DNA of 32,615 bases. Origin: an uncultured Erysipelotrichaceae bacterium (GTDB lineage Bacteria; Bacillota_I; Bacilli_A; RF39; UBA660). The position numbers were made by a program, and so were the translations under genes. The DNA is taken from contig CACZQJ010000001.1 in NCBI GenBank assembly GCA_902783265.1, forward strand, positions 1 through 32,615, written 5' to 3'. A model generated the notes under the pieces. The model worked only from the letters and a program-made list of their open reading frames with translations, was not told the DNA's origin and did no database searches. Shown here in pieces: positions 1 through 32,615 of this stretch; within the stretch, counting starts at the first letter, position 1, and each line of letters begins with the position of its first letter.

Positions 1-12
1 AAATAGTCTTAA

Positions 13-915
13 TTACATAACTTCAATTTTAGACAATTTATATGTATCATTAACTTTATCAAAACTATAAATCATATTTGTAAGAACATTTTTATATAAT
101 TCTAAACTATCTTTAGAATTATATTTTTTAATTTGCTCACCAGAAAGAATATTATATAGCCTGCCATTATCTAATAAGCCTTCTACTGTAGTTATTAAAA
201 CTTTTTCATCACGTTCTTCTATATTAATTATTTCTTTAACAATATCGGTGTCTTCTTTTTCAAATTTTCCATCCGCGAAAAATAATTCTTTAGACGCTAA
301 ATAATGAAAGTTTAATTCATCATATTTAAATGATTTAGGTACAAATTCGCCATCAAAAATATCAGTATACGCTTTCTTCAAATCTTTTTGATCAATATAA
401 ACACTACTATCCTCAGAAATAATTTTATCTGCTTCTAAATTATTTAATGAAAGATACAATTTTAATTCATCAGAAAGTTTTCCACTATAAAACAATTTTA
501 AATAACTACTATCTTCATCTATTTCAATATTTTTTACTAAATAGCCATACTTTTCGGTTAAACTTTTTAAAGTATTTACTTCTTCCTCTTCTTCCTTAAC
601 CGGAGTTTCAATCACTTCGGTTTTTGTTTTAGAAGAATTATTAGTAATGTCAATATTTATATTAGAAGATTTATATAAATTATATCCTAAAAATAAAGAA
701 ACAATAAGTAAAATTATTATAACAATGTCTCTTTTTATAATAATCGCATTCTTATGCCTAACTAACTTTTTAGTAGATTTCTCTACAGCTAAAGAAACTT
801 CCCTATCAATTTTGTTTTTCATATAGTCTGTAAGTTCCTCTTTAACTTTTTCTAAATCAATCTCTTTCTTAATTGCAACCTCTTCTTTTTCTTCCACTTC
901 TTTTTTCTTCGCCAT
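13..915 (-). CDS. Membrane-anchored protein of unknown function
   Basis: I do not recognise this 300-residue protein. It has a highly charged Lys/Glu-rich cytoplasmic N-terminus (about residues 1-58), a single hydrophobic segment at about 60-82 (IVIIILLIVSLFLGYNLY), a polar linker with a run of Glu near residue 110, and a roughly 180-residue domain that should lie outside the membrane. The ATG at 915 is preferred over the TTG at 921 because the AGGAGGG ribosome binding site (923-929) lies 7 bases before the ATG but only 1 base from the TTG. A TATAAT -10 box (938-943) stands upstream with a poor -35. It is divergent from the next gene. The layout (short basic tail, one TM, external domain) resembles the 216-residue protein at 7690-8340, but I see no clear sequence homology. 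Surface function is an inference. Confidence 0.75.
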   Translation of the reverse strand: MAKKKEVEEKEEVAIKKEIDLEKVKEELTDYMKNKIDREVSLAVEKSTKKLVRHKNAIIIKRDIVIIILLIVSLFLGYNLYKSSNINIDITNNSSKTKTEVIETPVKEEEEEVNTLKSLTEKYGYLVKNIEIDEDSSYLKLFYSGKLSDELKLYLSLNNLEADKIISEDSSVYIDQKDLKKAYTDIFDGEFVPKSFKYDELNFHYLASKELFFADGKFEKEDTDIVKEIINIEERDEKVLITTVEGLLDNGRLYNILSGEQIKKYNSKDSLELYKNVLTNMIYSFDKVNDTYKLSKIEVM

Positions 916-1061
916 ACGCAAACCCTCCTATATAATCATTATAACAAAATATATAAAATTTTAAAAGATTTTCCTTAACACAATTATACACTTGAAATAA
1001 AAATTATTAACTCACTTAAAAAAAAACTCTGATACAATAAATATGTTAGGATGTGCGTAGA

Positions 1062-2354
1062 ATGAAAAATAAAAAAATATTAATTAGTATTATGGCAGTT
1101 ACAATTATGATAATATACACTTTCGTATTATATAATGTAATGTTTACACCACAAAAAATGTTTAACAAAGCCATTAATAAAATTACAGATAAAATTAATG
1201 AAAACACATTAAACTTAAATTTTACAAAAGCTATGACAGATATCAATTTTAAATTTAATACTAATGCGGCAGATTTAAAAAAATTTGCCAACTATACATA
1301 TGGCCTTAAAATGGGAACTGATAGTAAAAATAAAACTTTTGAAACAAAAATATATATGTTAGACCAAGCAAATAAAGAATATAGTTACACCGGTTATATA
1401 AAAAACTCAAACTTATATCATAAATTATCAACCTTAGATAAACTAATTTTATATAATATTAAAGATCAAGACCTAACTTCTTTTTTTGAAAATACCGAAG
1501 ATATTAATACAGAAGACATAAAATATTTAATTAATGCTAGTGCGAAAAACATAAGTAAAAATTTTAATAAAAAGTATTTTTCTAAAGAAAAATCCACTGT
1601 AACCATAAACAATAAAAATATTAAAGTAACTAAAAATACCTATTCAGCAGACACAAACGAAATAAAAAGATTATATAAATCCATATATAATGATTTATAT
1701 AATGACTCAAAGACTTCCAAAATAATAACATCAATGACAAACATGACTAAAGAAGAAAATCAAAAACAAATAGACCTAATTCTAAATACACTAAATAATG
1801 AAAAAATAATATTTAATGTATATAGTAAATTCAATAAAATATTAGGATTTGACATATATGTAAATAATGAAAATATTATTTCATACTATAAGAAAAATGA
1901 CGACTTTGAAATTAATTATGATAATTATAATATAACTGGCATAAAGAAAAACAAGAATTTAGAAGTTACTATAAAAACAAATAATGATATATTAGCATCT
2001 TTAGTTTTCAGTAAGTATCAAAGTGATGACTTTGCATTCGACTATTCTACTGAAATGTATATAGGAAAAGTTAGCTATAAAAGAGAAAAAAATAAAGATA
2101 ATTATAAAGCTAATCTAAATATAACTTTAAATGATGGAAGAAATAATTATTCATTTGATATTAATGCTAGCCAAGATTCCAAAAGTAAAATAGCTAACAT
2201 TAATACAGAAAGTGCAGAAAAATTTACTGAAGAAGAATTTTCAGAAGCATTAATTAACTTCGTAACCTCTTTAGAAGATACTCCTTTAAGCTTCTTAAAT
2301 GATTTATTTGTCCCAAACTACGACGAAACAAAATATTTTACGAATATTATATAA
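1062..2354 (+). CDS. Secreted/membrane-anchored protein of unknown function
   Basis: This is the only protein gene on the plus strand. The protein (430 residues from the ATG) has a short basic start, one hydrophobic segment (about residues 6-27: ILISIMAVTIMIIYTFVLY), and then a long Lys/Asn-rich region with no further membrane helix. It therefore looks like an N-terminally anchored external protein. No lipobox cysteine is present. Alternating polar/hydrophobic strands in the second half (GFDIYVNNENIISYY, GKVSYKRE, NLNITLNDG) suggest a beta-rich fold of lipoprotein/LolA-like type, but this is only an impression. Start choice: the ATG at 1062 is preceded by a weak AGGA (1049-1052); an in-frame GTG at 1053 is too close to it. 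TACAAT at 1033-1038 could be a -10 box. A strong hairpin terminator follows directly. Confidence 0.75.
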   Translation: MKNKKILISIMAVTIMIIYTFVLYNVMFTPQKMFNKAINKITDKINENTLNLNFTKAMTDINFKFNTNAADLKKFANYTYGLKMGTDSKNKTFETKIYMLDQANKEYSYTGYIKNSNLYHKLSTLDKLILYNIKDQDLTSFFENTEDINTEDIKYLINASAKNISKNFNKKYFSKEKSTVTINNKNIKVTKNTYSADTNEIKRLYKSIYNDLYNDSKTSKIITSMTNMTKEENQKQIDLILNTLNNEKIIFNVYSKFNKILGFDIYVNNENIISYYKKNDDFEINYDNYNITGIKKNKNLEVTIKTNNDILASLVFSKYQSDDFAFDYSTEMYIGKVSYKREKNKDNYKANLNITLNDGRNNYSFDINASQDSKSKIANINTESAEKFTEEEFSEALINFVTSLEDTPLSFLNDLFVPNYDETKYFTNII

Positions 2355-2358
2355 ATTA

Positions 2359-2389
2359 AAAAAATAGACTTAATAAAAGTCTATTTTTT
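2359..2389. terminator. Bidirectional terminator between convergent genes
   Basis: A perfect 13-bp stem (AAAAAATAGACTT pairing with AAGTCTATTTTTT) closes a 5-base AATAA loop. The A-run on one side and T-run on the other let it end transcription of the plus-strand gene at 1062-2354 and of yqeY coming the other way. The yqeY stop codon lies inside the right arm. Confidence 0.85.
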
Positions 2390-2825
2390 AATTCAATTTT
2401 TCTTTTATAATACTACTGACCTTGCCCATATCAGCTCTCCCCTTTACTAAAGGAGTGACAACCTTCATAATTTTGCCCATATCTTTAGTTGATACTGGTT
2501 TTACTTCACTAAAGGCATTTTCAATAATTTCTAAAACCTCTTCGTCTGATAACTGTTTAGGCAAATAAGTAGTCAAAATATCTATTTCTTTGGCAGTTGC
2601 TTCTATCAAATCATCTCTGCCGCCTTTTTCAAATTCGCTAATAGAATCTTTTCTAGTTTTTATTTGCTTAGAAATAACATCTATAACCTCTTCATCTGTA
2701 AGCTCTCTTTTTTTATTAAGTTCTTCCATTTGCATAGCTGATTTTACCATTCTAATAACAGCAAGCTTCGTTTTATCTTGAGCTTTCATAGCCAATTTTA
2801 AATCTTCCAAAATTTGATTACGCAT
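2388..2825 (-). CDS. yqeY: GatB/YqeY domain protein
   Basis: A 145-residue protein of the YqeY family, matching the usual length of about 148. Family hallmarks are an N-terminal LKxAMKAQDKxKLAVIRM helix, the central KQIKTRKDSISEFEKGGRDDL segment, EIxxLxxYLPKQLSDEE, and a C-terminal PLVKGRADMGKVSSIIKEKL helix. The C-terminal part is related to the tRNA-binding tail domain of GatB amidotransferase; the biochemical role of free YqeY is not established. It lies 40 bases downstream of rpsU, the same order as rpsU-yqeY in Bacillus, so the two are probably co-transcribed. A GGGTGG-type ribosome binding site precedes the ATG. Confidence 0.93.
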   Translation of the reverse strand: MRNQILEDLKLAMKAQDKTKLAVIRMVKSAMQMEELNKKRELTDEEVIDVISKQIKTRKDSISEFEKGGRDDLIEATAKEIDILTTYLPKQLSDEEVLEIIENAFSEVKPVSTKDMGKIMKVVTPLVKGRADMGKVSSIIKEKLN

Positions 2826-2865
2826 AAAACCACCCTTTCCTTATTCAAAAAGACCAATTAAGGCC

Positions 2866-3066
2866 TTAATAATTATTTCTATTTTCTCTTCTATTTCTTT
2901 TTCTAGTATTTCTAATACCTTGTTCTTTTTTTAGTCTTCTTTTAACGCCAGGTTTTAAATAACCTTCCATGTTTTCTCTAAGTTTTCTACGGGAGCCGTC
3001 TTTATCGACTTTTAATGTTCTAAGAGCACCATCGACATTACCATTTCTAACTACTACTTTTGTCAT
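2866..3066 (-). CDS. rpsU: 30S ribosomal protein S21
   Basis: The 66-residue basic protein begins TKVVVRNGNVDGALRTLK and continues with REN.EGYLKPGVKRRLKKE and an Arg/Lys/Asn-rich tail. This is the S21 pattern (VRxxExxxxALRxFK, then YxKPxxxRRxK). S21 sits on the 30S platform near the anti-Shine-Dalgarno end of 16S rRNA. The start at 3066 is supported by an AGGGAGG ribosome binding site just upstream. A longer reading from 3177 would cross the promoter and the preceding terminator and is rejected. A promoter of its own lies at 3095-3123, and yqeY follows. Confidence 0.95.
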   Translation of the reverse strand: MTKVVVRNGNVDGALRTLKVDKDGSRRKLRENMEGYLKPGVKRRLKKEQGIRNTRKRNRRENRNNY

Positions 3067-3094
3067 AAAAATCCCTCCCTTCTTGGCTAAACAT

Positions 3095-3123
3095 ATTATA
3101 GCATGAAATTCCCTTATTTTAAA
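3095..3123 (-). promoter_or_regulatory. Promoter of rpsU-yqeY
   Basis: On the minus strand TTTAAA (3118-3123), a 17-base spacer and TATAAT (3095-3100), preceded by TGC to give an extended -10 (TGCTATAAT). It lies about 30 bases upstream of the rpsU start codon. Confidence 0.75.
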
Positions 3124-3141
3124 GCATTTTTTTAAAAAAAC

Positions 3142-3165
3142 AAAAAAAGTGAGAAAAATCTCACT
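3142..3165 (-). terminator. Rho-independent terminator of the bacteriocin operon
   Basis: On the minus strand AGTGAG-ATTTTT-CTCACT (arms 3160-3165 and 3148-3153) is followed at once by a run of six T. The TGA stop codon of the second bacteriocin peptide gene ends at the first base of the hairpin, so the terminator closes exactly this operon. Confidence 0.85.
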
Positions 3166-3326
3166 CATATTTTGCACGAACTATTAGTAGTAACTCTTCG
3201 AATAGTCGAGCCTAAAGTTTTACCCAATTCCATTAATAAGGAAATACCTTTAACAATTGCGTTTATAAATGTTGCATTAAGATTTCCACCTCTTAAATTT
3301 AAAAGATCCTTGTCACCCAATATCAT
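3165..3326 (-). CDS. Candidate bacteriocin peptide B, double-glycine leader
   Basis: Hand translation gives a 53-residue precursor. The 14-residue leader is MILGDKDLLNLRGG. Counting back from the Gly-Gly cleavage site it has Asp at -8, Leu at -7 and Leu at -4, the consensus read by C39 peptidases. The 39-residue core begins NLNATFINAIVKGISLLMEL, then has GKTLGSTIRR (a GxxxG motif) and ends NSSCKI. It is cationic (three Lys and two Arg against one Glu) and has one Cys. The start codon overlaps the end of peptide A by 14 bases in another frame. AGGTG lies about 6 bases before the ATG, so translation is probably coupled. The gene ends in the operon terminator. No homologue is recognised by name. 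The leader, the neighbouring C39 exporter and the partner peptide make a bacteriocin or peptide pheromone likely; activity is inferred. Confidence 0.8.
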   Translation of the reverse strand: MILGDKDLLNLRGGNLNATFINAIVKGISLLMELGKTLGSTIRRVTTNSSCKI

Positions 3327-3456
3327 TAATACACCTAATTGGGTTTAAAAAACCATCGACCATACTAATTAAAAACGCAATTGCCGCCCCTATTGAAGCT
3401 GCTAAACTGAATCCTCCACCAGATAAACTAATAAGTTCTTTTTGTTCTAATTTCAT
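3313..3456 (-). CDS. Candidate bacteriocin peptide A, double-glycine leader
   Basis: Hand translation gives a 47-residue precursor. The leader MKLEQKELISLSGG has Glu at -8, Leu at -7, Leu at -4 and Gly-Gly at -2/-1, a near-ideal C39 substrate. The 33-residue core begins GFSLAASIGAAIAFLISMVD and ends NPIRCINDIG. It is very hydrophobic, about neutral to slightly acidic, with one Cys. Small residues recur every four positions (Ala5, Gly9, Ala13, Ser17, Gly21 of the core), a helix-packing pattern like the GxxxG motifs of class IIb two-peptide bacteriocins. AAAGGA stands about 7 bases before the ATG, and the exporter stop codon is 13 bases upstream. The stop is TGA, which is a true stop in this genome because tex and the gene before it also end in TGA. 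Alternatives are a peptide pheromone or toxin. Confidence 0.82.
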   Translation of the reverse strand: MKLEQKELISLSGGGFSLAASIGAAIAFLISMVDGFLNPIRCINDIG

Positions 3457-3469
3457 ATCAAAATCCTTT

Positions 3470-5479
3470 CTAAATATTACGCACTTCATCTAAAACAACC
3501 CTTCCACCTTCTAATTTTAAAAATCTATCAAATAAATCCAAATTATCAAGCCTATGTGAAATAAAAATAATAGTTTTGTCTTCATACTTTTTAAATAGTT
3601 TTTTTAGTATTCGTCTTTCCATATTTACATCAACCTGGCTTAATCCCTCATCAATAATTAAAATTTGAAAATTTGAAAGTGCCCTAGCTAAAGCAATTCT
3701 CTGTCTTTGACCATCAGAAATATTAAAACCTTCTTCTTCCACCACGTCATTATAATCACCTATAAATTCAGGTAGTTCACAAATATTATTATTTTCGATA
3801 TCCATTTTTCTAATATTTAAATTATCAAATATTTTTCCAGTAAACAAAATTTCTTTAGGAGAAATATATAGCACATTTTCAAAATTACTTTTATTACTAT
3901 GAAATTTATCAATTAAAGCCTTGCCACTATAATCATCATAATATCCCTTGATAATTTTAAATAATGTACTCTTGCCAGAACCACTCTTACCGCTAACCAT
4001 CACCTTAGAGCCTAATTTAATACTCAAATTAATATTTTTTAAAATAAAATCTACTTTATTAAAACTATAATTTAAATTATTAACAAAAATATCCCCATTA
4101 ACAGAAACATTATCTTTAACGTAATCATTAATAAAAAGTTCTCCTATATGATTAATAGAGCTTTTAACCCCCTCATATTCAAAATCAAAATTTAAAATAT
4201 TTGCCCAAGAACTATTAAGAATAGTTGAAAGTAAAAATATTGTTATAAAGATCTCCACAGGAAGTCCATTTCTCATATTAAAAACTCCATAAATAATAAT
4301 TAATATTAAAGATAAATTACTAATAATTTCTTTAAATAAAAATTCCATGTTTTTAGTATTTTCTAATTTTTTAGAAAGTTTTAAATAATTAATATATTTA
4401 TTACTAAAATCATTAATTCTTTTTTCCTGCAAATTTAAATTTCTAATTGTCTCATACCCTTTAACACTTTCGGTAATAAAAGAATTAATTAAAGATTTTT
4501 CACGCAAAACTTTTTCCATTAAACAATAATTTTTCTTCTTAAAAGAAATATATAAAACTAAATATAAACTAAAAATAAACATATTAATAACAAATAATCT
4601 AAAATGGATAAAATATAATAAGATAAGCAAAATAATAATTAATGGAATATCAATAAATATTGAAACAGCTACATGGTTAATAACATCTTTAATCAAAAAC
4701 AAATCATTAAAATAACTTATAATTTCACCAGTTGTTTTATTTTTAGCGTGCTTATAAGGAAGCCGAATAATATGTTTAAAAGTATTAATAGAAAGACTTA
4801 TATCGATATTTTGATTTAGTTTTATTAATATTAAATTCCGTATATAGCCAGTAAATGTAAGAATTAAAAATAAAAAGGAAAAAAACAAGATTATTTTAAA
4901 AATAAGAGAACTATTTAAATATGTAATCACTGACTGTATAAAAAACGAAGAAAAAATTGATAAAAGACTTATTATTAAAGAAAAAAAAGATATTAAAAAT
5001 AAGTACTTAATATTTGGCTTTATAAGGTTAAAGATAAAATCAAAAACATTTATTTCCCCCTCCTTAACCAGTTTATGTTTTAAAGTCATAGAGATAATTA
5101 TCCCATCAAAACAAGATAAAAATTCCTTAAATTTTACTTTAACTATTCCTTTAGACGGATCACCTATTATAAGATTTTTCTTCTTAAAATTAATTTTATA
5201 TATTACAACATAATGATTGTAGGAGTGAATATTTATAAGTGCAATACAAGGACATTTTATAGAAGACAAATCATCATACTTGTAACCATCACTATCAAAG
5301 CCAAGTGATTTTAATACCTGAATCATATGATATGCCGTTGTTCCTTTATTATTAGTACAAAGCATATCACAAAGTTTATCCAAGCTTACATAACCACCAT
5401 AATATTTTAATATCATCAAAATACATGCCGGCCCACAATCCTTAAGACCTCTTTGTCTAACCATCGGATACTTTTTCAT
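3470..5479 (-). CDS. C39-peptidase ABC transporter, bacteriocin exporter
   Basis: A 669-residue peptidase-containing ABC transporter that cuts double-glycine leaders and exports the mature peptide. Residues 1-130 are a C39 cysteine protease with QRGLKDCGPAC (catalytic Cys15), NHYVVIY (His89) and GDPSKG (Asp107), so the triad is intact. Residues about 155-430 are the transmembrane domain. Residues about 460-669 are the ATPase: Walker A GKSGSGKST (497-505), signature SDGQR (588-592), Walker B ILIIDE (606-611) and H-loop His642. The start is set by a perfect AGGAGGTG. The two leader-bearing peptide genes follow 13 bases downstream and are its likely substrates. No HlyD-like accessory protein or lanthipeptide synthetase lies nearby. 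A -10-like TATATT (5501-5506) without a good -35 suggests an activated promoter. Confidence 0.95.
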   Translation of the reverse strand: MKKYPMVRQRGLKDCGPACILMILKYYGGYVSLDKLCDMLCTNNKGTTAYHMIQVLKSLGFDSDGYKYDDLSSIKCPCIALINIHSYNHYVVIYKINFKKKNLIIGDPSKGIVKVKFKEFLSCFDGIIISMTLKHKLVKEGEINVFDFIFNLIKPNIKYLFLISFFSLIISLLSIFSSFFIQSVITYLNSSLIFKIILFFSFLFLILTFTGYIRNLILIKLNQNIDISLSINTFKHIIRLPYKHAKNKTTGEIISYFNDLFLIKDVINHVAVSIFIDIPLIIILLILLYFIHFRLFVINMFIFSLYLVLYISFKKKNYCLMEKVLREKSLINSFITESVKGYETIRNLNLQEKRINDFSNKYINYLKLSKKLENTKNMEFLFKEIISNLSLILIIIYGVFNMRNGLPVEIFITIFLLSTILNSSWANILNFDFEYEGVKSSINHIGELFINDYVKDNVSVNGDIFVNNLNYSFNKVDFILKNINLSIKLGSKVMVSGKSGSGKSTLFKIIKGYYDDYSGKALIDKFHSNKSNFENVLYISPKEILFTGKIFDNLNIRKMDIENNNICELPEFIGDYNDVVEEEGFNISDGQRQRIALARALSNFQILIIDEGLSQVDVNMERRILKKLFKKYEDKTIIFISHRLDNLDLFDRFLKLEGGRVVLDEVRNI

Positions 5480-5509
5480 ACTCTCACCTCCTCATTTATT
5501 AATATACTG

Positions 5510-5528
5510 AGGAAAACTACTATTTCCT
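5510..5528 (-). promoter_or_regulatory. Inverted repeat upstream of exporter, possible operator
   Basis: AGGAAA-N7-TTTCCT (arms 5510-5515 and 5523-5528) occupies the position where a -35 box would be expected, just upstream of a TATATT -10-like box at 5501-5506. The exporter has a perfect ribosome binding site but no recognisable -35, so an activator or repressor binding here is plausible. This is inference from symmetry and position only. Confidence 0.35.
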
Positions 5529-5538
5529 TTTTTTCATC

Positions 5539-5565
5539 AAAAAAACTTTAGAAAAAATTCTAAAG
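5539..5565 (-). terminator. Terminator of the truncated cargo gene
   Basis: On the minus strand an 8-bp stem CTTTAGAA / TTCTAAAG with a 4-base loop is followed by seven T. It separates the truncated SipW-cargo gene from the bacteriocin operon, so the exporter must have its own promoter between 5480 and 5538. Confidence 0.85.
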
Positions 5566-5641
5566 CTATAATAATATATGAATTTTAGATATCAAGACGT
5601 GTGCCCGGTTATATTGAGTTTGTATTTATTGCATACACCTG

Positions 5642-5854
5642 TTAAGCTGCTGGTATCATATTCATTCCAGTACTTTTTCCTTTTGTTATTTCATAAGTAC
5701 TTATTTTAGTATTATCAAATCCGACACACCAGTTTGTTGAAATACCAGCTGTACCATTTATTTGTAAATTGGTACTAAATGCCGCAAAGCCTACTGCCAT
5801 AAATAATACTAATAAAAGAAGACCTACTATTATATAATTTCTTTTATCTCTCAT
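5642..5854 (-). pseudogene. Truncated SipW-cargo (TasA/CalY-like) protein
   Basis: A 70-residue reading frame. Its first 47 residues match the N-termini of the full-length cargo proteins in this window: a basic start, a hydrophobic signal segment ending VGFAAFSTNL, then INGTAGISTNW. After that the protein stops within 25 residues, whereas the paralogues are 164-194 residues long with a beta-sandwich domain. The 76 bases between its stop and its terminator hold stop codons in the same frame and no recognisable remnant of the missing domain. The ribosome binding site is also weak. The simplest reading is a 3'-deleted, decaying copy. A short secreted peptide with a SipW signal remains possible. 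It sits directly upstream of the bacteriocin operon but has a separate terminator. Confidence 0.6.
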
Positions 5855-5906
5855 GCTCTATCTCATATTTTCCCTACTTCCTATTATCTAATACTAGTAT
5901 ATCTAA

Positions 5907-5941
5907 AAAACAAGCAACATTTTCCCTAAATCACTTGTTTT
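5907..5941 (-). terminator. Terminator after rsmD
   Basis: On the minus strand AAAACAAG and CTTGTTTT arms enclose a 19-base loop, and the T-run continues past the stem. It begins about 10 bases after the rsmD stop codon. The large loop lowers confidence. Confidence 0.55.
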
Positions 5942-5949
5942 TTTAGTTT

Positions 5950-6483
5950 TTACAATTTAAAGTTATTTCTATATATAGAAACCATCTTAGGACCATAATT
6001 TTTTTCTTTAATCAACTCTAAATTTGTTTCAATTTTTATATTTTCATATTCACAAATAACAATTCCATCATCATTAAGTAATTTTCTCTCTTCAATTACT
6101 CTTAAAGCCTTATTCATAAGTCCAGCTCTATAAGGCGGATCTAAAAATATAATGTCAAACTTTTCATTAGTTTCTTTCAAATATCTTTTATAATCAGCAT
6201 TAATAACATCAATATCGTCATCAAATGACTTAATATTTTCTTTTATAACATCAATAACAAATTTGTTATTATCAACTAAAACTAATCTTTTAGCTCCATT
6301 GCTTATTGCTTCAAGCCCTAGTGAACCACTTCCAGCAAATAAATCAAGAACAGTTGCTTCTTTAATATAACCTTGAATAATTCCATATATTGATTCCTTA
6401 ACCCTATCCATAGTAGGTCTCGTTCCCGGCATATCATAACCCTTTAATTTTTTACCTCTATATTTCCCACTAATAATTCGCAT
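5950..6483 (-). CDS. rsmD: 16S rRNA (guanine966-N2)-methyltransferase RsmD
   Basis: A 177-residue SAM-dependent methyltransferase that modifies G966 of 16S rRNA. It shows the family start MRIISGKYRGKKL, the RPTMDRVKESIYG segment, the SAM-binding VLDLFAGSGSLGLEAISNGA motif, the acidic VLVDNN loop and the catalytic FLDPPY motif. Length is normal. The ATG at 6483 is chosen because GGTGAT lies 5-6 bases upstream; a TTG at 6495 has no suitable site. It lies just downstream of ylbD-ylbE, as ylbH (rsmD) does in Bacillus. The usual partner coaD is not next to it here. Confidence 0.96.
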   Translation of the reverse strand: MRIISGKYRGKKLKGYDMPGTRPTMDRVKESIYGIIQGYIKEATVLDLFAGSGSLGLEAISNGAKRLVLVDNNKFVIDVIKENIKSFDDDIDVINADYKRYLKETNEKFDIIFLDPPYRAGLMNKALRVIEERKLLNDDGIVICEYENIKIETNLELIKEKNYGPKMVSIYRNNFKL

Positions 6484-6510
6484 TAAAATCACCAATATTA
6501 TTTTATCACA

Positions 6511-6732
6511 CTATTTAAAAGCCTGCATAATTTTTTCTATTGTTTCAAAAGTATTAAAAATATTTTCTATTTTATCTGCCTTAGTAAGACGATATGTTTT
6601 TTTTACCTCTTCCTCAAACTTTCTAAAATTATTAGAATCTCTATTTAATAATTTATACCAATAAGAATGTGATCTTAAATATCTTAAATAATAAGGGTTC
6701 TCCCTTATTTTAAATTGAATAGGTAAAATCAA
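6511..6732 (-). CDS. ylbE: YlbE-like protein
   Basis: A 73-residue protein matching the YlbE family: RENPYYLRYLRSHSYWYKLLNR, then a helical FEEEVKKTYRLTKADKIENI stretch and a hydrophobic C-terminal helix. The function of the family is unknown. The start is a TTG at 6732 whose bases overlap the TGA stop of ylbD (TTGA), so translation is probably coupled; no other in-frame start lies nearby. The order ylbD-ylbE-rsmD matches the Bacillus ylb cluster, except that ylbF and ylbG are missing between ylbE and rsmD. Confidence 0.82.
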   Translation of the reverse strand: MILPIQFKIRENPYYLRYLRSHSYWYKLLNRDSNNFRKFEEEVKKTYRLTKADKIENIFNTFETIEKIMQAFK

Positions 6733-7073
6733 TCTTCAAAATGTTTATAAATTGGTCTTGGTTTATATTCTTCGTTATTGGTATGAGATTCATTATTCTT
6801 ATTTGACATATCTTGAAATAAACTTATCACCCTCTGCATACTATTTACCCCAGATTGAATACTATCCAAATCTAAATTTTTAATATAATCAAAAAGGCCC
6901 AAACTAGCACCGGCCGAACTAACCGTTAAATAATCTTGCCAAGCATTTTCATCTTCACCATACATATCGTAAATTTCATAAAATTTTTGCCACGTCATTG
7001 TACCATTTTGAACATATTTTAAAAGTGATGGATTATTTTTAACAAACTCTTTAAACTTTTCTTTAGTATTCAT
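6729..7073 (-). CDS. ylbD: YlbD family protein
   Basis: A 114-residue protein with the YlbD signature FKEFVKNNPSLLKYVQNG, then TWQKFYEIYDMYGEDENAW, a Gly/Ala-rich middle and a polar tail (NKNNESHTNNEEYKPRP). In Bacillus YlbD is described as a putative spore-coat protein; nothing here shows sporulation, so that role should not be transferred. The ATG at 7073 has GGTGAT a few bases upstream and is preferred to the GTG at 7082. Its TGA stop overlaps the ylbE start. Confidence 0.85.
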   Translation of the reverse strand: MNTKEKFKEFVKNNPSLLKYVQNGTMTWQKFYEIYDMYGEDENAWQDYLTVSSAGASLGLFDYIKNLDLDSIQSGVNSMQRVISLFQDMSNKNNESHTNNEEYKPRPIYKHFED

Positions 7074-7119
7074 TACTATCACCTACACTAATATATGTAT
7101 TTTATATAAAAAAAAGCAC

Positions 7120-7149
7120 AAAAAAAGATTATGCATTTTGAACATAATC
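7120..7149 (-). terminator. Terminator overlapping cargo gene 3' end
   Basis: On the minus strand GATTATG and CATAATC arms with a 9-base loop are followed by seven T. The stem includes the stop codon and last codons of the cargo gene at 7129-7623. Confidence 0.7.
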
Positions 7150-7623
7150 AAGTTTAACCGTAAGTGAAGCATTTAACGTCGCAGGTTGGCTAGTAACATC
7201 TTTATCGTAAGAAACCTTAACTGTAAAAGTATGAGTATCAGAAGCTTCCAAAATATCACCTTCATTAATACCACTAGTTTCAAAAATAATTGCTGGATTA
7301 TTAGAATCAGTTAAAGTAATTTTATCAACTTTTGCATCTAAAGTACCACTATTTTTAACTGTTACATCATAGGTCATACTATCACCAGGAGAAACTAAAG
7401 TTGTTTTAAATGTAGCAGAAGTCTTAGTATAAATAGGCGCTGAAGTGTCAGAAGCACTTCCAACCTTGTCTTTACTAACTATATTTATAATTTCAACATC
7501 CCACTTACTATCAATACGAGCAGTTCCATTAATTGTTAAATTAGTACTAAAAGCTGCGAATCCTACCACAAGTAAACATATAATTACAACTAAAATACCG
7601 ATTATTATATATTTCCTTTTCAT
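7129..7623 (-). CDS. SipW-dependent secreted cargo protein, TasA/CalY-like
   Basis: A 164-residue protein. A basic start and hydrophobic signal segment (about 5-26) run into VGFAAFSTNLTINGTARI, the conserved N-terminal block of all the cargo proteins in this window. The rest is a beta-sandwich-like domain containing LVSPGDSMTYDVTVKNSGTLDAKVDKI, typical of TasA/camelysin-type proteins, and it ends KLDYVQNA like the protein at 16877. No Cys pair is present. The signal-peptide form fits processing by a SipW-type signal peptidase, here the one at 15596-16738. Export followed by assembly into fibres or surface matrix is inferred. It stands alone, with its own promoter (7648-7676) and a terminator in its 3' end. 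Confidence 0.85.
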   Translation of the reverse strand: MKRKYIIIGILVVIICLLVVGFAAFSTNLTINGTARIDSKWDVEIINIVSKDKVGSASDTSAPIYTKTSATFKTTLVSPGDSMTYDVTVKNSGTLDAKVDKITLTDSNNPAIIFETSGINEGDILEASDTHTFTVKVSYDKDVTSQPATLNASLTVKLDYVQNA

Positions 7624-7647
7624 AATTTCACTTACTTTCCTAAATAT

Positions 7648-7676
7648 ATTTTAACATCTATACACCGTTTTGTAAA
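7648..7676 (-). promoter_or_regulatory. Promoter of cargo gene at 7129
   Basis: TTTACA (7671-7676), a 17-base spacer and TAAAAT (7648-7653) with an extended -10 TG, on the minus strand, just after the terminator of the preceding gene. Confidence 0.75.
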
Positions 7677-7677
7677 T

Positions 7678-7704
7678 AAAAAAGCTCTATTAACTAGAAC
7701 TCTT
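7678..7704 (-). terminator. Terminator overlapping stop codon of the 216-aa gene
   Basis: On the minus strand AGTTCTA-GTTAA-TAGAGCT (one G-U pair, extendable by A-T pairs) is followed by T residues. It spans the stop codon at 7690-7692. Confidence 0.65.
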
Positions 7705-8340
7705 TTCACTCATAGAAGCCACTTCTAACTTTTTATCATTATGAATAATAACTAAACTTCCTGAAGTTTGATAGCCCAAATCTTCCTTGTAAGTAACTTC
7801 AAAATTAACAACATATGCTTTTTCATCAATAAAATCGCCATATTTGAAAGATTCAGTTTTTACTTTTTCAACATCAACACTAGTAACTATTGGAAGATCT
7901 TGATTTCTATTATCATAAACATTACTCTCAACACTTTTGTACATTGAATCCATCGCATATTTAACAAAATCATCACGATACTTTTCGTACACAAATTGCT
8001 TTCCACCAACATCATTTTTGTTTAATTTATTATCCAAATTAAAGAAATCTGCCACAAACATTTGTCCAACCAAAGTCATATAATCTTCTTCAGAAACTTC
8101 TTTACTGTCTAAAGCTTTTTCTAGTTTTTTAAACAAATCCTTATAATACGAAGTAGCATTTTCTTTTAAAGTATAGCCGTATTCACTAATTGTTGAAATA
8201 TTTTTAATTTCTTTAACAGGTGCTTTTTTAACATTCAATTTTTTATAAGCAAAATATCCGCCAAAAGCAAGTAAACAAATTAAGAAAAGCAACACTAAAA
8301 TTCGGCCAAATCTAATTTTTCTCTTTCTTTTTTTTGCCAT
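7690..8340 (-). CDS. Membrane-anchored protein, partner of LTA-synthase-like gene
   Basis: A 216-residue protein with a very basic N-terminus (MAKKRKRKIRFGR), one hydrophobic helix (about 12-30), and an external domain of about 180 residues. The last strands, KAYVVNFEVTYKEDLGYQTSGSLVIIHND, look like a curved sheet such as an NTF2-like or DUF4878-like fold; this is a guess from the pattern. The gene begins 3 bases after the stop of the LTA-synthase-like gene and its AGGGAGA ribosome binding site overlaps that gene's end, so the two are co-transcribed. A role in cell-envelope polymer synthesis or its regulation is inferred from this alone. Confidence 0.75.
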   Translation of the reverse strand: MAKKRKRKIRFGRILVLLFLICLLAFGGYFAYKKLNVKKAPVKEIKNISTISEYGYTLKENATSYYKDLFKKLEKALDSKEVSEEDYMTLVGQMFVADFFNLDNKLNKNDVGGKQFVYEKYRDDFVKYAMDSMYKSVESNVYDNRNQDLPIVTSVDVEKVKTESFKYGDFIDEKAYVVNFEVTYKEDLGYQTSGSLVIIHNDKKLEVASMSEKSSS

Positions 8341-8343
8341 AAA

Positions 8344-10389
8344 TTATTCTCCCTTTAATACCTTATCAGATTCTTCAGTTTTCTTAATTAAATCATGAAC
8401 AATTATATCATTAGAAACAGCAATTTCTCTTTCAGCTCTTTCACGAAATTTATCAATGTAATCACCCTCTATTACCGCATTCTCATCTAACATAGTTGCC
8501 TGATCATTTTGACTATCATAATATATTCTATCAGTAAGAAAATTACTATTCGGAAAAATTATAAAGTGCTCATTAGTATTAAATACATCATGTCCCAAAG
8601 AGTATTTACTAACCTGAACGCCAAACATATTAGATAACGTTGGATAAACATCATACATTCCCATTGGAAAAGTTAACTCTTTATTAATTTTCTTAGATAT
8701 TTTTTTATCCTTAGTCCAAATTATAAAAGGCACTTTTCTATTTAATTCATAATCATATTTAGTAAATTCTTTATACTCTGGATCATCATCTTTACGTTTA
8801 GAATCAGTCGCCGGATTATAATTATAATAATAATCATACTCTGCTCTTTTAATTTTAGAATCGTGGTCACCATAAATAACTATAACTAAATCATCAAGTA
8901 ATCCCTCATCATCAAGTTCATTAATAAACTCGCCCAAAGCTTCATCCGCATAATGAGCAGTTGTAAAATACTTACCCAAAGTAGTATTCTTCAAATAATT
9001 ATTAGTAACTTCTGAAGTTTCGCCCGTAGTAGTATCTGTTTTCGTATATTTATATGTTAAATCTAAATCAGTTGTATCCTCTAAGCCTTCGAAAGGAGTA
9101 TGGTTCGTAAGCATTAATAATGTACCATAATAACTGCCTTTATCATCTTTAATTTTCTTAATTATTTTACTAGACTGCTTAAAAAATGACTTATCTGATA
9201 GACCCAAACCAATTATATCGTCAAGTTCATAATCTTTATCATAATAATAAAAATTATCATATCCTAACGTCTTATGCATAGCTTCCCTATTCCAATAATT
9301 TCCCTTATTCGCATGCATACTAAATACATAATAATCAGAATTTTTAAAACTTTTTTGAATAGACTCATAATATCTATCATAATAACTTACAAAAACAGTC
9401 CCACTACTAGCTGGAAGTAAAGAAGTACTTAAAGTAAACTCGGTATCACTACTAGTTCCGACACTCTCTTGTGCATAAAAATTAGAAAAATACATTCCCT
9501 CACTAGCAAGTCGCTTTAAATTAGGGGCAACCGCCTTACCATTAATTTCTGTATCAAGTAAATAGTTCATTATACTTTCCGCATGAATAACCAAAACATT
9601 CTTACCCTTAAAAATATCCGTATATTCGTTATCAGATTTTGAAATTTCATATTCTTTATAATATTCCCTAAATTCCTTAGCCGCCTTATCATAACCAAAT
9701 AACGGACTTATTTGCGGTTTTAAACTAGCTATTAAATCATTGCCTTGATATACATAAATACCAAACTTCATAACTACATATTCACGGTTCCATTGCTTAT
9801 AAAGTCTACTAATATCAGTTCCTGTTAAAGTTGAAGCAAAGAAAGCCGTTACAATAACCGCTGCAACCAACACTTTTAAAACTGCAACTTTAACATTCTT
9901 ATCAGCTCTTAAATGCGAATAATAACCGTTTTTTTTAAGTTTGTGATGCAAAAATATAAGCATAATTGGCGCCCACAAATAACAAAAATCCTGAAGATCC
10001 ATAATCGTTTGTAACGCATCACTTACACCAATTATTTGAAAACTTGTTGCTAAAAGTGAAAAAGATGTAAATGAAATATAATTAGTATAATAAATAGAAT
10101 TTATTAGACACACAAGCATCAATATAATTGACCACGTTATATAATATCTAAATCTATATTTTGGTTTAAAAAAATAACCAAAAGATCCAACAAACAAAAT
10201 AAATGCCAAATCTGCAAGGAATGGACTAATACTCATAATCTTTTTTACCGTAAAAGCCCTAAGCAATATCCCATTTATCAAAGATGAAATAACAAAAGCC
10301 GAAAACAAAATATTATTTTTAAAAAAATAAATAACTTCTTTTTTTGTTTTAATTAATAGTTCAACGAATCTATTTACAAAGTTTTTCAT
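8344..10389 (-). CDS. LTA synthase family protein (sulfatase-fold)
   Basis: A 681-residue membrane enzyme of the lipoteichoic acid synthase/phosphoglycerol transferase family. The N-terminal 190 residues hold about five membrane helices. The external sulfatase-type domain (about 255-640) has the metal ligand Glu271 in NVLVIHAES, the nucleophile segment GTSSDTEF (311-318), MHANKGNYWNR with Trp366, His430 in LTNHTPFE, and Asp508-His509 in YGDHD. In Staphylococcus aureus LtaS the nucleophile is Thr300 in GKTSDSEF; the aligned position here is Ser313. Family members transfer glycerol phosphate from phosphatidylglycerol to a glycolipid anchor, but which polymer this one makes cannot be told. The start is supported by GAGGTGA. 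The 216-residue membrane protein follows in the same operon. Confidence 0.9.
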   Translation of the reverse strand: MKNFVNRFVELLIKTKKEVIYFFKNNILFSAFVISSLINGILLRAFTVKKIMSISPFLADLAFILFVGSFGYFFKPKYRFRYYITWSIILMLVCLINSIYYTNYISFTSFSLLATSFQIIGVSDALQTIMDLQDFCYLWAPIMLIFLHHKLKKNGYYSHLRADKNVKVAVLKVLVAAVIVTAFFASTLTGTDISRLYKQWNREYVVMKFGIYVYQGNDLIASLKPQISPLFGYDKAAKEFREYYKEYEISKSDNEYTDIFKGKNVLVIHAESIMNYLLDTEINGKAVAPNLKRLASEGMYFSNFYAQESVGTSSDTEFTLSTSLLPASSGTVFVSYYDRYYESIQKSFKNSDYYVFSMHANKGNYWNREAMHKTLGYDNFYYYDKDYELDDIIGLGLSDKSFFKQSSKIIKKIKDDKGSYYGTLLMLTNHTPFEGLEDTTDLDLTYKYTKTDTTTGETSEVTNNYLKNTTLGKYFTTAHYADEALGEFINELDDEGLLDDLVIVIYGDHDSKIKRAEYDYYYNYNPATDSKRKDDDPEYKEFTKYDYELNRKVPFIIWTKDKKISKKINKELTFPMGMYDVYPTLSNMFGVQVSKYSLGHDVFNTNEHFIIFPNSNFLTDRIYYDSQNDQATMLDENAVIEGDYIDKFRERAEREIAVSNDIIVHDLIKKTEESDKVLKGE

Positions 10390-10410
10390 ATTTCACCTCA
10401 TACTTTAAAT

Positions 10411-10419
10411 ATTATAACA
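10411..10419 (-). promoter_or_regulatory. Extended -10 promoter of LTA-synthase-like operon
   Basis: TGTTATAAT on the minus strand about 22 bases before the start codon. The -35 region is only a T-run, so the promoter relies on the extended -10. Confidence 0.55.
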
Positions 10420-10437
10420 CTTTTTACCCAGAAAAAA

Positions 10438-10455
10438 AAGTAGTATGAGCTACTT
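10438..10455 (-). terminator. T-tailed hairpin between YihY gene and LTA-synthase gene
   Basis: On the minus strand AAGTAG and CTACTT arms around a 6-base loop are followed by at least six T. It is the second of two hairpins downstream of the YihY gene. Confidence 0.7.
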
Positions 10456-10483
10456 ACATTAAACATATGTAAACCAAAAAACA

Positions 10484-10517
10484 ATATTAAAAAGTGATTA
10501 ATATCACTTTTTAATAT
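10484..10517. terminator. Long AT-rich hairpin downstream of YihY gene
   Basis: A 15-bp uninterrupted stem with core AAAAAGTGAT / ATCACTTTTT and a 4-base loop. It is nearly symmetrical, so it would form on either strand. It probably acts as a terminator or as an RNA 3'-end stabiliser for the YihY operon. Together with the hairpin at 10438-10455 it fills the middle of the 220-base gap, in which I see no reading frame. Confidence 0.6.
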
Positions 10518-10611
10518 ATACCTTGTAATACTTTTTAGAATTCTCAAACAAGAAAACATGAAGTACTAGTAGTCTGAGGTAAGTACATATCAGGTAACAA
10601 ATATGTACCCA

Positions 10612-11454
10612 CTAACTATTTTTCTCACCCTTCACATTTTTATACTTATTTTTATATGCTAAATATCCTTCTGCATTTATTGCAATACCCATCACAAATA
10701 TAAATGAAAGCATATAAATCCAAATCATCATTACTATAATTCCAGATAAACTGCCATAAAACAACGAATAATTGGCAAAATTAGAAACGTAATATGAATA
10801 TACAAAAGTGGTAATAATCCATCCAATAGTAGTAAAAAATGCTCCTTTATTCATAAAACTGCTAGAAATTTGCTCATCTGGAGCCATCGTATATAAAAGC
10901 TTTAAAATCCAGAAAAATAGCACAAATGCAAGTGGCCATTTTATTAAAACAAAAATAACATATATTTTATCCCTAAACTCTAATAAAAAGTCCAAATTAA
11001 GAATATAATTTAAAATTACATTACCGTAAGCTAATACAACTAATATAAAAATAAATAGAAAAAGTAAAATGAAAATCATAAAAAATGCTTTTATTCTTCT
11101 CTTAATATAATCATCATATTCAATACCAAATAGTTCATCTGATGTAATAATAATTGAATGAGTACCATTAGAAACTAAAATAAAACCAACAATCATAACA
11201 AACGCAATATTACCAGAAATATTACTACCATCTAAAAAAGGAAGTAATATTTTTGTAAAATTGCCAGGAATTACTTTTTCTATTATTTCAACAAAAGGCA
11301 ATGATAAAAGGGTTATTTTAGAAACAATATAACCAAGTAAAGTTAATAACGGAAAAATAGACAAAATTAGAAAATATGCAAGTTGCCCAGGCAATATTTT
11401 CATCTCTGGTCTCATTATAATATCATAAATTCTCTTAAAATAACCCTTTAACAT
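10612..11454 (-). CDS. YihY/BrkB family inner-membrane protein
   Basis: A 280-residue polytopic protein with about six membrane helices and the family marks LPGQLAYFLILSIFPLLTLLG near the N-terminus, FTKILLPFL, YTMAPDE before helix 5, and YGSLSGIIVMMIWIYMLSF near the end. Older records call the family ribonuclease BN, which is wrong; its function is poorly defined. It starts 17 bases after the GGDEF-type gene and is the last gene of that operon. GGAAGAGG serves as the ribosome binding site. Confidence 0.9.
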   Translation of the reverse strand: MLKGYFKRIYDIIMRPEMKILPGQLAYFLILSIFPLLTLLGYIVSKITLLSLPFVEIIEKVIPGNFTKILLPFLDGSNISGNIAFVMIVGFILVSNGTHSIIITSDELFGIEYDDYIKRRIKAFFMIFILLFLFIFILVVLAYGNVILNYILNLDFLLEFRDKIYVIFVLIKWPLAFVLFFWILKLLYTMAPDEQISSSFMNKGAFFTTIGWIITTFVYSYYVSNFANYSLFYGSLSGIIVMMIWIYMLSFIFVMGIAINAEGYLAYKNKYKNVKGEKNS

Positions 11455-11471
11455 AAGCCTCTTCCTTAATC

Positions 11472-13499
11472 TTAATTATTTACCTCTTCTTTATTGCTAC
11501 GCATATCAATAGTTGCTTCATTTATCGCATCATCAATAGTTTTTATTTCATCATTTATCATACTATATCCGATTGCTGCTCCAAATCCATGTGAAAGTTC
11601 TTTAAATTCTTTATTTAACTTACGCATATATGTAACAATTGTTTTTTCATCATGACCAACTGTAAATACTAAAAATTCATTTCCATCAGTTCTGACAAGC
11701 TCACTATCACTAAGCTGATTATTAATTAATATACTAGCACCTTCAATAATAACCTTATCCCCTTCAGCATGGCCAAAATTATCATTAATATATGCTACAT
11801 TATTTAAATCTATAATTATAACCGCTTGTGGGTATACTTCGCTATTGTCCCACTTACTAATATTATCATTTAAGTAATCTCTATTTTTAAGAGATGTCAT
11901 TGAATCAATATAGCGTAGTTTGTCAGCTTTAGACAATTTGAAATCATATGTCTTACGGCGTTTAAAAATTTTAGCAGCTAAAAATATCGTAAACGAAATT
12001 AAAAGAATAACAAGTGCACTTAAAATAGTTTGTAATAAAACAATACTATTATTAGAATTTAAAATACCTATATAACTATCATTTATAACATCATTAGTAT
12101 CTATAAAAGATAAATAGAAATTTAAAAATTCATTAAACACTTTATTACCACTAATATCTCGTGTCAAAAATCCATAATCACGCTCAAAATCCAAAACACC
12201 CAATTTTTTAACATCACTAAATTTAGATCTTACATAATAATCATAAGTATATTCATCAATTGCCGCTATTTTCAAGCCCTTTAAATCATTTAGTAAAGAC
12301 CTAGAATCATCATAAGAATTAACTTTAATGTTATTTTTCTTTAAATAATTTTCTATATAACTATTTTTAACAGTAGAAACAGTCTCGCCATTTAATGAAT
12401 AAATATTATTAATAGTCAAATCAGAATTATCTTTAGTAACTATCACTACTTTATTATTATAAACACCTACAGTATTTAATACATCCATATTAAATTTAGT
12501 TGTACCATTATCACTAGAAATAATATCCAAACCATTCTTATTAAAATCATCAAGAACATTATCAATTGATGAATATCTTTTAAATTCCACTTCCACATTA
12601 GCCATATTAGCAAATTTTTTTATAAATGAATAATTAAGTCCTTTTAAAGAACCATTTACATTCACTTCGAAAGGCGCATTCAAAACAAAACCATATTTAT
12701 ATCTTTTACTTCTAAAACTAGCCTGTTCTTTTTCATCAATATTATTAAAAGTAAAATAACTATCCATTAAATATTTATTCAAAGATTTTTGATATTTTTT
12801 GTTTTTATAATTTTTAAAATATTTAACTAAAATTTTATTTAATTTTTTATTATTTCCTAAAGTAATTACATAATTTTTATTATACTCAGTAATATTATAA
12901 GCAATATTTAAATCATTATTTAAAATTATTTCCAAATAATCTAATTTAGGTAAAACAACACCATCAATGTTTTCGTTTTTAACATCAGTAATCATTTCAT
13001 CTTCGGTTCCATAACCTTTATAAGAAAGATTACTACTGCCATTTAAATAATTACCAACCTTAGTTAAATCATTATTTAAAACCCCAATACGCAAATTTTT
13101 AAGATCCGTAACACTAGTATAGTGTAAATTCTTTTTAGTTACTATAACATAATTATCTTGATATAATAAAATGTCATCCTTAGTATCCTCTTTAATAGCT
13201 AAAGCATATTCAGAGTTTGTTTTAGAAGATTTATTATAAGGTAACTTATTAATTTGTAAACCCGTATCCCTTTCTAAAGAATCAAAAAAATCAAATACAA
13301 TTCCATTACCACTATAGCTAACTATTGGAACATCACTTAAAACAGCAACATCTATTACTTTATCTTTATTATTTTCAATCCATCTTTTTTCAATAACAGT
13401 AAGAGATGTTTTTTTATCTTCATTTGTAAAAAAATATACACCAAAAGCTATAATAATAACAGCTAAAACTGCAATAACAACTTTCCATTTTTTATCCAT
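11472..13499 (-). CDS. Two-SBP-domain membrane sensor with degenerate GGDEF domain
   Basis: A 675-residue protein: TM helix (about 6-24), two tandem external substrate-binding-like domains of the bacterial family 3 type (about 45-250 and 260-480), a second TM helix (about 485-515), and a C-terminal GGDEF-type domain (about 530-665). The domain has the IIDLNNVAYINDNFGHAEGDKVI segment typical of diguanylate cyclases. Its signature reads RTDGNEF (DGNEF at 605-609) instead of RxGGDEF: the first Gly is Asp and the third residue is Asn. Diguanylate cyclase activity is therefore uncertain; nucleotide binding is possible. The ATG at 13499 is chosen because AGGTGG lies 6 bases upstream. It overlaps the preceding gene by 8 bases. 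A ligand such as an amino acid is inferred from the SBP family only. Confidence 0.85.
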   Translation of the reverse strand: MDKKWKVVIAVLAVIIIAFGVYFFTNEDKKTSLTVIEKRWIENNKDKVIDVAVLSDVPIVSYSGNGIVFDFFDSLERDTGLQINKLPYNKSSKTNSEYALAIKEDTKDDILLYQDNYVIVTKKNLHYTSVTDLKNLRIGVLNNDLTKVGNYLNGSSNLSYKGYGTEDEMITDVKNENIDGVVLPKLDYLEIILNNDLNIAYNITEYNKNYVITLGNNKKLNKILVKYFKNYKNKKYQKSLNKYLMDSYFTFNNIDEKEQASFRSKRYKYGFVLNAPFEVNVNGSLKGLNYSFIKKFANMANVEVEFKRYSSIDNVLDDFNKNGLDIISSDNGTTKFNMDVLNTVGVYNNKVVIVTKDNSDLTINNIYSLNGETVSTVKNSYIENYLKKNNIKVNSYDDSRSLLNDLKGLKIAAIDEYTYDYYVRSKFSDVKKLGVLDFERDYGFLTRDISGNKVFNEFLNFYLSFIDTNDVINDSYIGILNSNNSIVLLQTILSALVILLISFTIFLAAKIFKRRKTYDFKLSKADKLRYIDSMTSLKNRDYLNDNISKWDNSEVYPQAVIIIDLNNVAYINDNFGHAEGDKVIIEGASILINNQLSDSELVRTDGNEFLVFTVGHDEKTIVTYMRKLNKEFKELSHGFGAAIGYSMINDEIKTIDDAINEATIDMRSNKEEVNN

Positions 13500-13959
13500 T
13501 ATTGCCACCTGCAATTCCATAATTTACACTATCACTGCTTTTACTCTTATAACCAATTATTGGATATTGCTCACTTTTTTCATCAGAATCAATAAATATT
13601 TGAATATCATAATATTTTTGATCATCTTTACTTATTTCATTTATAATACTACCTGCAAATTCCTTGGCCTGATTAACGCCAAAATTACTATCTACAGTTA
13701 TTGTAAAATTCAAAATTCTTCCTTCTTTGTTATATTCTATTTTAGACACACTGTCATTGTCTTTTGCTTTATCTTTTATTTTAGATATAACCTTATCAGA
13801 AATTTTATGTTTTTTTTCATCCTTTAACCTATCACCATATTTATTACCATTAAAACTAGGTAATATAAATAACCATGTCATAAGTATTATTAAAATAATA
13901 ACTAAACAAATAACTCCCATAATCATTTGTTTTTTATGTTTTTTAATAAATTTTTTCAT
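13492..13959 (-). CDS. Small single-TM membrane protein of unknown function
   Basis: A 155-residue protein not recognised. It has a basic N-terminus (MKKFIKKHKKQ), one strong membrane helix (about 13-34), a Lys/Asp-rich segment, and a small external domain with alternating strands (KIEYNKEGRILNFTITVDSN; YYDIQIFIDSDE), ending in a Gly/Asn-rich tail. The ATG at 13959 has GGTGAT 5 bases upstream and is preferred over an upstream TTG. The 3' end overlaps the start of the sensor gene, so the two are coupled; it may assist that sensor. A possible internal promoter has TATAAT at 13976-13981 with a weak TTGTTT -35. Confidence 0.75.
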   Translation of the reverse strand: MKKFIKKHKKQMIMGVICLVIILIILMTWLFILPSFNGNKYGDRLKDEKKHKISDKVISKIKDKAKDNDSVSKIEYNKEGRILNFTITVDSNFGVNQAKEFAGSIINEISKDDQKYYDIQIFIDSDEKSEQYPIIGYKSKSSDSVNYGIAGGNNG

Positions 13960-13991
13960 TAAAATCACCACTTCCATTATACTATAATTTA

Positions 13992-14354
13992 TCACTTCAA
14001 ACAAGAAGGAGTACATTCATTAACATAAGCATAAACATATTGATTACTTTCAAGCTTTATTTCTACATACCCCCCTAACATCCCGCCTTTAGGATTTACA
14101 GCCTCATTTTCAATATATCCTTCACTAACTAAGTCTGTCACGCTTACACAACAACTACCACTATCAGGCAAATTTGCCGTATGTTCAACACCCCATTCTT
14201 TTGCTGCTTTTTCTACTATTAATTTTTGGCTTTCATAAGCCCTATCTTTTGAAGCATTAATTATTCCCATAACAGATGGATATGCAATAGTTGAAATCAA
14301 GCCAATAATAACAATTACTACTAATAATTCCACTAATGTAAAACCGTTTTTCAT
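13992..14354 (-). CDS. Type IV pilin-like (pseudopilin) protein
   Basis: A 120-residue protein with a class III prepilin signal: MKNG then FTLVELLVVIVIIGLISTIA, with prepilin-peptidase cleavage expected between Gly4 and Phe5 and the conserved Glu5 of the mature protein. The hydrophobic helix is followed by a small globular part with four Cys (SGSCCVSV and NECTPSCLK), which may form two disulfides. It resembles ComGC/GspG-type subunits by its N-terminus only. No prepilin peptidase, ATPase or platform protein is in this window. AGGTGAAG precedes the ATG at 14354. A strong promoter lies at 14377-14405, and no terminator is seen before the next three genes. Confidence 0.9.
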   Translation of the reverse strand: MKNGFTLVELLVVIVIIGLISTIAYPSVMGIINASKDRAYESQKLIVEKAAKEWGVEHTANLPDSGSCCVSVTDLVSEGYIENEAVNPKGGMLGGYVEIKLESNQYVYAYVNECTPSCLK

Positions 14355-14376
14355 ATCTTCACCTACCCTATAATAA

Positions 14377-14405
14377 ATTATAAAATAATTGCCAAAATAA
14401 GTCAA
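14377..14405 (-). promoter_or_regulatory. Promoter of the pilin-sensor-YihY operon
   Basis: TTGACT (14400-14405), a 17-base spacer and TATAAT (14377-14382) on the minus strand, close to the sigma-A consensus. Confidence 0.85.
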
Positions 14406-14428
14406 TTAAGTATGCTCCTTTTGAAATT

Positions 14429-14451
14429 AAAAAGCCAAGATAATCTTGGCT
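14429..14451 (-). terminator. Terminator of the signal peptidase operon
   Basis: On the minus strand AGCCAAGA-TTA-TCTTGGCT, a perfect 8-bp stem, followed by TTTT and more T-rich sequence, directly after the DUF5305-like gene. Confidence 0.9.
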
Positions 14452-14455
14452 AATT

Positions 14456-15580
14456 TTAAATATAAGTTTTTTCTCTATCTTCACCATAATTAATAGTATT
14501 GAAATGATCAAAATCAGATTCTTTAAGTAAAAACCTATAAGCAGTTTTATCATTTAATATTAAGAATACACATTTTGAGTTCTCTTCAATTTCAAAATAT
14601 ATAATTGGTGAATGAAGTTCTTCTTCGATATCAACCATATCAGTAAAGCTCTTGATATTAACAATATCGTATTTATTTAAATCTGGCATATTATGAGTTT
14701 CTGCAATAATATCGCCATATTCCTTCATAATCTTATTAACAGCTAATATATATTCAGATTTTCTAGTAACCGCAAGTAAACTCTTACCAAGTTTTACAAA
14801 TACTACTAATGAACCTAATAACACTAAAGTACCCACAACAGCTAAAGGAATGTTAATTTCTTTATTTTGATTTGCCGTACTATAAACTGTATTACTGCCA
14901 GTATTTACATAATCTGATTTAACTCTTACAGTTTGAACAAGTAAAGGAAATTGTAAACTCATATCATATTTTTCTTGTAAATTTTTCTCAGTTTCACCCT
15001 TAAGACCAGCCGAAATATTAATATTCATAGTCAAATCTACGCGAGCATCAACTGAAAGTCCAAATTGATTTCGGAAATCGGCAAGGACTTGATTATAAGC
15101 ATTATAATCTAAATTAACAACTTTATCAATAATAAATTGTTTTCCAGTACCATTCATTGTTTGCATAGCTAAAATAGGATACTCTTTAGACCAAACATCA
15201 ACCTTTCGTCCATCAGAATCTTCGCCTAATCCTCTAGCAGTAGCTACAATAGAATAATTATAAGTATAATCCAAATCCTCAGTACTGTGGAATTCAAAAT
15301 TTGGTTGAACTTCAACATGATCAATTATTGAGGCAATATACTGCTTATTCATTTCTAAATAAGGAGCCGTAAAAAAGCCGTTATTTTTCAAGTAAACTTT
15401 ATAATCCATTTTAGAATTATAAGTATAAGAATAAAGTTTTTTCTTAGCACTAGCTTCAGGATTTACAGCCTTAACAATAGAAAAAATCGAAACAGCCATT
15501 ACTGCAATAACTATAAGTAGTAAAAAAACTCTAACCCATTGTTTCAAAATTATTTTATTTTCATCTTTTTGTCTTTTCAT
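14456..15580 (-). CDS. DUF5305-like membrane protein
   Basis: A 374-residue protein with an N-terminal membrane helix (about 14-36), an external beta-rich domain (about 45-240: YTYNSKMDYKVYLKNNGFF at its start), a second helix (about 245-267), and a cytoplasmic domain of about 105 residues. The YxVYLKxN start, the two-helix layout and the position next to a SipW-type signal peptidase resemble the DUF5305 family. I assign this from memory of the pattern, so it needs a profile search. It starts 15 bases after the signal peptidase gene and shares its promoter and terminator. It is probably an accessory factor for export or assembly of the SipW cargo; this is inferred from context. Confidence 0.65.
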   Translation of the reverse strand: MKRQKDENKIILKQWVRVFLLLIVIAVMAVSIFSIVKAVNPEASAKKKLYSYTYNSKMDYKVYLKNNGFFTAPYLEMNKQYIASIIDHVEVQPNFEFHSTEDLDYTYNYSIVATARGLGEDSDGRKVDVWSKEYPILAMQTMNGTGKQFIIDKVVNLDYNAYNQVLADFRNQFGLSVDARVDLTMNINISAGLKGETEKNLQEKYDMSLQFPLLVQTVRVKSDYVNTGSNTVYSTANQNKEINIPLAVVGTLVLLGSLVVFVKLGKSLLAVTRKSEYILAVNKIMKEYGDIIAETHNMPDLNKYDIVNIKSFTDMVDIEEELHSPIIYFEIEENSKCVFLILNDKTAYRFLLKESDFDHFNTINYGEDREKTYI

Positions 15581-15595
15581 ACTATTCTCCCCTTT

Positions 15596-16738
15596 TTACG
15601 AAATTGCACCACTAAGCCATACTGATGGATAACCAATAAATGGTACAACAAACATTACTTTTCCTTTCACATTTTCAAGATGGGCTTTATCAACATCTAT
15701 CGTATTATTATGATCACCTTTAGTAATAAATAATTTATTACCATAATCATCATTAGTAATCTCAACTATCCTATGGATAACATATTTACTACCGCTTACA
15801 AACTGAATAACATCTCCAACTTGAAGTAGGTCTTTCTCTTGAGTGTTTATTTTTTTAACAACAACCGCATCGCCTCTATTAAATGTTGGTGACATACTAC
15901 CAGACATAACAGCAATAGGTTGATATTTAAATAAACCCATAACAAATCCAGCAAGAAGTCCAATAAAAACAAATACAGGGATATAAACTACTGGACTATA
16001 TTTTGTTCTTTCCCTTTTAGAAAGCCTTTCAGTTCTATTTACATGAACATAATTCATATAAACATAAACAGCAAGCGGCAATGCCACACCTACAAGTGCC
16101 GTTCCAAACCAATCCAAATCAGGGATAATCGGAACAATAAATGGTGGAATTTCAACAAAAGCTCGGTACATAATTGAAAACTTAGCTCCACCTATATAAA
16201 CAAGATAAGTAAGTATTGCGCTTTCAAGTATTGTTGGAATTAACATAGATGAAACATAAGTAAATCCCGTTTGCAAATCAGCAAAATGATTCAAAAAACC
16301 TGAAAAATTAATATTCAAAGCAGCAAACACAATTACAATCAAAACATAATTAATTCGTTTCTTCTTTTCATTTTTAATTAAGGCTTCTCTCACAAATTCC
16401 TGGAAAAACAAAATTCCAACAAATGACCATAAGTTTCTTAATATACTAAATATTTCTTTTGAATATGGTGTTCTCTCAAACCCAAATATCAATCCGAGTA
16501 AAAAATATATAATAATATATATAATAAGTGTGATCAATAAACTTTGAGTTTTATCTCTTTCGCCTTTTACTCTTAAATTCGTATCATGACTTAAATAAAC
16601 TGCAACGCCACATATAATAATCCAAAACATAGGATTAATAAATTCATTATAATATGGTAAATTCATTGGACTTAAGACAAAAGTGTTAAGAAAGAAGTAT
16701 ATAGTAAGAAGACCATAAACTATTAAATTGTTCTTCAT
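15596..16738 (-). CDS. SipW-type signal peptidase I with long membrane N-terminus
   Basis: A 380-residue protein. The C-terminal 110 residues are an ER/archaeal-type signal peptidase: VMSGSMSPTF (catalytic Ser281), YVIHRIVEI (His322 in place of the Lys of ordinary bacterial enzymes) and KGDHN (Asp342). The Ser-His type is that of Bacillus SipW, which processes TasA-like proteins. Unusually, the first 270 residues are a multi-helix membrane domain of about seven helices; classical SipW is only about 190 residues long. The ATG at 16738 is used because GAGGGG lies 8 bases upstream; an upstream GTG at 16780 would sit at the transcription start. The DUF5305-like gene follows and cargo genes flank the operon. 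Confidence 0.9.
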   Translation of the reverse strand: MKNNLIVYGLLTIYFFLNTFVLSPMNLPYYNEFINPMFWIIICGVAVYLSHDTNLRVKGERDKTQSLLITLIIYIIIYFLLGLIFGFERTPYSKEIFSILRNLWSFVGILFFQEFVREALIKNEKKKRINYVLIVIVFAALNINFSGFLNHFADLQTGFTYVSSMLIPTILESAILTYLVYIGGAKFSIMYRAFVEIPPFIVPIIPDLDWFGTALVGVALPLAVYVYMNYVHVNRTERLSKRERTKYSPVVYIPVFVFIGLLAGFVMGLFKYQPIAVMSGSMSPTFNRGDAVVVKKINTQEKDLLQVGDVIQFVSGSKYVIHRIVEITNDDYGNKLFITKGDHNNTIDVDKAHLENVKGKVMFVVPFIGYPSVWLSGAIS

Positions 16739-16791
16739 GTTATAACCCCTCTTATGAATAGTATTTACCACACTATCCACTACTATAATAA

Positions 16792-16820
16792 ATTATAACA
16801 TAACAAAATGTAATTGACAA
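16792..16820 (-). promoter_or_regulatory. Promoter of signal peptidase operon
   Basis: TTGTCA (16815-16820), a 17-base spacer and an extended -10 TGTTATAAT (TATAAT at 16792-16797) on the minus strand. Confidence 0.85.
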
Positions 16821-16863
16821 CGATTTTAAAAATTTTTTTCCCATTTTTACACTTTAAAATAAG

Positions 16864-16887
16864 AAAAAGCTTAATTTTAAGCTTTTT
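16864..16887 (-). terminator. Terminator overlapping cargo gene 3' end
   Basis: AAAAAGCTT-N6-AAGCTTTTT, a 9-bp stem with the A/T run built in. It covers the stop codon (16877-16879) and the last codons of the cargo gene. Confidence 0.8.
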
Positions 16888-17443
16888 GAACATAGTTTAA
16901 AGTCATTAATACTGTTTTTTCAAGTTGGGCTGCTGACGGTTGAGTAGTAACAGCAGGATTATAAGTAGCAGTTACTGTAAACGTATCAGTTCCACCATTA
17001 GCATTTAAATCATCACCAACAGCAATTCCTGAATAAGTGTATAATATTGCATCAGTTGGATTAGTTTGCCCCATAGTTGCATCACTGAACGTAATACCAC
17101 CAGGTCCTAACTCAGCATTAATAGTACCACTATTTTCAACAGTAACAGTATAAGTTACAGACTCAGAAGGTGAAAGTAAAATTGCACTAAATTCAGCCGT
17201 ATAATTATCTTTAACCTCATGTTTTATACTTCCAGCAGTAGTATAAGTAGTCTCTCCATTGCTATAAGTGCCCACTGCGGTCGCAGATGGAGTAATTGAT
17301 TTAATATGAACATTCCATGAACTATTAATATTAGCCGTACCATTAATATTTAAATTAGTAGCAAACGCTGCATAACCTACTGCCATAACTAAAACTATTG
17401 CAAGAAGTACTCCTATTAAAATATTTTTATGCCTTGATTCCAT
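16877..17443 (-). CDS. SipW-dependent secreted cargo protein, TasA/CalY-like
   Basis: A 188-residue secreted protein. The signal segment (about 8-27) leads to VGYAAFATNLNINGTANI, then NSSWNVHI, and the body contains LLSPSESVTYTVTVENSGTI, a TasA/camelysin-like strand pattern. It ends MTLNYVQKA, like the protein at 7129, and has no Cys pair; these two form one subgroup. A strong AGGAGGT ribosome binding site precedes the ATG. It is the cargo gene closest to the signal peptidase, only 139 bases upstream of that gene, but has its own promoter and terminator. Fibre or matrix function is inferred from the family. Confidence 0.88.
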   Translation of the reverse strand: MESRHKNILIGVLLAIVLVMAVGYAAFATNLNINGTANINSSWNVHIKSITPSATAVGTYSNGETTYTTAGSIKHEVKDNYTAEFSAILLSPSESVTYTVTVENSGTINAELGPGGITFSDATMGQTNPTDAILYTYSGIAVGDDLNANGGTDTFTVTATYNPAVTTQPSAAQLEKTVLMTLNYVQKA

Positions 17444-17478
17444 ATTCTACCTCCTATCATAAAATCTACCCTAATAAA

Positions 17479-17507
17479 ACTATATCATTTTTTAAAGACT
17501 TAATCAA
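17479..17507 (-). promoter_or_regulatory. Promoter of cargo gene at 16877
   Basis: TTGATT (17502-17507), a 17-base spacer and extended -10 TGATATAGT (TATAGT at 17479-17484) on the minus strand. Confidence 0.65.
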
Positions 17508-17531
17508 GATTTTTTTATTATTTTAGCAAAA

Positions 17532-17555
17532 TAAAAGACCGCTTATAAGCAGTCT
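17532..17555 (-). terminator. Terminator of cargo gene at 17568
   Basis: On the minus strand AGAC-T-GCTT-AT-AAGC-G-GTCT, an 8-bp stem with one internal mismatch, followed by TTTATTTT. Confidence 0.75.
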
Positions 17556-17567
17556 ATTATAAACACA

Positions 17568-18140
17568 TTATTGAGCTTGACTAGCTACGATAGTAACAGT
17601 AATTCCAGCACTTTCTTCACCAGCTAAACTTGTAACGTTTTCATTTTTGAATTCAGCAGTTACTTTAATAGTAGTATTACCAGTATTAGCAACTAAAGAA
17701 TTACTTGCAGGATTTTCAACAGTAAATTGAATATGTCCAGCTTGACTAGTACAAACATTACCAGTACATGTTGTAGTACCTGTTCCTGAAACACTAGGAG
17801 CTGCTAAAGTTGCAGGTAAACTACCTTCATTTAGAATAGTTAAAAGAAATTCAACTTTATCGCCAGGTTGGTTTAATGTAGCATTAACATTTGCAGTTAA
17901 ATTACCATCATAACCAACAGTTCCTACTGGGGCGTCAGTTCCACCAGTTCCAGTTGTTGGAGTAACAACACCAGGTGCTGTTGTAGTTTTAGAAGTATCA
18001 AAATGTACATTCCAACTTGAATTAATTGTTGCAGTACCATTAATTGTTAAAGTAGTAGCAAATGCTGCATAACCTACTGCCATAACAAATACTACTGCTA
18101 GTAGTGCTCCTATTAACGCATTCTTGTGTTTAGATTCCAT
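17568..18140 (-). CDS. SipW-dependent secreted cargo protein with Cys pair
   Basis: A 190-residue secreted protein. The signal segment (about 8-26) leads to VGYAAFATTLTINGTATI, then NSSWNVHFDTSKT. A Gly/Thr-rich stretch (TPTTGTGGTDAPVGTVGY) follows, then the strand LNQPGDKVEFLLTILNEGSL. A Cys pair, CTGNVCTSQAGHIQFTV, is shared in position with the proteins at 20235 and 20847 and may form a small disulfide loop. The ribosome binding site is a very strong AAGGAGGAAGGA, suggesting high expression. The promoter is weaker (18194-18222). It belongs to the same subgroup as the two cargo genes beyond argS, probably by duplication. Confidence 0.88.
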   Translation of the reverse strand: MESKHKNALIGALLAVVFVMAVGYAAFATTLTINGTATINSSWNVHFDTSKTTTAPGVVTPTTGTGGTDAPVGTVGYDGNLTANVNATLNQPGDKVEFLLTILNEGSLPATLAAPSVSGTGTTTCTGNVCTSQAGHIQFTVENPASNSLVANTGNTTIKVTAEFKNENVTSLAGEESAGITVTIVASQAQ

Positions 18141-18193
18141 TTTCCTTCCTCCTTATATATTTTTTGCAAGTAGCCTATCTCTACTCTGATACT

Positions 18194-18222
18194 AATATAC
18201 CATTTTTCTAAATTTAGTTCAA
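18194..18222 (-). promoter_or_regulatory. Possible promoter of cargo gene at 17568
   Basis: TTGAAC (18217-18222), a 17-base spacer and TATATT (18194-18199) on the minus strand; each box has two mismatches or fewer to consensus. Confidence 0.5.
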
Positions 18223-18232
18223 GGATAAAATC

Positions 18233-18267
18233 AAAAAAAAGAAAAAAATTTTAATTTTTTCTTTTTT
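18233..18267 (-). terminator. AT-rich hairpin at argS stop
   Basis: On the minus strand AAAAAAGAAAAAATT pairs with the following ATTTTTTTCTTTTTT, almost entirely by A-T pairs. It overlaps the argS stop codon and is T-rich afterwards. The low GC content makes it a weak candidate. Confidence 0.45.
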
Positions 18268-19951
18268 ACATTGCCTTAGGTATACTAATTCCAAGTAATG
18301 AAAGTAATTTTTTCAAAACTTTATTATTAAATGAAAGAACTATATCATAATCATTCCTGATTTTTTCATCAATCCCGTTCATCTTATTAGCCTCATAAAA
18401 GTTATTAGCTATAACCGCAAGTTCATACAAATAATTAGCAATATAATGTGGTTTTCTTTCTAAAGCTGCCTCATTAATCACATTACTTACATCTAATAGT
18501 TTTAATCTTAAAGCCCTATCTACATCATTATAAATTTCAGAAGAAAGATTTCCATCATTATTAGAAAGAAGTTTATTAATTCTTAAATAACTATATAAAA
18601 TATATGAACCCGTTTTACCATTTACTTCACTAAATTTTTTAATATCAAATATATAATTTCTTGTTAAATCATTTTGAAGATCGGCAAATTTAATAATTGC
18701 ATTTACTATTTTATCCAAATCTTCACTACCCATATTTTTATTTTCTTCTCTTAAATTAATAAACTCATCTTTAACCTCTTTAATTAAAGATTCGAGTTTT
18801 AAAGCTCCTCCTTCACGAGTTTTAAAAGGTTTATTATCAGGGCCATTCACAGTTCCATAACCATAATGTTCCAAACTTCCATCATAAATATTTGCTTTTC
18901 TAGTAGCTCTAAAAACTTGCTTAAAATGTAATGCCTGTCTATTATCAGTAACATATATTATTGCATCAGGATTAAAGTCTTTTTTTCTCTGCCAAATAGT
19001 CCCTAAATCAGAAGTTGCATATAAATAAGCTCCATCACTTTTTTGCAAAATAAGTGGTGGAATATCTATTTTATCATCGTCTTCTTTAACATCTATTATT
19101 TTAGCCCCATCGTCTTCCTTAACAATGCCTTTACTTTCAATAAAAGGAATCATTTCTGAAAATTGTTTATAAGAATCAGACTCACCATACCATAAATCAA
19201 AATGAACATCTAAATATTCGTAAAGCCTTTTAATATCAGCAATTGAAATATCACATATTTTTTTCCACAAAATTTTGTAATTTGAATTTCCATCCTGTAA
19301 ATCTTTAGTTATTTTAAGGCATTTGGCTTTTACATCATCATTTTCTTTACATAAAGCACTCATTTCAGGATAAGTTTTATTTAAATAATCTAAATCAAAT
19401 TCAATATCTTTAAAATCAGTATTAGGAAAATCTCTAATAATGCCATAAATAACTTGTCCCATCTGCGTTCCGATATCACCTAAATGTACATCACCTATTA
19501 CTTTATTTCCTTTAAATTTTAAAATATTATAAATAGCCTGGCCAATAATAGCCGTTCTTAAATGCCCAACATGAAGAGGCTTAGCAACATTAGGACCTCC
19601 ATAATCAATAACAATAGTATTATGTTCTTCTTCTATTCCAAACTTATCTTTATTAATAAGCTCTTTTAGCATTTTATTTATAAATTCATCACTGACGCAA
19701 ATATTTATAAAGCCAGGTTTTGCAAGTGTGACACTATTAAAATATAAAGAAAAATCATCCATTTCATTAATAGTTTTTACAATATCCTCGCCAATTACTA
19801 AAGGTGCTTTATGATATTCTTTAGCAAGGCTAAATAAATTATCACATTGAAAATCAACATTTTCTTCTTTAGACTTAACAACTTTAGCATCTACTTCATA
19901 CCCTAGTTTTTTAAAAGCCTGATTTAAAATATCCTCTAATTTTTCTTGCAT
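18266..19951 (-). CDS. argS: Arginyl-tRNA synthetase
   Basis: A 561-residue class Ia synthetase that charges tRNA-Arg. It has the N-terminal Add1-type domain, the catalytic start DYGGPNVAKPLHVGHLR (HVGH at 127-130), LGDIGTQMGQ, the ArgS equivalent of KMSKS in KPFKTREGGALKL, and a helical anticodon-binding domain ending LLSLLGISIPKAM. Length and order are normal. The ATG at 19951 is set by GGAGGG; upstream in-frame codons lie inside the T-box leader and are not translated. Expression is controlled by the T-box riboswitch upstream. It is an ordinary housekeeping gene sitting between SipW-cargo genes. Confidence 0.97.
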   Translation of the reverse strand: MQEKLEDILNQAFKKLGYEVDAKVVKSKEENVDFQCDNLFSLAKEYHKAPLVIGEDIVKTINEMDDFSLYFNSVTLAKPGFINICVSDEFINKMLKELINKDKFGIEEEHNTIVIDYGGPNVAKPLHVGHLRTAIIGQAIYNILKFKGNKVIGDVHLGDIGTQMGQVIYGIIRDFPNTDFKDIEFDLDYLNKTYPEMSALCKENDDVKAKCLKITKDLQDGNSNYKILWKKICDISIADIKRLYEYLDVHFDLWYGESDSYKQFSEMIPFIESKGIVKEDDGAKIIDVKEDDDKIDIPPLILQKSDGAYLYATSDLGTIWQRKKDFNPDAIIYVTDNRQALHFKQVFRATRKANIYDGSLEHYGYGTVNGPDNKPFKTREGGALKLESLIKEVKDEFINLREENKNMGSEDLDKIVNAIIKFADLQNDLTRNYIFDIKKFSEVNGKTGSYILYSYLRINKLLSNNDGNLSSEIYNDVDRALRLKLLDVSNVINEAALERKPHYIANYLYELAVIANNFYEANKMNGIDEKIRNDYDIVLSFNNKVLKKLLSLLGISIPKAM

Positions 19952-19991
19952 ATTATCCCTCCATAAAATTAAAAAAATTCCATAAAATAAG

Positions 19992-20170
19992 GACGGATAT
20001 TTCCGCGGTGCCACCTTAATTCATAGAATTTCTATGCTCTTAAATCTTTAACGCAGATCTGCGAACAAGCTAAAAAGGTGCGTTCATAAGTAAATACTAT
20101 CAGTTTCCACTAAACACTAACTCACTATAAATATTTAATCTTATTACTATTCCTTCGTCATCACTTTGAA
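19992..20170 (-). promoter_or_regulatory. T-box riboswitch controlling argS
   Basis: The leader between the promoter and argS contains the T-box sequence AAGGTGGCACCGCGG (about 20002-20016). It can form the antiterminator helix AAGG-[7-base bulge]-GCGGA / TCCGT-CCTT. Upstream are a stem III (CATAGA / TCTATG) and a stem I region starting GACGAAGGAATAGTAA. On the 3' side of stem I the sequence GAACGCACC offers CGC (20080-20082) as specifier, an Arg codon that fits the downstream gene. Uncharged tRNA-Arg would pair with the CGC and with the T-box bulge and allow read-through. The competing terminator is not obvious to me; a long imperfect helix reaching to about 19980 is possible. Confidence 0.92.
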
Positions 20171-20173
20171 ATA

Positions 20174-20202
20174 ATTATAAAAAATTATTCATTGTTTGTC
20201 AA
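20174..20202 (-). promoter_or_regulatory. Consensus promoter of T-box-argS
   Basis: TTGACA (20197-20202), exactly 17 bases and TATAAT (20174-20179) on the minus strand: a perfect sigma-A promoter. Confidence 0.95.
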
Positions 20203-20203
20203 G

Positions 20204-20228
20204 AAAAAAGATTACCAAAAGGTAATCT
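20204..20228 (-). terminator. Terminator of the tandem cargo pair
   Basis: On the minus strand AGATTACC-TTTT-GGTAATCT, a perfect 8-bp stem, followed by at least five T. It isolates the cargo pair from the argS promoter, which begins two bases further on. Confidence 0.88.
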
Positions 20229-20234
20229 ATAAAA

Positions 20235-20819
20235 CTAAGCTTGTGTTGCCGAAAAAGTTACTGCAACCTTTAATTGCTCACCAGAAGCCAAATTTGAAAC
20301 TGTCGTATTTTTAAACTTAGCAGTTACATTAATAGTTGCTGTACCGCCATTTGCTGTTAAACTGGTTTTTGAAAAACTGCCAATTGTGAATTCAACATGT
20401 CCAGCTGTACTTGTACAAACCGTGCTAGTACCACTACCAGAACATGAACCACCACTTGTTGCCGTCATTGTAGGTGTACCCAAAGTTGCTGCTAAACTAC
20501 CAGAATTTTTAACAGTTAAGGTATAAACAACCGTATCTCCAGGTTGATATAAAGTAGCACCTAAAGTTGCTGTAGTATCACCATTAGAATATGCAATAGT
20601 TCCTCCTGAAGGAGCCGTTCCACCAGTTTTACCAATTGTAGTTGCTATAACTCCCGTCCCTGAAGTTTTAGTTGAATCAAATTTAACATCCCAGCTTGAA
20701 CTAATTGTTGCCGTACCATTAATTGTAAGTGCTGTGCTAAAAGCCGCATAAGCTACAGCCATAACTACTAGTACTGCAAGTAGCATTGCTATCATTATAT
20801 TTTTACGATTGTTTGTCAT
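20235..20819 (-). CDS. SipW-dependent secreted cargo protein with Cys pair
   Basis: A 194-residue secreted protein and second gene of a tandem pair (27 bases after the first). The signal segment (about 8-26) leads to VAYAAFSTALTINGTATI, then SSSWDVKFDSTKTSGTGV, a Gly/Thr/Ser-rich region, LYQPGDTVVYTLTVKNSGSL, and a Cys pair in CSGSGTSTVCTSTAGHVEFTI (spacing longer than in its paralogues). It ends VTFSATQA. Its ribosome binding site (AAGGATAAGAG) is weaker than that of the first gene. Secretion by the SipW-type peptidase and an extracellular structural role are inferred from the family. Confidence 0.87.
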   Translation of the reverse strand: MTNNRKNIMIAMLLAVLVVMAVAYAAFSTALTINGTATISSSWDVKFDSTKTSGTGVIATTIGKTGGTAPSGGTIAYSNGDTTATLGATLYQPGDTVVYTLTVKNSGSLAATLGTPTMTATSGGSCSGSGTSTVCTSTAGHVEFTIGSFSKTSLTANGGTATINVTAKFKNTTVSNLASGEQLKVAVTFSATQA

Positions 20820-20846
20820 TTTCTCTTATCCTTACTTTAATAATTA

Positions 20847-21419
20847 TTAACTAGCTGCTTGAGTAGCAGTAATAGAAACAACAATGCTTGCTTCTTCGCC
20901 ACTAGATAAACTAGTAACAGCAGTATCAACAAATTCAGCAGTTACTTGCATAGTGGTACTTCCATTAGTAGCATTTAAAGTTGAGCTTAATGGACTACCA
21001 ACAGTAAATTTAATATGCCCAGCTGAACTAGTACAAATAAGACCTGAACAATTAGTTGCCTCTCCTGCAGTTGCTGAAGGTGCCCCTAAAGTGGCTTTTA
21101 AACTACCTTCGTTTTTAATAGTTAAAGTAAATACAACTTTATCACCTGGTTGTCTAAGCGTTGCTCTAACACCTGCATGTTGACCATCAGTATATGAAAC
21201 TGTTCCTGATGGCGCAGTTGAACCTCCTGCACCAGTAGTTGGATTAATAACACCGGTTCCTGAAGTCTTTGTTGTATCAAAATGAACATTCCAGCTTGAA
21301 TTAATTGTTGCTGTACCATTAATTGTAAGTGCAGTACTAAATGCTGCATAAGCTACAGCCATAACTACTAAAGCTCCCAATAACATTGCGATCATCGCAT
21401 TTTTGTGATTGTTTCCCAT
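20847..21419 (-). CDS. SipW-dependent secreted cargo protein with Cys pair
   Basis: A 190-residue secreted protein, first of the tandem pair. The signal segment (about 8-26) leads to VAYAAFSTALTINGTATI, then NSSWNVHFDTTKTSGTGVIN. This is followed by PTTGAGGSTAPSGTVSYTDG, LRQPGDKVVFTLTIKNEGSL and the Cys pair CSGLICTSSAGHIKFTV. It is very like the protein at 17568 through most of its length, so the three Cys-pair genes arose by duplication on both sides of argS. It has a strong GAGGAGG ribosome binding site and a promoter at 21448-21476. Confidence 0.88.
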   Translation of the reverse strand: MGNNHKNAMIAMLLGALVVMAVAYAAFSTALTINGTATINSSWNVHFDTTKTSGTGVINPTTGAGGSTAPSGTVSYTDGQHAGVRATLRQPGDKVVFTLTIKNEGSLKATLGAPSATAGEATNCSGLICTSSAGHIKFTVGSPLSSTLNATNGSTTMQVTAEFVDTAVTSLSSGEEASIVVSITATQAAS

Positions 21420-21447
21420 AAATAAATTCCTCCTCTATCTTAATTAA

Positions 21448-21476
21448 ACTATAACATAACTTTTTTTTATATGCAA
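21448..21476 (-). promoter_or_regulatory. Promoter of tandem cargo pair
   Basis: Extended -10 TGTTATAGT (TATAGT at 21448-21453) with a weak TTGCAT -35 (21471-21476) at 17-base spacing, on the minus strand. Confidence 0.6.
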
Positions 21477-21502
21477 CAGCAATTTTAAAACTTTACACAA
21501 AC

Positions 21503-22312
21503 TTACACCATAAAATAAAGCAAAACAATAACTCCTAATATGATGCGGTAATACCCAAATATTTTAAAATCATGCCTCTTAATGTAATTCATTAAAAATC
21601 TTATAACAAACATTGAAACAATAAAAGCCACAATCATACCAGTAAGTAAAATTGCAAGTTCGGCACCTGTAAAATTAAATGAAAACTTAAATAATTTAAG
21701 AAGACTAGCCCCAAACATTACCGGAATTGCCAAAAAGAAAGTAAACTCAGCTGCTACTGTCCTAGATACCCCTATCATCAAAGCTCCAAGTATTGTGGCT
21801 CCAGATCTAGATGTGCCCGGAAAAACTGCTGCTATTAATTGAAATATACCAATAAGTAAAGCAGTATTATAAGTAATTTCTTCCAAAGAATTAATCTTTG
21901 ATTTTTTATTCTTATTTTCAATTACTATAAATAAAACGCCGAAAATAATTAAAGCAAGTGATACACAAACCGGATTATAAAATAATTTTTCAAATACCTC
22001 ATCAAACAAAATACCAACAATCGCTGCTGGAACGCAAGCAACTATTATCTTTCCCCATAAAGATACAATATTTTTATTAATTTTAATATTTTCCTTTTCC
22101 TTATAAAAAGGGAAAATCTTCTTCCAAAAAAGTAATACAACCGCAAGTATTGCACCAAGTTGAATCACAACCTGAAACATACTATAAAACTCATCAGACA
22201 CATCTAACTTCATAATCTCATTAAGTAAAATTAAATGACCGGTACTACTAATTGGAAGCCATTCTGTAATTCCCTCAACAATACCAAAAATAATTGCCTT
22301 TATAATAAACAT
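21503..22312 (-). CDS. uppP: Undecaprenyl-diphosphate phosphatase
   Basis: A 269-residue polytopic membrane enzyme (BacA/UppP) that removes a phosphate from undecaprenyl diphosphate to recycle the lipid carrier for peptidoglycan and teichoic acid synthesis. The two active-site motifs are intact: GIVEGITEWLPISSTGHLIL near the N-terminus and FPGTSRSGATI in the middle. Length is normal. The ATG overlaps the TAA stop of the lipoprotein gene (TAATG) with GAGGTT upstream, so it is the last gene of an overlapping operon with tex. I see no clear terminator in the 80 bases after it. Confidence 0.96.
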   Translation of the reverse strand: MFIIKAIIFGIVEGITEWLPISSTGHLILLNEIMKLDVSDEFYSMFQVVIQLGAILAVVLLFWKKIFPFYKEKENIKINKNIVSLWGKIIVACVPAAIVGILFDEVFEKLFYNPVCVSLALIIFGVLFIVIENKNKKSKINSLEEITYNTALLIGIFQLIAAVFPGTSRSGATILGALMIGVSRTVAAEFTFFLAIPVMFGASLLKLFKFSFNFTGAELAILLTGMIVAFIVSMFVIRFLMNYIKRHDFKIFGYYRIILGVIVLLYFMV

Positions 22313-22743
22313 TAATTAACCTCACATTCTATATTTTCTTTTCTCATCTTATTAAAAAATTTAATTGAACTTTTATTTAGCTTAAATTCTTTCAAAACAC
22401 TACTATCTAATCTTTGAACATCTAGCTTATACTTTATTTCATATTCATACTTACTATCTTTAGAAACATAAACAAAAACCTCTTCATCATTATATTTATT
22501 ATTATAACTTATAATAGAGTTCTTAATATTAGATATGGTTTTTAAGCCATCTTCATCTAAAGCCTTATAACTGTGAACAATAATAGCCTCATTAATTACA
22601 TCGTCACTATCATATATCACAGTAATAGAAGTCTTATCATTTAAATGTGTAGTTTTATATTCATAATTACAAGTCTTACTAAAATCCATATTAGTAACAC
22701 ACCCAGTTAAAAGAATTATCAATAACACACTATATTTTTTCAT
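22312..22743 (-). CDS. Small lipoprotein of unknown function
   Basis: A 143-residue lipoprotein. The signal MKKYSVLLIILLTGC has a lipobox (LLTGC) with lipid attachment at Cys15. The mature part is a small alpha/beta domain (TSITVIYDSDDVINEAIIVHSYKAL, then an amphipathic helix). The pattern recalls the YehR/DUF1307 type of lipoprotein, but I would not assign it without a profile search. ATGA overlap with the tex stop and TAATG overlap with uppP show tight co-translation, which suggests a cell-envelope role; that is inference. Confidence 0.8.
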   Translation of the reverse strand: MKKYSVLLIILLTGCVTNMDFSKTCNYEYKTTHLNDKTSITVIYDSDDVINEAIIVHSYKALDEDGLKTISNIKNSIISYNNKYNDEEVFVYVSKDSKYEYEIKYKLDVQRLDSSVLKEFKLNKSSIKFFNKMRKENIECEVN

Positions 22744-24881
22744 GAAACACCCTTAGGTTCAATTAATGAAAGAGAAACTTTTTCTTTATCATACAAAATT
22801 TCATCAACATAACAATCGACTATATCCCCTACACTTACAACCTCCATCGGATGTTTAATAAATTTATTAGTAAGTTTAGAAATATGAGCAAGTCCGTCAT
22901 TATGAAGACCAATATCAATAAAAGCACCAAACGGTGTTACATTACGAACAGTTCCTTGAAGTTTCATCCCAAGTTTTAAATCCTTTAAATCCAAAACATC
23001 ACTTTTTAAAATTGGCTTTGGCATATCATCACGAGGATCGCGGTTAGGTTTTTTCAAAGATTTAATAATATCTTCTAAAGTATATTTATCTGTTTCTAAA
23101 ATAGAAGCATATTCATCTATATCAATATCCAATTTTTGATTAAACTCTTCTGTTCCAATATCATTAATATCAAGTTTAAGTAACTCTAAAAGCTTTAAAG
23201 TCTTATCATAACTCTCAGGATGAATAGCAGTTCTATCCAAAACATTAACACCTATTACTCTAAGAAAACCTACTGCCTGTGTATAAACCTTATCAGATAA
23301 TAATTTTTTTATTTCTAATCTATCTTTTATTTTTCCATTGTTATCCCTAAAATTAACTATTTTGTCAATGGTTATTTTAGTAAGTCCAGAAACATATTTA
23401 AGTAATGACTTACTTGCAGTATTTACATTAACCCCCACACTGTTGACTGACTTTTCCACAACAAAGTCTAAAGATTCTTTAAGGTCTTTATTAGGAACAT
23501 CATGTTGATACATACCTACCCCAATACTTTCAGGATCTATCTTAACAAACTCAGAAAGCGGATCTTGAAGACGTCTCGCAATACTAATTGCACTACGTTC
23601 TTCTACATGTAAATCAGGAAATTCTGAAATAGCAAGCTTACTTGCTGAATAAACAGAAGCCCCAGCTTCACTAACTATTATATATTCAACTTTTCTTTTA
23701 GCATCTTTAATAATAGAAGCCACAAACGCTTCACTTTCCCTAGAAGCCGTTCCATTACCTATTGCAATAACATCAATATTATATTTATCAATTAAATCAA
23801 GTAACACTTTTTTGCTTTTTTCTTTTTCATTTTTAGGCTCATGAGGATATATAACTTTAATATCAAGCATTTTACCTGTTGGATCTACAATTGCTAACTT
23901 ACAGCCAGTTCTAAAAGCTGGATCAAAGCCCAAGACCATTTTATCTTTCATAGGTGGTTGCATAAGTAATTTTTCCAAATTAAGACTAAAATTTTTAATA
24001 GCCTCTACATTAGCCTTTTCCGTAAGTTCACTTCTTACCTCCCTTTGAATAGAAGGAAATATTAATCTTTTATAACTATCCCTAATAGCTTCTTCAATTA
24101 TATAATTAAGTGGTCCTTCTTTTTTTATAACCCTCTCTTTTAAATAATTTATAATTTTTTCATCATCGACATCAATATTAACCGAAATAACCTTTTCATT
24201 TTCAGCCCTATTAATTGCAAGAATTCTATACTCTTTAGCATACCTTACCTTTTCATTAAAATCATAATACATTTCGTAAAGCTTATTTTCATCATCTGCA
24301 TTATTTTTTTTCTTACAAATAATTACTCCTTCATTAAAAACATATTTTCTAATCCATTTTCTATAAAAAGCGTTATCACTTATCCACTCAGCAATTATAT
24401 AACTAGCACCTGTTATAGCTTCTTCCTTAGTTTTTACATTTTCATTTAAAAAAGGAGCAGTTAAAGAATCCAAATCTTTAGTAGTATAACTCATAATTTG
24501 CTTAGCAAGCCCTTCTAGCCCATTTTTAATAGCTTCAGTAGCTTTTGTCTTTTTCTTTTCTTTAAAAGGCCTATATAAATCTTCTACCTCAACTAGTTTA
24601 GAAGCATTCATAATTTGTTCTTTAAGTTCATCAGTAAGTAAGCCTTTTTCATCAATCAATCTAATAACATCTTCTTTTCTTTTTAAAAGATTTTCTTGAT
24701 AAACATATACATCACTTATTTGTCTAATTTCTTCCTCATTTAAATTACCAGTTGCTTCTTTACGGTATCTAGCAATAAAAGGAATTGTATTTCCTTCATC
24801 AAGCAATTTAAGTACAGCCTCAGCCTGACTACTATTAATATTTAAATTTTTGCCAATTTCATCAATTATTTCCTTATTCAT
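22740..24881 (-). CDS. tex: Tex family RNA-binding transcription accessory protein
   Basis: A 713-residue Tex protein. It has the N-terminal helical domain with NTIPFIARYRKEATGNLNEE, the YqgF-like domain starting KMVLGFDPAFRTGCKLAIVD (about 315-340), helix-hairpin-helix segments around SVGVNVNTASKSLLKYVSGL, and a C-terminal S1 RNA-binding domain (about 640-708: LGMKLQGTVRNVTPFGAFIDIGLHNDGLAHIS). Length is typical. The family binds nucleic acid and affects transcription. Start and stop both overlap neighbours by ATGA, placing it in an operon with an unknown small protein, a lipoprotein and uppP. Confidence 0.96.
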   Translation of the reverse strand: MNKEIIDEIGKNLNINSSQAEAVLKLLDEGNTIPFIARYRKEATGNLNEEEIRQISDVYVYQENLLKRKEDVIRLIDEKGLLTDELKEQIMNASKLVEVEDLYRPFKEKKKTKATEAIKNGLEGLAKQIMSYTTKDLDSLTAPFLNENVKTKEEAITGASYIIAEWISDNAFYRKWIRKYVFNEGVIICKKKNNADDENKLYEMYYDFNEKVRYAKEYRILAINRAENEKVISVNIDVDDEKIINYLKERVIKKEGPLNYIIEEAIRDSYKRLIFPSIQREVRSELTEKANVEAIKNFSLNLEKLLMQPPMKDKMVLGFDPAFRTGCKLAIVDPTGKMLDIKVIYPHEPKNEKEKSKKVLLDLIDKYNIDVIAIGNGTASRESEAFVASIIKDAKRKVEYIIVSEAGASVYSASKLAISEFPDLHVEERSAISIARRLQDPLSEFVKIDPESIGVGMYQHDVPNKDLKESLDFVVEKSVNSVGVNVNTASKSLLKYVSGLTKITIDKIVNFRDNNGKIKDRLEIKKLLSDKVYTQAVGFLRVIGVNVLDRTAIHPESYDKTLKLLELLKLDINDIGTEEFNQKLDIDIDEYASILETDKYTLEDIIKSLKKPNRDPRDDMPKPILKSDVLDLKDLKLGMKLQGTVRNVTPFGAFIDIGLHNDGLAHISKLTNKFIKHPMEVVSVGDIVDCYVDEILYDKEKVSLSLIEPKGVS

Positions 24882-25255
24882 TTTTTACCAAACCTTCCAT
24901 TTCTTACTTCTGATAATCCATAATCTAAATCATATGAGAAAAAATCATCATTCAAACTAAAAAACTCATGAAATAAATCATCGTGCTTAAGAACATAATT
25001 AATTGTTCCATTAGTATCCTTATCCATTAGAGTAGCAAATAATTTATATTCATGTGGTTTATTACTATCACTAAAAAAAGATTTAATTGTCTTAATATCA
25101 AATATTGATAAAACCTGCTCAGCACTAAAAAATGATAATAATTTTCGAAAACCAGAATATAAATCTCCACTATATTCCTTAAGCAAATTTATAGCAAATT
25201 CTCTTCTTTGCTCTTCATCAGACTGACTAATTTTTAAAAGTGCATCTTCATTCAT
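24878..25255 (-). CDS. Small cytoplasmic protein of unknown function
   Basis: I do not recognise this 125-residue protein. It is rich in acidic residues, Phe and Leu (LLKEYSGDLYSGFRKLLSFFSAEQVLSIFD), predicted mainly helical, with no signal or membrane helix. It is the first gene of the tex operon: its TGA overlaps the tex ATG. GGGATGG lies upstream of the ATG at 25255, and TATAAT (25275-25280) is a likely -10 box. Confidence 0.75.
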   Translation of the reverse strand: MNEDALLKISQSDEEQRREFAINLLKEYSGDLYSGFRKLLSFFSAEQVLSIFDIKTIKSFFSDSNKPHEYKLFATLMDKDTNGTINYVLKHDDLFHEFFSLNDDFFSYDLDYGLSEVRNGRFGKK

Positions 25256-25304
25256 ATCATACCATCCCTATACCATTATACATTTTTTATATATAAAAGC
25301 AAAC

Positions 25305-25336
25305 AAAAAACACAGTATTTGACACTGCATTTTTTA
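25305..25336 (-). terminator. Possible terminator after the Y-family polymerase gene
   Basis: On the minus strand an A-run pairs with the T-run at its end and an inner CAGT / ACTG stem, with a 2x2 internal mismatch. It overlaps the polymerase gene's stop codon. A weak stem. Confidence 0.45.
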
Positions 25337-26548
25337 TTTATTTAAATACTTATTACCAACTTGTTTATGAACTAAAGAAGCTTTTTTAATGGCTTTAAAT
25401 CCGTATTTTTCTTTTATATTATCAACTGTTTTTTCTAACGACTTATTATCTTCTCTAGTATCCAAATTTTCAAACAAAGATGTTTGATGATTAGAACTTT
25501 CTACCAAATTATCAAGTCTCACCCCAATTAATCTAATCCCATCATCAGTATCCATTTCATCAAGTATTTCTTTTGCAGTATTATAAATTTCCTCAGTAAT
25601 ATTAGTCGCATTAACTAATTTTTTCTGATGACTTCGCCTTTTAAAAAACTTATCTTTTAAAGTAACCACTACTACATAAGCATATTTTTCCTGTTTTCTA
25701 AGCCTTAAAGTGACATTTTCCGATAAAGCAAGTAAATATCCATATAATTCCTTCTTAGATGATATATTATGATCTAAAGTTGTTTCATTGCCTATTCCCT
25801 TAGGATCATCAGCTACAGGATTTACAAAATCACTTCCTATTCCATTAGCTGCTCTAACCATATCAATTGCCATGTTTTTAAAATATTTGTATAATTTTTT
25901 ATCATCAGCATGCGCCAAATCATAAATAGTATTTATATTTAAATTATGAAGCTTAATAGCCGTTTTCTTACCAATACCAAATAATTCGTCAACTTGAAGC
26001 GGCCACATTTTATCCTGAACTTCATTTTTGTATAAAGTATGAACCTTATAAGGTTTTGAAAAATCAGAAGCCATTTTCGCACATAATTTATTATTCGCAA
26101 TACCAATATTAACAGTAAAACCCAAAGTATCATATATTTCTTTTTTCAACCTATAAGCAAACTGTCTCTCATCGCCATATAGATGTTTAACAGGAGTATA
26201 ATCCAAAAAACACTCATCAATACTCATTTGTTCAACATCCGGAGTATATTTTTTTATAAGAGCAAACATACTATCACTCATTTTTTTATAAAAATTATAA
26301 TTTGGCGGATAGCTCTTTAAAGCTGGGCACTTTTTTCTAGCTGAATATAACGTTTCGCCAGTAACCACACCTCTTTTCTTAGCTGGCATCGATTTGGCCA
26401 AAACAATTCCTCTTCTAGAAGCTTCATCGCCGCCTATTACCGCATAACTATTTCTAATATCATACTTATAGCCATCTTTAAGCATAAGTACAGCTGACCA
26501 AGACAAAAAAGCATTATTAACATCAATATGCATTATAATCCTTTCCAT
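25334..26548 (-). CDS. dinB: Y-family DNA polymerase (Pol IV/DinB type)
   Basis: A 404-residue translesion polymerase. Palm motifs are MHIDVNNAFLSW (metal-binding Asp at residue 9) and SIDECFLDY (catalytic Asp-Glu); GIANNKLCAKMASDFSKP and the little-finger start GIGNETTLDH are also present. A C-terminal QTSLF fits the beta-clamp-binding consensus QxxLF. The first motif differs from E. coli DinB (DMDCFF) in having DVNNAF, a version I associate with a Firmicutes subgroup; the steric-gate Phe appears kept. Ribosome binding site AGGGTGG. The promoter carries a probable LexA/SOS box, in keeping with damage induction. Confidence 0.93.
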   Translation of the reverse strand: MERIIMHIDVNNAFLSWSAVLMLKDGYKYDIRNSYAVIGGDEASRRGIVLAKSMPAKKRGVVTGETLYSARKKCPALKSYPPNYNFYKKMSDSMFALIKKYTPDVEQMSIDECFLDYTPVKHLYGDERQFAYRLKKEIYDTLGFTVNIGIANNKLCAKMASDFSKPYKVHTLYKNEVQDKMWPLQVDELFGIGKKTAIKLHNLNINTIYDLAHADDKKLYKYFKNMAIDMVRAANGIGSDFVNPVADDPKGIGNETTLDHNISSKKELYGYLLALSENVTLRLRKQEKYAYVVVVTLKDKFFKRRSHQKKLVNATNITEEIYNTAKEILDEMDTDDGIRLIGVRLDNLVESSNHQTSLFENLDTREDNKSLEKTVDNIKEKYGFKAIKKASLVHKQVGNKYLNK

Positions 26549-26565
26549 ACAACCACCCTAAAAAC

Positions 26566-26588
26566 ATTATAACACGAACAATCTTTCG
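26566..26588 (-). promoter_or_regulatory. dinB promoter with probable LexA (SOS) box
   Basis: An extended -10 TGTTATAAT (26566-26574) is directly abutted by CGAAC-AATC-TTTCG (26575-26588, plus strand), which matches the Gram-positive SOS pattern CGAAC-N4-GTTCG with one mismatch. LexA bound there would cover the -35 region. Position and target gene support the call; the lexA gene itself is not in the window. Confidence 0.65.
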
Positions 26589-26595
26589 ATAAAAG

Positions 26596-26620
26596 AAAAA
26601 AAGATAAAAAAATTATCTTT
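26596..26620 (-). terminator. Terminator of the ADP-ribosylglycohydrolase-yqeG operon
   Basis: On the minus strand AAAGATAA-N5-TTATCTTT is followed by TTTT. It includes the yqeG stop codon (26613-26615). Confidence 0.75.
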
Positions 26621-27164
26621 CTATATTTCCCCTATAATATTTTTTATATTGAAAATCATGCGGTTTCAAACTTGCATACATAATAGATTGAATAACATCA
26701 TTTACACGCACACTAAAATTGACATTATCCCTAATCATATCTACTAATATTTTATGCATTTCATTTTTTCCAGCCAAAAGCATATCCAAAAAAAGAGAAT
26801 CACCTATCATAATAGTATTAAAAGGTTCACAGCGACTATCAAACATGCTTTTTATTCTATCAAAATCCACAAATGGTTTTGGAGCACTTGCAATAAAATT
26901 TACATCAAGCTTAAAAGCAACAGGTTCAACTCTACTTTTAGAACCACTAGAACAAAGTCCAGACTTTAATCCCAACATTCTAAGATAATTAAAAAGTATT
27001 ATATTATCCTTAGTAACATTAATATCATCAAAAGGCAAAATTGTACAATCTACATCAAATACCGCATACCTAATCCCATTTTCGTAAAGTTTAGGATAAT
27101 TTATATCATAAACAGTAGGTAAATAAGAATCAGGTTTAATTAAATTAGCTATATCTAAGTCCAC
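26613..27164 (-). CDS. yqeG: YqeG family HAD-type phosphatase
   Basis: A 183-residue HAD-superfamily protein of the YqeG (HAD IIIA) type. Motif I is AVFDVDCTILPFDD (DxDxT), motif II lies around LCSSGSKSRV, and KPFVDF follows, with MIGDSLFLDMLLAGKNEMHKILV as motif III/IV, matching the YqeG order. Natural substrate unknown; a mitochondrial relative dephosphorylates phosphatidylglycerophosphate, and a similar role here would be a guess. The start is GTG with GAGGGG about 8 bases upstream. It follows the ADP-ribosylglycohydrolase gene by 17 bases and shares its promoter. Confidence 0.88.
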   Translation of the reverse strand: MDLDIANLIKPDSYLPTVYDINYPKLYENGIRYAVFDVDCTILPFDDINVTKDNIILFNYLRMLGLKSGLCSSGSKSRVEPVAFKLDVNFIASAPKPFVDFDRIKSMFDSRCEPFNTIMIGDSLFLDMLLAGKNEMHKILVDMIRDNVNFSVRVNDVIQSIMYASLKPHDFQYKKYYRGNIER

Positions 27165-27181
27165 GTAATCATCCCCTCAAC

Positions 27182-28117
27182 TTATGACAAAACCTTTTCA
27201 AATTGTAAAACCTTTTCTTCTATATAATCAAATTTTTTTAAACTGGCAAGCCATTTTTCAGGAATATTATCATATCCATATATAATGCCAGCTATTGAGC
27301 CAGTAATCGCTCCAATTGTATCCGTATCCCCACCTAGATTAATTGCTCCAACTATAGCTTCAGAATAAGAATTGGAATTTAAAATAACCCATATAACAGC
27401 TTCCAAAGTATACACAACATAACTTGTTGATTTTAAATCATCTATTCTTAAATTATTTATATTTGTTTTTAAAAGCCTATTATAATAATATATGGCATCT
27501 TCAGAAAAATATTCCGAATAATCTAAACATTTAATCATATTGTAACTTGCAAACTTATCCTTGCCGTTTAATATGAAAAGTAAATAATTAACATATATAT
27601 AACATCCAAGAATACTTATTTCATTTGCATTAGTCATTGAAGAAGCATTACTTACTATATTAAAAACTTCATAATCTTTATATTTATTATAATAACAATA
27701 CAAAGCAATTGGAAGCATTCTCATAAGAGAACCATTGCCATTAGAATTAATATCATCACTACCACATTTTGTAGCATCTTCCCCTGTTTCCAAAAATTTA
27801 AGCAAAGCTTTTTTTGTAGTCACACTTATGTCAAACGCTTTACCATTTGCAGAATATATTCCTTTACCAGCCCACCTACAAAATCTAGTCATCATATCAT
27901 TATAATTAATTTCTTTAAAATTTATAATAGAATCCATAGTCGCTAAAGTCATCGAAGTATCACTAGAAAAAGTACCAGCCGAAAGGCCATAAGTTCCATG
28001 TTCAATCATCGAAGTAACTGGCTTTTCAAGTAATTCCTCACGGTTTTTAAATTCTACTGGAACACCCATAGCATTTCCAACAGCAAGTCCAAAAACACTA
28101 CTTCTAATTTCATTCAT
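27182..28117 (-). CDS. ADP-ribosylglycohydrolase family protein
   Basis: A 311-residue all-helical ADP-ribosylhydrolase (DraG/ARH type) that would remove ADP-ribose from protein, nucleic acid or small-molecule targets using two Mg ions. It has SSVFGLAVGNAMGVPVEF at the start, GNGSLMR (126-133 region) and LGGDTDTIGAITGSIAG near the end (Asp264 and Asp266 as metal ligands). The first metal motif reads GTFSSDTSM (49-56) where relatives usually have W-S-D-D-T/S-S-M, so one of the paired Asp residues is Ser52. Activity may be changed. Ribosome binding site GGTGAT; extended -10 TGATATAAT at 28133-28141. First gene of an operon with yqeG. Confidence 0.9.
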   Translation of the reverse strand: MNEIRSSVFGLAVGNAMGVPVEFKNREELLEKPVTSMIEHGTYGLSAGTFSSDTSMTLATMDSIINFKEINYNDMMTRFCRWAGKGIYSANGKAFDISVTTKKALLKFLETGEDATKCGSDDINSNGNGSLMRMLPIALYCYYNKYKDYEVFNIVSNASSMTNANEISILGCYIYVNYLLFILNGKDKFASYNMIKCLDYSEYFSEDAIYYYNRLLKTNINNLRIDDLKSTSYVVYTLEAVIWVILNSNSYSEAIVGAINLGGDTDTIGAITGSIAGIIYGYDNIPEKWLASLKKFDYIEEKVLQFEKVLS

Positions 28118-28132
28118 ACAATCACCAATTTA

Positions 28133-28141
28133 ATTATATCA
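28133..28141 (-). promoter_or_regulatory. Extended -10 promoter of ADP-ribosylglycohydrolase gene
   Basis: TGATATAAT on the minus strand, about 16 bases before the start codon, without a clear -35. Confidence 0.5.
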
Positions 28142-28202
28142 TGCAAAACAATATTTTATTATTTTTTTTAAATTTTACTTGTCATTTAATTTTCATAATA
28201 TT

Positions 28203-28712
28203 TTATATATATAAATTACTACTAGAAACTATTAATTCAAAACGTTTATCCGAAGTTTGACTATAAAAATAATCATAACTTAAATTATTCTGTTCTAAAT
28301 TTTGCTTAAACATATCTAAATATTTTAAATTTCTTTTATAATTATAATCCATTAAACCATATGCTCCAAAAACAGCTACTGCAGGAGTAATGACAGGTAC
28401 TAAAGATAACTTTCTAATAAGATTTTCAGGCCTATTAAAAGGAAGATGAGAATAAATAATTCTAACATCCGAAAACATCATAGGATTTTTTATATATCTT
28501 TCCAAAACATCCTCTGTAACAATCCTAAAATTAAGACTTCCTGCTCTATTATTAAAAGAACGGCAAAAAAAATCCAAAGCTGTATTAAAATTATAATCCG
28601 TAATTTCCATAATTTCACCATTACTAAAATTATAACCAACATTTTCTAAAATTGATTTTAAAAAAATCGTATAATCATTTAACAAACTTACATTAAAATT
28701 TCTATTATTCAT
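28203..28712 (-). CDS. Protein of unknown function
   Basis: A 169-residue protein not recognised. It is mixed alpha/beta and soluble-looking, except for a mildly hydrophobic stretch (LSLVPVITPAVAVFGAYGLM, about 112-131) that might touch or cross a membrane. The ATG at 28712 has GAGGT 7 bases upstream; a TTG at 28730 is less likely. It stands alone, 66 bases downstream of the GH25-like gene, whose terminator precedes it. No terminator of its own is seen. Confidence 0.7.
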   Translation of the reverse strand: MNNRNFNVSLLNDYTIFLKSILENVGYNFSNGEIMEITDYNFNTALDFFCRSFNNRAGSLNFRIVTEDVLERYIKNPMMFSDVRIIYSHLPFNRPENLIRKLSLVPVITPAVAVFGAYGLMDYNYKRNLKYLDMFKQNLEQNNLSYDYFYSQTSDKRFELIVSSSNLYI

Positions 28713-28770
28713 TGCACAACCTCTTTTCAAGTAGATAATATCCTACCAGAAATATAAAATAAAATCAAGA

Positions 28771-28804
28771 AAAAAAGCTTAAGCAACCTTTGCCAAGCTT
28801 TTTT
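28771..28804 (-). terminator. Terminator overlapping 3' end of the GH25-like gene
   Basis: Outer arms AAAAAAGCTT / AAGCTTTTTT (10 bp) enclose an inner GCAA / TTGC stem; the T-run is part of the stem. It covers the stop codon (28779-28781) and the last codons (SLAKVA). Confidence 0.8.
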
Positions 28805-30029
28805 CATTAATATTATCACTTATTTGTTTTAAAATTTCTCTATTTCTAATATTTACTACATCATAATCGTTACCTGGATCAACTATAATAGATGAAGCGT
28901 TTGCGTTAACCTCATCAGCATCTCTAACCACTGCCATGTAAATAATCTCACACTCATTTTGCATATTAAATCTATTATTCAAATCGGCAATTATTTTGCC
29001 ACTTGTTAAATCCATCGAAATCATCACATTATATCCAGCCTGCTTTAAAGCATTAACGATTGAATTATACATATTTATAAAATCAAGTAATTTAATATCA
29101 CTATTTCGGTTTTTCTTTACATAATCATTATCTATAGAATAAATAACTAATTTTGAAAAATTATCACCAAATTTATCAAATAACTTAAGCATCCTTTTAA
29201 GCTCAATTGCGCCCATATGTTCATCAGATGCTTTTCCATATATAAATGCCCCAACATTAAAATTTTCACTTTGACACTTAATAGCATTCCTGACAAAAAT
29301 ATCTTCTTCTTTAGAACTATTAACATCTTGGCAGGTAATTACAATCATATCTGCTTTCTGCTTTTTAAATGATTCAATATCTCTAGCATCTAAAACATCT
29401 CCATCAGAAATTTTTTGAATTGATAATTTATTATCTTCATCAAAACTATCGTTTCTTTCTTCTTTCATAGCTACTGCAATATCTGCAGACTTACTATCGG
29501 CATTTTCCTTTTCTTTAATATCCCTAGGCACATTAACAGTATAAGCCGGATTAAGCATAACACTGCTTTTTTTAACAGAAAGTAAATCTTGATTTTTATT
29601 ATATGAAGAAGAATACTGATTTTTTGTTAAATAATATTCACTTAAAATACTTTCTAACCCTTTAGCATATTCAGCATTTTTAAGATCAAATTTAGGCCAT
29701 ACAATTGGACTTCCATTTAAAACCCACTTATTATCAATAAATCTAATAAATCTATTTTCTAAGCAAGCCGAATTAAGTGACCCCTCCAAATAATCTAAAG
29801 CACAATTATAAACCTTGATTAAAGCATTTATAAAACCGACTTCTCCCTTATTTGGAAAATTAATTATATTAGTCCCTGTAGAAGGTGCAGGAGCTTTAAC
29901 TAAAATATCTCTACCTTGCATTTTCATAAATTTGCCATGTTTAAGTTGCAATTTTATCCAATCAAGATGTTCAGGAAAAAGAGTATTAATTCTATTAGGT
30001 AAAACATCTGTATTTTCTTGATTTTTCAT
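28779..30029 (-). CDS. Unknown protein with degenerate GH25-lysozyme-like domain
   Basis: A 416-residue protein with no signal peptide. Residues 1-200 are unrecognised and polar. Residues about 200-360 follow the strand/helix order of GH25 (Lyz-like) lysozymes: ISDGDVLDARDIESFKKQKADMIVITCQ resembles the D-x-S-x-x-Q-G-x-I-D-W start and following strand. FVRNAIKCQSENFNVGAFIYGKAS then matches the N-x-x-x-A-x-x-x-G-x-x-x-G-x-Y-x-Y-S segment, and LVIYSIDND lies where the D-I-E active-site strand should be. The expected catalytic acids look replaced (first Asp by Lys; D-x-E by S-x-D), so it is probably not a lysozyme. This is my reading of a weak pattern. The ATG at 30029 has GGGTGAT upstream. Confidence 0.6.
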   Translation of the reverse strand: MKNQENTDVLPNRINTLFPEHLDWIKLQLKHGKFMKMQGRDILVKAPAPSTGTNIINFPNKGEVGFINALIKVYNCALDYLEGSLNSACLENRFIRFIDNKWVLNGSPIVWPKFDLKNAEYAKGLESILSEYYLTKNQYSSSYNKNQDLLSVKKSSVMLNPAYTVNVPRDIKEKENADSKSADIAVAMKEERNDSFDEDNKLSIQKISDGDVLDARDIESFKKQKADMIVITCQDVNSSKEEDIFVRNAIKCQSENFNVGAFIYGKASDEHMGAIELKRMLKLFDKFGDNFSKLVIYSIDNDYVKKNRNSDIKLLDFINMYNSIVNALKQAGYNVMISMDLTSGKIIADLNNRFNMQNECEIIYMAVVRDADEVNANASSIIVDPGNDYDVVNIRNREILKQISDNINEKSLAKVA

Positions 30030-30059
30030 ACCATCACCCACGCTCCATATGCTAAATAA

Positions 30060-30089
30060 ATTATACATCTGCTTTACACACAATGTCAA
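30060..30089 (-). promoter_or_regulatory. Promoter of GH25-like gene
   Basis: TTGACA (30084-30089), an 18-base spacer and TATAAT (30060-30065) on the minus strand: both boxes perfect. Confidence 0.88.
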
Positions 30090-30100
30090 TAATTACATAA

Positions 30101-30133
30101 AAAAATGGTAAAAATAATTACTATTTCTACCAT
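30101..30133 (-). terminator. Terminator of the P-type ATPase gene
   Basis: On the minus strand ATGGTA-G-AAATA-loop-TATTT-T-TACCAT followed by a T-run; it includes the ATPase stop codon (30127-30129). Confidence 0.8.
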
Positions 30134-32415
30134 CTTATTTTTTTGGAAATTATGTAAAACAACTTTGTAAAGAAATTAAACACCAAAATCGCAATTAAAA
30201 ACAATATACTAACAATAATTAACAATTTAGGTGTTAAAATAACTAACGAAAACAATTTTCTCATAAAAGTTATACCAATTAAAAATAAAGTAAGTAAAGT
30301 AAAAAATAACACCCCTCTAATTTTATTAAAAGGTACACTTATTCTATAAAGAAGCATAAATCCGGTAAGACCAGTCATAATAACACATAAAGTAGACACT
30401 TCATCAAGAGAAAGTTTGACAAAAACTGGAAGAAGCATAATTAATAAGATATTAAAAGTAATAGTTAATGCTGTTGGAAAAGACTTTTTTAAAACATTTA
30501 CAAGTATCTTACCATTAATTCTCTCATTGTTAGGTTCAAGAGCTAATACAAAAGAAGGTATTCCAATCGTTACTACGCTTGTTAATGTAAGCTGTATTGG
30601 AATAAAAGGATAAGGCCTTCCTAAAAACATAAATATTATAGCAAGCATTGTCGCATAAGTAGTTTTGCATAGAAACAAAGTTGAAGATCTTTGAATATTA
30701 TTAATACTACGTCTGCCTTCAGCAACAACCTTAGGCATTGAAGAAAAATTAGAATCAAGTAAAACTAATTGTGAAACATTTCTCGCAGCATCACTGCCAC
30801 TATTCATTGCAATACTACAGTCAGCCTCTTTTAAAGCCAAGACATCATTAACTCCATCGCCCGTCATTGCTACTGTATGTCCCTTAGCTTTTAAGGCAAG
30901 TATTATCTCTTTTTTTTGATTCGGCTTTACCCTGCCAAAAATATTATAATCATCAACCAAATCAACAATCGATGATTTTGTTTTACTTAAATCAACATAT
31001 TTAATATTTTCAAGGCCAACCTTTTCAGCAATATAGGCAACTGTTCTAGGATTATCACCAGAAATTAACTTTATATCTACTTTTTCCTCTTTAAAATAAT
31101 CCAAAATAATTTTAGCATCTTTCCTTATTTTATCGCTAATTACAATCAAAGCCATAGGCTGCAAATTCGTAGGCAACTCCTTATTTAATTTCCTATCACT
31201 TTTAGCAAGTAAAACTACCCGATTTTCTATATAATCTTGAAGTTCTTTTATATTATTAGAATTACAAATAACATCAGGAGCCCCTATAACATAACTAACA
31301 CCTTTAAAAGAAATTCCTGACCACTTATTTTTAGAAGAAAATGGCATAATTTCTAAAACTTCATAATCATTTTTTCGCGAATATTTTTTACTAATAGCCT
31401 CCATTGTTTGATTATCATTTTCCATGTGATAACTAATTAATCCTAAAGCATCAGTTATATCACTCATTGCCGTACCATTTAAAGGTATTAGTTTAGAAAC
31501 TTCCATATTACCTTCAGTAATAGTGCCTGTTTTATCCAAACATAAAGTGTCAACTCTAGCCAAAGTTTCAATACAAAATAATTCCTGAACTAATACTTTA
31601 TAATCAGCAAGCCTAATAACGCTTATAGCCAAAACTGTACTAGTAAGTAAAACCAACCCTTCTGGAATCATGCCAATCAAAGCAGCAACAGTAGAAACGA
31701 CAGCATCTGGCAAAACAGATTCTGACATCTGATTTAAAAATAAAAGTATCCCGATTGGAATTATAGCAATAGAAATATATTTAATTATTTTATTAATAAA
31801 ATTCATAATTTCCGAATTAATTTTTTTAATATATTTTGCTTCCATTGATATTTGTGAAGTATAATTATCATTTCCTACATGAATTGCTTCAGCATAGCAT
31901 GAACCACTAACAATAAAACTGCCAGAATATAAAGTGTCACTTTTTCGCTTGCTTACTGATTCTTCTTCACCAGTAAGCAATGATTCATTAACCAAAACTT
32001 CACCAAACAAAATTCTACTATCTGTTGGTATCTGACTTCCAGCATTCAGCTTTAAAACATCACCCAAAACTATTTCATGCATGTTTATTTGTTTAGTAAT
32101 TCCACCTCTAACTACCCATGCTTTATTTTCGTTCAATAATGAAAGCTTGTCAATTGTAATTTTACTTCTAATTTCTTGAACAGTACTAATCAAAGTATTA
32201 CAAATTACCACTCCAAGAAAAAGTAAATTCTTATAAGATCTTACAAAAAATACAGCTAAGGCTAAACCCAAATTTAAAAAATTAAACAAAGTAAAAAAAT
32301 TGCCAGCAATAATTTGCCAAATAGACTTAGTTTTAACATCTGATCTATAATTAACTAAGCCTTTTTCTTCTAGCCTTAACACCTCTTCTTCTGATAAACC
32401 ATTTATTTTTTCCAT
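30127..32415 (-). CDS. Cation-translocating P-type ATPase
   Basis: A 762-residue P-type ATPase. It has an N-terminal cytoplasmic stretch, membrane helices at about 35-80, the actuator domain with LLTGEEE (TGE at 148-150), and helix 4 with IGMIPEGLVLLTS (PEGL at 251-254). The phosphorylation site is CLDKTGTITEG (Asp294), the hinge is MTGDGVNDVLALKEADCSIAM, and six C-terminal helices follow. PEGL in helix 4 and the lack of heavy-metal-binding domains or CPx point to Ca2+, Mg2+ or similar cations. The short, compact form recalls CtpE-type calcium pumps of actinobacteria and Firmicutes. The ion cannot be decided here. It stands alone with its own promoter and terminator. Confidence 0.93.
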   Translation of the reverse strand: MEKINGLSEEEVLRLEEKGLVNYRSDVKTKSIWQIIAGNFFTLFNFLNLGLALAVFFVRSYKNLLFLGVVICNTLISTVQEIRSKITIDKLSLLNENKAWVVRGGITKQINMHEIVLGDVLKLNAGSQIPTDSRILFGEVLVNESLLTGEEESVSKRKSDTLYSGSFIVSGSCYAEAIHVGNDNYTSQISMEAKYIKKINSEIMNFINKIIKYISIAIIPIGILLFLNQMSESVLPDAVVSTVAALIGMIPEGLVLLTSTVLAISVIRLADYKVLVQELFCIETLARVDTLCLDKTGTITEGNMEVSKLIPLNGTAMSDITDALGLISYHMENDNQTMEAISKKYSRKNDYEVLEIMPFSSKNKWSGISFKGVSYVIGAPDVICNSNNIKELQDYIENRVVLLAKSDRKLNKELPTNLQPMALIVISDKIRKDAKIILDYFKEEKVDIKLISGDNPRTVAYIAEKVGLENIKYVDLSKTKSSIVDLVDDYNIFGRVKPNQKKEIILALKAKGHTVAMTGDGVNDVLALKEADCSIAMNSGSDAARNVSQLVLLDSNFSSMPKVVAEGRRSINNIQRSSTLFLCKTTYATMLAIIFMFLGRPYPFIPIQLTLTSVVTIGIPSFVLALEPNNERINGKILVNVLKKSFPTALTITFNILLIMLLPVFVKLSLDEVSTLCVIMTGLTGFMLLYRISVPFNKIRGVLFFTLLTLFLIGITFMRKLFSLVILTPKLLIIVSILFLIAILVFNFFTKLFYIISKKIRW

Positions 32416-32435
32416 GTTATCACGCCTTTAAATAT

Positions 32436-32464
32436 ATTTTATCATAAATATACTAATCTTTAAA
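32436..32464 (-). promoter_or_regulatory. Promoter of P-type ATPase gene
   Basis: TTTAAA (32459-32464), a 17-base spacer and extended -10 TGATAAAAT (TAAAAT at 32436-32441) on the minus strand, about 20 bases before the start codon. Confidence 0.6.
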
Positions 32465-32501
32465 TAGAAAGGCTTTTATTAATAATAGACAAAATTTTTG
32501 C

Positions 32502-32530
32502 TTTACAATACCTAAAAAATATTATATAAT
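32502..32530 (+). promoter_or_regulatory. Promoter of tRNA-Gly
   Basis: TTTACA (32502-32507), a 17-base spacer and TATAAT (32525-32530) on the plus strand; the tRNA begins 8 bases after the -10 box, as expected for a tRNA gene with a very short leader. Confidence 0.88.
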
Positions 32531-32538
32531 GTAATTAC

Positions 32539-32613
32539 GCAGGTGTAGTACAACGGTTAGTATATGGCCTTGCCAAGGCTAAGATGCCGGTTCGATTCCG
32601 GTCACTTGCTCCA
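32539..32613 (+). tRNA. tRNA-Gly (anticodon GCC)
   Basis: A complete cloverleaf can be drawn. The acceptor is GCAGGTG with CACTTGC (one G-U). The D stem is GTAC with GTAT; the anticodon stem TGGCC with GGCTA around TTGCCAA, giving anticodon GCC (Gly); the T stem GCCGG with CCGGT around TTCGATT. The discriminator base is T and CCA is encoded (32611-32613). The tRNA reads GGC and GGT codons. The window ends two bases later, so further tRNA genes could follow. Confidence 0.96.
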
Positions 32614-32615
32614 TT

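What the first reader, a model, noticed from the sequence alone, without database searches (positions are those of the whole stretch)
3165..5479. A hidden two-peptide bacteriocin operon with a dedicated C39 exporter
Seen: a PCAT-type ABC transporter with intact C39 triad (Cys15, His89, Asp107) is followed, in a stretch that looks empty if only longer frames are counted, by two tiny genes. Peptide A (47 aa) has leader MKLEQKELISLSGG and peptide B (53 aa) has leader MILGDKDLLNLRGG. Both have an acidic residue at -8, Leu at -7 and -4, and Gly-Gly. Each has a ribosome binding site, and a terminator closes the operon. Known: C39 exporters cut exactly such leaders, and class IIb bacteriocins are encoded as adjacent pairs with GxxxG-like motifs. 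Inferred: the mature peptides (33 and 39 aa; one hydrophobic and near neutral, one strongly cationic) act together as an antimicrobial pair. I do not recognise either core from a known bacteriocin.
Basis: partly seen in the sequence, partly recalled or inferred. Interest (0 to 1): 0.88.

Follow-up and report, generated by a model that had tools for sequence, protein, structure and literature searches.

The report
Lineage-wide paired secreted peptides with exporter
Two tiny secreted peptides and the membrane pump that trims and exports them, which look like a two-part antibacterial weapon, turn out to be kept by more than 90% of the genomes in a whole family of uncultured, genome-reduced bacteria (probably the gut lineage RF39), which is unusual because such weapons normally come and go between strains.

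Summary
A C39-peptidase ABC exporter (3470-5479, minus) is followed by two overlapping small genes, A (3313-3456) and B (3165-3326), with textbook double-glycine leaders, then a terminator. They are the only two such frames in the window (shuffles: 0.03 per window). They are real genes: homologues sit in the same order beside the exporter across about 100 genera, and both are under purifying selection (dN/dS about 0.2).

The surprise is distribution. The B profile hits 356 of 386 genomes of the GTDB family (241 of 251 good ones) and no sampled genome outside it. Exporter and B are usually kept or missing together. The fuller operon in relatives is exporter, mini membrane-fusion-like protein, A, B, C; C is a membrane-anchored protein whose tail is homologous to B (candidate immunity by mimicry). 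The window's genus lacks the middle protein and C.

Both cores carry a GxxxG-type motif and one near-invariant C-terminal cysteine. Some relatives pass NCBI's class IIb model, mainly through the leader; the cores match nothing known. Most likely: a class IIb-like two-peptide bacteriocin, fixed and vertically inherited in an RF39-like lineage. Killing activity is untested; a disulfide between the peptides is possible, but no DsbA-like oxidase was found.

The parts
3470..5479 (-). C39 peptidase-containing ABC exporter (PCAT type), 669 aa
   Evidence: Pfam C39/ABC_membrane/ABC_tran; best solved relative PCAT1, E 2.8e-76; catalytic residues invariant in 95/95
5081..5473 (-). C39 peptidase domain (residues 3-133; Cys15, His89, Asp107)
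3464..3469 (-). AAAGGA ribosome binding site of peptide A
   Evidence: sequence
3313..3456 (-). peptide A precursor, 47 aa
   Evidence: dN/dS 0.20
3415..3456 (-). A double-glycine leader MKLEQKELISLSGG
   Evidence: leader positions conserved in 106 homologues
3316..3414 (-). A mature core GFSLAASIGAAIAFLISMVDGFLNPIRCINDIG (33 aa, net -1, one Cys)
   Evidence: Cys in 104/104 homologues
3165..3326 (-). peptide B precursor, 53 aa, overlaps the end of A by 14 nt
   Evidence: dN/dS 0.21
3285..3326 (-). B double-glycine leader MILGDKDLLNLRGG
3168..3284 (-). B mature core NLNATFINAIVKGISLLMELGKTLGSTIRRVTTNSSCKI (39 aa, net +4, GxxxG, one Cys)
3147..3166 (-). intrinsic terminator closing the operon
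5950..6495 (-). rsmD (16S rRNA methyltransferase), conserved upstream neighbour
   Evidence: conserved synteny
2866..3066 (-). rpsU (ribosomal protein S21), conserved downstream neighbour
   Evidence: synteny
2388..2825 (-). yqeY, conserved downstream neighbour
   Evidence: synteny

Best explanation
A three-gene minimal form of a family-wide secretion operon. The exporter recognises the leaders of A and B, its C39 domain cuts after Gly-Gly, and it exports both cores (shown: gene order, catalytic residues, leader motifs, conservation; inferred: cleavage and export). Outside, the hydrophobic helix A and the cationic amphipathic helix B pair through GxxxG faces in a target membrane and permeabilise it, as class IIb two-peptide bacteriocins do (inferred). 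The single cysteine of each core may link the two peptides (speculative). In about half of the relatives the producer carries C, a membrane-anchored protein whose tail is homologous to B and which could occupy B's partner site and so give self-protection (homology shown, function inferred). Unlike ordinary bacteriocins the pair is vertically inherited and nearly fixed in the lineage.
For: Exporter full-length in 352/386 family genomes and B in 356/386 (241/251 of good quality); in sampled genomes that lack one, the other is usually missing too (e.g. G066, G080, G100, G153 lack both). Order exporter-(M)-A-B on one strand in nearly all of about 100 genera. Both peptides keep -12 Leu/Ile, -8 Glu, -7 Leu, -4 Ile/Val and GG. 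dN/dS 0.20 and 0.21, like yqeY 0.21. GxxxG in 102/106 A, 104/106 B and 47/48 C sequences, against 51, 28 and 6 in shuffles. 25 of 27 A members and 15 of 27 B members match TIGR03949 class IIb at E<1, one A member at 32 bits over a 21.5 cut-off. Best solved relative of the exporter is PCAT1, and the leaders weakly resemble its substrate CtA. B is predicted as one long helix. C's tail is homologous to B (hhalign 94%, E 1e-7). The two-peptide gallocin A has an immunity peptide proposed to mimic the bacteriocin (PMC10100652).
Against: No activity data exist. Family-wide fixation and housekeeping-level conservation are atypical of bacteriocins. No immunity gene is recognisable in the window's genus. 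The match to class IIb models runs mainly through the leader; cores alone match nothing meaningful. No DsbA/BdbD-like oxidase in 20 of 20 family genomes, against an enzymatically formed disulfide.
Confidence: 0.6

Rival explanations
1. The pair is a lineage-defining membrane-active factor with a housekeeping role, not a weapon against competitors: for example it permeabilises neighbouring or host cells to obtain lipids and metabolites, or acts on the producer's own envelope.
For: Near-fixation in a genome-reduced family; conservation close to housekeeping proteins (core identity 0.41-0.43 against exporter 0.35, YqeY 0.53); fabF missing in all 18 window-genus genomes; RF39 described as lacking fatty acid synthesis (PMC6784871); about half of loci lack any immunity-like gene.
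Against: The anatomy (paired peptides, GG leaders, GxxxG, B-mimic C) is that of class IIb bacteriocins; some well-assembled genomes have lost the whole set, so it is not essential.
Confidence: 0.2
2. The two peptides are secreted signals (pheromones) exported like ComC or BlpC by ComA-type exporters.
For: ComA-type C39 exporters also process pheromones; a few members match ComC/BlpC models through the leader.
Against: No histidine kinase, response regulator or receptor gene recognised beside the operon in the loci read; two different peptides with long hydrophobic helices and GxxxG motifs; pheromones usually diversify between strains (general knowledge).
Confidence: 0.1
3. The exporter's main substrate is something else and A and B are accessory peptides.
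For: Mycoplasma-like relatives keep a distant exporter plus M pair without adjacent A/B-like genes.
Against: No other GG-leader gene recognised near the operon in the relatives first read; presence and absence of exporter and B coincide in most sampled genomes.
Confidence: 0.06
4. The small frames are chance or an annotation artefact.
For: Short frames in AT-rich DNA.
Against: 0.03 expected per shuffled window against 2 found; profile hits in 356 genomes; dN/dS 0.2.
Confidence: 0.005

Closest known systems
PCAT1 and ComA (C39 peptidase-containing ABC exporters; PDB 4ry2, 8hf4)
   Same: Same domain order and catalytic residues; GG-leader substrate genes linked to the exporter
   Different: Below the curated TIGR01193 cut-off (305.6 against 523.9 bits); a family-wide orthologue set in one lineage
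Class IIb two-peptide bacteriocins (lactococcin G, lactobin A/cerein 7B family; TIGR03949, NF038034)
   Same: Adjacent GG-leader peptide genes, GxxxG helices, one cationic partner, dedicated exporter and, in relatives, a membrane-fusion-like protein
   Different: Unrelated cores, one cysteine per peptide, vertical near-fixation in a whole family, immunity gene often missing
Gallocin A (GllA1/GllA2/GIP)
   Same: Two peptides with cysteines and an immunity peptide proposed to mimic them (PMC10100652)
   Different: Gallocin peptides hold two cysteines each (intramolecular bridge); here one each, and C shares sequence with B only
Mycoplasma NF045998/NF045999 module (Mbov_0121 exporter and MAG1140 family)
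   Same: C39 exporter overlapped by a small one-helix, beta-rich protein like M
   Different: Very distant exporter, different neighbours (ybeY, cdd, era), no A/B-like genes found

Membership tests
PCAT (C39 peptidase ABC exporter) | C39 domain with Cys-His-Asp triad fused to ABC membrane and ATPase domains | tested here: met
PCAT (C39 peptidase ABC exporter) | Cleaves a GG-leader substrate on export | not testable with these tools
   leaders present; cleavage needs biochemistry
TIGR01193 bacteriocin ABC subfamily | Score over the curated cut-off 523.85 | tested here: not met
   305.6 bits
Class IIb two-peptide bacteriocin | Two adjacent genes with GG leaders | tested here: met
Class IIb two-peptide bacteriocin | GxxxG or GxxxG-like motif in each core | tested here: met
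   102/106 A, 104/106 B strict; the window's A has SxxxG, its B GKTLG
Class IIb two-peptide bacteriocin | Both peptides needed together for antimicrobial activity | not testable with these tools
   experiment needed
Class IIb two-peptide bacteriocin | Immunity gene in the operon | tested here: inconclusive
   C follows B in 48/104 loci; none recognised in the window's genus
TIGR03949 lactobin A/cerein 7B family | Score over the curated cut-off 21.5 | tested here: not met
   window peptides: no hit; some relatives of A pass (32.0 and 23.6 bits), with the core alone unmatched
Gallocin-type class IIb | Two cysteines per peptide forming an intramolecular bridge | tested here: not met
   exactly one Cys in 97/104 A and 97/103 B cores
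GG-leader pheromone (ComC/BlpC) | Linked two-component receptor system | tested here: not met
   none recognised beside the operon in the loci read

The most novel reading that the evidence does not exclude
An entire lineage of fatty-acid-auxotrophic, genome-reduced gut bacteria keeps one ancestral two-peptide membrane-permeabilising system as part of its core genome and lives by it, opening neighbouring or host cells for nutrients rather than merely competing with kin, with self-protection by a membrane-tethered mimic of one peptide.
Probability: 0.18. Interest if true: 0.88.

Novelty: new variant of a known kind. Interest (0 to 1): 0.72.

Why it matters
Class II bacteriocins are usually patchy accessory genes. 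A pair that is nearly fixed across about 150 genera of an uncultured, genome-reduced lineage, absent from sampled genomes outside it, and conserved like housekeeping genes suggests a trait that defines how these bacteria live. It gives a directly testable handle (two short synthetic peptides) on organisms that cannot be cultured, a set of several hundred natural variants, and a possible sequence-level case of immunity by mimicry.

Tried and rejected
Weak hits of the window's B to EF-G domain IV were taken as chance. PDB profile hits beyond the CtA leader are noise. The one viral-contig hit to B (L207) is a GC-rich chance match. Foldseek of M against PDB gave only weak beta-barrel matches, among them the membrane-fusion protein BesA (E 0.085, TM 0.42), so 'mini membrane-fusion protein' is a suggestion only. 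A dedicated C gene elsewhere in the window genus was sought; the profile gave B itself and weak hits inside longer frames. Dedicated disulfide machinery was sought with PF13462 and not found; other oxidases were not tested. Literature searches for bacteriocins in RF39 showed no description of this system among the papers listed from the open library. The large class II atlas itself (IIBacFinder) is not in the library, only a comment on it (PMC12648078), so these precursors may already be listed there unnamed.

Full report
Observation. The exporter (3470-5479, minus) has C39, ABC membrane and ATPase domains. Its nearest solved relative by sequence is PCAT1 (E 2.8e-76), and Cys15, His89 and Asp107 align with the corresponding PCAT1 residues. 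The C39 triad, Gln9 and the ATPase residues are invariant in 95 of 95 homologues. Peptides A (3313-3456) and B (3165-3326) follow within 13 nt of the exporter stop, B overlapping A by 14 nt, and a terminator begins at the B stop. A scan of the whole window for small frames with [DE][LIVM]xx[LIVMF]xGG leaders returns only these two, against 0.03 per shuffled window.

They are genes. In 30 relatives first read, GG-leader peptides related to A and B follow the exporter in almost every one. With 100 more loci, nearly one per genus, the order exporter-A-B holds almost without exception. Within the window's genus B is found in 39 of 40 genomes, and dN/dS is 0.20 for A and 0.21 for B, the same as for the neighbour yqeY (0.21).

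Distribution. The exporter is found in 352 of 386 genomes of the family, 146 of 150 genera; the B profile in 356 of 386, or 241 of 251 genomes that are at least 90% complete. Sampling the class gives 43 hits, all in this family, and none in roughly 300 genomes of other families; the phylum sample again gives only this family. Good genomes that lack B generally lack the exporter too (compare), so the set is dispensable but mostly lost as a unit. In four of eight such genomes yqeY could be found, and the stretches around it hold no exporter or peptides. The family is the only one sampled in its order; the window genus has no fabF in 18 of 18 genomes, and titles of related contigs read Bacilli, Mollicutes and Bacillales. 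This fits RF39, an uncultured order with reduced genomes and no fatty acid synthesis (PMC6784871).

Anatomy of the fuller operon. In 60 of 102 loci a frame of over 100 aa (M, about 150 aa) fills a gap of about 420 nt between exporter and A. M is predicted as one membrane helix, a small beta domain and a C-terminal helix, weakly like membrane-fusion proteins, and matches the Mycoplasma MAG1140 family (NF045999, E 2e-4, below its cut-off). In 48 of 104 loci a protein of about 50 aa (C) starts close to or inside the end of B, most often 7, 13 or 16 nt before the end of its stop codon. C has a lysine-rich start, one hydrophobic helix and a tail GxxxGTxxR that is homologous to B (hhalign 94%, E 1e-7), whereas the A and B cores are unrelated to each other (7%). 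M and C tend to occur together (M+C+ 37, M-C- 33, M+C- 23, M-C+ 9). The window's genus lacks M, and C is not found by position there.

The peptides. Leaders keep Leu/Ile at -12, Glu at -8, Leu at -7, Ile/Val at -4 and GG in most of 106 sequences. A is a hydrophobic helix ending in GVIDGYxRPLKC (in the window SMVDGFLNPIRC), B a cationic amphipathic helix with DLGRSLGTAIRR and a C-terminal Cys. GxxxG occurs in 102/106 A, 104/106 B and 47/48 C, far above shuffles. A C-terminal Cys is present in 104/104 A and 102/103 B cores counted. In G045, which has two tandem pairs, the first pair keeps both C-terminal cysteines; in the second, B lacks it and A has only an internal Cys, as B does. This is what a bond between the peptides would predict, but it is one case, and no DsbA/BdbD-like protein was found in 20 of 20 genomes. 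Free thiols or spontaneous oxidation remain possible.

Relation to known kinds. Relatives of A match the class IIb lactobin A/cerein 7B model (32 bits over a 21.5 cut-off in the best one scanned singly), but mainly through the leader; cores alone match nothing meaningful, and the window's own peptides do not match it. So the pair has class IIb architecture with new cores. Gallocin A provides precedents for cysteine-dependent two-peptide activity and for an immunity peptide proposed to mimic the bacteriocin (PMC10100652); immunity proteins of two-peptide bacteriocins are described as membrane-associated, the smallest having 42 aa and one helix (PMC8538875). C fits that description.

Mechanism, with what is shown and what is inferred. 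Shown: a complete, conserved exporter-protease; two cognate leader peptides under purifying selection; near-constant linkage. Inferred: cleavage after GG, export, pairing through GxxxG in a membrane, permeabilisation, protection by C. The strongest point against an ordinary bacteriocin is the fixation and conservation: median core identity 0.41-0.43 between genera, above the exporter (0.35) and not far below YqeY (0.53). A pair of weapons in an arms race would be expected to vary more. The target may therefore be something invariant, or the purpose nutritional.

Limits. Genomes are mostly draft, families are unnamed here, dN/dS values come from pairs near saturation (median dS about 1.1), the atlas of class II bacteriocins could not be searched for these cores, and nothing here tests activity.

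Noticed in passing
L198 with L089 (genome G126); L034 with L199 (genome G292): In two genera gene A is interrupted at the same codons (VIDG|Y) by an insertion; the 3' remainder of A lies just upstream of B, with a serine-recombinase-like gene beside it in G292, and A and B about 35 kb apart in G126. Gene A seems to serve as an attachment site for integrative elements.
   Followed up: partly
L193-L197 (Mycoplasma-like genomes, genetic code 4): A distant C39 exporter overlapped by an M-like MAG1140 protein is conserved in front of ybeY, cdd and era; its substrate is unknown and no GG-leader peptide was seen nearby.
   Followed up: partly
L166 (genome G045) 3762-4335: Tandem duplication of the A-B pair; in the second pair the C-terminal cysteines are gone and each peptide has an internal one.
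   Followed up: partly
L070 (genome G016) between A and B: A SAM-methyltransferase-like gene sits between A and B; it may be an acquired modifying enzyme or a chance insertion.
   Followed up: no
window 5642-5854, 7129-7623, 16877-17443, 17568-18140, 20235-20819, 20847-21419 (-): Six small proteins share a TasA-like start (MAVGxAAFSTxLxINGTA and similar); the 70-aa copy directly upstream of the exporter looks truncated.
   Followed up: no
window 11472-13520 (-): A solute-binding-like protein fused to a GGDEF-like domain, by eye, in a genome of about 1 Mb.
   Followed up: no
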